A stretch of 64,000 bases of DNA from Sphingomonas sp. Leaf34. GTDB taxonomy: Bacteria > Pseudomonadota > Alphaproteobacteria > Sphingomonadales > Sphingomonadaceae. The notes under the pieces were generated by a model. That model made no database searches and was not told the DNA's origin. It worked only from the letters and a program-made list of their open reading frames with translations. Positions 1 through 64,000 of the stretch are shown piece by piece (positions within the stretch are counted from its first letter, which is position 1; every line of letters begins with the position of its first letter). The stretch spans positions 310,001 through 374,000 of the forward strand of contig NZ_LMLC01000002.1 in assembly GCF_001421805.1 (NCBI RefSeq), given 5' to 3'. The position numbers and the translations under genes were made by a program.

Positions 1-1330
1 GTTCGCGGCCTTCGCGGTGCCCGACGATCTTCGCTGGATAGTCGCGCGGTCGACAGCCGGACTCGTCCGGATCATGGATCGCCTCGCCCGACACCTTCGC
101 CAGTTCGGGCACCCATTGCCGGATATAGTCCCCCGCGTCGAACTTCTCCGACTGCGACAACGGCGCCATGATCCGTCCGAACATGTTCGAATCCACCCCG
201 GTCCCGGCGACCCATTGCCAGTTCACCGCATTATTCCCGTAATCCGCATCGACCAAGCAGTCCCAGAACCAGCGCTCACCTGCGCGCCAGTCGATCAGCA
301 GATGCTTCACCAGGAAGCTCGCGGTGATCATCCGGACACGGTTGTGCATCCACCCGGTCGCCCACAGCTGGCGCATCCCGGCGTCGACGATCGGATAGCC
401 CGTCCTGCCCGTCTGCCAAGCCTTGAGATCGGCCTGCGCCGCCTTTCCGGTCCGCCACGGCAAGGCATCGAATTTCGGCCGCCCATTGGTCTTGCCGTAA
501 TCGGGCATCGTCAGCACCACGCCATCGGTGAAATCGCGCCACGCCAGTTCCTTGCGGAACGTCGTCGCATCGCCGTGCCCGTCGACCGCATGCCACACCG
601 TTCGCGGCGAAATCTCGCCGAAATGCAGATGCGGCGACAGGCGCGAGGTTCCCTCGACCGACGGCATGTTGCGATCAATGTCATAGGCCTCGACGATCGG
701 CGCCATCGCCTTCGCGGCCTTCAGCGCCTGCGCCTCGCCCGGCGTCCAGTCGTCGAACCCGGCGGACCAGTCGGGCTTGGTCGGCAGCAGGTCCCAGTCG
801 GCAACCGTTTCGCTCTTAGGCCAATGCTCCGGCGCCGGGATCGTCCGCGGCGCGGGCTCGGGGTCACCCGGCGGCATCATCTGGTTGAGCGCCTTCCAGA
901 ACGACGAATAGACCTTGAACTGCCCGCCCGAGCCCGTCTTCACATCCTCGACCCGCGCGAGGTGATTGCCATCGTGGAGGCACAGCCGATCGCCCAGCGC
1001 CGCTTCGGCCTTGCGCCACCACGGCTCGTAATGCCGGATTGCATGGATCTGCTCGGCCTCGGTTTCCTCCATCAGCGCCGTCAGTACCTCGACCGCATCG
1101 CCGCGCCGCAGGATCAACTTCGAGTGCTTCTTTTCCAGCGACGTGCCGAACGCGTCGAGCGTGTGGTGCAGCCACCAGCGCTGTGCGCCACCGATCGCCC
1201 AGTCCCCCGGCGCATCGTCGTCCAGCACATAGACCGGGATTACCGGCCCCGCGTGCGCAGCCGCGATCAGCGCGGGGTGATCGTGAAGGCGAAGGTCCTG
1301 GCGAAGCCAGAGCAGGCAAGGTTTAGTCAT
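1..1330 (-). CDS. phrB: Deoxyribodipyrimidine photolyase (3' end beyond window)
   Basis: Class I photolyase/cryptochrome-family protein that repairs UV cyclobutane pyrimidine dimers with FADH and light. The start MTKPCLLWLRQDLRLHDHPA has the N-terminal alpha/beta antenna domain signature. The C-terminal FAD domain is clear: SRLSPHLHFGEISPR, the WRDF segment, the TGYPIVDAGMRQL motif, WMHNRVRM and the DADYGNNAVNWQW region. About 443 codons are present and the frame is still open at base 1; it has reached the DYPAKIVGH segment near the usual C-terminus, so perhaps 10-20 residues are missing. The ATG at 1330 immediately precedes the conserved first strand. The gene lies 20 bp downstream of the HDAC-like gene on the same strand, so the two may be co-transcribed. 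Family assignment is firm; the exact lesion (CPD versus other) is inferred. Confidence 0.93.
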   Translation of the reverse strand, partial: MTKPCLLWLRQDLRLHDHPALIAAAHAGPVIPVYVLDDDAPGDWAIGGAQRWWLHHTLDAFGTSLEKKHSKLILRRGDAVEVLTALMEETEAEQIHAIRHYEPWWRKAEAALGDRLCLHDGNHLARVEDVKTGSGGQFKVYSSFWKALNQMMPPGDPEPAPRTIPAPEHWPKSETVADWDLLPTKPDWSAGFDDWTPGEAQALKAAKAMAPIVEAYDIDRNMPSVEGTSRLSPHLHFGEISPRTVWHAVDGHGDATTFRKELAWRDFTDGVVLTMPDYGKTNGRPKFDALPWRTGKAAQADLKAWQTGRTGYPIVDAGMRQLWATGWMHNRVRMITASFLVKHLLIDWRAGERWFWDCLVDADYGNNAVNWQWVAGTGVDSNMFGRIMAPLSQSEKFDAGDYIRQWVPELAKVSGEAIHDPDESGCRPRDYPAKIVGHREGRE

Positions 1331-1350
1331 CGCGCGTTCAATGCACGAAC

Positions 1351-2268
1351 CTAGCGTCCGGCGTCACCCGCGGCGGCAAAAGTTTCCCCCAGCGTCAGAA
1401 TCGCGGCGACATGGCGCTCGGCGATCTCCATCGCATCCTCGCCATAGCCGCCGCCGACCGTGCTCGCGAGCGGCACCCCCCGGGCGATCGCCAGGCCGGC
1501 AACCAGCCGCTCCCGCCGCGCCAGACCGTCGAGCGTCAGAGACAACCGTCCGAGCCGGTCCCCCTCGAACGGATCGACCCCCGCCTGATACAGGATCAGC
1601 TCGGGCCGAAACGCATCGAGCAATGGCACCAGCGTCTGCTCGAGCGTCGCGAGGTACGCCGCATCGCCGATCCCGTCCGCCAAGGGCACGTCGAGCGTCG
1701 ACCGCGCCTTGCGCACCGGGAAATTCTTCTCCGCATGGATCGAGTAGGTTGCGATATCGGGCTGTCCGGCCAGCAACGCCGCGGTCCCGTCGCCCTGATG
1801 CACGTCGCAATCGACGATCAGCACGCGCGTCACCCTGCCCTCCTCGATCAACCGCGCCGCCGCCACCGCCAGATCGTTGAACACGCAAAACCCTGCGCCC
1901 GTGTTCGCCAGCGCATGATGGCTCCCGCCCGCCGTATTCGCCGCAAACCCGTGCTCCAGCGCGAGGCACGCCGCCAGCCATGTGCCGTGCGGCACGATCG
2001 CCGCGCGCGACGCCACCGCCGCGGTCACCGGAAATCCGATCCGCCGCTCCTTCTCCCTTGGCACCTGCGCGCCAAGCACCTCGGCGACGTAATCCTCGTC
2101 ATGCACCGCCTCCAGCCATGCGGTCGGCGTCGACTCGGCGCGGTGCCACGTCACCGCATCGCCCTTGTCGAGCAACAGGTCCCGGATCAGCCCGTTCTTG
2201 TTCCAGCGATAGGTCGAGCGCGCAGGGGCCGGCGTGACATAGTCGGGGTGGTGGACGACATGGATCAT
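1351..2268 (-). CDS. Histone deacetylase family protein (class II-like / acetoin utilization-like)
   Basis: Zinc-dependent deacetylase of the arginase/deacetylase fold, 305 aa from the ATG at 2268, which begins directly at the conserved [10 protein letters not shown] segment; the longer frame upstream has no family resemblance. Visible active-site motifs are GGSHHAL (tandem catalytic histidines), [18 protein letters not shown] (zinc-binding Asp and His) and [10 protein letters not shown] (second zinc Asp), followed by a GGGYG loop. Bacterial members act on acetyl-lysine, acetylpolyamines or other small acetylated amines; the substrate cannot be told from sequence. It sits directly upstream of phrB on the same strand and is divergent from rppH, with a 74-bp intergenic space. 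Confidence 0.88.
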
Positions 2269-2342
2269 GGTCCTTAGGTAGGTGCGCGCTGCCGGCAGCC
2301 CAAGCGGGCCACCGCACAAGCGCCTGCATTCCGGAGACTTTC

Positions 2343-2837
2343 GTGACCGATTACTCGACCCTGCCCTACCGCCCCTGCGCCGGGGTCATGCTCGTCAACG
2401 CCGAGGGCAAGGTCTTCGTCGGCCAGCGCAACGATTCGCCGTCCGAGGCCTGGCAGATGCCGCAGGGCGGGATCGATCCGGGCGAGGATGCCGAAGCCGC
2501 CGCGCTGCGTGAACTCGGCGAGGAAACCGGGGTGATGCCCGACAAGGTCTGCCTGGTCGCCGAGGCGCCAGGCGCGTTCGTCTACGACCTCCCCCCCGAA
2601 CTGCTCGGCAAGGTGTGGAAGGGCAAATGGCGTGGACAGACGCAGCGCTGGTTCCTGTACCGGTTCAACGGCACCGACGCGGATATCGATATCGCCACGG
2701 AACATCAGGAGTTTCGCGCCTGGCGCTGGAGCGAGCTTGCGGAACTGCCGCGCCTCGTCGTGCCGTTCAAGACGGCGCTGTACGAACAGGTGCTCGCCGC
2801 CTTCGCGCCACATCTCGGCGCAACCGGGACGCGCTGA
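2343..2837 (+). CDS. rppH: RNA pyrophosphohydrolase (Nudix)
   Basis: Removes pyrophosphate from the 5' triphosphate of RNAs and so starts 5'-end-dependent mRNA decay; also called (di)nucleoside polyphosphate hydrolase. The 164-aa protein starts with GTG at 2343 and the family start [11 protein letters not shown] follows within ten residues. The Nudix box is intact ([20 protein letters not shown] then TGV), preceded by the RppH-specific WQMPQGG and followed by [17 protein letters not shown]. Length is typical of alphaproteobacterial RppH. It is a single gene, divergent from the HDAC-like gene. Confidence 0.93.
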
Positions 2838-2876
2838 GCAGTTCCCAATAGGCTGTACTGCCGCTACGGAACGGCT

Positions 2877-3779
2877 GTGCGACGCTTACCCCTTCTCTTC
2901 CTCGCTCCGTTGCTGGTGGCGAACGCGCCCGATCCGCAATCGGTGATGATCCCCGAGACGATCCGGGCGATGCTCGACGCGGCGCTGGAATCGGGTAACG
3001 AAGCCGACGTCAATACGGTCGCCAAATACGCACGCGCCGCCGATCCGCTCAGCGGCGACGCCGTGCTGGCGATTGCCGAGAAGTGGAAGGCCGACCGCGT
3101 AGCGCAGCGCACGCAGGTAATCCGCCAGGCCAGCTTCCTTGATTTGTGGAGCGGCAGGGCGGAGATCGGCGGCTATCTGACCACCGGGAATTCCGACACA
3201 GCAGGCGGCACCGCGGTGCTCGACCTCAACCGCGAAGGTCTGCGATGGCGCCACAAGTTTCATGCCCAGGCCGATTATCAGTCGAATTTGAACATCACGA
3301 CTCGCGAACATTATCTCGCTTCGTACGAACCCAACTACAAGATCGACGATCGTGCCTATATCTATGGGGTCGGGCAGTATGAGGGTGATCGGTTCCTAGG
3401 CTATTACAACCGCTATTCGACCTCGGTCGGTGCCGGCTACAGCGTGATCAAGGCCGCGGGTACCAAGCTCGATCTCGAGATTGGGCCGGCATATCGTCAC
3501 ACGGAATTCACCGATGACACCGTGCAGAGCAGCCTCGCCGCGCGCGGCACGGCGAACTTCAGCGTGCGTATTCTCAGCGGGCTGTCGGTCAGCCAGGTCG
3601 CGTCGGCCTATGTCCAGCGCTACAACAGTACGCTCAGCGGCACGACCTCGCTCAACGCCAAGCTGATCGGGCCACTCTCCGCGGCGCTGTCATACAGCGT
3701 TCAATATGAGAGCGAACCGCCGGTGGGCTCTGTCTCGACCGACACCACCAGCCGCGCCTCGCTCGTCTACAGCTTCTGA
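2877..3779 (+). CDS. DUF481 outer-membrane beta-barrel protein with signal peptide
   Basis: A 300-aa exported protein starting at a GTG at 2877. Residues 1-16 (MRRLPLLFLAPLLVANA) form a short signal peptide. From about residue 80 on, alternating aromatic and polar strands such as WSGRAEIGGYLTTGNSDTAG and the terminal ASLVYSF, ending in Phe, show a beta-barrel of the DUF481 (YdiY-like, 'salt-induced outer membrane protein') family. The first 80 residues hold a helical linker. It follows rppH by 39 bp on the same strand and could be read through from it. Function of the family is unknown; outer-membrane location is inferred from the C-terminal Phe and strand pattern. Confidence 0.8.
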   Translation: MRRLPLLFLAPLLVANAPDPQSVMIPETIRAMLDAALESGNEADVNTVAKYARAADPLSGDAVLAIAEKWKADRVAQRTQVIRQASFLDLWSGRAEIGGYLTTGNSDTAGGTAVLDLNREGLRWRHKFHAQADYQSNLNITTREHYLASYEPNYKIDDRAYIYGVGQYEGDRFLGYYNRYSTSVGAGYSVIKAAGTKLDLEIGPAYRHTEFTDDTVQSSLAARGTANFSVRILSGLSVSQVASAYVQRYNSTLSGTTSLNAKLIGPLSAALSYSVQYESEPPVGSVSTDTTSRASLVYSF

Positions 3780-3819
3780 CGCTGTTCCCACATGCGCCCG
3801 GCCTCGCTAGGGTCGCACC

Positions 3820-5025
3820 ATGAGGGGACTTTCACCGATAGAGCGCGATGCCGTCGACAAGGCGCACGCGCAGCCGATGCTGGCGCAGGTCGAGGCCTGG
3901 GCCGCGATCAACAGCGGCACGCGCAACCTTGCGGGGCTAGCAACGATGGCCGGCCTGCTGGGGGATGCATTCGCGGTCCTGCCCGGCGAGATCGCCTTGA
4001 TCGCGCCGACCCCGGTCGAGACCGTCGGATCCGACGGCGTCGTATCGACGATCGAGCACGGGCGGCATCTCCATCTTGTCGTTCGGCCGGAAGCGCCGGT
4101 GCGGATGCTGTTTACCGGGCATATGGACACGGTCTATCCGGTCGATCACGCGTTCCAATCGCTGCGATGGCTCGACGACGGCCGGCTGAACGGCCCTGGC
4201 GTCGCCGACATGAAGGGCGGACTTGTCGTGATGCTCGCTGCACTTCGGTCGGTCGAAGCGAGCCCCCTCGCTGCCCGGATCGGCTATGACGTCGTCATCA
4301 ACTCCGACGAGGAAACCGGCTCCTTTTCTTCTGCCGCGCTGCTGGCTAGCGCCGCCAAGGGCAAGGTCGCCGCGCTGACGTACGAACCGGCGCTCGCCGA
4401 CGGAACGCTGGCCGGCGCCCGCGGCGGCACCGGCAATTTCTCGATCATCGTTCGCGGCCGTAGCGCACACGCCGGGCGCAACCCCGAAGAGGGCCGCAAC
4501 GCGATCGTCGCCGCCGCGGATATCGCCGTCCGGCTGTCGAAGGTCCGCGGTCCACGGCTCGCAGTGAACCCGGCGCGGATCGAGGGTGGCGGGCCGAACA
4601 ACGTCGTCCCCGACCTGGCGATCCTGCGGATCAATTTCCGCCCGGCCACGCTCGACGACATCGCACGCGCGCAATCGCACATCGACTCCGCGGTCGCGAT
4701 CGTCGCCGCCGAGCATGACGTCCGCATCGAGGTCCATGGCAGCTTCAACCGCCCGCCCAAACCGATCGACGACGGCGCCGCGCGCCTGTTCGACCTCGTC
4801 AAGGCGTCGGGCAGCGATCTGGGCCTCGATATCGCCTGGAAGGCGACCGGCGGCGTGTGCGACGGCAACAATATCGCGGCTGCTGGCGTCCCGGTGGTCG
4901 ACACGATGGGCGTGCGTGGCGGTGCGATCCATTCCACCGACGAGTTCATGATCCCCGACAGCCTTGCCGAGCGCGCAGCGCTGTCGGCCGTCACCATATT
5001 GCGTATCGCGGAGGGCCGGTTGTGA
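3820..5025 (+). CDS. M20 family zinc hydrolase (carboxypeptidase G2-like), first gene of ast operon
   Basis: A 401-aa co-catalytic zinc amidohydrolase of the M20/ArgE/CPG2 family. Metal-site motifs are in order: GHMDTVYP (His101, Asp103), GPGVADMKGG (bridging Asp130), NSDEETGS (catalytic pair Glu164-Glu165), and the terminal AIHSTDEF with the last zinc His. The middle third (about residues 205-315) is the dimerisation domain with the GRSAHAGRNPEEGRNA segment. It lacks a signal peptide, so it is probably cytoplasmic. The stop overlaps the GTG of astA (GTGA), so the two are translationally coupled. CPG2-type enzymes cleave N-acyl-glutamates; with astA and astB next door, removal of succinate from succinylglutamate is a reasonable but unproven role. 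Confidence 0.87.
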   Translation: MRGLSPIERDAVDKAHAQPMLAQVEAWAAINSGTRNLAGLATMAGLLGDAFAVLPGEIALIAPTPVETVGSDGVVSTIEHGRHLHLVVRPEAPVRMLFTGHMDTVYPVDHAFQSLRWLDDGRLNGPGVADMKGGLVVMLAALRSVEASPLAARIGYDVVINSDEETGSFSSAALLASAAKGKVAALTYEPALADGTLAGARGGTGNFSIIVRGRSAHAGRNPEEGRNAIVAAADIAVRLSKVRGPRLAVNPARIEGGGPNNVVPDLAILRINFRPATLDDIARAQSHIDSAVAIVAAEHDVRIEVHGSFNRPPKPIDDGAARLFDLVKASGSDLGLDIAWKATGGVCDGNNIAAAGVPVVDTMGVRGGAIHSTDEFMIPDSLAERAALSAVTILRIAEGRL

Positions 5026-6038
5026 GTTTCAGGATCCGCGCAGCGGTCGACGACGATCTTCAGCATCTCTACGAAATGGCCAAGCTGACCGGCGGCGGCT
5101 TCACCAACCTGCCACCCGATCGTCGTGCCCTCACCGCCAAGCTCGAACGCAGCCACGCGGCGTTCGCGCGCGGCGACGGCCCGGTCCAGGACGAACTGTT
5201 CGTCTTGATCCTCGAGAACACCGAGACGCGCGAAGTCCGCGGCACCTGCCAGATCTTCACGCAGGTCGGTCAAAGCTATCCGTTCTACAGCTACCGGATC
5301 GGCCAGCTCACCCAGCACAGCAAGGAGCTCAACCGCACCTTCCGCGCCGACATGCTGTCCCTCGCGACCGATCTTGAAGGCGCGAGCGAAGTCGGCGGGC
5401 TGTTCCTCCATCCCGGCGAACGCGCGGGCGGTCTGGGCCTGTTGCTTGCCCGCAGCCGCTATCTCTTCATCAAAATGCACCGTGCGCGTTTTGCCGACCG
5501 CATCCTTGCCGAACTGCGCGGCGTGATCGACGAAGCGGGCGGCTCGCCGTTCTGGGACGGCCTCGCCGGCCGCTTCTTCGGGATGAATTTCCAGGACGCG
5601 GATCAGTTCAATGCGATCAACGGCCACCAGTTCATCGCCGACCTGATGCCCAAGCACCCGATCTACACGGCGATGCTGACCGAGAGCGCACGCGCGGCGA
5701 TCGGCCTGCCGCACCCCTCGGGTCGCGCGGCGATGCGGATGCTGGAAAACGAAGGCTTCGCGTTCGAGAATTACGTCGACATCTTCGACGGCGGCCCGAC
5801 CATGACCGCGCGCACCGACCGAGTCCGCTCGATCGCCGACGCGCGGGAAAGCAGGGTCGTCGCGATCGATCAGGATGGTGGCACCGAGGCGCTGGTCGCA
5901 ACCGGCAATCTCGCCGATTTCCGCTGTGCCTTCGGCCATGTACGCGCGGCCGGCAACGGGGTCGTCCTCTCCCCGCGCAGCGCCGCGGCGCTCGCGGTCT
6001 CCGAAGGCGCACTCGTGACCCATGTCGCACGGCTATGA
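5022..6038 (+). CDS. astA: Arginine N-succinyltransferase
   Basis: First enzyme of the arginine succinyltransferase (AST) pathway: succinyl-CoA plus L-arginine gives N2-succinylarginine. The GTG at 5022 overlaps the M20 stop and gives a 338-aa protein beginning SFRIRAAVDDDLQHLYEMA, matching the usual AstA start and length. Typical AstA blocks are GGGFTNLPPDR, YSYRIG, EVGGLFLHPGERAGG with LGLLLARSRYLFI, SPFWDGLAGRFFGM and the acyltransferase tail. An upstream ATG at 4857 would overlap the M20 gene by 169 bp and was rejected. Its stop overlaps the start of astB (ATGA). Alphaproteobacteria use a single AstA chain, as here. Confidence 0.94.
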   Translation: MSFRIRAAVDDDLQHLYEMAKLTGGGFTNLPPDRRALTAKLERSHAAFARGDGPVQDELFVLILENTETREVRGTCQIFTQVGQSYPFYSYRIGQLTQHSKELNRTFRADMLSLATDLEGASEVGGLFLHPGERAGGLGLLLARSRYLFIKMHRARFADRILAELRGVIDEAGGSPFWDGLAGRFFGMNFQDADQFNAINGHQFIADLMPKHPIYTAMLTESARAAIGLPHPSGRAAMRMLENEGFAFENYVDIFDGGPTMTARTDRVRSIADARESRVVAIDQDGGTEALVATGNLADFRCAFGHVRAAGNGVVLSPRSAAALAVSEGALVTHVARL

Positions 6039-7288
6039 CCATGGTCGAGATCAACTTCGACGGGCTGATCGGCCCCAGCCATAATTTCGCAGGGCTGAGC
6101 CCCGGCAATCTGGCCGCGACGCATCATGCCGGGCAGATCGCGCATCCGCGTGCGGCCGCGTTGCAGGGCATCGCCAAGATGCGCGTGAACCTCGATCTCG
6201 GGCTCGTGCAGGGCGTGCTGATGCCGCTCGCCCGTCCCGACCATCGCTGGCTCGAAACGCTTGCCACAACCTATGTGGAGGCGCCCGACCATCTTCGCGC
6301 GCAGGCCTTGTCGGCGTCGGCGATGTGGGCAGCGAACGCGGCGACGGTCTCGCCCGCGTCCGATACGCGCGATCGCCGCTGTCACCTGACCGTCGCGAAC
6401 CTGGTGACGATGCCGCACCGCAGCCACGAATGGCCGGGTACGCTCGCACAATTGCAGACGGCGTTCGCAGACCCTGCGTTCGTCGTTCATCCTCCCGTTC
6501 CCGCCCCATTTGGCGACGAGGGCGCGGCGAACCACATGCGGCTCTGCGCCGACCACGCTTCGCCCGGCGTCGAGGTCTTCGTCTACGGCAAACCCGGCGG
6601 ACGCTTTCCCGCGCGCCAGCACCGTGACGCAAGCGAAGCCATCGCGCGCGCGCATGGCCTCGATCCTGCGCGGACGCTGTTCGTCCAGCAATCCGGCATC
6701 GCGATCGCCGCGGGAGCCTTTCATAACGACGTCGTCGCGGTCGCCAACGAACGCGTTCTATTCACCCACGAGCACGCGTTCGAGGACAAGGAAGACTTTT
6801 ACGCCGATCTGCGTCGCGTCCTGCCCGAGGTCGAGATCGTCGAGGTTCCGGCCGACTGCGTTAGCCTCGCCGATGCGATCGCGTCCTATCTGTTCAACGC
6901 GCAACTCGTCTCGCTGGCGGATGGCATGGCATTGATCCTGCCCGAGGAGGCACGCGCGAATGCCGCGGTCTGGTCCTGGCTTCAGGCGCACGTCGCCGGA
7001 AACGGGCCGATCCGCCATTTGCATGTCGTCGACGTCCGTGAGTCGATGAGCAACGGCGGCGGTCCTGCCTGCCTGCGTCTGCGCGTCGTCGCCGATCCGT
7101 CACAGGTCGATCCACGCTTCCTCGTCGATCACGCCAAACTCGACCGGATCGCCGCGATCGTCGGCGCTCACTGGCCCGAGGCGATCGATCCGGTGTCGAT
7201 CGCCGCCCCTGGTCTGATCGCGGACATCGAGGCCGCGCGAACCGCGCTTCTGCGCGCACTTGATCTTGTCGGGTTAATTTACACTTAA
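6035..7288 (+). CDS. astB: N-succinylarginine dihydrolase
   Basis: Second AST-pathway enzyme; converts N2-succinylarginine to N2-succinylornithine, two ammonia and CO2. The 417-aa protein starts VEINFDGLIGPSHNFAGLSP, the diagnostic N-terminus of AstB. The amidinotransferase-fold catalytic set is present: the GAFHNDVVAVAN histidine near residue 230 and the NGGGPACLRLR cysteine near residue 346. The start overlaps astA by 4 bp, so M20-astA-astB form one operon. astC, astD and a recognisable astE are not in this window; the operon ends here, followed by a 65-bp gap. Confidence 0.95.
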   Translation: MTMVEINFDGLIGPSHNFAGLSPGNLAATHHAGQIAHPRAAALQGIAKMRVNLDLGLVQGVLMPLARPDHRWLETLATTYVEAPDHLRAQALSASAMWAANAATVSPASDTRDRRCHLTVANLVTMPHRSHEWPGTLAQLQTAFADPAFVVHPPVPAPFGDEGAANHMRLCADHASPGVEVFVYGKPGGRFPARQHRDASEAIARAHGLDPARTLFVQQSGIAIAAGAFHNDVVAVANERVLFTHEHAFEDKEDFYADLRRVLPEVEIVEVPADCVSLADAIASYLFNAQLVSLADGMALILPEEARANAAVWSWLQAHVAGNGPIRHLHVVDVRESMSNGGGPACLRLRVVADPSQVDPRFLVDHAKLDRIAAIVGAHWPEAIDPVSIAAPGLIADIEAARTALLRALDLVGLIYT

Positions 7289-7353
7289 CCATATATCCGG
7301 TGCGATAATCCGCAGATTTCTGCCATTGGCACCGGTCTTGCTAAGTTGCAGTC

Positions 7354-7572
7354 ATGTGGACTCGCTTCGCCCGCCTCTTCGTCATCAAGACCAAATTCGA
7401 AGCGTTCCTCGTCATCTACGGGCTCGGTCTCGGCGCGGTCGAACGCGGCGTCCATTATCTGCAGCAATATCCCGGCTATGGCGGCTGGATGCTGTTCGCC
7501 GCCTGCCCGATCGCGGTATTCATGGCGGGCGGGGGGATCATCGATTCACTCGAACACGGCCGAGACCGTTGA
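7354..7572 (+). CDS. Small membrane protein of unknown function
   Basis: A 72-aa protein, MWTRFARLFVIKTKFEAFLV at its N-terminus, with one or two hydrophobic stretches: about residues 18-30 and 45-60 (GWMLFAACPIAVFMAGGGII). The amphipathic, basic first 15 residues suggest the N-terminus stays in the cytoplasm. I know of similar short proteins in sphingomonads only as hypothetical proteins. It follows astB by 65 bp and converges on the Crp-type gene, whose stop is only 5 bp away. The codon use and third-position GC look coding. No function is proposed. Confidence 0.62.
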   Translation: MWTRFARLFVIKTKFEAFLVIYGLGLGAVERGVHYLQQYPGYGGWMLFAACPIAVFMAGGGIIDSLEHGRDR

Positions 7573-7576
7573 ACCT

Positions 7577-8338
7577 TCAGGGCTTCCGTGGCGACAGATG
7601 CAGGTAGCGGCTGGAGAAGTCGGCCACCTCGCGTAGTGCATCCCAGCGCGGAAAGCTGATCCGCCTACGGTTGCGCGAGATCAGACCGTCTGCTTCGAGC
7701 GACTTGATCGTCCGGTTGACATGGACCGCGGTTAGCCCGAGCGCGTCGCCGAGCTGTTCCTGACTCATCGGCAGTTCATAGCCGGTTTCGTCGACCAGCC
7801 CCTGCATGTCGAGCCGGATCGCGAATTCACACAGGAAATGCGCCAGCCGGGACCGCGCATCGCGTCGGCCGACGTTGAGGATCCATTCGCGGAAAATCGA
7901 CGCCTCGACCAGCGTATTGACGAAGATCGCGTTGCCGATCGATGCGCGCGTCTGCGCAAGATCGCGCAGCGCCATCCGCGAGATCGTCGCCACGTTGGCA
8001 CGGGTCAGCGTCTGCACGTTGTGATCGGCAACATCGAGAAAGAGATGCTGAAAGTCCAGCGCCTCCCCAGGCACGTGAAGCGACACGATCTGGCGCATCC
8101 CCGATCCGGTCAGCTTCTGGCGATATGCGAACCCCGACAGCAAAACCGCACATTGCTCGGGCGCATCCCCTTCGCGGACGAGGTACGACGAAGGCTCGTA
8201 CGTACGCAGCGTATGGGGCAGCGCCAACAGCGCGCGCCGATCGTCCTCGTCGAGAATTGCATGGGTCTCTAGCTTGCGCACCATCAACGCGAGAGGTGAG
8301 AGCGGTGCGAGAGGCGACGTCACTACCCCATCATCCAT
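7577..8338 (-). CDS. Crp/Fnr family transcriptional regulator
   Basis: A 253-aa DNA-binding regulator from the ATG at 8338 (MDDGVVTSPLAPLSPLALMV). Residues about 20-140 form the cyclic-nucleotide-binding-like sensor domain (LVREGDAPEQCAVLLSGFAYRQ), and residues about 165-235 the Crp-type winged helix (ELPMSQEQLGDALGLTAVHV, recognition helix NRTIKSLEADGLI). There is no N-terminal cysteine cluster, so it is not an iron-sulfur FNR. An in-frame start at 8428 exists, but those 30 residues look unlike protein. It is monocistronic and convergent with the small membrane protein. The ligand is unknown; alphaproteobacterial relatives often respond to oxygen, CO or stress. Confidence 0.86.
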   Translation of the reverse strand: MDDGVVTSPLAPLSPLALMVRKLETHAILDEDDRRALLALPHTLRTYEPSSYLVREGDAPEQCAVLLSGFAYRQKLTGSGMRQIVSLHVPGEALDFQHLFLDVADHNVQTLTRANVATISRMALRDLAQTRASIGNAIFVNTLVEASIFREWILNVGRRDARSRLAHFLCEFAIRLDMQGLVDETGYELPMSQEQLGDALGLTAVHVNRTIKSLEADGLISRNRRRISFPRWDALREVADFSSRYLHLSPRKP

Positions 8339-8580
8339 CACGATATCGTTCAACTGCGTTCTCCCGCACAGATCAGGACGGGAGCATACGTCTCTCTCGG
8401 CCGCCAGCGTCCAAGTATTGGCTCTCAAGGCGCAACGATAACATAGCCAGAACGATTTTATTCCAACATATGATCGAGAGAACTAATAAATCTATATTAA
8501 GTTTTATCTCGGGAATCCTAGGAAATGCCGCGATAAGTCCGTATGTTCTGGATAAGATGCTCGTGGAAACTGGCTAAATA
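8339..8580. other. AT-rich intergenic stretch upstream of the Crp-type gene
   Basis: No gene is visible here. The segment around 8445-8570 is markedly AT-richer than the rest of the window, for example aactaataaatctatattaa near 8483. Read on the minus strand, a TTGGAA (8461-8466) and a TATGTT (8440-8445), separated by 15 bp, are a possible though short-spaced promoter for the Crp-type gene. AT-rich islands of this kind in a GC-rich genome are usually promoter or nucleoid-protein sites. Which of these it is cannot be decided from sequence alone. Confidence 0.35.
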
Positions 8581-8634
8581 GTAGCAGTCCTGCGCAACGC
8601 CCGCGCAATCGGTGTTTCTTACCGGTAGACAGGC

Positions 8635-8874
8635 TCACCAAAGGGTCGCGGCGCCGCGCTTGATTTCCGCAAGTGCATCTTTCAGGCAATCGACGCAATC
8701 GCTGAGCTTCGTGGCGACTAGAGGGCCGACCAGTCGCTAGTCGCCTTCGTCGGCGATCCGTGACGCTTCCTGGATCAGGAAGAGGTTCGAATTCAAGCGC
8801 GCGATCGCCTGCGCTTCGCTCTGCGTATCGACACCCCCCTCCCCTGTGATTGTCGTGATGACGGCGGTCGGCAT
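8635..8874 (-). pseudogene. Small conserved-looking gene interrupted by an in-frame TAG
   Basis: Read on the minus strand from the ATG at 8872-8874, a 45-residue reading frame (MPTAVITTITGEGGVDTQSE, then AQAIARLNSNLFLIQEASRI, then ADEGD) ends at a TAG at 8737-8739. The same frame continues after the TAG without any other stop for 33 codons (RLVGPLVATKLSDCVDCLKD, then ALAEIKRGAATLW) to a TGA at 8635-8637. Both halves are helical, with normal amino-acid composition and the GC-rich third positions of real genes, and together form an 78-residue soluble protein with a Cys-x-x-Cys. TAG is one base from CAG (Gln), so a single nonsense mutation in a gene of about 79 codons is the simplest reading. 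A true 45-aa protein with unrelated downstream frame is the alternative. Family unknown. Confidence 0.5.
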
Positions 8875-8973
8875 AGAGATCCGTGCGTACCAAATCCCCA
8901 GCCCGCCATGCAAGCCGGGTTGTCTTGGACGGGCCTCGCTATCCCACGTCCGACGCCAAGCCTTCTGATCGGA

Positions 8974-9534
8974 TCACGGAGTCGTTGGACGCTTCCAGCA
9001 TTGGACGAGGCCCGCCATAACCATGTCGACCGAATCCACCTGAGCGGCGATCCGCTGATGCAACAGGCCCGCCGCATCGCGAAAGCGACGCGCGAGCGCG
9101 TTGTCGGGGACGATGCCGAGTCCGACCTCGTTCGAGACCAGGATGATGCGCGCCTCCAGCGTCCTTATCGTCGCCAGCAGGGCTTCGACCTCCGTGTCGA
9201 TATCCGCGTCGGCGAGCAACAGGTTGGACAGCCACAAGGTCAGGCAATCGACCAGCACGACATGGCCCGCCTCCCCTACCGTCCGCAACGCGGCGGGGAG
9301 GCCGAGCGGCGCCTCGACGGTACGCCACCGCGCATCGCGATCGGCACGGTGGCGCGCGATCCGGTCGTGCATCTCACCGTCGAACGCCTGCGCCGTTGCG
9401 ACATAGACCAGGCGTACCGGCGGCACCGCTGCTGCCTCCGCCATCGCCTGGGCATGACGGCTCTTGCCCGAACGCGCGCCGCCGAGCACGAACAGGCTCT
9501 TTCCGAACGCCGGGTCTGCTTCGAATGATGCCAC
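8974..9534 (-). CDS. cobU: Adenosylcobinamide kinase / adenosylcobinamide-phosphate guanylyltransferase
   Basis: Bifunctional late cobalamin enzyme: phosphorylates adenosylcobinamide and then transfers GMP to form AdoCbi-GDP. The 186-aa protein has the CobU P-loop LFVLGGARSGKSRHAQ, the YVATAQAFDGEM segment and guanylylation-site region RIARHRADRDARW, then the Walker-B-like VLVDCLTLWLSNLLL and the ILVSNEVGLGIVPDN motif. The start is taken as GTG at 9534 (VASFEADPAFG), because upstream residues in this frame are antisense to cobD. It is transcribed away from cobD with 72 bp between them, so a shared control region is likely. Confidence 0.93.
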   Translation of the reverse strand: MASFEADPAFGKSLFVLGGARSGKSRHAQAMAEAAAVPPVRLVYVATAQAFDGEMHDRIARHRADRDARWRTVEAPLGLPAALRTVGEAGHVVLVDCLTLWLSNLLLADADIDTEVEALLATIRTLEARIILVSNEVGLGIVPDNALARRFRDAAGLLHQRIAAQVDSVDMVMAGLVQCWKRPTTP

Positions 9535-9606
9535 GCTGTCTCCTTCATGCTTGCGGCTGATCGCCGGAATGACGATGAGCGGCGCAAGATCACGCGAAGG
9601 GATAGC

Positions 9607-10581
9607 ATGACGGGGTTGCGCGCGCATGGCGGGAGGATCGATCTCGCCGCCAGCCTCTATCCGGAGGCGCCGGTGCCGTGGCTGGACCTTTCGACCGGGA
9701 TCAATCCGCGTGCCTGGGCGTCGGACCCGATGCCGGCGGTCGACCTGACGGTCTTGCCCTCGCCTGCGTCGATCGCCGCACTGGAAAGCGCCGCCGCTGC
9801 CGTGTTCGGGATCGATGCGGACCGCGTCGTGGCGCTGCCCGGCAGCGAGATCGGCCTGCGGATGCTCTCGTGTCTGGACCTGCCACACCCGCTGCGGGTC
9901 GTCGTGCCAAGCTATGCGACGCATGGCGACGTGTTTGCGGCGGCGATCCCGATCGTGCGCGCAGTGATCGACGCGGTGGATGCGGGGACGCTTTTGCTCG
10001 CGAACCCGAACAACCCCGACGGCCTGCTCGATCCACCGGCGCGGCTGCTGGCGATCGCGCGGCGCGGGGCATGGGTCATCGTCGACGAGGCATTCGTCGA
10101 TCTGCTGCCGTCCTACAGCGTGGTGCCGCATCTCGAGACGTCCGACCGCGTGATCGTATTCCGCTCGTTCGGCAAGACGTTTGGGCTTCCCGGCGTCCGC
10201 CTCGGATTCATGATCGGGCCGCCCCTGCAGATCGCGATGCTGCGCGCCCGGCTGGGAGCGTGGCCGATATCGGCGCACGCGACGGCGTATGGCACCGCGG
10301 CCTACCGCGACACCACGTGGCTGAATGCGACACGCGCGGCGATTGTCGATCGCGCCGCACGACTGGACGCCGTGCTGGCCCGGCATGGCCTGGACGCGAT
10401 CGGCGATTGCCCGTCGTTCCGTCTCATCGAAACCGACGACGCACCCGCGCTCTTCGAGCGGATGGCGCGCGCCGGCATCCTGACTCGCGCGTTCGATCAC
10501 GATCCGCGCTGGCTACGATTCGGTGTGCCGGGCGATGATATGGCGTTCGAACGACTGGACCGGGCGCTCGGGCGTGATTGA
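9607..10581 (+). CDS. cobD: Threonine-phosphate decarboxylase (PLP, class I aminotransferase fold)
   Basis: Makes (R)-1-amino-2-propanol O-phosphate, the linker between corrin ring and lower base (called CobD in Salmonella, CobC in Pseudomonas). 324 aa from the ATG at 9607, preceded by a GAAGGG ribosome site. The start GLRAHGGRIDLAASLYPEAP and LDLSTGINPRAW are typical of the family; the NPNNPDG motif and the lysine segment FRSFGKTFGLPGVRLGFMIG place the PLP-binding Lys. An in-frame upstream ATG at 9547 adds 20 basic, unlikely residues. The stop overlaps the start of cbiB by 8 bp, so the two are coupled. Confidence 0.93.
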   Translation: MTGLRAHGGRIDLAASLYPEAPVPWLDLSTGINPRAWASDPMPAVDLTVLPSPASIAALESAAAAVFGIDADRVVALPGSEIGLRMLSCLDLPHPLRVVVPSYATHGDVFAAAIPIVRAVIDAVDAGTLLLANPNNPDGLLDPPARLLAIARRGAWVIVDEAFVDLLPSYSVVPHLETSDRVIVFRSFGKTFGLPGVRLGFMIGPPLQIAMLRARLGAWPISAHATAYGTAAYRDTTWLNATRAAIVDRAARLDAVLARHGLDAIGDCPSFRLIETDDAPALFERMARAGILTRAFDHDPRWLRFGVPGDDMAFERLDRALGRD

Positions 10582-11512
10582 ACCGGTCGCGGCGGTCGCG
10601 ATACTCGTCGATAGCGTGATCGGCTGGCCCGCCTGGGTGTATGCGCGCATAGGCCACCCGGTCGGCGGCTTCGCGCGGATGATCGGCTGGGCGGAGGCGC
10701 GCTGGAACGCGCCGACCTCGTCGTTCGCCCGCCGACGTGGGGCAGGCATCGTGACCATAGTCCTGATGGGCGGTGTCGCGATCCTCGTTGCCGCCATGCT
10801 GTCGGCGGTCCTTTATCGCTGGCTGGGGTCCGCGGCATGGATCGCGATTGGATTGGCCGCAGCGCCCGGACTGGCGATCCGCAGCCTCTACGATCACGTC
10901 GTCCCGATCGCGCGCGCGCTCGAGTGCGGGGATCTCCCGGCTGCGCGGACCCGGGTGGCGATGATCGTCGGACGAGATGTGGCGGCGTTAGACGAAGCCG
11001 GTGTGGCGCGCGCGGCGATCGAGAGCCTTGCCGAGAGCGTCTGCGACGGCGTCGTTGCGCCGCTGTTCTGGCTGTTGATCGGGGGGCTGCCCGGTCTCTG
11101 GGCGTACAAGGCGATCAACACCGCCGACAGCCTGATCGGCCACCGCGAGGAGCGTTGGCGCGCGTTCGGCTGGGCTGCGGCGCGCACCGACGACGTCGCC
11201 AACCTGCTCCCGGCACGGCTGAGCGGTGTGCTGCTGTGCATGGCCGGGTTTGGGGGATGGCAGACGATGTGGCGTGACGCCGGCAACCATGCTTCACCCA
11301 ACGCCGGCTGGCCCGAGGCCGCGATGGCCGGCGCGCTTGGCCTGACGCTCGCGGGACCGATCGCCTATGACGGCGTCAGCGTCGCAAAACCCTATATAGG
11401 CGACGGCCGCGCGGACGCGACCGCAGCCGACCTTCGCACCGCACTCGGCCTCTACCGCCGCGCGTGCGTGCTGCTGCTCGTCATCGCCGGAGGACTCGCA
11501 TGCGCGCTCTGA
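10574..11512 (+). CDS. cbiB: Adenosylcobinamide-phosphate synthase
   Basis: Integral membrane enzyme that attaches aminopropanol (phosphate) to adenosylcobyric acid. The GTG at 10574 gives 312 aa beginning [20 protein letters not shown], the usual CbiB/CobD start, followed by [20 protein letters not shown]. Membrane segments are visible at about residues 55-85 and near the C-terminus ([15 protein letters not shown]), and the family motifs [33 protein letters not shown] and [15 protein letters not shown] are all present. It overlaps cobD at its start and cobQ at its end by 13 bp, fixing the cobD-cbiB-cobQ operon. Confidence 0.93.
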
Positions 11513-12969
11513 TGCTGCAGGGGACCGGCTCCGACGTCGGCAAATCGGTGCTCGTTGCGGGTCTGTGCCGCGCGTTCGCCAATCGCGGGCTGTCGGTGCG
11601 CCCGTTCAAGCCGCAGAACATGTCGAACAACGCCGCCGTCACCGCCGACGGTGGCGAGATCGGCCGCGCGCAGGCGACTCAGGCGATCGCCTGTCGCGTC
11701 GCGCCCAGCGTCGACATGAACCCGGTCCTGCTCAAGCCGCAGGGCGACCGCACGTCGCAACTCATCGTCCGCGGCCAGGTGCGCGGCACGCTCGCCGCCG
11801 CGCGTTGGCGCGAGGGGCGCGACGGGTTGCTGGTCGACGTGCTCGACAGCTTCGAACGGCTGTCGGTCGGCTGCGACCTTGTCGTTGTCGAAGGCGCTGG
11901 CAGTCCGGCCGAAATCAACCTGCGCGCGGGCGACATCGCCAACATGGGCTTCGCGCGCGCCGCCGACGTCCCCGTGATCCTGGTCGGCGATATCGACCGC
12001 GGCGGCGTGATCGCGGCGGTCGTCGGCACCCGCGCGGTGATCGACCCCGCCGACGCGGCGATGATCCACGGCTTCCTGATCAACAAGTTCCGCGGCGATC
12101 CCGCGCTGTTCGACGACGGCTACCGCGCGATCGAGACGCGGAGCGGATGGCGCGGCTACGGCGTCGTGCCGTGGCTCGCCGACGCGGTGCGGCTGCCCAG
12201 CGAGGATGCGGTGATCCTCGAACGCCCCGCCGCCAGTGCGCACAGCCGTATCACGATCGCCTGCCCGATCACGCCGCGGATCGCCAATTTCGACGACCTC
12301 GACCCGCTTCGGCTGGAGCCCGGCGTCGCGCTGGTGATGGTGCCGCCCGGCACGCCGATCCCCGACGCCGACATGATCGTGCTCGCCGGGTCGAAGGCAA
12401 CGATTCCCGATCTCGCCTTCGTCCGCGCGCAAGGCTGGGACATCGACATCCGCGCGCATCATCGCCGCGGCAAGCCGGTGCTGGGGCTCTGCGGCGGCTA
12501 TCAGATGCTCGGCCGCAGCATCGCCGACCCCGATGGGATCGAGGGCCCGGCGTGCCGGGTCGAGGGGCTCGGCCTGCTCGACGTCGACACGGTCCTCACC
12601 GGGCGCAAGACGCTCGACCGGGTCTCCGGCCAGGCGCAGGGCGCGGCCTTTGACGGGTATGAGATGCACATGGGCGTGACGACCGGCCCGGCGACCGCCC
12701 GCCCCGTCGGTCACCGCGCCGACGGCAGCGCGGAGGGCGCGACGAGTGCGGACGGGCTCGTGTCGGGCAGCTATGTCCACGGCCTGCTCGCGCTCGCCGA
12801 GCAACGCGCCGCGTGGCTGGCCCGGCTCGGCGTCGCGGCAAGCGGCCCCGATCACGGCGCGTCGATCGACGCCGCGCTCGACGCGATCGCCGCCACGCTC
12901 GAACGTCACGTCGATCTCGACGCGCTGCTTGCGTTAGGCGATAGCGCCGGCCACCACGATCGCGACTAA
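11500..12969 (+). CDS. cobQ: Cobyric acid synthase (glutamine-hydrolysing)
   Basis: Amidates four carboxyls of adenosylcobyrinic acid a,c-diamide using glutamine and ATP. 489 aa from the ATG at 11500, which has a GGAGG site just upstream. The N-terminal synthetase domain shows [20 protein letters not shown] (P-loop), [12 protein letters not shown] and [13 protein letters not shown]. The C-terminal class I glutaminase-like domain has [13 protein letters not shown] with the nucleophile Cys331, and YEMHMG and SGSYVHGLL near the end. The last 36 bp overlap the 3' end of cobS on the other strand. The enzyme needs an adenosylated substrate, which fits cobO being in the same cluster. Confidence 0.95.
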
Positions 12970-13653
12970 CAGCCCCGTCTCGACGATCTCGATCCCAGCC
13001 CCATGCGCATCGCCGGTCACGCCGCCCAGCGTCCGCCGTAACCATGCCGCAACGCCGAGCACGAGCACCGGCAGCACGACGAGCGCGGGCACTGCCACCG
13101 CCGCGAGCGCGAGCATCAGCGCCCATCCGAGCAGGTCGCGGTTGCGCACCGCGCCAGCCACCGCCGCGCCAAGGCCGCCGGCCCGCAGCGGCGGCAAGAG
13201 CCTCGCCCAGACGAGCGGGCCCATCCGTGCCGCGAACGGTACGAGCACCAACGCCCACCAGCCCGCCAGCCCCGCAACGTGCAACAGCACGAGCTTGGCG
13301 ATCATCTGGCCCGCGATCGCGACGACGCCGAAGCTGCCGATATGCGGATCGGCCATGACCGCGAGCAGCCGCGTCCGATCGCCATGCGCCGCGCCGAGCC
13401 CGTCCGCCAGGTCGGCGAGCCCGTCGAGATGCAGCGCCCCCGTCACCGCGATCCACGCCAGCAGCGCGGCACACGCGCCGGTCCACGGGTCAACTTGCGC
13501 GCCGAGCCAGCCTGCCAGCGCGACGAGCACGCCGATCGCGAGCCCGACCAGCGGGTAGACCCGGATCGCCGCGGCGAAATCATCCGCCTCCATTGCCAAG
13601 CGCGGCATCGGCAGCCGGGTCAGGAAACCGAACGCGACGATCAGCCGCGTCAT
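12934..13653 (-). CDS. cobS: Adenosylcobinamide-GDP ribazoletransferase (cobalamin synthase)
   Basis: Membrane enzyme that joins AdoCbi-GDP with alpha-ribazole (phosphate) in the last step of lower-ligand assembly. 239 aa from the ATG at 13653, beginning [16 protein letters not shown]. The conserved [20 protein letters not shown] and [16 protein letters not shown] motifs, rich in metal-binding Asp, are present, with five or six hydrophobic segments after them ([20 protein letters not shown] and the final [16 protein letters not shown]). The start overlaps the cobC stop by 4 bp (ATGA). Its 3' end overlaps that of cobQ tail to tail. Confidence 0.93.
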
Positions 13654-14219
13654 GTCGCCAGCCCGACGATCTGCACGGTCCGCGTCAGTCCCGGCCACAC
13701 CCGGAGCGACACCAGCGCGGCATAGGGCAGGTCGAACGCCCAGATCTGCCGAGAATCGAACCCGCAAAGGTCTGCAAGAGCGGCCCGGATCGCACCGCCA
13801 TGCGTCACGACCAGCGTCGGGACCGGCGGCATCGCCGCCAGCGCGGACGCGACACGATCGTGCAGCGAAGACCAGCGTTCGCCCCCCGGCGGCGGCGCAG
13901 CGTCCGGATCGTCATAAAAGGCGCCCAGCGCAGCGGGATCGATCACCGCCGGCGCCAACCCGTCCCACGCGCCAAAATCAAGCTCGCGCCAGCGTGGATT
14001 CACCGCGACCGGGAGACCGCGCGGGCCAGCGACCGCCTCCGCGCAGGCCCGCGCGCGGATCAGGTCGGACGCCTCGATCCGCGCGACGTCGAGCCCGTCG
14101 GCGCGCGCGACGCAGGCGGCGATCCCCGCTTCGGTCGCCGGATCGTCGGTCCGCCCGAGCAATCGCCCCGTCACCGCGGGCGCACCATGCCGCATCAGAT
14201 ACAGCATGTACGCGCTCAC
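13650..14219 (-). CDS. cobC: Histidine phosphatase, probable alpha-ribazole phosphatase
   Basis: Histidine-phosphatase-superfamily enzyme of 189 aa, with the phospho-acceptor motif YLMRHGAPAV at residues 7-16 and the second catalytic histidine in LVVTHGGAIRAAL. In the Salmonella scheme CobC removes phosphate from alpha-ribazole-5'-phosphate or from adenosylcobalamin phosphate. The specific role is inferred from position: the GTG start overlaps the cobT stop (GTGA) and its stop overlaps the cobS start (ATGA), between the two genes whose product and substrate it would link. An ATG at 14207 is an alternative start; RHG proteins as a class have many substrates. Confidence 0.85.
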   Translation of the reverse strand: MSAYMLYLMRHGAPAVTGRLLGRTDDPATEAGIAACVARADGLDVARIEASDLIRARACAEAVAGPRGLPVAVNPRWRELDFGAWDGLAPAVIDPAALGAFYDDPDAAPPPGGERWSSLHDRVASALAAMPPVPTLVVTHGGAIRAALADLCGFDSRQIWAFDLPYAALVSLRVWPGLTRTVQIVGLAT

Positions 14220-15229
14220 GCTGCCGAGACGCCCGCCTCGGCGAACGTCGCCATCTCGGCATGCGTGGCCAGCGCCGCCCGGACGAGCAGCGTCGCGGTC
14301 GCCGCACCGCTCGCCTCACCCAGCCGCATCCCCATTGACAGCAACGGCTCGAGTTCGATCCGCTCGAGCAACGCGCGGTGACCCGGCTCGGCCGAAACAT
14401 GTCCGGCCAGGCAGTGCGCGACGATGTCGGGGCATGCAGCCGCCAATGGCGCGATCGCCGCGCAACAGATGAACCCGTCGAGCATCACCGGGACGCCCGC
14501 CAGCCGCGCCGCGACCACCGCGCCAGCGATCGCCGCCAATTCGCGTCCGCCAAGCCGCCGCAGAATCTCGAACGGCGTGGTCAGCGCGTCGCGGTGCAGC
14601 GCGAACCCGGCCTCGACGACCGCGATCTTGCGCGCGATCCCGTCGCCATCGACCCCGGTGCCAGGTCCCACCCAGTCACTTGCCGATCCGCCGAAGCTCG
14701 CCAGACACAATGCCGCCGCGCTCGTCGTATTGCCGATCCCCATCTCGCCCAGCACGATCAGGTTCGGCGCATCCGCGACCGCCGCGGCGCCCGCGTTGAT
14801 CGCGGCCAGGCATTCCTCCTCGCTCATCGCCGGCGCCTGCGTGAAATCCGCGGTCGGCCGATCAAGGTCGAGCGGCACGATCTTGAGGTCGAGCCCCGCG
14901 GCGTGCGACAGCGCGTTGATCGCCGCGCCGCCGGCCTCGAAATTGGCCACCATCTGCGCTGTGACCGAGGCTGGAAACGCGCTCACGCCGCGCGCGACGA
15001 CGCCGTGATTGCCCGCGAACACGACCGCGCTGCCGCGATCGAGCCGGGGCAGCGGGTTGCCCTGCCAGCCCGCCATGAACACCGCGATATCCTCCAGCCG
15101 CCCGAGCGACCCCGGTGGCTTGGTCAGCTCGCCTTGTCGCGCCACCGCCGCGGATCGCGCCGCAGCGTCGGCCTGCGGCAACCCGCGCAAGGCCGCCAGA
15201 AACGCGGCAGGCGTCGCAAACGCCGTCAT
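14216..15229 (-). CDS. cobT: Nicotinate-nucleotide--dimethylbenzimidazole phosphoribosyltransferase
   Basis: Activates the lower-ligand base by forming alpha-ribazole-5'-phosphate from nicotinate mononucleotide. 337 aa from the ATG at 15229. CobT signatures in order are LTKPPGSLGRLEDIAVFMAG, VVFAGNHGVVARGVSAFP, the LGEMGIGNTTSAAALC glycine-rich loop, GPGTGVDGDGIARK and the SAEPGHRALLERI and LEPLLSMGMRLGEASGA segments, the latter ending at the catalytic Glu. It is coupled by ATGA to DUF1636 upstream and by GTGA to cobC downstream and lies in the riboswitch-controlled transcription unit. Confidence 0.95.
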   Translation of the reverse strand: MTAFATPAAFLAALRGLPQADAAARSAAVARQGELTKPPGSLGRLEDIAVFMAGWQGNPLPRLDRGSAVVFAGNHGVVARGVSAFPASVTAQMVANFEAGGAAINALSHAAGLDLKIVPLDLDRPTADFTQAPAMSEEECLAAINAGAAAVADAPNLIVLGEMGIGNTTSAAALCLASFGGSASDWVGPGTGVDGDGIARKIAVVEAGFALHRDALTTPFEILRRLGGRELAAIAGAVVAARLAGVPVMLDGFICCAAIAPLAAACPDIVAHCLAGHVSAEPGHRALLERIELEPLLSMGMRLGEASGAATATLLVRAALATHAEMATFAEAGVSAA

Positions 15230-15633
15230 TCCACGAGGAACCCGGCGGGCGGGGTGCGCGTGATGAAATGCCCCTTCACGCCCTGCGGCCATTGCTTGAA
15301 CGGCACCTGACCGAACGCGCTCTCGCCGTAGAGCTTGGCGTAATCGAGGATCGCGCGCGCTGCGTCCTCGCAGGGCTCGAACCGGCCAAGGACATAGCCG
15401 ACCTTGGCGGGCGCGCGCAGGTGGATCGTGCAGAAATCCTGGCACGCGAACAGGCACGGCATCTCCTGCACCGCGACGTCGGCATAGGCCGGGTCGCTCG
15501 CCTGCACCGCTTTCAGCGCGCTGGCGAGCCGTGCCCCACCGCGCTGCCCCTCGGCATCGTCGCGCGCGTCGGCGGAATGGCGGCAGGTGGTGCACGCGAC
15601 GACCGCGACGCCGTCATCGACCGGCTTCAACAT
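15226..15633 (-). CDS. DUF1636 family cysteine-rich metal-binding-like protein
   Basis: A 135-aa protein with an early CTTC-x-H pattern (VVACTTCRHSADARD, Cys14 and Cys17) and a second cluster EMPCLFACQDFCTIHLRAP with three cysteines, arranged like a thioredoxin-like ferredoxin. This matches DUF1636, a family known for being found next to cobalamin biosynthesis genes and annotated as metal-binding. It is the first full gene downstream of the cobalamin riboswitch and is coupled to cobT (ATGA). A redox or cobalt-handling role fits the context but is inferred. The ATG at 15633 overlaps the end of a 17-codon ORF. Confidence 0.83.
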   Translation of the reverse strand: MLKPVDDGVAVVACTTCRHSADARDDAEGQRGGARLASALKAVQASDPAYADVAVQEMPCLFACQDFCTIHLRAPAKVGYVLGRFEPCEDAARAILDYAKLYGESAFGQVPFKQWPQGVKGHFITRTPPAGFLVE

Positions 15634-15680
15634 GCGGAGGCCCGGGCGTGCGGATACGAAAAACGATAAAATACAGGCAT
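15627..15680 (-). CDS. Short ORF (17 codons) overlapping the start of the DUF1636 gene
   Basis: The ATG at 15680 is preceded by an AAGGGG element at proper spacing and encodes MPVFYRFSYPHARASAC; its TGA (15627-15629) lies inside the first two codons of the DUF1636 gene. The overlap means ribosomes finishing the short peptide could restart on DUF1636. It lies after the riboswitch, in the zone where the expression platform is expected. Whether the peptide is made or merely marks the real ribosome-binding site is open. Confidence 0.4.
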   Translation of the reverse strand: MPVFYRFSYPHARASAC

Positions 15681-15711
15681 GGTGACCCCTTCGGACAGTC
15701 GATCCCGCCCC

Positions 15712-15749
15712 GCGCGAGGGCTAAAGGCGCACGCCTCCAGCCTCCGCGC
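15712..15749 (-). promoter_or_regulatory. GC-rich hairpin between riboswitch and first gene
   Basis: On the minus strand, GCGCG at one end pairs with CGCGC at the other; inside, GAGGCT faces AGCCCTC and a GGC/GCC pair closes the loop. There is no run of T after it, so it is not an obvious intrinsic terminator. Its place, between the aptamer and the first start codon, suits a translational expression platform or attenuator. The folding was judged by eye. Confidence 0.35.
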
Positions 15750-15824
15750 AACGCGAAGCGATGTCGTCGCTCGGGGTAGTACCCGTCCGTTCGGCGCACC
15801 CTGGCCGGACGAAAGACGACCGCG

Positions 15825-15987
15825 ACGGGCAGGTCTCCTGGCTCGCGGGTCAACGCCGTCCGCGCCGCCTTCTCGGGACGATCCCAATGGCATGAGGCAC
15901 GGTGGCTCGCCGCGTACAGTTGCAGGGGCAGCCGGGTGTTTCCCGTTCCCATTTTCATCCCCCTCGGCGCTAGCGTCGGGGGAACCT
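15825..15987 (-). ncRNA. Cobalamin (AdoCbl) riboswitch
   Basis: Read on the minus strand, the element starts with AGGTTCCCCC and GGGGGATGAAAATGGGAA, passes through GGCTGCCCCTGCAACTGTA (the B12-box core; its complement lies at 15915-15923) and GCGAGCCACC, and ends with AGCCAGGAGACCTGCC (15828-15843), the usual 3' closing strand of Cbl riboswitches. Order and spacing match the class. It lies about 190 nt upstream of the DUF1636 start and should repress the DUF1636-cobT-cobC-cobS unit when adenosylcobalamin is abundant. cobO lies on the same strand upstream of the aptamer and is probably not controlled by it. Confidence 0.92.
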
Positions 15988-16099
15988 GTCGCAGGACGAG
16001 CGATACGCGGGCGGACGAGGGGACGCAAGACACGGGCAAGTGCGTTCCGCGCGCTCCCCCGCAACCCGTCGCCTTCCGTTATCCGTGTCGGCCGCGCCG

Positions 16100-16699
16100 C
16101 TAAAACTCCACGCCCAACTGCGCCTTCACGCCCGACCGGAACGGATGCTTCACCTGCGTCATGTCCGTCACCAGATCCGCGACCTCGATCACCGCCTCGG
16201 GCGCGTTCCGCCCGGTGATGACGACATGCGTCATCTCAGGCTTCGCCGCCAACGCCGCGAGAACCTCGTCGACCGGCAGATAGTCATAGCGCAACACGAT
16301 GTTGAGCTCGTCGGCGACCACCATCGCATAGGACGGATCAGCGATCATCCGCTTGACCTCGTCCCACGCCTCCCGCGCCACCGCGATGTCGCGGGCGCGG
16401 TCCTGCGTGTCCCAGGTGAACCCCTCGCCCATCGGCTTGAATTCGCACAGCGCGGGGAACGCGTCGAAGACCGCCTTCTCGCCGGTCGCCATCGCGCCCT
16501 TGACGAACTGGACGACGCCGACTTTCCGCCCATGCCCGATCATCCGCACCGCCATGCCGAACGCGGCGGTCGACTTGCCCTTGCCCTTGCCGGTGTGGAC
16601 GATGATCAGCCCCTTCTCGATCGTCTTGGTCGCGACGATCCGGTCATGGACCTCCTTGCGCTTGGCGCTCTTGGCATTCTGCTCGTCATCGGTCGGCAT
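16100..16699 (-). CDS. cobO: Cob(I)yrinic acid a,c-diamide adenosyltransferase
   Basis: CobA/CobO/BtuR-type ATP:corrinoid adenosyltransferase, 199 aa, that places the adenosyl group on Co(I). Starts at ATG 16699 with the polar N-terminus MPTDDEQNAKSAKRKEVHDR; then come the P-loop LIIVHTGKGKGKSTAAFGMA and VVQFVKGAMATGE, the adenine-side FTWDTQDRARD, and the Walker-B-like VVADELNIVLRYDYL. The closing PFRSGVKAQLGVEF is typical. A very long open frame continues upstream in this reading frame but is antisense to the FAD gene. It is divergent from that gene, with 60 bp between starts. Confidence 0.95.
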   Translation of the reverse strand: MPTDDEQNAKSAKRKEVHDRIVATKTIEKGLIIVHTGKGKGKSTAAFGMAVRMIGHGRKVGVVQFVKGAMATGEKAVFDAFPALCEFKPMGEGFTWDTQDRARDIAVAREAWDEVKRMIADPSYAMVVADELNIVLRYDYLPVDEVLAALAAKPEMTHVVITGRNAPEAVIEVADLVTDMTQVKHPFRSGVKAQLGVEF

Positions 16700-16759
16700 G
16701 ATCCTGTCCTCTCGCGCTCCCGATGGCGGATCGCGCCGCGCGGCGCTAGAGCCTGCTTC

Positions 16760-18376
16760 ATGCTCCGCATCACCGATCTCAAGCTCCCGCTCAACCACGC
16801 CGACGAGGCGCTCCCCGCCGCGATCCGCGATCGCCTGCGCGTCACCCCGCGCGACCTGATCCGTTACACGATCGCCAGGCGGGCGCACGACGCGCGCGAC
16901 AAGATGGACATCCAGCTCGTCTATTCGGTCGACGTCACGCTGAAGAACGAGGATACCGTCCTCACCCGCTTCCGTAAGGACCGCCACGTCCAGCGTACCC
17001 CCGACACCGGCTATCGCTTCGTCACCAAAAGCGGCCCGAGCTACACCGGCCCGCGCCCGGTCGTCGTCGGCGCAGGCCCCTGCGGTCTCTTCGCAGGCCT
17101 GATCCTCGCGCAGATGGGGTTCCGCCCGATCATCCTCGACCGCGGCAAGGTCGTCCGCGAGCGGACCAAGGACACCTGGGGCCTCTGGCGCAAGAGCGTC
17201 CTCAACCCCGAATCCAACGTCCAGTTCGGCGAAGGCGGCGCCGGCACCTTCTCCGACGGCAAGCTCTGGAGCCAGATCAAGGACCCGCGCCATCTCGGCC
17301 GCAAGGTCCTGACCGAGTTCGTCAAGGCCGGCGCGCCACCCGAAATCCTCACCGAAGCGCATCCGCATATCGGCACGTTCCGCCTCGTCACGATGGTCGA
17401 GAGCATGCGCGAGACGATCGAGGCGCTTGGCGGCGAATATCGCTTCTCGACCCGCGTCGACGGCCTCGACGTTGCGGAGGAGGCCGGCACGCGCCAGCTC
17501 CGCGGACTCCATCTCAGCACCGGCGACTATCTCGAAGCCAACCATGTCGTCTTCGCGGTCGGTCACAGCGCGCGCGACACGTTCGAGATGCTCCACGCCA
17601 CGGGCGTCCATGTCGAGGCGAAACCCTTCTCGATCGGCGTCCGCATCGAGCATCCGCAATCGTGGATCGACGAAGCACGGTTCGGCCCGTGCGCCGGCCA
17701 CCCCGATCTCGGCGCGGCGGCGTACAGCCTGTCGCATCACTGCAAGAACGACCGCACCGTCTACAGCTTCTGCATGTGCCCCGGCGGCACCGTCGTCGCC
17801 GCGACCTCCGAGGAGGGCCGCGTCGCCACCAACGGCATGAGCCAATATTCGCGCAACGAACGCAACGCGAATTCGGGGATCGTGATCGGCATCGATCCCG
17901 CGCGCGACTATCCGGGCCACCCGCTCGCCGGGATCGCGCTGCAGCGCCACTGGGAATCGCGCGCCTATGTCGCGGGCGGCTCGAACTACAAGGCGCCCGC
18001 GCAGCGCATCGGCGACCTGCTCGCCGGCCGCCCCTCGACCGCGCTCGGCTCGGTGATCCCGTCGTACAAGCCGGGCGTGCACATGACCGACCTGGCCGAA
18101 TGCCTGCCCGACTTCGCGATCACCGCGTTGCGCGAGGCATTGCCCGCCTTCGGCCGTGAGATCCCCGGCTACGATCATCCCGACGCGGTGCTGACGGGGG
18201 TCGAGACGCGCACCTCGTCGCCCGTCCGGATCACGCGCGGCGACGATTTCGTGAGCCTCAACACCGCCGGTCTGTTCCCGGCGGGCGAAGGCGCGGGCTA
18301 TGCGGGCGGCATCCTCTCCGCGGCGGTCGATGGCATAAAGGTCGCGGAGGCGGTCGCGCTCAACCTGACGGCCTGA
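16760..18376 (+). CDS. FAD-dependent dehydrogenase, COG2509-like
   Basis: A 538-aa flavoprotein of the 'uncharacterised FAD-dependent dehydrogenase' type. Residues 1-90 form a family-specific N-terminal domain (MLRITDLKLPLNHADEALPA, then a DIQLVYSVDV stretch). The Rossmann dinucleotide motif VVVGAGPCGLFAGLILAQMG follows near residue 100, and the FAD motif AGLFPAGEGAGYAGGILSAA lies near the C-terminus. The NVQFGEGGAGTFSDGKLWSQ block is characteristic. Cys residues in YSFCMCPGG could be structural. No partner gene is coupled to it: cobO is divergent and a cyclophilin gene converges. Substrate unknown. Confidence 0.87.
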   Translation: MLRITDLKLPLNHADEALPAAIRDRLRVTPRDLIRYTIARRAHDARDKMDIQLVYSVDVTLKNEDTVLTRFRKDRHVQRTPDTGYRFVTKSGPSYTGPRPVVVGAGPCGLFAGLILAQMGFRPIILDRGKVVRERTKDTWGLWRKSVLNPESNVQFGEGGAGTFSDGKLWSQIKDPRHLGRKVLTEFVKAGAPPEILTEAHPHIGTFRLVTMVESMRETIEALGGEYRFSTRVDGLDVAEEAGTRQLRGLHLSTGDYLEANHVVFAVGHSARDTFEMLHATGVHVEAKPFSIGVRIEHPQSWIDEARFGPCAGHPDLGAAAYSLSHHCKNDRTVYSFCMCPGGTVVAATSEEGRVATNGMSQYSRNERNANSGIVIGIDPARDYPGHPLAGIALQRHWESRAYVAGGSNYKAPAQRIGDLLAGRPSTALGSVIPSYKPGVHMTDLAECLPDFAITALREALPAFGREIPGYDHPDAVLTGVETRTSSPVRITRGDDFVSLNTAGLFPAGEGAGYAGGILSAAVDGIKVAEAVALNLTA

Positions 18377-18400
18377 TCACCACGAGTAGAAGCCGGAAGC

Positions 18401-19072
18401 TCACTTCTTCCTGTCAGGGCCCGTCTTGATCAGCCAGGCTCGTGGCAGTCCGGTCGGCTTCGCCACGCCGTCGAGTCGCCGCGCGCTGACCAGCGCCACG
18501 CGCTTCAGGATCATCTGGTCCTTGAACGCGTCCATCCCGCCGCCGGTCGGCTTGGCGAGGATGCGCTTGACGACGTCCATCCCCGCGACGACGTGGCCGA
18601 AGGCGGCATAGCCGGGGTAGCCCGGCCGCGCGTCCATCGCCGGCGCTGGCCCTACGGCAATGAAGAAATTGCCGCCCGCCGACGCCGGCGTCATGCCGCG
18701 CGCCATCGATATCGTCCCGTCGAGATGCTTGATCCCGGTCATCGCCGTGGTCTCGAGCGGAAACGGCGGCAGGATACGCCGTGCGTCGGTACGAATACCC
18801 GCCTGGATGAAGCCCGATTTTGGCGACGATTTCTGCCGGCTCGCGCGGTAGAAATCGGTCCCGTCGAACCGCCCGTCATCGACATAGGCGAGGAAGTTTT
18901 TGGTCGTCTTGGGCGCATGTCGCGTATCGAGTGCAAGCAGGATCGGGCCCTCCGAGGTCACGATCCGAACGCGGACGATCCCCGGCTTGGGACCTGCTGG
19001 CGCCGCCGATTGCGCGCCGCCTGCGCTGGCGACCGTTGCAACCGCCAGCAGCCCCATCATCACTCGCCGCAT
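18401..19072 (-). CDS. Peptidyl-prolyl cis-trans isomerase, cyclophilin type, exported
   Basis: A 223-aa cyclophilin with an N-terminal signal peptide (MRRVMMGLLAVATVASAGGA, cleaved near residue 20). The cyclophilin fold is visible from about residue 33: VRIVTSEGPILLALDTRHAP, FDGTDFYRAS, a GTISMARG core, NFFIAVGPAPAMD and YAAFGHVVAGMDVVKRI. Compared with E. coli PpiA it has an extended middle and a C-terminal tail of about 30 residues. The periplasmic folding role is inferred from the signal. The signal start and the 212-bp gap downstream of the flavoprotein operon suggest its own promoter. Confidence 0.9.
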   Translation of the reverse strand: MRRVMMGLLAVATVASAGGAQSAAPAGPKPGIVRVRIVTSEGPILLALDTRHAPKTTKNFLAYVDDGRFDGTDFYRASRQKSSPKSGFIQAGIRTDARRILPPFPLETTAMTGIKHLDGTISMARGMTPASAGGNFFIAVGPAPAMDARPGYPGYAAFGHVVAGMDVVKRILAKPTGGGMDAFKDQMILKRVALVSARRLDGVAKPTGLPRAWLIKTGPDRKK

Positions 19073-19284
19073 CCTGGATCTCTCACGCCTTTACCGATCG
19101 GTTTCGGCTAGCGATCGATTTGCAACGAAGCAAGCAAGCGCGATCGAGCGGACCACCCGCGTCTCAACCTCCGACGGCGGCCACGCCCCGGTTGCAGGGC
19201 GGCAATACCGAAGTCAGGCGGGGTGTTACCAACGTCTTGCCACGCCGGCCCCGGTCTTGGCCGGGGGAATGCGCCAGCGATCGC

Positions 19285-20946
19285 TCATGACGTCTCCCGT
19301 CTGACCATGTCGGCCAGCGCGATATGGACCTGCGCGACCACCGCGGCCCCCTCGCCGACCGCGGCCGCGACGCGCTTGGTCGATCCCGCGCGTACGTCGC
19401 CGATCGCGAAAACGCGCGGGCGGCTCGTCTGCAACGAAAGCGTCGCCCGGCCGGTGACGATGAACCCCTTGTCGTCGGTATCGACGCAGCCGCGCAGCCA
19501 ACCTGCATTGGGCTCGGCACCGATGAACAGGAACAAATGCCGCATCGCAAAGGACGTCGTCGAGCCGTCCGGCTGGCGGAAGGTAGCCGCCGTGAGCCCG
19601 GTCGCGCGATCGCCCTCGAGGCCGACGATCTCCGTGCCGACGTGCAACGTCACGTTGGGCAACGCCGAGATCCGGTCGATCAGGTATCTCGACATCGTCG
19701 CTGCCAGCGGCCGTCGGACGATCAAATGCAGATGTTTCACCCGAGGCGCCAGGAAGACCACTGCCTGCCCCGCCGAATTGCCACCGCCGACCAGCGCGAC
19801 CACCTCGCCCTCGCACAGTCGCGCCTCGATCGGTGACGCCCAATACGACACGCCCGCGCCCTCGAACAGCGCCAGATCGGGAATGTCGGGGCGACGATAG
19901 CGCGCGCCCGACGCGACGATTACGGCCCGCGACCTGACCCGCTTGTTATCCGGCAGCGCGAGTATCAGCGGTTCGTCCGCGCGCCCCGCGTCGTCGTCGA
20001 GCCGCGCGATCGCCAGCGGCACGGCGATCTCCGCTCCGAACTTGAGTGCCTGGTTGAACGCGCGGCCCGCCAGCGCCTGGCCTGAAATTCCCGTCGGGAA
20101 CCCCAGATAATTCTCGATCCGCGCCGACGCGCCCGCCTGCCCGCCGATCGCGCGTTCGTCGAGGACGACCACCGACAGCCCCTCGGACGCCGCATACACC
20201 GCCGCCGCGAGCCCCGCCGGTCCCGCACCGACGATCGCCACGTCGTACACCGCATCCGGATCGAGGTCGGGGGTGATCCCGATGCATGCTGCCACCTCGA
20301 CGTCCGACGGTCGCTTCAGGACCGTCCCGTTCGGACAGACCACCAGTGGCAGGTCGGCGCGCAACACGCCGATCCGCTCGACCAGCGCCCGCCCTTCGTC
20401 GTCGGAGGCGGCGTCGAGCACGATATTGGGATAGCCCGACCGCGTGAGGAAGCCTTGCAGCCGGACGATATCGGCGCTGCCCGGGACCCCGACGATGACC
20501 GTACCGCCGCTGCCCTGCTCGATCAGCCCGACGCGGCGAAGGATCAGCGCACGCATCACGATCTCGCCGACGTCCGCCGAGCCGACCATCAAAGCCCGAA
20601 GATGTGCAGGATCGAACGGCAGCGCGGTGCAGCCATCGGCGCCGGCGCGGCCACCCGCGGTCGACGGGCGGCCGGCAAGCTGGTTTACCTCGCCCGTGAT
20701 CTGTCCCACTCCGTGCGAAGTAATCGGGGCCTCGTGCGTCAGCCCGTCGCGGCGGATAACCTTGATCGCGCCCGCCAGCACCAGCCATGCAGGCGCGCCG
20801 AGCTCACCGATCGCATAGACCTGTTCGCCCGCGGTGAATTTGCGCGCCGGCCCGCTCGCGAACCGCTTGGCCGTCTCGATCTGATCGGCGTCGAGCACCG
20901 GGAACATCTGATGCTCGCGCGAGGTGACGCTGTCGGTCGGGGTCAT
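19285..20946 (-). CDS. Cyclic-nucleotide-binding-like domain fused to thioredoxin-reductase-like flavoprotein (no CxxC)
   Basis: A 553-aa fusion. Residues about 20-130 resemble a Crp-type cNMP-binding domain (FTAGEQVYAIGELGAPAWLV); residues about 145-225 a glutaredoxin/TlpA-like linker; residues about 230-550 a TrxB-type FAD/NAD(P) module with DVAIVGAGPAGLAAAVYAAS, GGQAGASARIENYLGFPTGI, VALVGGGNSAGQA and VFAIGDVRAGSTKRVAAAVG. Where thioredoxin reductases have the redox CxxC (SYCATC), this protein has SYWASPIEARLC, so it cannot do dithiol exchange in the usual way. It overlaps the class I oxidoreductase by 4 bp. The family is known in databases as FAD-dependent oxidoreductase; its substrate is not. 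Confidence 0.85.
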   Translation of the reverse strand: MTPTDSVTSREHQMFPVLDADQIETAKRFASGPARKFTAGEQVYAIGELGAPAWLVLAGAIKVIRRDGLTHEAPITSHGVGQITGEVNQLAGRPSTAGGRAGADGCTALPFDPAHLRALMVGSADVGEIVMRALILRRVGLIEQGSGGTVIVGVPGSADIVRLQGFLTRSGYPNIVLDAASDDEGRALVERIGVLRADLPLVVCPNGTVLKRPSDVEVAACIGITPDLDPDAVYDVAIVGAGPAGLAAAVYAASEGLSVVVLDERAIGGQAGASARIENYLGFPTGISGQALAGRAFNQALKFGAEIAVPLAIARLDDDAGRADEPLILALPDNKRVRSRAVIVASGARYRRPDIPDLALFEGAGVSYWASPIEARLCEGEVVALVGGGNSAGQAVVFLAPRVKHLHLIVRRPLAATMSRYLIDRISALPNVTLHVGTEIVGLEGDRATGLTAATFRQPDGSTTSFAMRHLFLFIGAEPNAGWLRGCVDTDDKGFIVTGRATLSLQTSRPRVFAIGDVRAGSTKRVAAAVGEGAAVVAQVHIALADMVRRETS

Positions 20947-22322
20947 CGCGGCGTCACCGGTGCGAGATCGGACACCAACGTCGGGATCAGCTCGGACACG
21001 GTCGGATGGATCGGCACCGCCCAGCGGAGCGCCGACACCGGCTGATCCGCGGTCATCATGTCGAGGATACCGTGGATCGCCTCGTCGCCCCCGACACCGA
21101 GGATCGCCGCGCCGAGGATCCGTTGCGTCTCCGCATCCGCAACGATCTTCATGAAACCGCGTGTCTCACCCTTCTCGATCGCCCGCCCGACCCGCGTCAT
21201 CAGCCGCTTCGACACGAGGATCGGCCGCCCGGTCTTTTCGGCTTCGGTCTGCGTCATCCCGACCCGGCCGAGCGGCGGGTCGGTGTACAGCGCATAGCCG
21301 ACCAACCGCTGGCTCACGCTCCGCTCATCGCCGTCGAGAAGGTTCGCCGCGACGATCTCGAAGTCGTTATAGGCGGTATGCGTGAACGCGCCGCGGCCGT
21401 TGCAGTCGCCGAGCGCCCAGACGCCCGGCACGTCGGTCTGGAGCAGGTCGTCGACCAAGACGTACCCCTTTGCGTCGGTGGTGATGCCCGCGAGGTCGAG
21501 TCCGAGATCGTCGGTGTTCGGCCGCCGTCCGACCGCGAGCAGCACATGGCTTCCGACCACGACCGGATCGCCTGCCGCGCAATCGACCGATACCGCGACG
21601 CCGGCTTCGTGCGCGGCGAAAGCGATGCAGTTCGCCCCGGTCCGCACCACGACTCCTTCGTCCTCCAGGATCTCGCGCACCGCGTCGGACACGTCGGCGT
21701 CCTCGTGTGCGATCAGCCGCTCACCGCGCTCGACCACGGTGACGGCGGCGCCGAACCGGCGATACATCTGCGCGAATTCGAGCCCGACATAGCTCCCCCC
21801 GACGACGACGAGATGCTCGGGCACCGCATCCAGCGCGACCATGTCGGTATTGTCGAGATGCGGTACGTCGCCGACGCCGGTCATGTCGGGGATGCTCGCG
21901 CGCCCACCGACGTTGAGGAAGATGCGCGGCGCGGTCAGAATCTCATCATCGACCGCGATCGTCCCGGGACCGGTAAACCGCGCATGGCCACGCAGAAGAG
22001 TGAGCCCCGCCATCCCCTCCAGCCAGGTTTCGTTGCCAGTCCGCGCGTCCGTGACCACCTTGCGCGCACGCGCGGCGACGGCGGGCATGTCGACGACGAC
22101 ATCGCCGGTCCGTATGCCGAACTCAGTCGCACGCCGCGCGAGATGCGCCGCATAGGCGCTGGCGACGAGCGTCTTGGTCGGCATGCACCCGGTATTGACG
22201 CAGGTCCCCCCGATCAGCTTGCGCTCGATCAGCGCCACGCTCATGCCGGCGGCCGTCAGCCGCCCGGCCAGCGGTGGTCCCGCCTGCCCTGCCCCGACGA
22301 TGATCGCATCGAACCGCCGCAT
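20943..22322 (-). CDS. Class I pyridine nucleotide-disulfide oxidoreductase, mercuric-reductase-like
   Basis: A 459-aa flavoprotein starting MRRFDAIIVGAGQAGPPLAG. The redox-active disulfide GGTCVNTGCMPTK (Cys41, Cys46) is intact, with an NAD(P) site VVVGGSYVGLEFAQMYRRFG, the second FAD motif GVWALGDCNGRGAFTHTAYN and the dimerisation tail with HPTVSELIPT. It lacks the N-terminal heavy-metal domain and the C-terminal Cys-Cys of true mercuric reductases, and belongs to the class often annotated 'FAD-containing oxidoreductase'. TGATG overlap with DUF4126 upstream and ATGA overlap with the cNMP-flavoprotein downstream make a three-gene operon. Confidence 0.9.
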   Translation of the reverse strand: MRRFDAIIVGAGQAGPPLAGRLTAAGMSVALIERKLIGGTCVNTGCMPTKTLVASAYAAHLARRATEFGIRTGDVVVDMPAVAARARKVVTDARTGNETWLEGMAGLTLLRGHARFTGPGTIAVDDEILTAPRIFLNVGGRASIPDMTGVGDVPHLDNTDMVALDAVPEHLVVVGGSYVGLEFAQMYRRFGAAVTVVERGERLIAHEDADVSDAVREILEDEGVVVRTGANCIAFAAHEAGVAVSVDCAAGDPVVVGSHVLLAVGRRPNTDDLGLDLAGITTDAKGYVLVDDLLQTDVPGVWALGDCNGRGAFTHTAYNDFEIVAANLLDGDERSVSQRLVGYALYTDPPLGRVGMTQTEAEKTGRPILVSKRLMTRVGRAIEKGETRGFMKIVADAETQRILGAAILGVGGDEAIHGILDMMTADQPVSALRWAVPIHPTVSELIPTLVSDLAPVTPR

Positions 22323-22777
22323 CACAGCAGGGCCACGACCAGCGTGGCGAGCGCGATCGCCGACAGGTCCTCAATCACCGCGGCGGGTTGATCGCGACCG
22401 AACGTCGCCGCGAGCCTCGTCCGCAATCTTGCTCCCCCCAAAGTTCCAAGCACCGCTCCGATCCCACCGAGTGCCGACCCGACCAGCGGCGAACCCAGCG
22501 GATAGCCGACCGCGGCGCCGGAAATGCCACCGGTCACGATCCGGACCCCGAACTGCGGTGGCACCAGGCGGCTCGGTGTCGATGGCAATTGGTCGGTGAC
22601 GAGTTCGCCCGCCGCGAGCGCCGACAAGATCCAAGGTGTGAACCGCCACCCAAGAACAGCCAGCCACGTCCCCTGCAACGGCACGATGCCAATCGCGGCG
22701 GCCCAGGCGATCGCGGCAGGCGCCATCATCGCCCGCATCCCTGCGACGATGCCGATGACGAGCGCGAGAACAAGCAT
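22322..22777 (-). CDS. DUF4126 family membrane protein
   Basis: A 151-aa integral membrane protein. The start is set at ATG 22777, which has AGGAG six bases upstream; an ATG at 22792 would add five residues. It begins LVLALVIGIVAGMRAMMAPA, the hallmark of DUF4126, followed by four or five hydrophobic helices rich in glycine (GGISGAAVGYPLGSPLVGSA) and a C-terminal helix ending ALATLVVALL. First gene of the operon with the two flavoproteins. No function is known for the family; a membrane partner or transport role is only suggested by context. Confidence 0.8.
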   Translation of the reverse strand: MLVLALVIGIVAGMRAMMAPAAIAWAAAIGIVPLQGTWLAVLGWRFTPWILSALAAGELVTDQLPSTPSRLVPPQFGVRIVTGGISGAAVGYPLGSPLVGSALGGIGAVLGTLGGARLRTRLAATFGRDQPAAVIEDLSAIALATLVVALL

Positions 22778-23093
22778 GGCCGTCTCCTGCATCCAGTGTC
22801 TGAAGGACGCTTTCACGCGCGCGCTACCCGGTCAATCCGCGATCGCGCCCACCTGACCGGGCCGGTCGACCATCAGGGGAGCCCGCCGCCGGGTTGCCGC
22901 CAGCGCCGCTACGGACAAGCCGTTGCGCGCGTGGCACATCTCGCACGCCCGCAAGCTCGTGAATCAGGGTTCGAAATCGTCGCAGTCCACTTCCGGCGCG
23001 TCACACGATCACCCGGGAGATCGATCCATTCCCGATCCGTAACGGTATCCCAAGAAGTTTGATGGTCGCTCCACGTCGGCGATTCGGTCCAGT
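22778..23093. other. Intergenic region without a recognised gene
   Basis: About 316 bp between the DUF2891 stop and the DUF4126 start, both on the minus strand. It must carry the promoter of the DUF4126 operon and the end of the long catabolic operon. A TTGACC on the minus strand near 22823 is a possible -35 box, but no matching -10 is obvious. I see no intrinsic terminator, repeat or convincing small ORF. Confidence 0.4.
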
Positions 23094-24077
23094 TTACGCA
23101 TCGAGCGCCAGCAACGCGAACGTCGCCAGCCAATGTTCGCCCATATAATCGTCGGCGAGATGCGGCAGCGCTTCCGCCAGATGCGCATCGGCGATTGCGT
23201 GCGCCCGCGCCGGATCCGGCAGCGCTTCGGCGATCGACCGCCAACCCCACGCGCGCGACAGGTTTACCCCATCGAGATGCGCGAGCCGCCCGTCCGAACG
23301 ATCGCTGACGATCGCCGGTGCCTGCAGACACGCGGTCGCCGGCCCGAAAGGCTCGGGCAGGAACGCGCTCAGCCACCCCTCGAACGACGCCCCCACCACG
23401 TCGCGCATCAATACCGCCTCGCACAGGGTCGCCGACAGGAAATCCTCGCCGCTCGGCTCCCATGGCCGGCAATCGCGATCCGCCCCGAACCAGGCGCGCG
23501 CGCGCGCCTCGATCAGCATCGCCAGCGCGGTGTCGTGCGTGCGCGCCCAGCGCAGCGCATGAACCAGCGCGAACGCGGTACAGTCATGCTTGCCGCTCCG
23601 GACCGGATAGACGAGCTTCGGCAGATAGCCGGCGAACCGCGCCGCGAACGCGCGCGCGAGCGGCTCGATCGCCGCCGCCCAGCCGCGATCGGGTCGCAAC
23701 GCCAGCTCGTCGTGCAGCGCCAGCAGCCAGCCCCACCCATAAGGGCGCTCGAAGCTCCCCGTCGTCGGCCGTGCCAGATAGGCGAGCTCGCCTGCCGCGC
23801 GGTCCGCCACCAGCATCCGGTCCGCCAACGCCTCGACCGCGGCCACCTCGGGCATCGCGGGGTACAGCCGGGCCAGCCGCATCACCTGCCACCAGCCATG
23901 CACGCAGCTATGCCAGTCATAGCTGCCATGAAAGATCGGATGCAGCGTCCTGGGCAGCGCAAGATCATCCGGCCCGCCCAACGTCTGGTCGAGCTTGTAC
24001 GGCCACTCGCGCGTGAGATGCCCCAGCGTCAGCGCGGCGAACCGCCCCGCGGTCGCCTGATCCAGTGCGTGCGTCAT
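23094..24077 (-). CDS. DUF2891 domain-containing protein
   Basis: A 327-aa, tryptophan-rich soluble protein without signal peptide. It shows the DUF2891 pattern: [16 protein letters not shown] at the start, then [36 protein letters not shown], a [20 protein letters not shown] stretch, [37 protein letters not shown] and the closing [17 protein letters not shown]. These conserved blocks look like an alpha/alpha toroid of the kind found in glycan and peptide enzymes. Its ATG overlaps the 5-oxoprolinase stop (ATGA), so expression is coupled. No function is established; context points to amino-acid or gamma-glutamyl metabolism. Confidence 0.83.
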
Positions 24078-27000
24078 TCGACTCCCCCAAACCCGCCGCC
24101 GCCGGGCGTCTCGATCACGAACACGTCGCCCGCGTGCATGTCGACGCGCGCGGTCGAGCCGAGCCGTTCGACGCTGCCATCGGCCCGCTCGACGCTCGCC
24201 GAGCCCAGCCCGCCGCGCTCGCCGCCGGCCATGCCGAACGGCGCGATGCGGCGGCGGTTGGCGAGGATACAGGCCGTCATGTCAGCAAGGAAGCGGACGC
24301 GTCGCGTACCGCCGTCGCCGCCATGGTGCGCGCCTGCTCCGCCCGAGCCGCGCCGGATCGAGAATTCCTCGATCAGCACTGGGAAGCGCGTCTCGAAGAT
24401 CTCGGGGTCGGTCAGCCGGCTGTTGGTCATGTGCGTCTGGATCACCGACGCGCCGTCGAAGCCGGGGCCTGCGCCCGCGCCGCCGGCGATCGTCTCGTAA
24501 TATTGGTGCACGGCGTTGCCGAAGGTGAAGTTGTTCATCGTCCCCTGGCTCGCGGCCATCGCGCTGAGCGCACCGAACAGCGCGTCGGTGACCACCTGGC
24601 TCGTCTCGACATTGCCCGCGACGACCGCGGCCGGATAGCGCGGGTTGAGCATCGAGCCTTCGGGCACGCGGATCGTGACACCGCGCAGGCAGCCGTCGTT
24701 GAGCGGCACGGCCTCGTCGATCAGCGCGCGGACGACGTAGAGCACGGCAGCGCGGACGATCGAGACGGGGGCGTTGAAGTTGGTCGGACGCTGCGCGCTG
24801 GTGCCGGCGAAGTCGACCTCTATCGTCGCGGCCGCGGGATCGACGCGGACGGCCACGCGGACGACGGCGCCGTCATCCATCTCGTACGCGAAATCGCCGT
24901 CATCGAGCGTCGCGATCAGACGGCGGACGGCGGCGTCGGCATTGGCCTGGACGTGTTCCATATACGCCGCGACGACGTCGGTGCCGTATTCGTCGGCCAG
25001 CCGCACGAGCCCTGTCGCGCCGCGGGTGCAGGCGGCGAGCTGGGCGGACAGGTCGGCGATGTTCTGGTCGATGTTGCGGGCGGGATAGCGGCCGGACACG
25101 AACACGGCGCGCAGCTCTGCTTCGAGGAACCGCCCCTCATCAACAACCAGCACGTCGTCGAGCAGCACGCCCTCCTCCTCGACCGAGCGGCTTTCGGGCG
25201 GCATCGATCCGGGGGTGATCCCGCCGACGTCTGCGTGATGGCCGCGCGCGGCGACGAAGAACGCAGGCGTATTGCCGTCCTCCGCGAAGACCGGCATAAT
25301 GACCGTGATGTCGGGTAGGTGCGTGCCGCCACGATAGGGCGCGTTGAGCGCATAGGCGTCGCCGCGGCGTATACCGCGCCCGTCAGCGCTGCTCCCGCGC
25401 GCGTCGATGATCGTGCGGATGCTCTCGCCCATGGAGCCCAGATGGACCGGGATGTGTGGCGCGTTGGCGACGAGGTTGCCGTGCGCGTCGAACAGCGCGC
25501 AGCTGAAGTCGAGGCGTTCGCGGATGTTGACCGAGGCGGCGGAGCGCTGGAGGGCCGCACCCATTTCCTCGGCGATGCTCATGAACAAGCCGGCGAAGAT
25601 CGCGAGCCGGACGGGATCGGACTCGGTGCCGATGCTCGCACCAACGCGCGGTGCGATACGGTCGAGGATGAGGTTGCCGATCGGATCGACGCGCGCGCGC
25701 CAGCCGGGTTCGACGATCGTGGTCGAAACGCTGTCGAGGATCAGCGCGGGGCCGTCGACGCCGTGCCCGACGGGGAGGCCTTCGCGCGCGAGGACCGGCG
25801 TGTTGTGCCACGCGCCTGCCATGTAGACGGGCGGGGTCGCGAGGGGGGCCGCGGGTGCGTCCGGGAAGGTGACCAGCGCGGCGTCGATAGGCGGGCTATC
25901 GGCGATCGCTTCCGCGACGATCCGGTCGGCGATCAACGGCGCGTCGCTGGCGAACCCGAACTGCGCGATGTGCGCGGCATCGAAGGCGGCGATCATCGCG
26001 GCCGGGTCGTCGAGATCGCGCTCGATCGTGTGATCGGTCTGGCCGCGACGCAGATGCACGCGGCGCTCGATCCGCACCGTGTCCGCCGCAACGCCCTGCG
26101 CCACGAGGGCATCGCGTGCCGCCTCCGCCAAGCCATCGAGCGCCTGTGTGATCGCGGCATAGTCCGCAAACGCCGCGCCCGAGGTCGCCTCGCGCAGGAC
26201 GCGGCGATCGGCGAGCCCCATGCCATAGGCCGACAGCACGCCGGCGAGCGGGTGGATCATCACCCGGTCCATCGCCAGCGCATCGGCGACCAGGCATGCA
26301 TGCTGCCCCCCCGCCCCGCCGAAGCACGCCAGCGTGTAGCGCGTCACGTCATGCCCACGCGCGACAGAGATCGTGCGGATCGCATTCGCCATGTTAGCGA
26401 CCGCGACCGCGACGAACCCTTCCGCCGCCGCCTGCGGATCAAGCGGCAATTCCGCAAACCGCGCGGCGACCGCCTCGGCATCGAGCGGCGCATCGCCAGT
26501 CGGTCCGAACAGCGCGGGGAAGAATTCGGGGCGCACTTTCCCCAGCATCACGTTGCAGTCGGTCACCGTCAGCGGCCCGCCGCGGCGATAGCAGGCGGGC
26601 CCCGGCACCGCGCCCGCGCTCTCCGGGCCGACGATCAGCCTTTCCCCGTCATACCGGCAGATCGATCCGCCGCCTGCCGCCACCGTGTGGATCCGCAGCA
26701 TCGGCGCGCGGATGCGGGCGCCCGCGATCAGCGTTTCGGTGTCGCGTTCATAGGTGCCGGCATAATGCGACACGTCGGTCGAGGTGCCGCCCATATCGAA
26801 GCCGATTACGTGCGCGAACCCGGTCTCGAGTGCGGTCGCAGCCATGCCGACGATGCCGCCCGCTGGCCCCGACAGTATCGCGTCCTTGCCGCGAAAGCCT
26901 GCGCCGTCGACCAGCCCGCCCGACGACTGCATGAACAGCGCCCCCTGTCCCAGCGCGTCGCTCAACCCCGCGACATAGCGATCGACGACCGGCGACAGAT

Positions 27001-27616
27001 ATGCGTCGACGACGGTAGTATCGCCGCGCCCGATCAGCTTGATCAGCGGCGCGACCCGGTGGCTGACCGAAATCTGCGTGAAGCCGATGTCGGCGGCGAT
27101 CTCCGCCAGAGCCTCCTCGTGCGCAGTGAAGCGATAGCCGTGCATTAGGACAATCGCGACGGCGCGAAGCCCTCTATCGAATGCCCCCTGTAACCCTGCC
27201 CGGGCCGAGTCGACGTCGAGCGGACGGAGCAAATCGCCCGCCGCCCCGACCCGCTCGTCGATCTCGACGACCTGCGCGAACAGCGGCGGCGGGCGATTCA
27301 CGTCGCGCGCGAAGATATCGGACCGTTCCTGGTGGCCGATCAGCAGCGCATCGCCGAACCCGCGCGTGATCGCGAGGGCGGTCGGCTCGCCCTTGCGCTC
27401 GAGCAGCGCGTTGGTCGCGACCGTCGTCCCGATCCGCAGTTCGAGGGGCACGTCCGCCCCGTCGGTCAGCCGCCGAATCGCCTCGACGGCCGCGTCACTA
27501 TAGCGTTCGGGATCCTCCGACAGCAGCTTGGCCGTGACGATCCGCCCGTCCGGTTGCCGCGCCACGACGTCGGTGAACGTACCGCCGCGATCGATCCAGA
27601 ACTGCCATGCGGTCAT
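24074..27616 (-). CDS. 5-oxoprolinase (ATP-hydrolysing), HyuA-HyuB fusion
   Basis: An 1180-aa protein that hydrolyses 5-oxo-L-proline to glutamate with ATP. The N-terminal half (to about residue 670) is the hydantoinase A domain: [40 protein letters not shown], a [13 protein letters not shown] site and [18 protein letters not shown]. The C-terminal half (about 690-1180) is hydantoinase [71 protein letters not shown] and the ending [13 protein letters not shown]. Full-length fusion is typical of oxoprolinase rather than split hydantoinases. It sits 7 bp downstream of the cysteine-synthase-like gene. Confidence 0.93.
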
Positions 27617-27623
27617 CGGTCAA

Positions 27624-28685
27624 TCAGCCCAGAAAAGCGGTCATCCGTGCGGCGGCATCGGTCCACGCCACCTGGCGCTCGTCGAGCCACGCATCGTCGT
27701 AATAGGTACAGCCATAGCGGTCGCCGCCGTCGCACAGCAACGTGACGACGCTGCCGCTCTCGCCCGCCGCCGCCATCTCCGCGATCAGTTGCGCACACGC
27801 CCAGAGATTGGTGCCGGTAGACCCGCCGACCCGCCGCCCGAGCCGGTCCGACAGCGCGCGCATCGCGCCGATGCTGTCGCCGTCCTCGACCGCGATCATC
27901 CGGTCGATCACCGAGGGGACGAAGCTCGGCTCGACGCGCGGCCGCCCGATCCCCTCGATCCGCGACGCGCAGCCTTCGGGCAGCGCGGTGACCGAACGAT
28001 CCTCGAAATGCCGGTGGAACACCGAATGCGCCGGGTCCGCGACGCACAATCTGGTGTCGTGCCGGCAATAGCGGATGAAGCGCCCGATCGTCGCCGACGT
28101 CCCCCCGGTGCCGGCGCCGCAGACGATCCAGGACGGGCACGGATGCTCCTCCTCGGCCATCTGCGCGAAGATGCTCTCGGCGATGTTGTTGTTGCCGCGC
28201 CAGTCGGTCGCGCGCTCGGCATAGGTGAACTGGTCGAGATAATGCCCGCCGGTCTCCGCGGCGAGGCGGTGCGAGACCGCGTAGACGGTCCGCGGATCGT
28301 CGACCATGTGGATCTCGCCGCCGTGGAAGCGGATCGCGTCGAGCTTCGGCGCCGCGGTCGTCGCGGGCACCACGGCGATGAAGCGCAAGCCCAGCATCCT
28401 GGCGAAATACGCCTCCGACACCGCGGTCGACCCCGACGAGGATTCGATGACCGTCGTCTCGGGGCCGATCCATTCGTTGCACAGCGCGTACAGGAACAGC
28501 GAGCGCGCGAGCCGGTGCTTGAGGCTGCCGGTCGGGTGCGAGCTCTCGTCCTTGAGGTACAGCACGATGCCGGGATAGCGCGGCAGGTCGACGCGGATCA
28601 GATGCGTGTCGGCGGATCGGTTATAGTCGGCCTCGATCCGCCGCACCGCCTCCGACAACCAGCGCCGGTCGACCCGCTTCGGCAT
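27624..28685 (-). CDS. PLP-dependent cysteine synthase-fold enzyme, Cds1-like
   Basis: A 353-aa fold-type II PLP enzyme. The Schiff-base lysine is Lys56 in [20 protein letters not shown], the phosphate loop is [20 protein letters not shown], and [17 protein letters not shown] and [15 protein letters not shown] follow. The [20 protein letters not shown] segment and length match the Cds1 family, described in mycobacteria as an L-cysteine desulfhydrase, better than CysK or CysM. The ATG at 28685 overlaps the oligopeptidase stop by one base (TAATG). With serine deaminase in the same operon, degradation of cysteine to pyruvate, sulfide and ammonia is likely; a synthase role is the alternative. Confidence 0.85.
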
Positions 28686-30718
28686 TATTGAAGCCCGTGC
28701 CGGATCAGCATCGCGGTCGGCTCGGGATCGCGCCCGCGGAACGCGCGGAAGCTGTCCGCTGCGGGCCGCGTCGCGCCGCGCGCGAGCACTTCCTCGCGGA
28801 ACCGGTCGCCGGTCGCACGATCGACGAGCCCCGCCTCGGCAAACGCCTCGAAGCCATCGGCCGCCAGCAACTCGGCATAGAGATAGCTGTAATAGCCCGA
28901 GGCGTACCCGCCTGCGAAAATGTGGCTGAACGCGTGCGGGAAGCGGTGCCATGCGGGCGGGAGGATCACCGCGACCTCGTCGCGCACCGCCTCGATCACC
29001 TCGATCGGGTCGCTGCCCATCGTGCCGAGATGCAGCAGCAGGTCGAACAGCGCGAACTCGACCTGGCGCAGGATGAACATCCCCGCCTGGAAATGCCGCG
29101 CCTTCACCATCCGCTCGAACAGGTCGGCCGGGAGCGTCTCGCCCGTCTTGTAATGCCCCGACATGCCGGTCAGCACGTCCTTGTCCCAGGCGAAATCCTC
29201 CATCAGCTGGCTCGGCAGCTCGATCGCGTCCCACTCGAAGCCATTGGTGCCGGCGATGCTCGGCCGGTTCACCTTGGTGAACAGCAGGTGGATGCAGTGG
29301 CCGGTCTCGTGCAGCAGCGTCGTGACGTCATTGTGCGACAGCAAAGACGGCGTCTCGCCGCCATCCGGTGCGAAGTTGCAGACGAGATACGCGACCGGTA
29401 CCGCGATCGTGTTGCCGTCCTGCAACCGCGGCCGCGCCTGCGCCATCCACGCGCCGCCGCGCTTGCCGGTGCGCGCGTGGAGATCGAGATACAGCCCGGC
29501 GAACACCGCCCCGCTCTCGTCCACCACGTCGAAGAACCGCGCATCGTCGTGGTAGAGCGACACGTCGTCGCGCTCGACGAGCTTAATGCCGAACAAGCGC
29601 TGCATCAGCGTCTGCCAGCCTTCCATCACGCGTTCGACGGGGAAATACGCCTTCACCACCTGCGCATCGACCGCATAGCGATCCTGCCGCAGCCGGTTCG
29701 AGACGAAGCCTGCGTCCCACGGCTCGAAATCGGCGATGCCGAGCTGCTCGGCGGCGAACGTCTTCAGCTCGGCGAGATCGCGCTCCGCCGCGGGCTTCGC
29801 GCGCCGCGCGAGGTCGCGCAGGAATGCGATCACCTCGGCGCCATTGGGGGCCATCTTGGTTTCGAGCGACCACGCGACCGGGTCCGCGAACCCGAGCAGC
29901 TTGGCGCCCTCATGCCGCAGTTCGAGGATGCGCGCGATCCGGGCGCTGTTGTCGAATTCGCCCGCGTTCGGCCCCTGGTCCGACGCGCGCGTCGCGAACG
30001 CGCGATACATGCGCGCACGCAGGTCGCGGTTCTCGGCAAAGGTGAGTACCGCGTTGACGCTCGGCTGTTGCAGCGTGACGAGCCAGCCCGCGTGCCCCTT
30101 CGCCTTGGCGGCATCCGCGAACATCGCCTTGTCCGCGTCCGAAATCCCGGCGAGGTCCGCCTCGTCGGTCACCAGTTCGGACCACGCGTCGGTCGCGTCG
30201 AGCACCGCACTGCCGAACTCGTTCGACAGGCCCGACAGCTCGACCGAAATCGCGCTGAACCGATCGCGCGCCTCGGGCTCAAGCGCGACGCCCGACAGCG
30301 TGAAATCACGGATCGCATGCTCGACCGCGACGCGGTCCGCATCCGGCAGGCTCGCGAACGCAGGCGAGACGCTGAGCGCGACGAACACCTCGTACAGATC
30401 GCGATTCTGCCCGACCTTCATGTCGTTCTCGACGAGCCGCTTCTGCCCCTCCGAATAGGCCGCGCGCAGTTCGGGCGTGTCCGCCACGCCGTGCAGATGC
30501 GACACCGCCGACCAGATCGCGCCGATCTCGGTATTGGCGCGCTCATAGGGCAGCCACGCGCCTGCGAAATCGGTAGGCCGCGCGGTCGTCAGCGCCTCGA
30601 CCATCGCCTCATGCCGCGCGATCGCCTCGTCGAGCGCAGGCGCGATCTGGTCGGGTGACAGTTCGGCGAAACGAGGCAGCGACAGCGTATCGAGAAGCGG
30701 GTTCGTCGGGGCAGTCAT
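28685..30718 (-). CDS. prlC: M3 family oligopeptidase (PrlC/Dcp-like)
   Basis: A 677-aa cytosolic zinc oligopeptidase of family M3A that trims peptides of about 5-20 residues. The zinc motif is [10 protein letters not shown] (HExxH, near residue 470), with the third ligand region [19 protein letters not shown] next to it, and the C-terminal [20 protein letters not shown] substrate-binding segment. The start [19 protein letters not shown] matches PrlC. The ATG at 30718 was preferred to an upstream ATG at 30799 that overlaps sdaA. It follows sdaA by 10 bp and is coupled to the Cds1-like gene. Confidence 0.93.
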
Positions 30719-30728
30719 CGGAAATCCT

Positions 30729-32135
30729 TCAGCATTCGACGACGTTGACGGCCAGGCCACCAAGCGACGTCTCCTTATATTGCGAGCGCATGTCCTCACC
30801 GGTCTGGCGCATCGTCTCGATCACCGCATCGAGGCTGACGATATGGCGACCGTCCCCCCGCAGCGCCAGATAGGCGGCGTTGATCGCCTTGATCGCACCC
30901 ATCGTATTGCGCTCGATGCAGGGAATCTGGACCAGCCCACCGATCGGATCGCAGGTAAGCCCGAGATTATGTTCCATGCCGATCTCGGCGGCATTCTCGA
31001 TCTGTTCGTTCGTCCCACCGAGTGCCGCGACCAGCGCCCCCGCCGCCATCGAGCACGCGACGCCGACCTCGCCTTGGCACCCCATCTCCGCCGCCGAGAT
31101 CGACGCGCGCTTCTTGTAGAGAAACCCGATCGCCGCTGCGGTGAGCAGGAAATCATGCGCACCCTTCGCCGTGGGGTCCTTGGTGAAGGTCTCGTAGAAT
31201 CGCAGCACCGCGGGCAGCACACCCGCCGCGCCATTGGTCGGCGCGGTCACGACGCGCCCCCCCGCGGCATTCTCCTCGTTCACCGCCAGCGCGTACAGGC
31301 TCACCCATTCGAACACCGCGGACGGATCCGCCGCGGTGTCGCGCGCCTGCAGCCCCTCGAACAACGCCTTCGCCCGCCGCGGCACCTTTAGGCCGCCCGG
31401 GAGGATTCCCCCCTGCCGACACCCGCGATCGATCGACGCGAACATCGCGACGCGCACCGCGTCGAGGAATGCGTCGGTCTCGCTGTCAGGCCGCCACGCG
31501 ATCTCGTTCTCGCGGACGATCTCGGCGATCGTCATCCCCGTGGCGTCGCCCGTCGCGAGCAGCTCGGCGCCAGACGAGAACGGCCGCGGCAACAGGATGT
31601 TCGCCTTCACCGGCCCCGACCCCGCCTCGACGATCGCACCGCCACCGATCGAGAAATAGGTTCGCTCGACGCTGCGTCCGTCGACGAACGTCGCGGTGAA
31701 GGTCACCGCGTTCGGATGCCCTGGCAAGAAGGTCTGCGCGTGGAACAGCAGATGCTGGCTTTCCTCAAAGCCGATCTCGACCCGCTCGGCGAGCATCAGC
31801 CGCCCGCTCGACCGGATCGCGGCCAAGCGCACCGGGATCAGGTCGGGATCGATCGTCTCGGGCTGCGCACCGCTGAGCCCCAGCATCACCGCGCTGTCGG
31901 TCGCATGCCCCCGCCCGGTCAGCGCCAGCGACCCGTACAGATCGACTCGCACCGCGACGGGCGTCTCGTCCGCGACCAAATCCGCGAACAGCCACGCCGC
32001 GCGCATCGGCCCGACCGTGTGCGAACTCGACGGCCCGATCCCGATCGTGAACAGATCGAGGATAGAGATAGCCTGGTGGCAATCCGGGCGTGCGCGGGTC
32101 TGCTCGTCTTGGCGATCGCGAATGAGTGGCTCCAT
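30729..32135 (-). CDS. sdaA: L-serine ammonia-lyase (iron-sulfur)
   Basis: Single-chain 4Fe-4S L-serine dehydratase, 468 aa, producing pyruvate and ammonia. The N-terminal beta domain starts [20 protein letters not shown], the family signature, and the cluster cysteines lie in the alpha domain: the [10 protein letters not shown] region, [19 protein letters not shown] and [19 protein letters not shown]. The C-terminal loop ends with a cysteine (NVVEC), as in E. coli SdaA where the last Cys reaches into the active site. The ATG at 32135 gives a normal N-terminus; the frame continues upstream with unlikely sequence. First gene of the five-gene catabolic operon; divergent from purC across 244 bp. 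Confidence 0.95.
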
Positions 32136-32379
32136 CCACCGGCCCCTATCGCCTCGACCGAACGGAGGAAAGCGCGGACGTCGACCGCACCGGCCTGCAG
32201 CCCTGTCCGGCACCGTATCGCGCGGGTTTGCGCACGCGTTTCGCCGACAGCACCGATCCGATTGCACCCCCCGCACCCTTCGCCTATAGGCGCGGCCTAT
32301 TCCGGCCTCGGCTTCGCGACGCATGTCACGTAGGCTGGGGCCGCTCGATTTTCACCGCTCGATTTCCAGGGGACCGCGC

Positions 32380-33159
32380 ATGGCTCGCCGCCGCCAGATC
32401 TACGAAGGCAAGGCCAAGATCCTCTATGAGGGTCCGGAGCCCGGCACGCTGATCCAGTATTTCAAGGATGACGCGACCGCGTTCAATGCCCAGAAGAAGG
32501 GCACGATCAACGGCAAGGGCGTGCTCAACAACCGGATTTCCGAGCACATCTTCACGCTGCTCGATCATATCGGCGTGCCGACGCACTTCATCCGCCGGCT
32601 CAACATGCGCGAGCAGCTGATCCGCCAGGTCGAGATCGTCCCGATCGAAGTCGTCGTGCGCAACGTCGCCGCCGGCTCGATCTCGACGCGGCTCGGGATC
32701 GAGGAGGGCACCAAGCTGCCCCGCACGATCATCGAATATTACTATAAGGACGATGCGCTCGGCGATCCGATGATCTCCGACGAACACATCGCCGCGTTCG
32801 GCTGGGCGAGCCAGGAGGAGATGCACGACATCGCCGACCTCGCGATCCGCGTGAACGATTTCCTGTGCGGGCTGTTCGCCGGCGTCGGCATCCGCCTCGT
32901 CGACTTCAAGCTCGAATTCGGTCGCATCTTCGACAACGACTTTGGCCGCATCATCCTCGCGGACGAGATCAGCCCCGACGGCTGCCGTCTGTGGGACATG
33001 GAAACCAACGAGAAGATGGACAAGGACCGCTTCCGTCGCGATCTCGGCGGCGAAGTCGAGGCCTATCAGGAGGTTGCACGCCGTCTTGGCCTGCTGCCCG
33101 AAGGTGGCGACAATTCGGTCCTCGACCTCGAAAAGCATCGCAAGAACCGGGGCAAGTAA
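32380..33159 (+). CDS. purC: Phosphoribosylaminoimidazole-succinocarboxamide synthase
   Basis: SAICAR synthetase of de novo purine synthesis; joins CAIR and aspartate with ATP. 259 aa from the ATG at 32380 with an AGGGGA site. Family motifs are [80 protein letters not shown] and [18 protein letters not shown] longer in-frame start at 32323 is not supported. The stop abuts the purS start with no gap. Its C-terminal tail ([16 protein letters not shown]) is typical of alphaproteobacterial PurC. Confidence 0.96.
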
Positions 33160-33390
33160 ATGAAACTGAAGGTTTTCGTGACACTCAAGCCCGGCGTGCT
33201 CGATCCGCAGGGCCGCGCCATCCATCATGCACTCGGCAGCCTCGGCTTCGACGGCGTGCAGGACGTCCGCCAGGGCAAGCTGATCGAACTCGAGGTCGCC
33301 GACGATACCGACGACGCGACGATCGACGGCATGTGCCGCAAGCTCCTCGCCAACACGGTGATCGAGAACTACCGGGTCGAAAAGGCATGA
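33160..33390 (+). CDS. purS: Phosphoribosylformylglycinamidine synthase subunit PurS
   Basis: Small 76-aa subunit of the three-part FGAM synthase (PurLQS). It starts [20 protein letters not shown] with the usual [20 protein letters not shown] segment, and forms a dimer that bridges PurQ and PurL. The ATG begins at the base right after the purC stop, and purQ follows after 13 bp, so purC-purS-purQ is one operon. The catalytic PurL subunit gene is not in this window. Confidence 0.96.
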
Positions 33391-33403
33391 AGGTGGTATT
33401 GTC

Positions 33404-34072
33404 ATGAAGACTGCGGTCATCGTGTTCCCCGGCTCCAACTGCGACCGCGACATCGCCGTCGCGCTGGAGGCGGTGACCGGCGTCAAGCCGCTCATGGTCT
33501 GGCATGGCGACGCGGATCTGCCCGCGGATGTCGGGCTGGTCGCGGTGCCCGGTGGCTTCTCCTACGGCGATTACCTGCGCTCGGGCGCGATCGCCGCGCG
33601 CTCGCCGATCATGCGCGCGGTCGTCGAGCAGGCCGGCAAGGGCCTGCCCGTGCTCGGCATCTGCAACGGCTTCCAGGTGTTGACCGAAGCGGGACTGCTC
33701 CCCGGCGCGCTGATGCGCAACGAGGGGCTCAACTTTGTCTGCCGCGACGTCGCGCTGACCGTCGAGACCGCACAGTCGACCTTCACCTCGGGTTACAAGG
33801 CCGGCGAGCGCGTGTCCTTCCCGGTCGCGCATCACGACGGCAATTATTTCGCCGACACCGAGACGCTCGACCGCCTCGAGGGCGAAGGCCGCGTCGCGTT
33901 CCGTTATGCGGACAGCGTCAACGGCTCAGCACGCAACATCGCCGGCCTGCTCAACGACAAGGGCAACGTACTCGGCATGATGCCGCACCCCGAACGCCGC
34001 ATCGAAGCTGCGCACGGCGGCACCGATGGTCGGCGCCTGTTCGAAGGCCTGATGGAAGCGGTCAGCGCCTAA
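33404..34072 (+). CDS. purQ: Phosphoribosylformylglycinamidine synthase subunit PurQ (glutaminase)
   Basis: 222-aa class I glutamine amidotransferase subunit of FGAM synthase, delivering ammonia to PurL. It starts [20 protein letters not shown]; the oxyanion and nucleophile elbow is [20 protein letters not shown] (nucleophile Cys in GICNG) and the catalytic His-x-Glu is in [11 protein letters not shown] near the C-terminus. Length is that of stand-alone PurQ. purL does not follow; the next gene is convergent and separated by a palindromic repeat. Confidence 0.96.
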
Positions 34073-34079
34073 ATCGTAA

Positions 34080-34160
34080 CCGTTTTCCCGCGAAAGCGGG
34101 GGCCCAGGATACCACCCCCAGCGCCCGGAACCCTGGACTCCCGCGTTCGCGGGAGAACGG
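34080..34160. repeat. Paired REP-like palindromes between convergent genes
   Basis: Two short palindromes in opposite orientation: the first contains TTCCCGCGAAAGCGGG and the second CTCCCGCGTTCGCGGGAG. Their flanks are also complementary (CCGTT...GGCCCAGG against CCTGGACT...AACGG), so the whole unit can fold into one long stem or two small ones. This is the arrangement of a bacterial interspersed mosaic element. It lies exactly in the 100-bp gap between the ends of purQ and the queuosine-precursor transporter and could terminate transcripts from both sides or protect their 3' ends. Confidence 0.7.
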
Positions 34161-34172
34161 ACTGCGCGAGGC

Positions 34173-34928
34173 TCAAACCCGCGTCCGGAACGGCGAAAAG
34201 TCCGTCCCCTCGTCATACACGTCGACGCCCTCGGCGCGCTTGAGCCACCCCACGACCAGATAGGTCAGCGGCGTGAGCAGCACCTCCCACGACACCTTCA
34301 GCAGGAACTGGCTGACCATCACCATCAGCATCGCCTCGACCGGCCAGTCTGGCGCGCCGTAAAAGGCGAGCGGATAGAAGATCAGGCTGTCGAACGCCTG
34401 CCCCACCACGGTGCTGCCGATCGTGCGCGTCCACAGCATGCGGCCCCTGGTCCAGATCTTCATCCGCGCCAGCACGAAGCTGTTGGCGAACTCCCCCACC
34501 CAGAACGCGCAGATCGACGCAAGAACGATCCGCGGCACCTGCCCGAACACGGACTCGTATGCCGCCTGGCCGGTCCAGCCCTGGTCGGGTGGCAACGCGA
34601 CGACGACCGCGGACATGAAGACCATGAACAGCATCGCGCCGAACCCCGCCCAGATGCAGCGCCGCGCGCGCGCGTAGCCGTAAACCTCGGTCAGGATGTC
34701 GCCGATCACATAGCTGACCGGGAAGAACAGGATCCCCGCGCCGAACGGCCACGCGCCGATGAACGGCAGGTCGATCACCGCGCGCTTGCCCGCGCCGATC
34801 ACGTTCGACAGCAGCAGGATCGTGACGAACGCCGCCATCACGAAGTCGAAATAGCGAAACTGCGCGCCGCGCACCGCACTCGCGGCGACCGGTTCGAGGC
34901 CCTGCCGCTGTTCCGTTCCGATTTTCAT
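34173..34928 (-). CDS. yhhQ: Queuosine precursor transporter, YhhQ/VUT family
   Basis: A 251-aa polytopic membrane protein. From the ATG at 34928 it starts MKIGTEQRQGLEPVAASAVR, then six hydrophobic segments: YFDFVMAAFVTILLLSNVIG, IGAWPFGAGILFFPVSYVIG, a DILTEVYGYARARR loop (the DxLTEVYG motif of the family), IWAGFGAMLFMVFMSAVVVA, IVLASICAFWVGEFANSFVL and the FDSLIFYPLAFYG region. The family imports preQ0/preQ1 for tRNA queuosine modification. The upstream in-frame start at 35108 would run across the tRNA gene and was rejected. It is convergent with purQ. Confidence 0.9.
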   Translation of the reverse strand: MKIGTEQRQGLEPVAASAVRGAQFRYFDFVMAAFVTILLLSNVIGAGKRAVIDLPFIGAWPFGAGILFFPVSYVIGDILTEVYGYARARRCIWAGFGAMLFMVFMSAVVVALPPDQGWTGQAAYESVFGQVPRIVLASICAFWVGEFANSFVLARMKIWTRGRMLWTRTIGSTVVGQAFDSLIFYPLAFYGAPDWPVEAMLMVMVSQFLLKVSWEVLLTPLTYLVVGWLKRAEGVDVYDEGTDFSPFRTRV

Positions 34929-34988
34929 CCGCGCTTTATGATCGAGGTTCCAAGCCCGCACAATCCGCGCTAGTCCTCGCCGCAGCGC

Positions 34989-35065
34989 GCGCCCGTAGCT
35001 CAGCTGGATAGAGCAAGGAGCTTCTACCTCCTCGGTCGGGGGTTCGAACCCCTCCGGGCGCGCCA
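34989..35065 (+). tRNA. tRNA-Arg (anticodon TCT)
   Basis: 77-nt cloverleaf. Acceptor strand GCGCCCG pairs with CGGGCGC, followed by G and an encoded CCA. D arm is AGCTCAGCTGGATAGAGCA; the anticodon arm is AGGAG-CTTCTAC-CTCCT with TCT at the anticodon position; the T arm carries the canonical GGTTCGAACC. TCT reads AGA and AGG arginine codons, rare in GC-rich genomes. It stands alone, divergent from yhhQ and about 130 bp upstream of a small gene. 3' ends of tRNA genes are frequent integration sites, but no duplication of this end or integrase is seen nearby. Confidence 0.97.
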
Positions 35066-35193
35066 ACCGCCTTTCGCAGGCGAGACACCGCCCGCGCGCA
35101 CTGTCCAAAACACCCTATGTCCTAGTCCTTCCCGATCATGCGCATCGCGTCCGATGACGTATAGATGCGCGAAAATCGAGATGGGTGCGAACC

Positions 35194-35364
35194 GTGACGC
35201 AAGACGAAACCAACTACACGCAGGCTACTGGCGAGGCGGACAGGCCCTATTTCATCAGCCGCGCGCAGTGGCATGAACATCGTGCGCAGCACGCGACCGA
35301 CGATAGCATGCGATCGCTCCATCTGCGTTTCGCCAAGCTGTATCACGCGCGCGCGCTGGCCTGA
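35194..35364 (+). CDS. Small conserved-looking protein, unknown function
   Basis: A 56-aa protein from a GTG at 35194: TQDETNYTQATGEADRPYFI followed by SRAQWHEHRAQHATDDSMRS and LHLRFAKLYHARALA. The two predicted amphipathic helices rich in His, Arg and Gln are coherent, and the frame has normal codon use. The tail RSLHLRFAKLYHARA resembles short sphingomonad hypothetical proteins of the kind that pass unannotated. An ATG at 35181 lies in another frame. It is located between tRNA-Arg and the stress gene group. No function is proposed. Confidence 0.6.
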   Translation: MTQDETNYTQATGEADRPYFISRAQWHEHRAQHATDDSMRSLHLRFAKLYHARALA

Positions 35365-35403
35365 ACTGGTACATTCCGCTCAGGAAATTCGTTAGAAATA
35401 CCA

Positions 35404-35428
35404 GGAACCTAGTAGCTAAAGCGGGGTT
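35404..35428 (+). promoter_or_regulatory. Candidate EcfG (general stress sigma factor) promoter
   Basis: A GGAAC at 35404-35408 is followed after 17 bp by GTT at 35426-35428. The known alphaproteobacterial EcfG consensus is GGAAC, 16-17 bp, CGTT; the first base of the -10 differs here (GGTT). It lies 140 bp upstream of a CsbD-like stress gene, a type of gene usually under EcfG control. No transcript start evidence is available. Confidence 0.4.
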
Positions 35429-35567
35429 TATCCGTCCACACCGGCCGTATCGCAACGCCGGTCCTGGCAAGGTTGACGAAGCTTTATCAGAAGTCCGTCA
35501 TCGGCCCGCGGCGCATCGGTTGCGGCGGGACCGATGGTGTGTGTCGATACGAGCTCAAACAGAGGTA

Positions 35568-35939
35568 ATGACCGTGAACAAGGACGAATTCCAAGGCGGC
35601 GCACGCTACGTTGGCGGCAAGGTCGAAAAGGGTGTGGGCGATGTCGTCGGCAGCCGCGATTGGCAGGTCGACGGCATCGTCGATCAGGTCGCGGGCGGCG
35701 CGCAGAATCTGTACGGTCGTGCCAAGTCGGCGGTCGGTGACATCGTCGACGGCGCCCCCGAGCTTGCAGACAAGCTGAGCCATGAGGCACGGGACGTGGC
35801 GGATCGCGCTTCCGAGGCCGCACGCCGCGGGGCCCGGACCGCGCAGGATTCGGCAAAGGACACGCCAGTCCTCTGGGCGCTTGGCGCAGCAGCGGTCGGT
35901 TACGGCCTTGCGTGGTTCGTCCACGGTTCGCGCGACTGA
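35568..35939 (+). CDS. CsbD-like stress protein with C-terminal membrane anchor
   Basis: A 123-aa protein; ATG at 35568 preceded by AGAGG. Residues about 5-55 form the CsbD-like repeat (GGARYVGGKVEKGVGDVVGS, then the QVDGIVDQVAGGAQNLYGRA segment). The middle is an amphipathic, Ala/Arg/Asp-rich helix (ELADKLSHEARDVADRASEA), and the end has one hydrophobic helix (VLWALGAAAVGYGLAWFVHG). CsbD proteins are induced by general stress; biochemical role unknown. Closely followed by the PAS-LuxR regulator, possibly one transcript. A GTG at 35574 is an alternative start. Confidence 0.8.
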   Translation: MTVNKDEFQGGARYVGGKVEKGVGDVVGSRDWQVDGIVDQVAGGAQNLYGRAKSAVGDIVDGAPELADKLSHEARDVADRASEAARRGARTAQDSAKDTPVLWALGAAAVGYGLAWFVHGSRD

Positions 35940-35991
35940 GGCGTTGGCGACCCGGACCGCCTTGAAGTCGCTGCGCGACTCTGCCGATCTG

Positions 35992-37461
35992 ATGCATCTT
36001 CGTCAGATCATTGCAGGGCTCGATGAGGGCGTCATCCTGATCGATCCCGATCAGAGCATCCTGTGGGCGAACACCGCCGCCCTGGAGATGCACGGCGTCG
36101 AATCGATGGCCGATCTTGGGGAAACCGTCGATGCGTACCGCGCGCGGTTCCAGCTACGCTACCGCAACAACCATCACCTCGACACCGCCGATTATCCGAT
36201 CGAGCGGGTTGTCTCGGGAGAGGCTTTTTCGGAAGTCGTCGTCGAGGTGGCGGTTGCGGGCGAGGCTGAACCGCGTTGGGTTCATCAGGTTCGCAGTCTG
36301 GTCCTGACCGACGACAATGACGAGCCGGAATGTCTGGTGATGATCATCCAGGATGTCTCGGCACGGTTCGAAGCCGAAGATCGTTTCGAGCAATCGTTCA
36401 ATGCCAACCCCGCACCCGCCGTAATCTGCCGGCTATGCGATCTTCGGTTCGTGAAGGTGAACCAGGGGTTCGTCGACATGACCGGTCACGCGCGCGACGT
36501 GGTTCTGGCGCGGACGGTCTATGACATCGACGTGCTCGAACGCGCGGAGCGGCGTGATCTGGCGAAGGAGCGCCTCGCAGAAGGGCGCACGATCCCCCAG
36601 ATGGAGGCGGAGCTGGCGCTGCCGGACGGGACATCGAAGCTGGTCATCGTCGCCGGTCAGCCCATCGATATGGGCAACCAGCCCTGCATGCTGTTCACCT
36701 TCGCCGATCTCGAGCCGCGCCGGAAAGCCGAGACCGCGTTACGGCAAAGCGAAGAACGCTTCATGCGGACCTTTTCGCTGGCTCCGGTCGCGCTGGCGAT
36801 CGGCACGCTCGACGGCCATCGCCTGTGCGACGTCAATGCGGCGTTTGCCGAGCTGACCGGCTATGCCGCATCGGACATCACCGACAGGCCGCTCGGCGAG
36901 GTCGAGCTGTGGGAGACCGCGGCGCAGCGCCATGAACTCGAGGACGAGATCGCTACGGGTCGCCCGATCCGCGACCGCGAGGTGCGGATCAAGCTGAAGG
37001 ACGGCACGGTCATCGACGGCATCGTCTCGACCGAGCCGATCATGCTTGAGAACGAGAAATGCGTGCTTTGGGCAATGCGCGATATCACCACGCGGAAAAC
37101 GTCCGAACGCGAGCTCGTCAACGCCATCGAGGCGGTGATGCAGGATACCAGCTGGCTCAGCCGCTCGATCATGGAGAAGCTTGCACGTATTCGCGCGCCA
37201 CAGGTCGAGACGACGGGGGTCGGCCTCGGTGAGCTGACGCAGCGGGAGCGCGAGGTTCTGGCGCTGATCTGTCGCGGGTTGGACGACAAGTCGATCGCAC
37301 GGACCCTGGATGTCTCGGCCAACACGGTCCGAAATCATGTTGCGCGGATTTATTCCAAGATCGGCGTGAACCGCCGCAACGCCGCCGCCGCCTGGGCTCG
37401 CGCACGCGGGTTCGATGGGGATTCGGTCGTCATTTCCAGTATGAAGGAGGCTGCGGCGTGA
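35992..37461 (+). CDS. Multi-PAS LuxR-type transcriptional regulator
   Basis: A soluble regulator of 489 aa from ATG 35992 (MHLRQIIAGLDEGVILIDPD). Three PAS domains are visible at about residues 4-120, 135-245 and 255-365; the third starts RFMRTFSLAPVALAIGTLDG. The C-terminal LuxR/GerE helix-turn-helix, about residues 410-475, shows LTQREREVLALICRGLDDKS and ANTVRNHVARIYSKIGVNRR. No kinase domain or receiver is present, so signal is read directly by the PAS domains. The true start is uncertain: TTG at 35944 would add 16 residues, and no strong ribosome site precedes the ATG. Its stop overlaps the next gene's GTG (GTGA), linking it to a CsbD protein. Confidence 0.83.
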   Translation: MHLRQIIAGLDEGVILIDPDQSILWANTAALEMHGVESMADLGETVDAYRARFQLRYRNNHHLDTADYPIERVVSGEAFSEVVVEVAVAGEAEPRWVHQVRSLVLTDDNDEPECLVMIIQDVSARFEAEDRFEQSFNANPAPAVICRLCDLRFVKVNQGFVDMTGHARDVVLARTVYDIDVLERAERRDLAKERLAEGRTIPQMEAELALPDGTSKLVIVAGQPIDMGNQPCMLFTFADLEPRRKAETALRQSEERFMRTFSLAPVALAIGTLDGHRLCDVNAAFAELTGYAASDITDRPLGEVELWETAAQRHELEDEIATGRPIRDREVRIKLKDGTVIDGIVSTEPIMLENEKCVLWAMRDITTRKTSERELVNAIEAVMQDTSWLSRSIMEKLARIRAPQVETTGVGLGELTQREREVLALICRGLDDKSIARTLDVSANTVRNHVARIYSKIGVNRRNAAAAWARARGFDGDSVVISSMKEAAA

Positions 37462-37709
37462 CCGGCGACACCGACAAAGGCCGCGTCCGTCAAGCCAGGG
37501 GCTCGGTGCAGGAGGCGATCGGCAAACTGATCGGCGACGCCCATGTCGAGCAGTGCGGCGCTGATGAAAGCGAGGCCGGTGCGCGCGAAGCCGACGCGGC
37601 GGATACAAAGGCGAAACCCCCGCGCAGCACATCATCCGCTCAGTCGAGACCCGGTTCCGGTCCGACGCCAGGCGGCGCGCGCGGCGGTCGAAAGAACCGT
37701 GAACGCTGA
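37458..37709 (+). CDS. CsbD family protein
   Basis: An 83-aa hydrophilic protein starting with GTG at 37458, overlapping the PAS-LuxR stop by 4 bp. Residues 1-45 are a CsbD-like unit (DKGRVRQARGSVQEAIGKLI, GDAHVEQCGADESEAGAREA), and the tail (PGSGPTPGGARGGRKNRER) is disordered and basic. CsbD proteins are small stress-induced proteins of unknown mechanism. Second member of the type in this cluster. Confidence 0.75.
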   Translation: MTGDTDKGRVRQARGSVQEAIGKLIGDAHVEQCGADESEAGAREADAADTKAKPPRSTSSAQSRPGSGPTPGGARGGRKNRER

Positions 37710-37745
37710 CGCCGATTGAGAGATTTCCGTTCAACAGGAGTGTTT

Positions 37746-38624
37746 ATGATCAACAATACCAATAGCGGCTACGTGCCGGCGGACGACGTTCGCTATCCGA
37801 AGACCGTCACGCGCGTATCGTGGGGCGCGATCTTCGCAGGCGTCGTCATCGCGATCGCCGTGCAACTCGTGCTCGGCATCCTCGGCACCGGCATCGGCCT
37901 GAGCATGGTCGATCCGGTCGAGGGCACGACGCCGGGGGCGGCCGGGTTCGGTATCGGCGCGGGCATCTACTGGCTGATTACCACGGTTATCGCGCTCGGC
38001 GCGGGCGGCTACGCCGCAGCGCGTGTCGCCGGTGTCCATGATCGGTTCGATGGCCTGGTCCATGGCTTGGTCGTCTGGGGCGTGACGCTGATCCTGACGC
38101 TGTACCTGCTCACCTCGGCAGTCGGCGGTATCGTCGGTGGCGCCTTCCGCACTGTCGGTTCGGTCGCATCGGCAGCCGGTACCGGCATCGGTGCAGCCGC
38201 TCCCAAGGTCGCGGACGTAGCCGGTGTCGACGTCAGCGACGTGCGCAACGAAGCCGCGCAGTATTTCTCGACGGCACCGTCTGATCCCGCGCAGATGACG
38301 TCGGAGCAGGCGCAGAAGGAAATCGCCCAGGAACTGCCAGCGCTCGCCGCCGGTGGACAGGACGGTGTACGTGCCGAGAACCGGATCGTCGACATCATCG
38401 CCGCCCAGCGCAAGATCAGCCGTCCTGAAGCCCAGGCCCAGGTGAGCCGCGCCAAGGCGCAGTTCATCCAGAGCAAGAACAAGGCGATCGAAACCGCCAA
38501 GTCGGCAACCGACACGGCCGCCGGTGCCGCTGCAGGGACGTCCTTCACGGTCGTGATTGCACTCCTGATCGGTGCAGCCGCTGCCGCATTCGGCGCAACC
38601 GCGGCAACCCGTCGCCGCGTGTGA
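37746..38624 (+). CDS. Membrane protein of stress cluster (PhnA-like in databases)
   Basis: A 292-aa protein from ATG 37746 with AGGAG five bases upstream. It has transmembrane helices at about residues 25-50 (VSWGAIFAGVVIAIAVQLVL), 70-90 (IYWLITTVIALGAGGYAAAR), 105-130 (VWGVTLILTLYLLTSAVGGI) and at the C-terminus (FTVVIALLIGAAAAAFGATA). A polar helical region between about 165 and 255 (EQAQKEIAQELPALAAGGQD) probably lies in cytoplasm or periplasm. Proteins like this are often labelled PhnA-like or hypothetical; I know of no function. It ends the stress group and is followed by a strong terminator. Confidence 0.7.
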   Translation: MINNTNSGYVPADDVRYPKTVTRVSWGAIFAGVVIAIAVQLVLGILGTGIGLSMVDPVEGTTPGAAGFGIGAGIYWLITTVIALGAGGYAAARVAGVHDRFDGLVHGLVVWGVTLILTLYLLTSAVGGIVGGAFRTVGSVASAAGTGIGAAAPKVADVAGVDVSDVRNEAAQYFSTAPSDPAQMTSEQAQKEIAQELPALAAGGQDGVRAENRIVDIIAAQRKISRPEAQAQVSRAKAQFIQSKNKAIETAKSATDTAAGAAAGTSFTVVIALLIGAAAAAFGATAATRRRV

Positions 38625-38631
38625 GCTCGCT

Positions 38632-38660
38632 CGGACGCGGCTGAACATCAGCCGCGTCCG
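38632..38660 (+). repeat. Perfect inverted repeat after the membrane protein gene
   Basis: CGGACGCGGCTG and CAGCCGCGTCCG, complementary over 11-12 bp with a 5-base loop, just before the intrinsic terminator. It can form a stable second hairpin in the 3' UTR, which would protect the transcript end from exonucleases. Confidence 0.6.
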
Positions 38661-38670
38661 ACATGAGAAA

Positions 38671-38708
38671 GGGCGCTGCCGGGTGGACCCGGCAGCGCCC
38701 TTTTTTTT
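38671..38708 (+). terminator. Rho-independent terminator
   Basis: A 13-bp GC-rich stem (GGGCGCTGCCGGG / CCCGGCAGCGCCC) with a TGGA loop is followed by eight T. It terminates the transcript of the stress-cluster membrane protein. The AAA before the stem makes it partly symmetric, but the mqo gene on the other strand ends 230 bp away. Confidence 0.92.
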
Positions 38709-38939
38709 GTGCGGTTCAGCAAACCGCCAGCATGGTCGATCGGTCGAACGCCGAGCCCCGCTGCCAATCGGCGGACGCTGTCCAGTCCTCCCCCGCGACG
38801 GGGGGGCGGACATTTGCCGGACGGAAGCCGCGGAATGGACACTTGCCTGGTCCGCGTGCTTCGCTTTCGTCAGCTTCGGCGACACCTCCCGATGCCGAGA
38901 GAGGATCGTCAGATCGCGACCGTCATCGCGATCACGGCT

Positions 38940-40655
38940 TTACAGCGCCAGGTCGGGGCTCCGGTCCACCTTCACGCGCGTCGCTGCCGGTTTCGGTTGG
39001 GTCGTGACGAAGACCGCGGGCGACGCCACCGTCAGTTGCAGCGTCTCGGCGGTTGACGCCCAAGTCTGCGCGATCGCCTCGGGGTTGTCGTTCAGCGTGG
39101 TACCATAGCTCGGCACGATCTCGCGAATCTTGCCCTGCCATGCCGCCGTCGCGAGATGGTTCGGAAACACCTTCTTCAACAGGTCGAGCATGATCGACGG
39201 CGCGGTCGACGCACCCGGCGACGCGCCCAGCAGTGCCGCGATCGAGCCGTCCTTAGATGCGACGATCTCGGTCCCCAGCTTCAGCACACCACCCTTCTCG
39301 GGATCGCGCTTGATGATCTGGACACGCTGGCCTGCCTGCCACAAGCGCCAGTCGCCGTCCTTCGCGCCGGGGAAATATTCGCGCAGCGCGGTCATCCGGT
39401 CGGCATCCGACATGATGAGCTGACCTGCGAGATACTCGACCAGATCGAAATCATCCCAGCCGACTGCGATCATCGGCCGGAAATTGTCGAGCGTCACTGA
39501 CGCCGGCAGATCGAAGTACGACCCTTCCTTGAGGAATTTGGTCGAGAAGGTCGCGAACGGGCCGAACAGCAGCGCCTGCTTGCCGTCGAGGTAGCGCGTG
39601 TCGAGATGGGGCACCGACATTGGCGGCGAACCGACGGCAGCCTTGCCGTAGACCTTGGCGAGGTGCGCCTGCGCGACTGCGGGCTTCTCGGTGACCAGGA
39701 ACGAGCCGCCGACCGGGAAACCGGCATAATCGTCGGCCTCGGGGATCCCCGACTTCTGCAGGATCGGCAACGCGCCGCCACCCGCGCCCGCAAACACGAA
39801 GCGCGCGTTGATGATCTGCTTCTCGTCGCTCTTCATGTCGCGGGCGGTCACCCGCCAGCGTTTGTCGGCACTGCGTTCGAGCGACCGCACCTCGTGCCCG
39901 GTCGTCAGCGTGAAGCCGGGCTGCGCGGTCATCGTCGTGATATACTGGCGCGTCACTTCGCCCCAGTTGCAATCGGTGCCGAGCGGCGAGCGCGTCGCGG
40001 CGAGCTTCATCGCCGGGTCGCGGCCCTGCATCATCAGCGGCACCCACTGTGCGATCTGCTTGGGATCGGTCGAGAATTCCATCCCCGAGAACAGCGGACT
40101 CGCCTGCAGCGCGGCATGACGCTTGCGCAGGAACTCGACGTTGGCGTCGCCCCACACCAAGTTCATGTGCGGCGTCGAGTTGATGAACGAGCGCGGATTG
40201 GCGAGCATACCGGCGTTGACCTGATGGCTCAGGAACTGGCGCGTCACCTGGAACTGCTCGTTAATCTCGATCGCCTTCTTGATCTCGACCAGACCGTCCG
40301 CCGCGTTGACCGGCGTGTAGTTCAACTCGCATAGCGCCGAATGGCCGGTGCCGGCGTTGTTCCAGCCGTTCGAGCTCTCCTCGGCGACCTTGTCGAGGCG
40401 TTCCACCAGTTCGATCGTCCAGGTCGGTTCGAGCTGGTGAAGCAGTACCGCGAGCGTCGCGCTCATGATGCCGCCGCCCACGAGCAGCACGTCGACGTTG
40501 CGCTCGGCGGGGGCGGCATCGGCTTGCGCCATCGGCAGCATCGAGGCGCCGCCGACGACGCCCGCGCCGATCGCGGAGCCGAGCACGCCACGCCGGGTCA
40601 CGCCCGTGCGTGTTTCGGAAAGGATATTGTCGTTCGAATCGCGGGGCACCGTCAT
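38940..40655 (-). CDS. mqo: Malate:quinone oxidoreductase with Tat-like N-terminus
   Basis: A 571-aa FAD enzyme that oxidises malate to oxaloacetate and reduces quinone in the TCA cycle. The FAD site VDVLLVGGGIMSATLAVLLH starts near residue 54, followed by NGWNNAGTGHSALCELNYTP, GMEFSTDPKQIAQWVPLMMQ, GTDCNWGEVTRQY, FVFAGAGGGALPILQKSGIP and GDWRLWQAGQRVQIIKRDP, all standard for Mqo. Unusually the first 47 residues have a twin-arginine signal (TGVTRRGVLGSAIGAGVVGG) ending ADAAPAERN. Some MQO proteins in this group carry such a sequence, which would put the enzyme on the periplasmic face. Monocistronic, with its own upstream region. Confidence 0.94.
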   Translation of the reverse strand: MTVPRDSNDNILSETRTGVTRRGVLGSAIGAGVVGGASMLPMAQADAAPAERNVDVLLVGGGIMSATLAVLLHQLEPTWTIELVERLDKVAEESSNGWNNAGTGHSALCELNYTPVNAADGLVEIKKAIEINEQFQVTRQFLSHQVNAGMLANPRSFINSTPHMNLVWGDANVEFLRKRHAALQASPLFSGMEFSTDPKQIAQWVPLMMQGRDPAMKLAATRSPLGTDCNWGEVTRQYITTMTAQPGFTLTTGHEVRSLERSADKRWRVTARDMKSDEKQIINARFVFAGAGGGALPILQKSGIPEADDYAGFPVGGSFLVTEKPAVAQAHLAKVYGKAAVGSPPMSVPHLDTRYLDGKQALLFGPFATFSTKFLKEGSYFDLPASVTLDNFRPMIAVGWDDFDLVEYLAGQLIMSDADRMTALREYFPGAKDGDWRLWQAGQRVQIIKRDPEKGGVLKLGTEIVASKDGSIAALLGASPGASTAPSIMLDLLKKVFPNHLATAAWQGKIREIVPSYGTTLNDNPEAIAQTWASTAETLQLTVASPAVFVTTQPKPAATRVKVDRSPDLAL

Positions 40656-41035
40656 ACCTTCTCGTTGCGGTCTGGCGTCGCGCGCGTCCGACCATCGCAG
40701 ATGGTTGGAGGGCGACGATCCATCACCGGATTATCGTTGCGAGTGCGCGCTGCATTCGGACCGACGCGGCGCGCCCACGACCGAGCGCAACCGCTGCTCA
40801 AAGTCCTCGCCTAATCCGTTGGGATTTTTGGGACGTCGCCATGCCATTGATAAACTGCGACTGTCCAACCTCTACATGACAGTCTTGCCAAGCTAACGCA
40901 AGGTTACGCCGGGCTTGCGCGCCAGTCGAAGCGATGGTGCCGGATTTCGTTGCCACTAAAAACGCTGCCGGAAAAGCCGGAAGGCGCAATGTTTTTGTGG
41001 CCGATCCGCGAGGAGTATGATTTTATTAGTCGGAC
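40656..41035. other. Divergent intergenic region (mqo / SGNH hydrolase)
   Basis: 380 bp between two divergent genes. It must hold both promoters. No tRNA, riboswitch, repeat or small ORF with convincing coding character is seen. The 130 bp nearest the SGNH gene are somewhat richer in A and T (GATTTTATTAG at about 41019), a possible promoter zone. Confidence 0.4.
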
Positions 41036-41869
41036 ATGAAACGTCTCGCGGGAGTGCAGGACATGAACTGGGCTGCAATAGTCGCATCGACACTTGCCAT
41101 GGCGGTTGCCGGGCGTAGCGCGCCGACGCAGACCGCGGCGATGAGCGATCCCTATGCCGCGGATCGCGTTGGAATCGTCGCCGATCCCTGCCCGATCCAC
41201 CCCAAGCCGGCGACCGGATTGGCGTGGGAAACATGGCGGCTGCACATGCTCACGCGGGATTTCGGACAGCTTTGTCGGTACGCCGCGCAGAATGCCGAAC
41301 TGGCCGCGACAGGCGCGCGTGTGCGCGTCGTGTTCATGGGCGATTCGATCACCGACAATTGGATCGATGCGGACGCCGCGCTGTTCACCAACGGGCTCGT
41401 CGATCGCGGGATCGGCGGACAGACCACGCCGCAGATGCTGGTCCGCTTCCGCGCCGACGTGCTCGCACTGCACCCGCAGGCGGTGCACATCATGGCCGGA
41501 ACCAACGACATCGCCGGCAATACCGGCGCCGCGACGATGGCAACCGTGCAGGGCAACATCGCGACGATGACCGATCTCGCCCGCGCGCACGGTATCAAGG
41601 TGATCCTCGCCTCGATTCCGCCCGCCGCCGCGTTCCCGTGGAGCCCAAAGATGAAGCCGGCGCCGCAGATCATCGCGCTCAACGCGTGGCTGCGTGGCTA
41701 TGCCGCGAGGAACGGCTTCACCTATGTCGACTATCACGCCACGCTCGCCGGCCCGGATGGCGGGATGAAGCCGGGCTATGCCAGTGACGGCGTCCACCCG
41801 ACGCCGCAGGGCTATGCGGCGATGAAACCGCTCGCGCTGGCCGCGATCACGAACACTCTAGGCCGGTAA
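41036..41869 (+). CDS. SGNH/GDSL hydrolase, exported
   Basis: A 277-aa esterase/acylesterase of the SGNH superfamily. All four blocks are present: GDSITDNW (nucleophile Ser), GIGGQTTPQML (Gly), MAGTNDIAGN (Asn), and DGVHPTPQGYAAM (Asp and His). N-terminal residues 1-30 (MKRLAGVQDMNWAAIVASTL) form a signal peptide; a start at ATG 41063, which has GGGAG eight bases upstream, would shorten it by nine residues. Platelet-activating-factor-like SGNH proteins deacetylate sugars. It is 9 bp upstream of a GH29 fucosidase, so deacylation of a fucosylated glycan is plausible. Confidence 0.87.
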   Translation: MKRLAGVQDMNWAAIVASTLAMAVAGRSAPTQTAAMSDPYAADRVGIVADPCPIHPKPATGLAWETWRLHMLTRDFGQLCRYAAQNAELAATGARVRVVFMGDSITDNWIDADAALFTNGLVDRGIGGQTTPQMLVRFRADVLALHPQAVHIMAGTNDIAGNTGAATMATVQGNIATMTDLARAHGIKVILASIPPAAAFPWSPKMKPAPQIIALNAWLRGYAARNGFTYVDYHATLAGPDGGMKPGYASDGVHPTPQGYAAMKPLALAAITNTLGR

Positions 41870-41878
41870 GGACAGATC

Positions 41879-43504
41879 ATGGATTTCAACAGACGGTCGG
41901 TTTTGGCCGGCATGGCGGCGCTCGGCACGGCCCGCGGAGCGGTGGCGCAAAGCCCAATGGGGCTTAGCGCAGGCCCGGTGCAGCCGACCTGGCCATCGCT
42001 GGTCGCGAACTACCGCTATCCCGACTGGTTTCGCGACGCGAAGCTCGGGCTGTGGTCGCATTGGGGGCCGCAGGCGGTGCCCGAGCAGGGCGACTGGTAC
42101 GGCCGGCTGATGTATATCCAGGGCCATTCGGTCTATGATCATCACGTCAAGACCTACGGCCACCCGACCAAGACCGGGATGATCGACATCCAGAACCGCT
42201 GGACCGCGGACCGCTGGGATCCCGACGCGCTGATCGCCCGCTACAAGAAGGCTGGCGCCAAATACTTCGTGTCGCTCGCCTGCCATCACGACAATCTGGA
42301 CTGCTACGACAGCCGCTACCACGCATGGAACTCGCTGCGCGTCGGCCCGAAGCGCGACGTCGTCGGCACATGGGCGAAGGCGGCGCGGAAGGCCGGACTC
42401 AAGTTCGGCGTCTCGAACCATGCCGCGCATGCCTGGCACTGGTTTCAGACCGCCTATGGCTATGACGCCGAGGGTCCGCTGAAGGGAATCCGCTACGACG
42501 CGGCAACGCTGCGCAAGGCGGACGGCAAGGGCAAATGGTGGGATGGCCTCGATCCACAGGAGCTCTATACCGGCGCGCACATCGTCGCGCCGGAGGGTAT
42601 CGAGACGATGGCCGCGCTGCACAAGTGGCACGACGTCCATGACGGCGAATGGGTCGAGAACGGCCCGCCCAACGATCCGGCCTATGTCACGAAATGGCTG
42701 TTGCGCCAGACCGACCTGATCGACAAGTACAAGCCCGACCTGCTGTATTTCGACGATACCGAGCTGCCGTTCGGTCCGGTCGGGCTGGAGGCCGCGGCGG
42801 ATTACTATAATCGCTCGATCGCGTGGCACGGCAAGATCGACGTCGTCCTGAACGCGAAGAAGATCGAGCCGGGGCATCGCCTCGGGCTGGTCGAGGACGT
42901 CGAGCGCGGTTTCACCGACCATCTCTGGGCCGAACCATGGCAGACCGACACGTGCCTCGGCGACTGGTTCTACAACATCGCCCGCCTCCGCGACAAAAGC
43001 TACAAGAGCGCGCCCGAGGTGATCCAGCGGTTGGCAGACGTGGTGTCGAAGAACGGCAACCTGCTGCTGTCGGTACCGCAACCGGGCGACGGCTCGATCG
43101 ACAGCGAGGTCGAGCATATCCTCGACGGGATGACCGACTGGGTCGCGATCAACGGCGAGGCAATCTTCGGTTCGCGCCCATGGCGACGCTATGGCGAGGG
43201 GCCGACGATCGTGCCGACGGGGATGATGAACGAAGCGATGAAGCCGTTCACCGCGCGGGATGTTCGGTTCACGACGAACCGGGGGGCACTGTATGCGCTG
43301 TTCCTGGGCTGGCCCGAGGCGGCGGCAACGATCGGATCGCTGGCGCGGACGGTCAATGGCGGCGTGGTCGAGCGCGTGACGCTGCTGGGTGGCGGGATGA
43401 TCGATCACCGGCAGGATGCGAAGGGACTGCACGTGACGATGCCCGCGAACACGCACGGCAAGTTCGTGCCTGTACTGAAGCTCGAAGGGCGTGGGTTGGT
43501 ATAA
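41879..43504 (+). CDS. Alpha-L-fucosidase, GH29, Tat-exported
   Basis: A 541-aa glycoside hydrolase. Tat-like signal MDFNRRSVLAGMAALGTARG. The GH29 barrel starts YPDWFRDAKLGLWSHWGPQA, then AGAKYFVSLACHHDNLDCYD, LKFGVSNHAAHAWHWFQTAY; the catalytic Asp is in YKPDLLYFDDTELPFGPVGL and the SKNGNLLLSVPQPGDGS segment closes the domain. Residues after about 410 form a C-terminal beta domain. Substrate could be fucosides of plant or algal glycans. Directly follows the SGNH hydrolase, probably co-transcribed. Confidence 0.92.
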   Translation: MDFNRRSVLAGMAALGTARGAVAQSPMGLSAGPVQPTWPSLVANYRYPDWFRDAKLGLWSHWGPQAVPEQGDWYGRLMYIQGHSVYDHHVKTYGHPTKTGMIDIQNRWTADRWDPDALIARYKKAGAKYFVSLACHHDNLDCYDSRYHAWNSLRVGPKRDVVGTWAKAARKAGLKFGVSNHAAHAWHWFQTAYGYDAEGPLKGIRYDAATLRKADGKGKWWDGLDPQELYTGAHIVAPEGIETMAALHKWHDVHDGEWVENGPPNDPAYVTKWLLRQTDLIDKYKPDLLYFDDTELPFGPVGLEAAADYYNRSIAWHGKIDVVLNAKKIEPGHRLGLVEDVERGFTDHLWAEPWQTDTCLGDWFYNIARLRDKSYKSAPEVIQRLADVVSKNGNLLLSVPQPGDGSIDSEVEHILDGMTDWVAINGEAIFGSRPWRRYGEGPTIVPTGMMNEAMKPFTARDVRFTTNRGALYALFLGWPEAAATIGSLARTVNGGVVERVTLLGGGMIDHRQDAKGLHVTMPANTHGKFVPVLKLEGRGLV

Positions 43505-43825
43505 GTTTGTCTTGGGACACGAGCCGGCGCTAGCAGCAATCCACCGTACGCTTGCCCGGCACCGCTCCCACCATCAGCCAAAGCGCATTGCGAGCGCGTA
43601 TCCCGTTCTGCGCCACGCGCCTCCCTTACCACCCCGGCAAAGGCCGGGGCCAAACGGGTGACGTTGCTGGGGAGCGCGGCCGTGCATCATTGCCGCCTCT
43701 CCATTTGGGCGCCGGTCCGCACCGGGGTAGAAACCGGATCGCGCTGGGGGAATATGCGATCTGATTCCCAACCGCCAAAACGCGTATTCATTGACAGCTA
43801 GGCACCGCATACCCACTAGTCCGGC
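43505..43825. other. Intergenic region before the hybrid kinase
   Basis: 321 bp with a small GC palindrome at 43632-43649 and no supported gene. The palindrome has no T tract, so it is not a clear intrinsic terminator of the fucosidase transcript. The promoter of the kinase gene is expected in the last 100 bp, but no consensus element is clear. Confidence 0.4.
43632..43649. repeat. Short REP-like palindrome
   Basis: CCCCGGC-AAAG-GCCGGGG, a 7-bp perfect stem with 4-base loop. Similar GC-rich palindromes are common between genes in sphingomonads. Only one copy is in this window, so membership in a repeat family cannot be shown here. Confidence 0.5.
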
Positions 43826-46800
43826 ATGACCACCGCAGTTCCGTCGCCAGTGTCGTCGGCCACCTCGTCGCGCACCATTTCCCTGCCATCCGACTTGGCC
43901 GGCTATATCGACGATCTCGCGACCGCCGGACACGGCGACGCCACCGCGATCCTGCGCACTGCGCTTGAACGGATGCGTGACGGCGCCGCGACGGCGACGA
44001 ACGCCCCCACGAGCGGGGCCCTGATCGGGGGCGGCGAATGCGGCATGCTGGTCCGCCAGCGCGACTGGAGCACGACGTCGCTCGGGCCAATTGACTCATG
44101 GCCTGCCGAACTCCGCGTCACGCTTGCCAACATCCTCAACTCGCCGGTGGCGAAGGTCGTGATGTGGGGGCCCGAGCACATCATGCTCTACAACGACAGC
44201 TATCGCGCCGTCGCCGGCGACCGCCACCCCGCCGCGCTCGGCAGCCCGGTCGCGACCGCATTCCCCGAAGTGTGGGACTGGAACCGCACCGTCCTTGAGG
44301 CGGGCTTCCGCGGCGAGACCATCGCCTATCGCGACCAGCCAATCCTGTTCGAGCGCCCGACCGGTCCAGAGACGCTGACGCTCGACCTATTCTACACGCC
44401 CGTCTACCGGTCGCACGCCGGCGTCGGCGGCGTCCTTTGCACGATGGTCGACAATAGCGGTCGGGTCGAAGCCGAGCACCGCCTCGCCGCCAGCGAAGCC
44501 GAACTGCGCCGCGTTACCGACGCCGTGCCGATGCTGATTGCGTATGTCGACCGCGATCACGTCTATCGCCTCGCCAACGCGCAATATGAGGAATGGCTCG
44601 GCGCCGACCCAGCGGCGATGACTGGCAAACCCGTCCGCGAGGTGCTCGGCGACTCGGCCTATGCGGATCGCCGCCCGTCGTTCGATCGCGCCTTTGCCGG
44701 CGAGAGCTTCACGTCGCAGGCGATCTTTCCCCATCACGACGGTCGCTACCGCCGGTCCGAGTTCCGCTACGTTCCACATGTCGCGGCCGACGGATCGATC
44801 CCCGGCATCTATATCCTCGGCATCGATGTCGAGGAGCGCGCCGAGCGCGAGGCGGCGCTCGGCATCAGCAATGGCCGCTTCCGCACGGCGATGGACGCCG
44901 TCCACGGCGTGCTCTGGACCAACAGTCCGGATGGCCGGATGATCGGCGAGCAACCTGGCTGGGCGGCACTGACCGGCCAGTCGATCGACGAATATCAGAA
45001 TTTCGGCTGGGCCGACGCGATCCACCCCGACGACGTCGCGTCAACGATCAAGGCTTGGACCGCCGCTGTCCTCAGCAAGTCTATGTTCGTCTTCGAACAC
45101 CGCGTCCGCCGTCATTGCGGCACGTGGCGCACGTTCGCGGTGCGCGGCCTGCCGATGTTCGACGACGCCGGCGAGGTGATCGAATGGGTCGGCGTCCACA
45201 CCGACATCACGCATCAGCGCGCCGCCGAAGCCGCCTTGCGCGACCAGGCCGAGGCACTCGCGCGGCAGGTCCGTCACCGCGAGCGCGCCGAGGACCAGCT
45301 TCGCCAGCTCAACGAGACGCTCGAAGCGCGCGTCATCCGCGAGATCGACGAACGTCGTCAGGCCGAAGCCAAGCTCGCCCAGTCGCAGAAGATGGAGACC
45401 GTCGGCAAGCTCACCGGCGGCGTCGCGCATGACTTCAACAACCTGCTGCAGGTCGTGTCGGGCAATCTCCAGTTGCTCGGCAAGAACCTCGCCGGCAACG
45501 CACGCGCCGAACGCTGGGTCGAGAATGCGATGGCGGGCGTCTCGCGCGGATCGAAGCTCGCCGCACAGCTGCTCGCGTTCGGGCGTCGCCAGGCGCTCGA
45601 GCCAAAGGTCGTCAACGTCACGCGGTTCGTGCGCGGGATGGACGACATGCTGCGCCGCGCGATCGGCGAAGGCATCGAGATCGAGACCGTGGTCGGCGGT
45701 GGCCTCTGGAACACCTTCATCGACCCCGCGCAGATCGAGAACGCGCTCCTGAATCTCGCGATCAACGCGCGCGATGCGATGGAGGGCCAGGGCAAGCTGA
45801 CGATCGAACTCGGCAACGCGCATCTCGACGACGCCTATGCACAGGGCCATGACGAGGTCGAGGCCGGGCAATATGTGATGCTCGCCGTGTCCGACACCGG
45901 CACCGGCATGACCCCGGAGATCATCGAAAAGGTCTTCGAACCGTTCTTCTCGACCAAGAGCGAGGGCAAGGGGTCGGGGCTGGGGCTGTCGATGGTCTAC
46001 GGCTTCGTCAAACAGTCTGGCGGCCATGTGAAGATCTATTCCGAGGTCGGCGAAGGCACCACGATCAAGCTCTATCTGCCACGCGCGATGGAGAGCGAGG
46101 ACGTCGAGGTCGTCGCCGATGCCAGCCCGATCTGCGGCGGCACCGAGACCGTGCTGGTCGTCGAGGACGACGACGAGGTGCGCGGCACGGTCGTCGAGCT
46201 GCTCACCGATCTTGGCTATAGCGTGCTGAAAGCTGTCGACGCGGCGAGCGCACTGAACGTCGTCGAGAGCGGCGTGCCGATCGATATCCTGTTCACCGAC
46301 GTCGTGATGCCCGGCACGCTGAAAAGCCCCGAACTTGCGCGAAAAGCCAAGGAGCGCCTCCCCGATCTCGCGGTGCTGTTCACCTCTGGCTATACCGAGA
46401 ATTCTATCGTCCATGGCGGCAAGCTCGATGCGGGGCTCGATCTGCTGTCGAAGCCGTACACGCGAGAAGCCCTCGCGCGGAAATTCCGCCAGGTCCTCGC
46501 CAATCGCCAGCGTTCGGGCGGCCCCGCCGCCAAGGCCGCGCGAGATGCGCGGATCGAGGCCGATCGCCGGCTCGACACGCCTGCCCGCCGCACCGTGCTT
46601 CTGGTCGAGGACGACGCGCTGATCCGCGCCAATACCGCCGAGATGCTGCAGGGCAGCGGCTTCGTCGTGGTCGACGCGGCGAGCGCGGAGGATGCGATGA
46701 CCGCGCTCCAGACCGTCCCGATCGACGCGCTGGTGACCGATGTGAACCTGCCGGGCATATCCGGCCCCGACTTCGCGCGGACGGCGCGCACGTTGCGGCC

Positions 46801-46990
46801 TGGCGTCGGCATCGTCTTCGCGACCGGGGATGCCGCATCGGTGGCGGATCAGACCGACGCGATCATGGTGGAGAAGCCGTACGGGCTCGACGCGCTGGCC
46901 GCCGCGGTACTGGCGTCGCTCGGCGAAACCGCGCTTGCCGATCCGCTTCAGGCGACGATCCCCGCGAACCGCCTGACGGACGTCGAGTAG
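43826..46990 (+). CDS. Hybrid sensor histidine kinase with RHH-like N-terminus, PAS domains and two receivers
   Basis: A 1054-aa cytoplasmic hybrid kinase with no membrane segment. Residues 16-53 (RTISLPSDLAGYIDDLATAG, DATAILRTALERM) look like a ribbon-helix-helix DNA-binding unit of the ParD/CopG kind. Next are a PAS-like domain beginning GGGECGMLVRQRDWSTTSLG (70-210), PAS at about 220-335 and 345-460, a coiled coil (465-520), HisKA with the phospho-accepting His535 in GGVAHDFNNLLQVVSGNLQL, and an HATPase (GTGMTPEIIEKVFEPFFSTK, GSGLGLSMVYGFV). Two CheY-like receivers follow, with phospho-acceptors Asp825 (LFTDVVMPG) and Asp972 (LVTDVNLPGISG). It stands alone without an obvious output partner. 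Confidence 0.9.
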   Translation: MTTAVPSPVSSATSSRTISLPSDLAGYIDDLATAGHGDATAILRTALERMRDGAATATNAPTSGALIGGGECGMLVRQRDWSTTSLGPIDSWPAELRVTLANILNSPVAKVVMWGPEHIMLYNDSYRAVAGDRHPAALGSPVATAFPEVWDWNRTVLEAGFRGETIAYRDQPILFERPTGPETLTLDLFYTPVYRSHAGVGGVLCTMVDNSGRVEAEHRLAASEAELRRVTDAVPMLIAYVDRDHVYRLANAQYEEWLGADPAAMTGKPVREVLGDSAYADRRPSFDRAFAGESFTSQAIFPHHDGRYRRSEFRYVPHVAADGSIPGIYILGIDVEERAEREAALGISNGRFRTAMDAVHGVLWTNSPDGRMIGEQPGWAALTGQSIDEYQNFGWADAIHPDDVASTIKAWTAAVLSKSMFVFEHRVRRHCGTWRTFAVRGLPMFDDAGEVIEWVGVHTDITHQRAAEAALRDQAEALARQVRHRERAEDQLRQLNETLEARVIREIDERRQAEAKLAQSQKMETVGKLTGGVAHDFNNLLQVVSGNLQLLGKNLAGNARAERWVENAMAGVSRGSKLAAQLLAFGRRQALEPKVVNVTRFVRGMDDMLRRAIGEGIEIETVVGGGLWNTFIDPAQIENALLNLAINARDAMEGQGKLTIELGNAHLDDAYAQGHDEVEAGQYVMLAVSDTGTGMTPEIIEKVFEPFFSTKSEGKGSGLGLSMVYGFVKQSGGHVKIYSEVGEGTTIKLYLPRAMESEDVEVVADASPICGGTETVLVVEDDDEVRGTVVELLTDLGYSVLKAVDAASALNVVESGVPIDILFTDVVMPGTLKSPELARKAKERLPDLAVLFTSGYTENSIVHGGKLDAGLDLLSKPYTREALARKFRQVLANRQRSGGPAAKAARDARIEADRRLDTPARRTVLLVEDDALIRANTAEMLQGSGFVVVDAASAEDAMTALQTVPIDALVTDVNLPGISGPDFARTARTLRPGVGIVFATGDAASVADQTDAIMVEKPYGLDALAAAVLASLGETALADPLQATIPANRLTDVE

Positions 46991-47195
46991 CGCATCCACG
47001 CGATATCCCCGACTGGGATAAGGTCAAGAACACAGCCTGGAGAAGGCATGGGCCGATAAAACCGCCTTCGCGTGTCGGCGCTGTCTTGCCTGGCGGAGCG
47101 AGATCGAGACTGCACGTCGGCGGGCCGATTGATCGCCAGCGCGTCCGCCCCATATCCGAGCCGAAGGTTGCGCTCCCGCGACCAGAGGATCTGAT

Positions 47196-48542
47196 TTGAC
47201 CGATGATCGCGGCCCCAAGGCCAGCGCAGGACGCGCGATCCCCAGCGGCAGGCTTGCCCGACTTGGCGTCTTCGGACGTCTCGCCGGCGGTGTAGCGGGT
47301 GGCGTCGTTGCCGAAGGTGCGCGGCGTCTTGCCAGCGGTGAACGCCCCAGCATGGGCGACCTGCTCTTGACGCCCGCCAATGCCACGCGGGTCGCGGATC
47401 AGCTCTCTCACTTGCGTGGCGCGGCGATGAAGCTCGGCCAGATGATCTCGATGGACGCAGGCGACATGCTCCCGCCCGAGCTCGCGACGATACTCGCCAA
47501 GCTGCGTAACAACGCCCACCACATGCCACCGCAGCAGCTCGACCGGCTGCTTGTCACCGAATGGGGCAAGGACTGGCGGCGACGGTTCGCACATTTCCAG
47601 GCACACCCCGTCGCCGCCGCGTCGATCGGCCAGGTCCACCGCGCACGCCTCCCCGATGGGTCGGAGCTGGCGATCAAGGTCCAATATCCTGGCGTGAAGG
47701 ACAGTATCGACGCTGATGTCGACAACGTCGCAACGCTGTTGCGCGTTTCGGGTTTGTTGCCCAAGTCGCTCGACGTCACACCGCTGCTCAACGAGGCAAA
47801 GCGCCAACTGCACGAGGAAGCCGACTATCTGCGTGAGGCGACGATGCTCGTCCGCTACGGCGCACTGCTGGCCGGTGAGAGCGCGTTCGTCGTGCCGTCG
47901 CTGGTCGCCGATCTGACGACGCCGCGCGTGCTGGCGATGAGCTTCGTTACCGGCGTTCCCGTCGAGACGCTTGAAACCGCGCCGCAAGAGATTCGCGACC
48001 ATGTGATGCACGACCTGATATCGTTGGTCCTGCGCGAGCTGTTCGACTGGCGGTTGATGCAGACCGATCCGAATTTCGCCAATTACCGCTGGCAGCCCGA
48101 CACAAAGAAACTCGTCCTGCTCGATTTTGGCGCGGCCCGCCCCCTCCCCGCCGCAACCGGCGAAGGCTATCGTCGCCTGCTCACCGCGGCGCTCGCGGGC
48201 GACCGAGATGAAGTTCGCGAGGCGGCCATCGCCGCGGGCTTCCTTGGCGAGGCCGCGGTTGTCCGACACCGCGCGCTGATCGACCGGATGATCGACGTCA
48301 TCCTAGGCGAGCTCGCCAAACCCGGCCCGTTCGACTTCGGCGACCGTGCGTTCGTCGGCGTTCTTCGCGAACAGGGGACCGAAATCGCACGGGATCGCGA
48401 GACATGGCATCTCCCACCGATCGACACGCTGTTCGTCCAGCGCAAGATCAGCGGGACCGCCCTGCTCGCCGCCCGGCTGAAGGCACGCGTCGATATCCGA
48501 ACGATGATCGCCACCTATTGCGCCGCGCCGGCAGCACGCTGA
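47196..48542 (+). CDS. ABC1/UbiB family atypical kinase-like protein
   Basis: A 448-aa protein of the AarF/UbiB/COQ8 family. TTG start at 47196 with AGAGGA seven bases upstream. The family N-terminal KxGQ extension is HLRGAAMKLGQMISMDAGDM, followed by LPPELATILAKLRNNAHHMP; the Ala-rich loop and Lys are VAAASIGQVHRARLPDGSEL and AIKVQYPGVKDSI; the catalytic-loop equivalent and metal site are LMQTDPNFANYRWQP and KLVLLDFGAARPLP. UbiB proteins support ubiquinone synthesis or lipid trafficking. There is no C-terminal transmembrane pair, so it resembles the shorter ABC1 type of alphaproteobacteria. Confidence 0.88.
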   Translation: MTDDRGPKASAGRAIPSGRLARLGVFGRLAGGVAGGVVAEGARRLASGERPSMGDLLLTPANATRVADQLSHLRGAAMKLGQMISMDAGDMLPPELATILAKLRNNAHHMPPQQLDRLLVTEWGKDWRRRFAHFQAHPVAAASIGQVHRARLPDGSELAIKVQYPGVKDSIDADVDNVATLLRVSGLLPKSLDVTPLLNEAKRQLHEEADYLREATMLVRYGALLAGESAFVVPSLVADLTTPRVLAMSFVTGVPVETLETAPQEIRDHVMHDLISLVLRELFDWRLMQTDPNFANYRWQPDTKKLVLLDFGAARPLPAATGEGYRRLLTAALAGDRDEVREAAIAAGFLGEAAVVRHRALIDRMIDVILGELAKPGPFDFGDRAFVGVLREQGTEIARDRETWHLPPIDTLFVQRKISGTALLAARLKARVDIRTMIATYCAAPAAR

Positions 48543-48739
48543 CTCCGTCGGCCTGTGATGCCGAACCCGTGATGGCCGCGAGCATATGTGGCCATCAGCC
48601 CGGATAAAGAGCTGGCAAATTCGGGGCGAATGCCTGTCAGCGGCGTTGGGGGGCTTCTGCATCGCGGCGATTGATCGCCCCGTAGCCAAATGCTTGCTGT
48701 TGCGGTCACCCACCTCAGGCCCTTATCGCCCGGGGGGCT

Positions 48740-49804
48740 TGGTCGGTCGCCGACGACGATATGACCGTAACCATCGACCAGTATCTGCGGGCTGATCGCA
48801 CGGCCGTTATAGGTCGAGGCCATCGCAGCGCCATATGCGCCGGTCGTATGGATACCGCGAGGTCGCCGCGGACGACTGCGTCGATGTCGCGGCCAAGACC
48901 GGACGTGTCGCCGGTTTCGCACACCGGTCCGGCGATGTTTGCACGGATGCGCTCTCCCCGCGGCACGACCGGCTCGCAGCGGTGATAGGCACCGTACATC
49001 GCCGGTCGAGCGAGATCGTTCATCGCCGCGTCGACGATCGCGAACGGATGCGTTGTGCCCGTCTTGACCCAAATTACGCGGGTTAGCAGCACGACTGCGG
49101 CGCTAACGATCACCCGCCCCCGGTTCGAACGTCAGGCCGACGTCCCAATCGACAGTTACGCGCGCGACCATGGTCGCATACGCGGCAACCGATGGCGCGA
49201 TCTCACCAGGTGCATAGCCGATACCCAGTCCGCCGCCGGGGTCGACCCGCGAGACCGTGTGACCACGTGCACGCAGCGTAGCGATCAGAGCGCCGATCCG
49301 GCAATACCCCTGTTCCAGCGGGGCAAGATCGCGCAGCTGGCTGCCAATGTGGACCGCAAGCCCGTACAATTCCAGACCGTCAAGCACCGACAGACGATCG
49401 TAGATGTCAGGCACGTCGGCGATCGCGACGCCGAATTTGTTTTCCTGCTTGCCAATCGAGATTTTGGCATGCGTGCCGACATCGATATCGGGTTCACCCG
49501 CAATACGGCCGGTGCGGCCATCTCGGCATCGGTCTTGCCGACACCCGAAAACACGATGTCCTCGGACCGCATCCCGGCGAGCAGTGCGCGGCGTAACTCG
49601 CCGCCCGACACGATATCGGCGCCTAACCGCGATTAACGAGCAGAGTCAGGACGGCGGTGTTGGCATTGGCTTTCACCGCGAAGGCGATTCTCGCCCCATG
49701 GAAACCAGATACGGCTGTGCGAAGGTGTCTGCAGCATGCCGCAAAGCCTCTGCCGAATAGACATGGACCGGGGTGCCGACGTCGTCGGCGATATCGACAA
49801 GCGA
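48740..49804 (-). pseudogene. lysA: Decayed diaminopimelate decarboxylase (lysA) pseudogene
   Basis: Pieces of LysA lie in order on the minus strand but in changing frames: SLVDIADDVGTPVHVYSAEA (near 49800-49710), then AFAVKANANTAVL with the PLP lysine motif (ending at a stop at 49623), [20 protein letters not shown] with [11 protein letters not shown] (49611-49516), [20 protein letters not shown] through [19 protein letters not shown] and DPGGGLGIGYAPGE (to a stop at 49103), VIVSAAVVLLTRVIWVKTGT with AIVDAAMNDLARPAM and GPVCETGDT (49113-48853), and TTGAYGAAMASTYNGRAISP to the end. At least five frame changes and several small deletions break it. A functional lysA must be elsewhere in the genome. 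Confidence 0.92.
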
Positions 49805-50056
49805 TTAACTGATTCGGCGGCGGTGACGACGGAGGCGCTCGGCATGGATCACCTCTGCCGTATGCCAGTGACCGCGACGTTCGGCCTGGAAGGCGATCGC
49901 GACGCGTTTGCCGTTGATCATCAGCGTCAGCCCGATGAGAACAAGGGGCAGCAGCAAGACGACCAATGAAGAATCCTCGACCGTTATCGCGGTGACGCCC
50001 GCGGCTAGCCCGAGCATGACCCCGGCGCTGCGCCATACAAAAACGCGCTTCGTCAT
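49805..50056 (-). CDS. Small membrane protein of unknown function
   Basis: An 83-aa protein from ATG 50056: TKRVFVWRSAGVMLGLAAGV and VVLLLPLVLIGLTLMINGKR give two transmembrane helices, followed by a basic, His/Arg-rich cytoplasmic tail (ERRGHWHTAEVIHAERLRRH). The ATG overlaps the stop of the methyltransferase-like gene (ATGA), and it ends one base before the lysA remains. The coding frame is intact, in contrast to lysA. No family known to me; function open. Confidence 0.6.
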   Translation of the reverse strand: MTKRVFVWRSAGVMLGLAAGVTAITVEDSSLVVLLLPLVLIGLTLMINGKRVAIAFQAERRGHWHTAEVIHAERLRRHRRRIS

Positions 50057-50601
50057 GAGAGGCCCGTTTCGCCGCGCTTCGATCGCGGGGGCGCGGTACA
50101 CGGGCTTGGGATGACGCGATCGCCCGCGCGCGACAACGCCGCAGCGACGTCTCCGTGCCACCGGCCGTTCCAGATGATCAGATCCGCGGGCAGATCATGT
50201 TCGTCGCGCAGCGCGTCCGTAACGTCCGCGCTGTCGAAAATCACCCCGATCGCCGGATCACGCAGCGCTTTGGCAGCTGCTCTGGCCCGGACAATTAATG
50301 CCGGTGAACGATCGATCCCGCGCCCTTCGATCGCCGTGAAGCCCAATCTCCGCGCATGCTGCACCGCATGGAGTAACAACGATCCCGCGCCGCAATCGGC
50401 CTCGACGATGCGGACGGCGAAGCGCCCCCGTTCACGCAGATCCGCCAAAGCCGCTGCTATGGCGGGCCATCGTGCATCGTGACGCGCTGCGCGGCTCCCG
50501 GGCTGCGTGGTTGGCAAGGCTCGGATCATCGATCGCGAGCCTGGCGATCGAAGCGTTGCAACTGTACCGGAAGCGCGCGCGCGCCGGATATCGTGTCTCA
50601 T
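50053..50601 (-). CDS. Class I SAM-dependent methyltransferase-like protein
   Basis: A 182-aa protein from ATG 50601, with a GAGGGG ribosome site. Motif I of class I methyltransferases is seen as FAVRIVEADCGAGSLLLHAV near residue 70, with a following acidic position in AIEGRGIDRSPALIVRARAA and a motif-II-like DLIIWNGRWHGDVAAAL. The protein is shorter than most such enzymes and has a disordered C-terminal tail (PSPCTAPPRSKRGETGLS). Coupled by 4 bp to the small membrane protein downstream. Substrate unknown. Confidence 0.6.
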   Translation of the reverse strand: MRHDIRRARASGTVATLRSPGSRSMIRALPTTQPGSRAARHDARWPAIAAALADLRERGRFAVRIVEADCGAGSLLLHAVQHARRLGFTAIEGRGIDRSPALIVRARAAAKALRDPAIGVIFDSADVTDALRDEHDLPADLIIWNGRWHGDVAAALSRAGDRVIPSPCTAPPRSKRGETGLS

Positions 50602-50611
50602 CGCGACCCCC

Positions 50612-50875
50612 TCAAGCAGCACGCGACATTGCCGTTTCGGACCCTGCAGCCGGGACGAACGACACGAGCGCGATCAAGGGTGCAATGGCGACCTCAACGG
50701 CGGCGTGGTAGAGATCCCGCTGGGCCCGCGCATAGCTCATCGCCGCGGCAAACGAGACAAACCGCCCTTCGAGACGGCTGGCATTATCCTGAACGAGCCA
50801 ATGCCCGGCCTTGTCCTGGCCGACAGAGATGATGATGGCCGGTTGATCGCATTCCGGATCGGGTGCCGACGGCAT
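50612..50875 (-). CDS. Small hypothetical protein upstream of methyltransferase-like gene
   Basis: An 87-aa protein from ATG 50875. It has a compact alpha/beta middle (AIIISVGQDKAGHWLVQDNA, SRLEGRFVSFAAAMSYARAQ) reminiscent of the DUF2188-like small domains that read 'W.V...g......f.t...A...A', and a hydrophobic, mostly Ala/Val C-terminal part. It lies 10 bp upstream of the methyltransferase gene, probably one operon. Function unknown. Confidence 0.6.
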   Translation of the reverse strand: MPSAPDPECDQPAIIISVGQDKAGHWLVQDNASRLEGRFVSFAAAMSYARAQRDLYHAAVEVAIAPLIALVSFVPAAGSETAMSRAA

Positions 50876-51033
50876 GTCTGGTGTATCCTCGCAATCGATA
50901 CGAGCGGTGTTGCCCGTAGCGACGATCTATGCCGCACCGAATAGCGTTTCGAGATCCATCCCGGCATTCCGCATAGTGATACCATAGCTCGCGCAGCGCC
51001 CCGATCGGACCACTCTCGCCCGCGCGGCTGCCG

Positions 51034-51693
51034 TCATCCGGTTCGCAACCATTGACGGAGGACCGCCGTGACCTCGCCGGGACGTTCCATCGGTGCAAGG
51101 TGGCCACAGCCGCGGACCAAGTGGAAGCGCGCGCCTGGGATACGCAGGCTCAATGACAGCGCATCGTCGGGCGTGCAGATCCGGTCGCGATCGCCGACTG
51201 CAACCAGTGTGGGCACGTGGATCGCGGCGATCGCCTCGCTGATGTCGGGACGGGCGAGCAGCGCGCGCTGCTGGCGTTCGAACACGACCGGCCCGACGCG
51301 GTCCGCCATCGCCTGCGCGGGGCCGCTGACGTTCGCGGACAGATGCGGGTCGGCGTGCGGCGCGGTGGCGAGCATCCCCTGCCCCGCGACGGTGCGCGGG
51401 CGGACGTCCATCGATCCGCGCGTACCGAACAACGCGATGCGCTCGATCCGTTCGGGCGCCTGGCGGACCATCTCCATCGCGACGTAGCCGCCCAGGCTGA
51501 CGCCTGCGACCGCGAACCGCGGCGGTGCGTCGGCGAGCACACGCGCCGCCATGGCCGACAGCGTATCGTCCTGCGACAGGTCGCCGAACTCGACCTGCGC
51601 GAGACCGCCGAGATCGACGATCTGCCGCGCCCAGAGCTGCCCGTCGCAGCCCATCGCGGGGAGAAGCATCAGCGGCGTACGCGATCGAACCAT
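51034..51693 (-). CDS. Alpha/beta hydrolase
   Basis: A 219-aa alpha/beta-hydrolase from ATG 51693, with a GGAG site. The oxyanion region is LMLLPAMGCDGQLWARQIVD, the nucleophile elbow is AVAGVSLGGYVAMEMVRQAP (Ser in GVSLGG), and the acid and His are in VAVGDRDRICTPDDALSLS and RGCGHLAPMERPGEV. It resembles enol-lactonase and ester-hydrolase types (for example 3-oxoadipate enol-lactonase) but is shorter; substrate open. It follows the CitMHS gene by 40 bp and may be the last gene of that operon. Confidence 0.85.
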   Translation of the reverse strand: MVRSRTPLMLLPAMGCDGQLWARQIVDLGGLAQVEFGDLSQDDTLSAMAARVLADAPPRFAVAGVSLGGYVAMEMVRQAPERIERIALFGTRGSMDVRPRTVAGQGMLATAPHADPHLSANVSGPAQAMADRVGPVVFERQQRALLARPDISEAIAAIHVPTLVAVGDRDRICTPDDALSLSLRIPGARFHLVRGCGHLAPMERPGEVTAVLRQWLRTG

Positions 51694-51733
51694 GCGAAAT
51701 CTCCGGGAACGGCGGGTTGCGGGGATGCTCACC

Positions 51734-53035
51734 TCAGGCGACGAACGGGAAGGCGAGTGCGATCATGCCGACCAGCGTCATGACGACGCAGACGGCAATC
51801 GCGGGGACGAGCGTGAAGCGCTGGTGATCGGCCAGATCTATCCCGACCAGGCTGACCAGCAGGTAGGTGGACGGCACCAGCGGGCTGAGCAGATGGACCG
51901 GCTGGCCCATCAGCGACGCGCGCGCGATCGCCTCGGGTGCGACGCCGTAATGCGCGCCGGCCTCGGCGAGGATCGGCAGCATCCCGAAATAGAACGCGTC
52001 GTTCGAGATGAAGAAGGTGAACGGCATGCTGAGCAGCGCGGTGATCGGCGCCATATAGGGCCCCAGCACAGGCGGGATCACGCCGACGACGGCCTTGCTC
52101 ATCGCCTCGACCATGCCGGTGCCCCCCAAAATGCCGGTGAAGATGCCCGCCGCGAAGATCAGCGAGACGACCGCCAGCACGTTGCCGGCATGCGCGGAGA
52201 TGCGCTCCTTCTGGTCGGCGACGCCGGGATAGTTGACGATCATCGCGATCGCGAACGCCAGCATCATCAGCACCGACAAGGGGAGGATGCCCCACACCAG
52301 CAACGTCAGCAGCGTGACGACGAGCGCCGCATTGAACCAGATCAGCTTGGGGCGGCGAGCCTCGGGATATTGCGAGACCGCCATGCCGGTGAACTCGGTG
52401 TCCGCGGTGATCCCCGCGTCACCCATCCGCACGCGCTCCTTGCGACCAAAATACACGGCGAGCCCGATCAGGAACGCAAGGCCGGCGATCATGCCAGGGA
52501 TAAGCGGCAGGAACAACGTCGCCGGATCGATCTTCAGCGCACTCGCGGCGCGCGCGGTCGGCCCGCCCCACGGCGTCAGGTTCATGATCCCGCTCGTCGT
52601 CATCAACAGGCAGACGAGGTACAGCCGGTTCATGTTGAAGCGCTTGTAGAGCGGCAATAGCGCGGCGATCGTGATGATGTAGGTGGTCGACCCGTCGCCA
52701 TCGAGGCTGACGAGCGCGCACAGCACGACCGTCCCGATCAGGATCCGCATCGGATCGCCGTGGACCATCCGGATCAGTCGACCGACCAGCGGATCAAACA
52801 GCCCTGTGTCGGTCATCGTCGAGAAGAACAGGATCGCGAACAGCAGCATGACGCCGGTCGGCGCGAGATTTTTGATGCCATCGATCATCATCGGGCCGAG
52901 ACCGGCGGCCTCGCCCGCGAACACGCCGAAGATCGACGGAATCACGATGAGCGCGACTAGCGGCGTCATCTTCTTGGTCATGATCAAGGTCATGAACGTG
53001 GCCACCATCAGGAAGCCGAGCAGGGCAAGGTTCAT
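51734..53035 (-). CDS. CitMHS family citrate/carboxylate transporter
   Basis: A 433-aa secondary transporter with 11-12 hydrophobic segments, from MNLALLGFLMVATFMTLIMT. Family motifs include VSLDGDGSTTYIITIAALLP and TPWGGPTARAASALK; GILGGTGMVEAMSKAVVGVI and ISNDAFYFGMLPILAEAG follow. CitMHS proteins import citrate as a complex with Mg or Ca, with protons. In the operon with a porin and a solute-binding protein it is the inner-membrane carrier of the system. Regulation probably by the TctDE-like pair at the other end. Confidence 0.93.
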   Translation of the reverse strand: MNLALLGFLMVATFMTLIMTKKMTPLVALIVIPSIFGVFAGEAAGLGPMMIDGIKNLAPTGVMLLFAILFFSTMTDTGLFDPLVGRLIRMVHGDPMRILIGTVVLCALVSLDGDGSTTYIITIAALLPLYKRFNMNRLYLVCLLMTTSGIMNLTPWGGPTARAASALKIDPATLFLPLIPGMIAGLAFLIGLAVYFGRKERVRMGDAGITADTEFTGMAVSQYPEARRPKLIWFNAALVVTLLTLLVWGILPLSVLMMLAFAIAMIVNYPGVADQKERISAHAGNVLAVVSLIFAAGIFTGILGGTGMVEAMSKAVVGVIPPVLGPYMAPITALLSMPFTFFISNDAFYFGMLPILAEAGAHYGVAPEAIARASLMGQPVHLLSPLVPSTYLLVSLVGIDLADHQRFTLVPAIAVCVVMTLVGMIALAFPFVA

Positions 53036-53123
53036 CGCATCGTCCTAGGAAAGGGCGTGAAAGAGAAGGTTGGAGTGTCCGCAACGGAACGGTGGAATGA
53101 GCCACCTCGCACTCCAGCCAGCA

Positions 53124-54605
53124 TCAGAACGTAACACCGACGCGCGCGCTGAGCGTCTGGCCGCTGTCGTTGCCGACATAGTCGCCGGCGCGGTTGTCGG
53201 TATTCCACTGGATCGCGTTCACCTGGAAGCGGGTGAAGGAATTGAGGTACCAGTTGACGCCGACGGTTGCCGCCCAGCCGTCGCCGCCGGTCAGCAGATT
53301 GTCGAAGTCGAGGCTTTCGTAGCGCGCGGTGAGCTCGATCGCGCCGACGCCGCCGTCGAACGTCGGCTTCAACACCTTGGGCTGGCCGAAGCTGCCGAGC
53401 CGCGGGTTGTACGGCGGCAGATCGCCGGTCAGGAACAGCCCGCCCGAGACGCTCCATGCCTTGCTGACGAAATCGGGACGCCCGCCGTCGAGCCTTGCGT
53501 TGCGGCGGCCCGCTTCGCCCATCACCCACAAGGGCCCACGATAGCCGCCGAGCTCGACGCCGTAGCCGGTCGTACCCGTGCCGCCGATCAGCGGTCCGGT
53601 CGACACGCGCAGCGCGCCGTTGAAGCGGCCGCCGATCACCGTGTTGCGCGTCAGCGTGCCCGCGACCGACGACAGCGACTCGTCGAAGCCCCAGGCGCCG
53701 AGATGGAGCACGCCGGTATCCGACTTGATTGGGTTCCAGTGCGCGCGGCCGAGCACGGTGCGGCTGTCGCCGACGGTCTGCGTCCCGTCGATCCGGTCGC
53801 CGGTGACGGTGAGCGACGCGTGGCCGGTCTTCCAGAACACGCGCGGCATCACGCCGATCCCGTAGAACCCGCGCTGCGGGATGATCGCGGTCGAAACCGT
53901 GCTTCTCTCCAGGAACGGCGTCGAATCCGAGCCCGTCGAGCCCTCGAAGCTGCGGTCGTTGAACAGATGGCCGGCGCGGACATCGTAATCGAGGCCCGGT
54001 TTGATCTTGTTGCGCCAGCCGACGAACGCGGTGACGACGTCGACCTCGTTCTCCGAGAAGTCGCTCTCGAACTGGTAGAAGAAATGCGGGCCGACGCCGC
54101 CTTCGAGGCCAAGGCGGAGCGCGCGCATGCCCGTCGTCGTGATATTGCGACCATCATATTTAGAGCCGAAGCTGGAACTCACATCGGTCAGGATGCGCCC
54201 GCGCGGCTTGAACGTGTACACGCCGTCCGCCGAGTGGAAGACGGGCAGCCCGGCGCCCCATTCGGTCGTGACGCCCGAGGGATTGTCGCGAGCGGCCAAC
54301 GCCTGGGCGACGCTGCGATCGGCCGGCCCCGGGGGCGCAAGCTGCGGCGCGAATGGAACGGTTCGACGTGGCTCGTTATTTTGCGCGACGGCCTGCGGCG
54401 CCACCTGCACGGGCGCGACCGGCGCGGTCGCCTGCGCGACGGCAGTGACATTCTCAAGCCGATCGAGCCGCGATTTCAACGCCGCGATCTCGGCCGCCTG
54501 CGCGCGGACCAGCGCGGCAAGGTCGGCGTCGCTCGGAGTCTGCGCTAGCGCGGGCGTCGCCGCGATCAGCGCGAGTGCGGCGCACCCGGTACGGAAGAGG
54601 GTCAT
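53124..54605 (-). CDS. OprP/OprO-like outer-membrane porin
   Basis: A 493-aa porin. Signal peptide MTLFRTGCAALALIAATPAL; mature N-terminus with a coiled-coil (LAALVRAQAAEIAALKSRLD), typical of phosphate-selective porin O/P family. The barrel starts about residue 130 (GVYTFKPRGRILTDVSSSFG), contains GLEGGVGPHFFYQFESDFSE and KIKPGLDYDVRAGHLFNDRS, and ends NDSGQTLSARVGVTF with the C-terminal Phe. Start by ATG 54605, overlapping the solute-binding protein gene (ATGA). In this setting it probably passes citrate-like anions rather than phosphate, as an inference. Confidence 0.9.
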   Translation of the reverse strand: MTLFRTGCAALALIAATPALAQTPSDADLAALVRAQAAEIAALKSRLDRLENVTAVAQATAPVAPVQVAPQAVAQNNEPRRTVPFAPQLAPPGPADRSVAQALAARDNPSGVTTEWGAGLPVFHSADGVYTFKPRGRILTDVSSSFGSKYDGRNITTTGMRALRLGLEGGVGPHFFYQFESDFSENEVDVVTAFVGWRNKIKPGLDYDVRAGHLFNDRSFEGSTGSDSTPFLERSTVSTAIIPQRGFYGIGVMPRVFWKTGHASLTVTGDRIDGTQTVGDSRTVLGRAHWNPIKSDTGVLHLGAWGFDESLSSVAGTLTRNTVIGGRFNGALRVSTGPLIGGTGTTGYGVELGGYRGPLWVMGEAGRRNARLDGGRPDFVSKAWSVSGGLFLTGDLPPYNPRLGSFGQPKVLKPTFDGGVGAIELTARYESLDFDNLLTGGDGWAATVGVNWYLNSFTRFQVNAIQWNTDNRAGDYVGNDSGQTLSARVGVTF

Positions 54606-55687
54606 TGGGCTTGGGCTCCGGTGGCGAGAATCGCGGTCCAGTCGCGCAGGAAACGCTGGCGCTTGACGCGGTCGAGGTTGACGAGAAGTTGCGGTCCGAC
54701 GCGGATCGGTCGGGCCTGCGCGGTGGGAAGACGACGTGCCGCGACATCGGTACGGACCGGCCACAGGCTGCGCCTGGCGAGCAGCGACTGCCCCTCGCGC
54801 GAGAGCAGGAAATCGAGGAAGAGTTTCGCCGCCGCCGGGTGCGCGGCCTCGCGCGCGATAAACGCGATCCGCGACGTGACCAGCGTATAGTCCTGTGGAA
54901 ACACCACGCCGATGCGGCGGTCGGTGCGCGCGCGTTCAAGCGCGTAGGAGCCGATGACGTTGTACGCGATCGCCTGCCGCCCCTCGGCGACACCGCGCAG
55001 CATCGGCTCGGTGGTCAGCGACAGGACGGGCTTCGTGGCGGCGATCGCCTCCAGCAGCGACCGCGTGTCGCGCGTCGTCGCCATGTCCTGCGTCAGATAC
55101 AGATAGCCGGTGTTCGACCGCGCGGGGTCGAACGTGGTCACCTTGCCCGCGAACGCGCGCGCGTTCTGCCGCAGCAACGCCTCGAGCGCGGCATGCGTGC
55201 GCGGCACGCGCGCGGCGGGGATCAGCCGCGTGTTGTAGACGATCCCGATCGGCTCGGCGGTGACGCCGAAACCCATGTTCTTCCACACCGACTGCGGCGG
55301 CAGCGCCGGCTTTTCCGGGCTGGCATAGCCTTGCGCGAAGCCGTCGTTGATCAGCTTGATCTGCAAGTCCATCGCCGACGACCAGACGAGATCCGCCGAC
55401 AGCCGGCCGGCGCGGGTCTCGGTGACGAAGCGGCGATACATCTCGGTCGAGCCGAGATCGGCGTACAGCACGGTGATCCCCGGATACCGCTTCCGGAACG
55501 CGGCGACCACCGGCAGCAGCTCGGCGCGATCGGCATTGCCGTAGATCCGCACCTGCCGCTCGGCGCGCGCGTCGGCGATGATCTGGTCGTAGGAGCGCGG
55601 ATAGCCGGCCGGACGCTGCGCCACGACAGCCGTCGCGGTGACACTCGTAGCCAGCATTGCGATCGTCAGAAAAATTCGGGCCATCAT
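54602..55687 (-). CDS. Periplasmic solute-binding protein (Fe3+-type/PgtC-like)
   Basis: A 361-aa exported binding protein. Signal peptide MMARIFLTIAMLATSVTATA; then SYDQIIADARAERQVRIYGN, the YPGITVLYADLGSTEMYRRF segment, ADLVWSSAMDLQIKLINDGF, GFGVTAEPIGIVYNTRLIPA and AAKLFLDFLLSREGQSLLAR, typical of the AfuA/PotD-like type II binding proteins. There are no ABC permease or ATPase genes next to it. Instead it heads an operon with a porin and CitMHS and is divergent from a two-component system over 106 bp. It could sense ligand for the kinase, as PgtC does in phosphoglycerate uptake. Confidence 0.86.
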   Translation of the reverse strand: MMARIFLTIAMLATSVTATAVVAQRPAGYPRSYDQIIADARAERQVRIYGNADRAELLPVVAAFRKRYPGITVLYADLGSTEMYRRFVTETRAGRLSADLVWSSAMDLQIKLINDGFAQGYASPEKPALPPQSVWKNMGFGVTAEPIGIVYNTRLIPAARVPRTHAALEALLRQNARAFAGKVTTFDPARSNTGYLYLTQDMATTRDTRSLLEAIAATKPVLSLTTEPMLRGVAEGRQAIAYNVIGSYALERARTDRRIGVVFPQDYTLVTSRIAFIAREAAHPAAAKLFLDFLLSREGQSLLARRSLWPVRTDVAARRLPTAQARPIRVGPQLLVNLDRVKRQRFLRDWTAILATGAQAQ

Positions 55688-55793
55688 CACTCTCCTCGCC
55701 TTCCGTCTCTGTGTTCGGATAGACTGCATCGATGGCGTACGAAGTGAACCTGTCACCAACCTTTCACGCCGATCAGGCGAAGGACGAGCCGTT

Positions 55794-56459
55794 GTGCGCA
55801 TCCTGCTGATCGAGGACGACGCGGCGCTCGCACGCAGTATCGCCGCGCTATTGCGTGCCGGCGGCAACGCGGTCGATCACGTCGCGACCGGCGAGGAGGC
55901 GCTGTCGGTGGTCGCCGGCGAGCCCTATGCGCTCGTCATTCTCGACGTCGGGCTGCCGGGTATCGACGGGTTCTCGGTGCTCGAAACGCTGCGGCGGCGC
56001 GGCGAGCGCGTGCCCGTGCTGATGCTCACCGCGCGCGATGCGCTCGACGACCGCGTGCGCGGGCTCGATCTCGGCGCCGACGATTATCTGCGCAAGCCGT
56101 TCGAGCCCGAAGAGCTGGAGGCGCGCGTGCGGGCGCTCGGCCGGCGGCGTGGCGGCGATCCGCTGCCAGTGCTCGTGGTCGGGACGCTGACGATCAACCG
56201 GTCGTCCGGCGACGCTGATATCGCCGGCCGCGCGCTCGACCTGCGTCGCCGCGAACGCGCGGTGCTGGAGGCGCTGGCGACGCGTGCCGGCCGCGTGATG
56301 CCGCGCGAGCTGCTGATCGGCGAGGTGTTCGGGTTCGACGAGCCGGTCGGCGACAACGCGATCGAGGTCCATGTCACGCGGCTGCGGACGAAGCTCGCGC
56401 CCGACGGCCCCGGTATCCGCACGGTGCGCGGCGTCGGCTATATGCTCGATGCCGGCTGA
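55794..56459 (+). CDS. OmpR-type response regulator (TctD-like)
   Basis: A 221-aa regulator starting with GTG at 55794 (RILLIEDDAALARSIAALLR). Receiver: acidic pocket Glu7-Asp8, phosphorylation site Asp51 in LVILDVGLPGIDGFSVLETL, and Lys near residue 100 in LGADDYLRKPFEPEELEARV. The C-terminal OmpR winged helix has RRRERAVLEALATRAGRVMP and AIEVHVTRLRTKLAPDGPGI. Overlaps its kinase by 11 bp. Divergent from the citrate/porin/SBP operon, which is the likely target. Confidence 0.92.
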   Translation: MRILLIEDDAALARSIAALLRAGGNAVDHVATGEEALSVVAGEPYALVILDVGLPGIDGFSVLETLRRRGERVPVLMLTARDALDDRVRGLDLGADDYLRKPFEPEELEARVRALGRRRGGDPLPVLVVGTLTINRSSGDADIAGRALDLRRRERAVLEALATRAGRVMPRELLIGEVFGFDEPVGDNAIEVHVTRLRTKLAPDGPGIRTVRGVGYMLDAG

Positions 56460-57858
56460 GCGCGCGCCGGCGCTGCGGACGCGGCTGCTGGTGGCGGTGC
56501 TCGGGCCGTTGCTCGCCGCCGCGATCCTGATCGGCGTCGTCGGCGCGACGCTGATCGCCGACGTCGTCCGCCGTACCAACGACCGCGTGCTCGGCGGCGC
56601 ACTCGGCGCTATCGCGGAGACGGTGCAGGTGGAGCGCAACGAGGTGACGCTAGACCTTCCCGCCGCGGCGTTCGGAATGCTGGAGAACACTGAGCGCGAC
56701 AACGTCTACTACCGCGTCGCCGTAGGGAACGATCTGCTGACAGGCTATGCCGACCTGCCCGCACCAGACCCCGCGACGCTCGCGGTCGACGTGCCGCGCT
56801 ATCGGTTCGCGCGCTACCGCGACCAGCAGATCCGCATCGCCGAGGTCCGCCGCTCGCTCCCCCGGATCGACCAGCCGGTCATCGTCCAGATTGCCGAAAC
56901 GCTCGACAATCGGGGCGCGCTCACCCGGCGTCTAATGCTCGCGCTGCTGATCGGCGAATGCGTCCTGGTCGGCGCCGCCGCGCTGTTGTTGCGTCCCGCG
57001 CTCGGCTGGTCGCTGCGCCCGCTCGCGCGCCTGCGCGGCGCGGTCGAGGCGCGCGACGAGCGTGCGCGCCCCGATTTCTCACCGCTCGATACGGGGCCGC
57101 TCCCGAGCGAATTGCGGCCGCTCTCCGGCGCGTTCGATCGGCTCCTGGCTCAGCTCGACACCGCCACCGTCGGCGTCCGTCGCTTCACCGCCGATGCTTC
57201 GCATCAGATGCGCACGCCGCTGTCGGTACTGAAAGTGCAGGTCGCGCTCGCCCGCCGCGGATCGGATGCCCAGCGCATCGAGGCCCTCGACGAGATCGCC
57301 GACGCGATTGTCCGCCTCGAACGGCTGGTGACCCAGCTCCTCGCGCTCGCGCGTGCCGAAGAAGCCGGCGTGTCCGCTCCGCTGGAGGCGGTGAACCTGC
57401 GCGAGGTGGCCGCGGCGGTCATCACCCGACACGTCACTCAGGCGATCGAGGCCGGTATCGACCTGACGCTCGAGGGCGACGCGCAGGTTGTCCCGATGGT
57501 ACCCGGCCACCGCACGCTGATTTTCGAAATACTCGCCAACCTGATCGACAATGCGATCCGCTACAACCGACCGGGCGGCACGGTGACGGTCACGATCGCG
57601 GTCGAGCCTTCCGGGACGTCGGTCACCATCGCCGACGATGGTCCCGGCATCGCCGCTGCGCACCGCGACACGGCGTTCGACCGTTTCGTCCGGTTCGGCG
57701 ACATCAACGGCCCGGAAGGCAGTGGCCTGGGTCTCGCAATCGTCCGCTCGGCCGCGGCACGGCTGGACGCCACCGTCGGGTTTGGCGACGCGGGCGTTGG
57801 CACGACCGTCATCCTGCGCTTCCCGCAGCCGCTGACCAGCCCCGACGACACCGCATAA
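56449..57858 (+). CDS. Sensor histidine kinase (TctE-like)
   Basis: A 469-aa membrane kinase. N-terminal TM near residues 15-35 (LLVAVLGPLLAAAILIGVVG), a periplasmic region to about 165, the second TM (LMLALLIGECVLVGAAALLL), HAMP-like linker, then HisKA with the phospho-acceptor His252 in FTADASHQMRTPLSVLKVQV, N box LANLIDNAIRYNRPGGTVTV, and G boxes IADDGPGIAAAHRDTAFDRF and GSGLGLAIVRSAAARL. The 2CSK_N-type sensor domain is the TctE type. It pairs with the response regulator by overlap. Ligand unknown, probably a di- or tricarboxylate. Confidence 0.92.
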   Translation: MPAERAPALRTRLLVAVLGPLLAAAILIGVVGATLIADVVRRTNDRVLGGALGAIAETVQVERNEVTLDLPAAAFGMLENTERDNVYYRVAVGNDLLTGYADLPAPDPATLAVDVPRYRFARYRDQQIRIAEVRRSLPRIDQPVIVQIAETLDNRGALTRRLMLALLIGECVLVGAAALLLRPALGWSLRPLARLRGAVEARDERARPDFSPLDTGPLPSELRPLSGAFDRLLAQLDTATVGVRRFTADASHQMRTPLSVLKVQVALARRGSDAQRIEALDEIADAIVRLERLVTQLLALARAEEAGVSAPLEAVNLREVAAAVITRHVTQAIEAGIDLTLEGDAQVVPMVPGHRTLIFEILANLIDNAIRYNRPGGTVTVTIAVEPSGTSVTIADDGPGIAAAHRDTAFDRFVRFGDINGPEGSGLGLAIVRSAAARLDATVGFGDAGVGTTVILRFPQPLTSPDDTA

Positions 57859-57867
57859 AACCGCGTC

Positions 57868-58128
57868 ATGCGGATCGCGATCATCGACGGGCGCGCGAAG
57901 CGGGCACGACACGGGCACGACGCGGGCGGCGATCATCCCGGACGGTCTGCACGAAGCGCAGCGCGCCGATATCGTCGTGATCGACGGTACGTTCAGGATG
58001 GAGTTCCTGGTCGCGACTATCGGCCACTACGATCCTTCGTTGTCGCCGATCGACGAGAACGCCCCGCTGCGTGAACGCGACACACATGCGGGGCGGGCGT
58101 CGGCGCATATCGCAAACGCCCGACCGGC
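57868..58128 (+). pseudogene. Possible remnant of an ANTAR/NasT-type response regulator
   Basis: The ATG at 57868 begins MRIAIIDGRAKRARH, close to the start of NasT/AmiR-type response regulators (MRIAIID..). The frame soon turns implausible (arginine-rich), while the second frame gives RAAIIPDGLHEAQRADIVVI DG with the look of the following strand and helix. No ANTAR output domain follows. The stretch is only 260 bp and lies between the kinase stop and the GMC gene stop. Reading is uncertain; it could also be chance. Confidence 0.3.
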
Positions 58129-59805
58129 CTAGGCTTTCTTCATCTGCTTGACCGCATGGTCGGCCGCGCGGGCAGTGAGCGCCATGAAGGTCAGCGACGG
58201 GTTCACACAGGAGATCGATGCCATCTGCGCGCCGTCGGTGACGTACAGGTTGGACGCCGCATGCGCCTGGCTCCACTCGTTGAGCACCGACGTGCGCGGG
58301 TCGCGACCCATCCGGGCGCCGCCCATCTCGTGGATCGCATCGCCGGGGACATGCTCGCGTTCCGTGCTCTTGACGTTGGTCAGGCCCGCGGCCTTGAGCA
58401 TCGCCTCGCCCTGCGTCCGCGCGTCGGACATCATCTTCAGCTCATTGTCGCGGAAGGTCACGTCGAAGCGGACCAGCGGCACGCCGAACCGGTCGACCTT
58501 ATTCTGATGGAGCGACACGCGGTTGTCGGCATAGGGAAGGCACTCGCCGAACGCGCCCATGCTGAACCGCCACGGCGCATATTTGCGCATGCCCTGCTTC
58601 ATCGATGCGCCGAATCCGACCGGGGCGGCGGGGCTACGGAAAGCGCTGCCCTGATAGCCATAGCCGCGCTTGAAGCCGACACCCTCGTCGCCACCGACGT
58701 TGCGAAAGCGCGGGATATAGACACCGCCGGGACGGCGACCGAACTCGATGAATTCATCCATGCCGGGAATGTCGCCTTCGACCCCGACGCGGAAGATGTG
58801 ATCCATCACGTAGCGCCCAAGCGTGCCGCTGGCGTCGAAATAGCTGCGATCGCTGCCCGGTGCGCGCGAGTTGAGCAGGATCTGCGTCGAGGCGATCGCG
58901 GAAGCGCAGAGGAAGACGAGATCGGCCTGCACCGTTTCCACCTGCCCTGTCTTCGCATCGATATAGCGGACGCCGGTAACCTTCTTGCGCGCCGCGTCAT
59001 AGGCGAGATTGGTGACGACCGCGTCGGACTTCAGCGTCAGGCGACCGGTCGCGCGCGCCGCGGGCAGCGTCACCGCCTGGGTCGAGAAATAGGCACCGAA
59101 CGAACAGCCGTTGCTGCATTGATTGCGGAACTGGCACTTGGTGCGGTTCTGATCGGGCTTGTCCTCGGTCATATTCGACAGCCGCGTATTGATCAGCTTC
59201 CGGCCGGGGAACTTCGTTTCGAGCCCCTGCTTCAACCACTTCTCGGCGATGTTCATCGGCATCGGCGGTTGAAACTCGCTATCCGGAAGATGGGCGAGGT
59301 TCTCGCGCGAGCCGGATACGCCGATGTATTTCTCGACATAGCTGTACCACGGCGCGACGTCGTCATAGCGGATCGGCCAGTCGCCATCGATGCCGTCCCG
59401 CTTGTTCGCCTCGAAATCCTCCGGGCTCCAACGGAAGCACCAGCGCCCCCAGATGATCGACTTGCCGCCCACCGCAGCGGGGCGGATCCAATAGAATTTT
59501 TCGCCCTCGTCATAGGCATAGGGGTTCAACCGGTCGTCATTGTAGAATTCCCGGTTGCTCGGTGAGACATAGCCATGCTTGGCAATGAAATAATCGCTGT
59601 CCATCAATGCCTTGGGCATGATGTTGCGCGCGGGCACCTCGTAAGCCGGCTTGCCGTCGTAGGTGTAGCCCTCGCCGTGCTCAACCATCTTACCGCGGTC
59701 CAGCATCAGGACGCGTAATCCCTTTTCGGTCAGTTCCTTTGCGGCGAAACCGCCGCTTACGCCCGAACCAATGACGATCGCGTCGAACCTGTTGGTCTCA
59801 GCCAT
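58129..59805 (-). CDS. GMC family FAD-dependent dehydrogenase (glycoside 3-dehydrogenase-like)
   Basis: A 558-aa GMC oxidoreductase. FAD motif FDAIVIGSGVSGGFAAKELT at residues 7-26; RPAAVGGKSIIWGRWCFRWS follows; the cysteine-rich CQFRNQCSNGCSFGAYFST and the C-terminal HEMGGARMGRDPRTSVLNEW, SQAHAASNLYVTDGAQMASI and NPSLTFMALTARAADHAV segments match the large subunit of gluconate/glucoside 3-dehydrogenases. No own signal peptide; it is probably exported with the Tat-bearing subunit-3-like protein encoded 885 bp downstream. With the cytochrome c in this operon it forms a periplasmic sugar dehydrogenase complex. Confidence 0.92.
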   Translation of the reverse strand: MAETNRFDAIVIGSGVSGGFAAKELTEKGLRVLMLDRGKMVEHGEGYTYDGKPAYEVPARNIMPKALMDSDYFIAKHGYVSPSNREFYNDDRLNPYAYDEGEKFYWIRPAAVGGKSIIWGRWCFRWSPEDFEANKRDGIDGDWPIRYDDVAPWYSYVEKYIGVSGSRENLAHLPDSEFQPPMPMNIAEKWLKQGLETKFPGRKLINTRLSNMTEDKPDQNRTKCQFRNQCSNGCSFGAYFSTQAVTLPAARATGRLTLKSDAVVTNLAYDAARKKVTGVRYIDAKTGQVETVQADLVFLCASAIASTQILLNSRAPGSDRSYFDASGTLGRYVMDHIFRVGVEGDIPGMDEFIEFGRRPGGVYIPRFRNVGGDEGVGFKRGYGYQGSAFRSPAAPVGFGASMKQGMRKYAPWRFSMGAFGECLPYADNRVSLHQNKVDRFGVPLVRFDVTFRDNELKMMSDARTQGEAMLKAAGLTNVKSTEREHVPGDAIHEMGGARMGRDPRTSVLNEWSQAHAASNLYVTDGAQMASISCVNPSLTFMALTARAADHAVKQMKKA

Positions 59806-59859
59806 GATCTTCCTCTCCTAATTCTCAGTCAGAAACACACGCTTCAAGATCACCCCCGT

Positions 59860-60693
59860 TTAAAAGCGGAGGGCGCGCAGTGTCCGGAAGCTCGTTGTGA
59901 TGTCGGGAAGATACGGCGCGGGGGCCTGATCATTCTCGACGTAGAAATGCCGGACGCCGGCGCTGGCCTTCAGTTTGAAGAGCGCGGCGAAATCGACCGT
60001 GCCTGCACCGACCGCGGCCATGCTGCGATCGGGCCGCATGTCCTTGACGTGATAGGCGTAGAGCCGCTGCGACAGGCGTTCGATCAGCGTCGTCAGGTTT
60101 TCACCCGCATGCAACGCCCAGTACAGGTCGAGTTCGAGCTTCACGAGCGTCGGATCGGTCTCCTTCAGCAGCCGCTCGTACAGGCTGACGCCGCCCGGTT
60201 TGATCGTGAATTCAAAATCGTGGTTGTGATACGCGAAGCCGAGCCCGGCCCTTTTCAGGTCTTTGGCGAACCGGTTGAAGTTCGGCAGTGCTGCGCTCCA
60301 ACCCTGCTCGTTGCGATGCTCGTCGGTCATGTACGGCAGCACGACGGTGGTCGCGCCGAGCGTCTTGGCCATCGCGACCGACTGGTCGAACCGCTGGAGC
60401 AGCGCGTCATAACCGATATGCACCGACGGCGCTGTCAAACCGAGCGTGTCCATCGTCCGGCGCAGCTTCGCATGGTCCATGCCCTCATAGCCGCCACCGC
60501 CGAACTCGACTTCGCGATAGCCGATCTGCGCGACCTGCTTGAGCGTCCCGAACGGGTCCTTCGAGAAGATGTCGCGGATCGTGTAGAGCTGCAGGCCGAT
60601 CGCCTTCAGCTGCGCGGCGGAGGCGGTGGGCACGAACGCGAGCGCCGCGGCGGCGCCCGAGCCGGCGAGCAGGTTGCGACGGCTGAGGATCAT
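59860..60693 (-). CDS. Sugar phosphate isomerase/epimerase family protein, Tat-exported
   Basis: A 277-aa TIM-barrel (AP endonuclease 2-like) protein with a Tat signal MILSRRNLLAGSGAAAALAF and cleavage near ASAAQ. Barrel motifs: KAIGLQLYTIRDIFSKDPFG, QIGYREVEFGGGGYEGMDHA, FAYHNHDFEF with metal-binding His and Glu, LVKLELDLYWALHAGENLTT, and HVKDMRPD with VGAGTVDFAALFKL. Family members with this export signal next to GMC and DUF1080 genes take part in 3-keto-sugar handling. It overlaps the subunit-3-like gene upstream (ATGA). Confidence 0.89.
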   Translation of the reverse strand: MILSRRNLLAGSGAAAALAFVPTASAAQLKAIGLQLYTIRDIFSKDPFGTLKQVAQIGYREVEFGGGGYEGMDHAKLRRTMDTLGLTAPSVHIGYDALLQRFDQSVAMAKTLGATTVVLPYMTDEHRNEQGWSAALPNFNRFAKDLKRAGLGFAYHNHDFEFTIKPGGVSLYERLLKETDPTLVKLELDLYWALHAGENLTTLIERLSQRLYAYHVKDMRPDRSMAAVGAGTVDFAALFKLKASAGVRHFYVENDQAPAPYLPDITTSFRTLRALRF

Positions 60694-61271
60694 GCGGAAT
60701 ATACCTTGTTGACCTGAGAATAGGGGAATGCGCCGTTATACTCGCCCGGCACCGGCAGATATTCGCGCTCCTGCGTCATGCCGATTTCCGACGTGTAATA
60801 GCCGGTGATCACGAGCTGCCGGAACGCTTCGAAGAACACGCCGCCCGACGGCATCTTGTCGGTCATCGCCAGCGTCAGCAGCGCGTCGTGCTGCGCCGCG
60901 GTCGCGCCTGCGCCGGGCACCTTATAGTCCTTCAGGCAGCGCGCCTCGATCGCGTCGAGCCCGGCGAGGATCGGCACCCGATCGGCGGGTGCAGCCCAGT
61001 CGGCGAGCAGCTTTTCGATGTAAGCCGGAACACCGGCGGCAATCGCTCCCGGCGTATCAGTGGTCGGAACGACGCGTTCGCTGAGCGCAGTCATGAGCGC
61101 ACGCTGGGAGGCCGTGAATACCGCGACACTCGGCGGACCTTCGCTGATCGCCGGGATGCCGGCGGCCGAGCCTGGCGCTTGCCCGACGCCGGCGGCGCGC
61201 GCGATCGGGGCGAAAAGGGCACTGCCGAACATGCCGACGACGCCGGCGAGCGCAGTTCTGCGATCGATCAT
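60690..61271 (-). CDS. Gluconate 2-dehydrogenase subunit 3 family protein, Tat signal
   Basis: A 193-aa small subunit. Tat signal MIDRRTALAGVVGMFGSALF; mature part with FTASQRALMTALSERVVPTT, DTPGAIAAGVPAYIEKLLAD and the end GGVFFEAFRQLVITGYYTSE, IGMTQEREYLPVPGEYNGAF, which defines the family. The small subunit carries the Tat signal for its GMC partner, which has none. ATGA overlaps with both neighbours. Confidence 0.9.
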   Translation of the reverse strand: MIDRRTALAGVVGMFGSALFAPIARAAGVGQAPGSAAGIPAISEGPPSVAVFTASQRALMTALSERVVPTTDTPGAIAAGVPAYIEKLLADWAAPADRVPILAGLDAIEARCLKDYKVPGAGATAAQHDALLTLAMTDKMPSGGVFFEAFRQLVITGYYTSEIGMTQEREYLPVPGEYNGAFPYSQVNKVYSA

Positions 61272-62113
61272 TTACCGTCCTTCTTCAGATCTTGCGCGAT
61301 CGCCGCCTCGGTCAGCGGACGGACCCAGATATTGCGAAACGACACTGGTGAATCGTGATCCTGCAACTGGATCGGCGCGGCGTCCGCGTGTGCAGCGTAG
61401 CTCGCGACCTTGCGCCAGATCGTCGTGCCGAGCATCGCCTGGTGATTCTGCACGAGCACGCCGTTCAGCAGCGCGGTGACATACGCGGGGCGAACCAGAC
61501 TGCCGTTCGCGGCAAAGCGCGGCCGTTCGAACACGATGTCATAGGTCTGCCACTCGCCCGGCTTGCGCGCGGCGTTCACGAGCGGTGGCTTCCAGCCATA
61601 GACCGCGCCGACTGTGCCATCGGCATAGGTCGGGTTCTGCGACCCATCGAGGATCTGCAATTCGTAGCGTTGCATGAACCAGATGCCGCTGTTGCCGCGA
61701 TCCTGCGAGTTTTTGGTCGGCGGATACGGCGAGCGGAATTCGAGATGCATCTGAACGTCGCCGAAGCTCTGTTTCGAAACGAGGTTGTTCTCGCCGCCGC
61801 TTGCCGCGCGCGACGGGATCGTCAGCGCGCCGTTTGCGATCGGCCATGCGATGCGATCGGCCTTCCAGGCATCGAGCGAACGGCCGTCGAACAGCACGAT
61901 CGCATCCGCAGGCGCGCCGCCGGGCATGGTGGCCGGTGCGACGACGATCGGCGCGGGCCGGTCGGCATCATGGACGCGCCATTGTCCGCCGGGCAGCATC
62001 GGCGTGTCCTTGAACCCCGGCTTCTCCTGCGCCGCGACCGGCCCTGCCGTCGTCAGCCCCATCGCCGCGATGACTCCCGCCATCACACCCGTCTTCATCC
62101 TCATCCCCCTCAT
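61268..62113 (-). CDS. DUF1080 (3-keto-disaccharide hydrolase-like) protein, exported
   Basis: A 281-aa exported protein (signal MRMKTGVMAGVIAAMGLTTA after an alternative first Met). The concanavalin-like DUF1080 fold is visible: IVLFDGRSLDAWKADRIAWP, NLVSKQSFGDVQMHLEFRSP, QDRGNSGIWFMQRYELQILD, GAVYGWKPPLVNAARKPGEW, QTYDIVFERPRF and ending DHDSPVSFRNIWVRPL. Several DUF1080 proteins have been shown to act on 3-keto-glycosides. The start is uncertain (62113, 62104 or 62098); the ATGA overlap supports 62113. Confidence 0.88.
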   Translation of the reverse strand: MRGMRMKTGVMAGVIAAMGLTTAGPVAAQEKPGFKDTPMLPGGQWRVHDADRPAPIVVAPATMPGGAPADAIVLFDGRSLDAWKADRIAWPIANGALTIPSRAASGGENNLVSKQSFGDVQMHLEFRSPYPPTKNSQDRGNSGIWFMQRYELQILDGSQNPTYADGTVGAVYGWKPPLVNAARKPGEWQTYDIVFERPRFAANGSLVRPAYVTALLNGVLVQNHQAMLGTTIWRKVASYAAHADAAPIQLQDHDSPVSFRNIWVRPLTEAAIAQDLKKDGK

Positions 62114-63021
62114 GCCGCGTCGATCTCGCGATAGGCGGCGATCAGGCGATCCTCACCCGCGCGGCCAGCGATCGAATTGCCGTGTTCCATCCCGATCACG
62201 CCGGTATAGCGTTTCGCCTTCAGCCACTTCACGATCGAGGCGAAGTTGATCTCGCCGGTCGACGGTTCGTTGCGGCCTGGATTGTCGCCGAACTGGATAT
62301 AGCCGATCTCGTTCCAGCAGGTGTCGAGCGTCGGGATCAGGTTCCCCGACTGGATCTGCTCGTGATACAGGTCGGCGAGGACCTTGACCGCGGGGCTGTT
62401 GGCGCCGCGCGCGACCGCGTAGCCCTGCGACACCGTCTGCATATAGACGCCGGGATGGTTGGTCCGCGTGTTGAGCGGCTCCATCACCATCGCCGCGCCT
62501 GACGGCGCAACGATATCGCCCGCGCGCCGCATCACGTCGATCACGCGCGCGGTCTGGATATCGACCGGCACCTTTGGATCCATGAAGCCGGTGACGACGG
62601 TCATCCGCCTAGCGTTCAACCGCTTGGCAACGTCAAGCGAAGCGCGGATGTCGGCAAGAAATGCCTCGCGCTCGGCGCCGTCGGTCGCGCCGAGCAACGG
62701 TCGCGACTTCGACCATTTGGGCATGCTGGCGACGAACACGCCCATCGTCATGCCGCGCTGCGCGAGCGCCTTTGCCATCTCCTCCTGCTCGGCCACCGAT
62801 CGCGTCGCCGCCTCGTTGTCCTCCCAGGCGGTGAAGCCCTGATCGGCGGCATAGGCGATCTGCTCGATCCGTCTCCCGCGACTGGCGAAACTGCCCTCGT
62901 GCGGCGCATAGGCGAGCGAGAAGCGTGCCGCATTGCTGCTGCGGCGTTGCCCCGCGGCCATCCCAGGCACCAGCGACGCCGCGGCGGCCGCGCCAAGTAG
63001 CGTTCTGCGCGAGAGCGTCAT
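62110..63021 (-). CDS. Hydroxypyruvate isomerase-like TIM-barrel protein, Tat-exported
   Basis: A 303-aa protein with Tat signal MTLSRRTLLGAAAAASLVPG. Sugar isomerase fold: FSLAYAPHEGSFASRGRRIE, AADQGFTAWEDNEAATRSVA, MVMEPLNTRTNHPGVYMQTV (Glu ligand), VKVLADLYHEQIQSGNLIPT (Asp/His), YIQFGDNPGRNEPSTGEINF and YTGVIGMEHGNSIAG. Relatives are labelled TIM barrel or Hyi-like. Second such protein of the operon, with different sequence from the one at 59860-60693. Coupled to the DUF1080 gene by ATGA. Confidence 0.89.
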   Translation of the reverse strand: MTLSRRTLLGAAAAASLVPGMAAGQRRSSNAARFSLAYAPHEGSFASRGRRIEQIAYAADQGFTAWEDNEAATRSVAEQEEMAKALAQRGMTMGVFVASMPKWSKSRPLLGATDGAEREAFLADIRASLDVAKRLNARRMTVVTGFMDPKVPVDIQTARVIDVMRRAGDIVAPSGAAMVMEPLNTRTNHPGVYMQTVSQGYAVARGANSPAVKVLADLYHEQIQSGNLIPTLDTCWNEIGYIQFGDNPGRNEPSTGEINFASIVKWLKAKRYTGVIGMEHGNSIAGRAGEDRLIAAYREIDAA

Positions 63022-63034
63022 GCGGTGCGCCCCA

Positions 63035-63421
63035 TCATTTCGACCCCTCGGACTTGAGATACGCGATGATCGCCGCGCGCTTGGCCGGATCGGGTGTCGC
63101 GATCGGCATGCGCGTGCCGGGCACCTTCTTCTGCGGAGCCGCGAGATACTCGTTCAGCGTCTGCTCGTCCCAACGCAGCTTCGAGGCCTTCATCGCGGCC
63201 GAATAGTTGAAGCCGGGCATCGCCGCAGCAGCACGACCGACCACGCGGTAAAGATTGGGGCCGATGCCGTTGCGGCCGCCCTTCACGACGGTGTGACAGG
63301 CGCGGCACGCGGCGAACGCCGGTGGTGAGGCCGGGGTCGACTGTGCGGTGGTCGGCGCGGAGGCCGTGACCGCCGCAACCGCCGCGATACTTCCCGCAAC
63401 CATAGCCATGAGCAGCTTCAT
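63035..63421 (-). CDS. Class I c-type cytochrome
   Basis: A 128-aa exported cytochrome c. Signal peptide MKLLMAMVAGSIAAVAAVTA; heme motif CRACH at residues 39-43 and Met105 in PGTRMPIATPDPAKRAAIIA as axial ligand. Typical class I small cytochrome like those that take electrons from GMC sugar dehydrogenases. Its start overlaps the Gfo/Idh/MocA stop by 4 bp (ATGA). Confidence 0.94.
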   Translation of the reverse strand: MKLLMAMVAGSIAAVAAVTASAPTTAQSTPASPPAFAACRACHTVVKGGRNGIGPNLYRVVGRAAAAMPGFNYSAAMKASKLRWDEQTLNEYLAAPQKKVPGTRMPIATPDPAKRAAIIAYLKSEGSK

Positions 63422-64000
63422 TCATTCTCTCCCGACGTCACTAAAGTCCATTTCTGGTCCGATCCTGCGTTGGCGATCACCGCCTCGATGAAGCGCATCG
63501 TGCGCAGGCCATCGATCACGCCCGGACACCAGCAATTGCCAGCGTCACCGCGAATCGCCGAGGCGAAGGCGCGGTACAAGTTGGCGAATGCCTCAATATA
63601 GCCCTCGGGATGTCCCGCGGGTGTACGCATCAACGCGGCCACGCCGTCGTGCAGTCCGGGGCCACCGGTCCGAACGATCTCGGCGGGACGATCGAGCCAG
63701 CGTAACGTCAGCGTATTGGGCTCCATCTGCGCCCAGTCGAGCCCGCCGCGCTCGCCGTGGATGCGCAATCGCAGCCCGTTCTCCTCGCCCGCCGCGACCT
63801 GGCTCGCCTTGAGCACGCCGCGCGCGCCGCCCTCGAACCGTAGCAACGCGCTGACGTCGTCGTCGAGCCGTCGACCCTCGACATGTGTCGTCAGATCGGC
63901 GGATACCGATTGCACGGCCAGCCCCGAGACATGCTCGGCGAGCTGGAACGCGTGTGTGCCGATGTCGCCAAGACACCCGCCAAGCCCGGCGCGCGCGGGA
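63418..64000 (-). CDS. Gfo/Idh/MocA family oxidoreductase (5' part beyond window)
   Basis: The C-terminal 193 residues of an NAD(P)-dependent sugar oxidoreductase; the N-terminal Rossmann domain lies outside the window. The visible part starts ARAGLGGCLGDIGTHAFQLA, which carries the substrate-binding DIGTHAF motif with the catalytic Asp and His of the family, then DDDVSALLRFEGGARGVLKA, RIHGERGGLDWAQMEPNTL and the helical end GLRTMRFIEAVIANAG. In 3-keto-sugar clusters such enzymes interconvert keto and hydroxyl forms in the cytoplasm. Coupled to the cytochrome gene. Confidence 0.9.
   Translation of the reverse strand, partial: PARAGLGGCLGDIGTHAFQLAEHVSGLAVQSVSADLTTHVEGRRLDDDVSALLRFEGGARGVLKASQVAAGEENGLRLRIHGERGGLDWAQMEPNTLTLRWLDRPAEIVRTGGPGLHDGVAALMRTPAGHPEGYIEAFANLYRAFASAIRGDAGNCWCPGVIDGLRTMRFIEAVIANAGSDQKWTLVTSGENE

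Follow-up and report, generated by a model that had tools for sequence, protein, structure and literature searches.

The closest described precedent for the leader studied here is that of ppe2 in Mycobacterium tuberculosis, in which a B12 riboswitch precedes a short upstream ORF (uORF; uPPE2) whose Shine-Dalgarno (SD) site is occluded in the structure predicted for the bound form (PMC11260477). As described in that report, ppe2 heads a cob-related operon, has no SD before it and shares an AUGA overlap with the uORF; reporter expression was lost without the uORF start or SD, the products were mostly separate, and the mode of expression was termination-reinitiation (PMC11260477). The B12-switch leader of M. 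tuberculosis metE likewise holds a short ORF, but one reported to lie inside the aptamer and to repress (PMC11260477), whereas the ORF described below follows the platform and would be expected to be needed. The CruR uORF of Bordetella resembles it in controlling a metal-related operon from upstream, yet CruR is reported to sense copper through conserved peptide motifs and to act via Rho (PMC9426467), unlike the present ORF. Bicistronic designs also use a short first cistron to hand ribosomes to a gene, but these are man-made (PMC5995908, PMC11602170). No title in the literature that we searched, in which coverage of subscription papers was thin, concerned a riboswitch-uORF relay in sphingomonads. 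DUF1636, the family of the first gene of our operon, was named in two papers in that search and has been modelled as a thioredoxin-like ferredoxin (PMC4520260).

We examined a cobalamin operon leader in Sphingomonas sp. Leaf34 within the window, i.e., the whole 64,000-nt stretch of DNA that was analysed. The order on the minus strand is aptamer, a platform of 130 nt, a 17-codon ORF and DUF1636 (Table 1). As in ppe2, an SD-led short ORF follows the aptamer out of frame with the next gene, its stop overlaps the start of that gene, and the B12 switch may mask its SD. A main gene without a clear SD, also part of the ppe2 layout, was found in the window (-2.5 kcal/mol) and in L007 (-2.2 kcal/mol; sequence identical to L036 of S. 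aurantiaca), while the other leaders mostly had about -4 kcal/mol. The systems differ in that the ppe2 aptamer is, according to its authors, a compact class IIb variant (PMC11260477), whereas ours is a full-length RF00174 with a long platform. The ppe2 overlap is AUGA (4 nt) with the relay shown by reporters (PMC11260477), whereas here it is AUGYUGA (7 nt) or UGAUG in several lineages and the relay is predicted. We regard the Leaf34 leader as probably a further case of the ppe2-type relay and not a new mechanism.

Table 1. Features of the riboswitch leader and the operon in the window
Feature	Position	Strand	Basis
Cobalamin riboswitch aptamer	15811..16004	-	RF00174, full length; 1 of 5 in the Leaf34 genome
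Hairpin directly 3' of P1, CGUCCG:CGGACG	15784..15811	-	Read from sequence
Possible antisequestor, GUCGUC 15820-15815 with GACGAC 15768-15763	15763..15820	-	Constrained fold; putative
Candidate anti-start GGUA 15783-15780 and anti-SD ACCCC 15777-15773	15773..15783	-	Consensus fold
Long hairpin joining anti-SD and SD	15692..15770	-	Consensus fold
Shine-Dalgarno AAGGGG of short ORF	15686..15691	-	Anti-SD pairing energy
Short upstream ORF, 17 codons, ATG start	15627..15680	-	Start, frame and stop conserved (23/23 leaders)
DUF1636 gene, start within last ORF codons (ATGTTGA)	15226..15633	-	PF07845, 114.2 bits
cobT-like gene, ATGA overlap with DUF1636	14216..15229	-	PF02277
Histidine phosphatase, cobC-like, GTGA overlap with cobT	13650..14219	-	PF00300
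cobS, probable ATG at 13653, ATGA overlap with cobC-like gene	12934..13653	-	PF02654

By sequence and structure score the leader RNA is a cobalamin riboswitch (RF00174; 109.7 bits against a curated cut-off of 31.5, E = 1.4e-26, model positions 1-189 complete), predicted to bind a cobamide. A sequence-only reading of this locus had recognized the aptamer, though it placed the upstream edge at 15987, short of the true start, and the distance to the DUF1636 ATG at about 190 nt; the aptamer ends 177 nt before that ATG. The same reading was right about the strong hairpin without a T tract and about the 17-codon ORF with an AAGGGG site: a consensus scan of 15560-16150 found no terminator-like site and no promoter-like site, and the TGA of the ORF lies inside the ATGTTGA that starts DUF1636, giving an overlap of 7 nt. 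A cobA/cobO adenosyltransferase gene (PF02572; 16100-16699, minus strand) ends just upstream of the riboswitch, so that the riboswitch sits between two same-strand cobalamin genes. The hairpin directly after P1, which is probably P13/L13, was invariant across the 23 leaders of the window's clade in all but one loop column.

The ORF would encode the peptide MPVFYRFSYPHARASAC followed by a stop. Its SD had a pairing energy of -8.1 kcal/mol with the long anti-SD, compared with -2.5 at the DUF1636 start. With the short anti-SD the energy was -5.7, the best of the five starts of the region (the others being -2.5, -3.2, -5.3 and -3.4). The names cobT and cobC-like are our reading of the Pfam matches PF02277 and PF00300.

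The start, frame and stop of the ORF were conserved throughout the window clade, which comprised 23 distinct leaders from close Sphingomonas genomes (S. aurantiaca, S. faeni and others). The ORF started at -41 (or -47) and its stop ended at +7 in 23/23 leaders, and the frame was retained in the two leaders (the window and L036) that carried 6 extra nt. L043 fell under the SD threshold of our first ORF scan and was found in the alignment of frames and stops. Interior stops over the 23 leaders numbered 0 in the ORF frame and 6 and 12 in the other frames. Permutation of alignment columns gave no in-frame stop in 4.1% of cases (P = 0.041), or 8.3% (P = 0.083) for the variable part alone, so that avoidance of in-frame stops is borderline. 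A second SD-start pair in the same 23 leaders, with a strong SD and lying within the hairpin (near -94 to -99), was in frame in 3, without a start in 3, ended elsewhere or stayed open in 17, and ended at +7 in none; with a fate that varies so much between leaders it is probably no gene. The peptide itself was not conserved: all 21 equal-length ORFs had different peptides, variable columns were equally spread over codon positions 1, 2 and 3 (10, 10 and 9 of 14 each), and the first half of the ORF ranked with the most variable stretches of the leader. The claim that the riboswitch governs a short leader peptide thus found support for the ORF and for masking of its SD in folds with P1 formed, and none for a role of the peptide, and the ORF is better called a translated spacer, its translation being predicted.

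Conservation across genomes is needed for the argument, since the overlap by itself is weak evidence. Given the start and SD, a stop on the gene start was expected in ~28% of shuffled leaders, because ATG-YTG-A always contains TGA in that frame. The overlap in the window alone is within chance, and its conservation across genomes raises it above chance. We therefore rejected the overlap as proof by itself, at a chance of ~0.28 per leader and with 13/39 control leaders scoring when GTG starts were allowed.

Beyond the window clade, 161 DUF1636 loci, many of them two copies of one place, gave 46 distinct leaders with a B12 box within 700 nt upstream, and 40 were kept after dropping six with a loose box (L126, L157, L152, L162, L163 and L084). 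RF00174 scored above the cut-off in 19 of the 20 DUF1636 loci scanned; the exception, L114, had been added for comparison and had no RF00174 match despite an overlapping short ORF. The stop of this ORF (ATG CCG ...) falls on the DUF1636 start in L150 as well as in L114, where it lies just upstream of 3001. An upstream short ORF that terminates at the DUF1636 start was present in 38/40 leaders. These represent five or six lineages and comprise 23 leaders of the window clade, 10 of an echinoides-like clade, L059 (Sphingobium), L088 (Novosphingobium), L122, and L131 with L135, the last two with an overlap of the type UGAUG. The sequence-only reading had pointed to related genomes as the place to look, and the start, frame and stop recurred in four or five lineages beyond the window clade. 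The echinoides-like clade had two competing upstream starts, and in some members one of the two was in frame. In L123 and L124 of that clade the sequence at the first start is ATG CCC CGA TGA, with a further ATG overlapping this stop, which would make two chained mini-ORFs before DUF1636.

In a protein tree the overlap lineages fell in separate places among switch-less genes, with many weak forks, and L122 and L131/L135 share much leader sequence and may be one lineage. In shuffles that preserved only the start and SD, it would be expected in 0.036-0.31 of leaders. The overlap was found in six of the eight switch-led lineages (P = 0.0035; 0.020 with a flat chance of 1/3), or in five of seven with L122 merged into L131/L135 (P = 0.010-0.023; 0.045 with the flat chance of 1/3). 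The statistical evidence is thus moderate, with P from about 0.003 to 0.045 by lineage counting.

Ordinary translational B12 switches of Sphingomonas (btuB-like, metE-like and cobW-like by their translations) have the same aptamer and a similar leader length and served as controls. We took 40 regions from the best-scoring aptamers listed, not at random, of which L169 lacked an exact box, leaving 39. Under an ATG-only rule the overlap was present in 36/40 DUF1636 leaders and 1/39 controls; with GTG also allowed the counts were 38/40 and 13/39, the controls being at about chance level. The other four B12 switches of Leaf34, before genes that are btuB-like, cobalt transporter-like, cobW-like and TonB receptor-like by translation, head genes with direct starts. 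Two of these switches (L003 at C2:424486 and L004 at C2:422971) lie 1.5 kb apart, one before the cobalt/nickel transporter-like gene and the next before the cobW-like gene. Several btuB-type leaders of the genus (L168, L173, L175, L177, L178 and L203) had a GTG-led frame of 22-25 codons (VSD..) with ATGA on the start of the long gene, and in L167 and L197 a similar GTG continues in frame into the gene; the overall rate of GTG-led overlap frames in control leaders was near chance.

RNA folding supported masking of the ORF ribosome site, with less certainty about the masking strand. In the consensus fold of the 23 leaders, ACCCC (15777-15773) pairs with the SD GGGGU (15689-15685) and GGUA (15783-15780) with UGCC of the start region (15679-15676), both at the foot of the long hairpin. 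The anti-start pairs were retained in 23/23 leaders and the anti-SD pairs in 22-23/23, and pairing of GGUA with UGCC would account for the fixed second codon. The long hairpin had 98.0% of cells paired and no two-sided changes. When the platform was folded without the aptamer, SD-ACCCC pairing appeared in 7/7 window-clade leaders folded, at ~0.6 to 1.0 per base. With P1 formed, the SD was masked in 23/23 folds, and freeing it cost 2.1-10.6 kcal/mol. ACCCC was the SD partner in 3/23 unconstrained folds and in 0/23 with P1 enforced, where the SD paired elsewhere in the platform; it served in 22/23 folds only when P1 and the next hairpin were both enforced. The folding comparison that the sequence-only reading had proposed agreed with masking where P1 is formed; ACCCC as the masking strand in all folds was not borne out and depends on the hairpin after P1. 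An antisequestor fold with a free SD was about equal in energy to the P1 fold with a freed SD. The masking pairs did not covary: pair counts in the 23 leaders gave 1 two-sided change against 0.5 in shuffles, and exchange of arms between lineages showed no preference for the cognate arm, with 566/720 permutations as good.

The aptamer, the conservation of the ORF, the overlaps and the predicted masking of the SD are the direct evidence from which we infer a relay, including the identity of the masking strand, the response to ligand, translation of the ORF, re-initiation and the chain of genes. In this model B12 masks the best initiation site of the operon, that of the short ORF, and DUF1636 is read by termination-reinitiation, to which we assign a probability of about 0.55. 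The riboswitch would be an OFF switch at the level of translation, directed at the ribosome site of the short ORF and not at that of DUF1636. In the form bound by adenosylcobalamin, P1 and the next hairpin would be present; at the base of the long hairpin ACCCC would pair with the SD GGGGU, and GGUA with the UG of AUG and the CC of codon 2. Without ligand, the 3' flank of P1 would pair with GACGAC, ACCCC would fold back locally and the SD would open. Ribosomes would then read the short ORF, of no fixed sequence, stop at the TGA within ATGYTGA and re-initiate on the adjoining DUF1636 ATG with its poor SD. Translation of cobT, the cobC-like gene and cobS would follow through 4-nt overlaps, and with such successive overlaps one controlled initiation may feed the whole chain.

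The leading alternative, which we consider rather unlikely, is direct initiation of DUF1636 at its own ATG, the SD being weak or lacking; the riboswitch would then gate the whole region and the short ORF would be incidental. Alphaproteobacteria often start genes without an SD. Most of the 21 leaders other than the window and L036 have a weak GGGA-type site (mostly about -4 kcal/mol) ahead of DUF1636, L125 begins DUF1636 directly at an upstream site of the same kind as that of the ORF (ATGCC), and L153 has a strong SD of its own (-10.7). The ATGYTGA stop moreover comes free with Met-Leu and a codon beginning with A. For loci outside the sphingomonads, 30 DUF1636 loci, the window's own among them, were taken from a search of 385 genomes of the class, and ten of the others had a B12-box match near the gene (a pattern match, so that the aptamer is putative). 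Nine of the ten had an in-frame direct start by our reading, often with a weak SD, the start of the tenth, L229, being ambiguous; L207 and L208 also have an SD-led frame, beginning with GTG or TTG, whose end lies ~10 nt after the DUF1636 start. Of the 63 DUF1636 genes lacking a box within 330 nt, 39 lie behind a stop-to-stop frame of 60 codons or more whose end is at -5 to +8, which suggests that the gene may tend to overlap its upstream neighbour.

Against a direct start, the frame and stop were kept in 23/23 leaders despite the highly variable first half of the ORF, and the weak site is absent from the window and L036/L007. Where present, it forms the loop of a 5-bp hairpin (GUCCG-GGAA-CGGAC) that immediately precedes the DUF1636 start in most of the 21, with 93.9% of cells paired over 23 rows, although in the consensus fold this CGUCCG pairs with an upstream CGGACG and not within this small hairpin. 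The DUF1636 site was poorer than that of the ORF in 22/23 leaders (mean -4.1 against -8.1 kcal/mol); it was at least as strong in L043, L131 and L077 (the last for the -26 start). That reading had named an unconserved ORF combined with a conserved ribosome site of DUF1636 as the finding that would count against it. Neither was seen in the window and L036, and the second half was seen, as the weak GGGA-type site, in most of the other 21 leaders.

It is improbable that the short ORF mainly keeps ribosomes on the RNA and so prevents Rho termination before DUF1636, with re-initiation secondary. The leader is long, GC-rich and without an intrinsic terminator, Rho was also considered for ppe2 (PMC11260477), and the Bordetella uORF is reported to work via Rho (PMC9426467). 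This explanation leaves unaccounted for the recurrence, across five or six lineages, of a stop placed at the start codon, and moving the ppe2 stop past the start cut expression, which its authors held against Rho (PMC11260477). A true leader peptide that senses something by stalling or attenuation is highly improbable. In its favour, the C-terminal part (IVRERTC) recurs with little change in most ORFs of the equal-length set of 21. Against it, that part differs in the window and L036 and is explained as well by RNA pairing, the peptides vary freely as given above, and the leader has no conserved peptide, codon run or intrinsic terminator of the kind expected of an attenuator.

Returning to the relay, we tentatively consider a broader interpretation, which is possible but doubtful, namely that sphingomonads have repeatedly placed a natural bicistronic adapter between the switch and DUF1636. 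The riboswitch would have to fix the masked start sequence (SD and AUGCC), hence a disposable cistron of 7-17 codons and free sequence, which would shield the coding sequence from the switch and whose overlapping stop would start the four-gene chain; lineages could also switch to a direct start, as in L125.

If the relay is true, the riboswitch-uORF-reinitiation arrangement of one mycobacterial gene would extend to a second phylum, where it would occur in several lineages and serve a cobalamin synthesis operon, the peptide being free and the start and stop fixed. It would then be a general layout to seek wherever the first gene after a riboswitch seems to be without a ribosome site.
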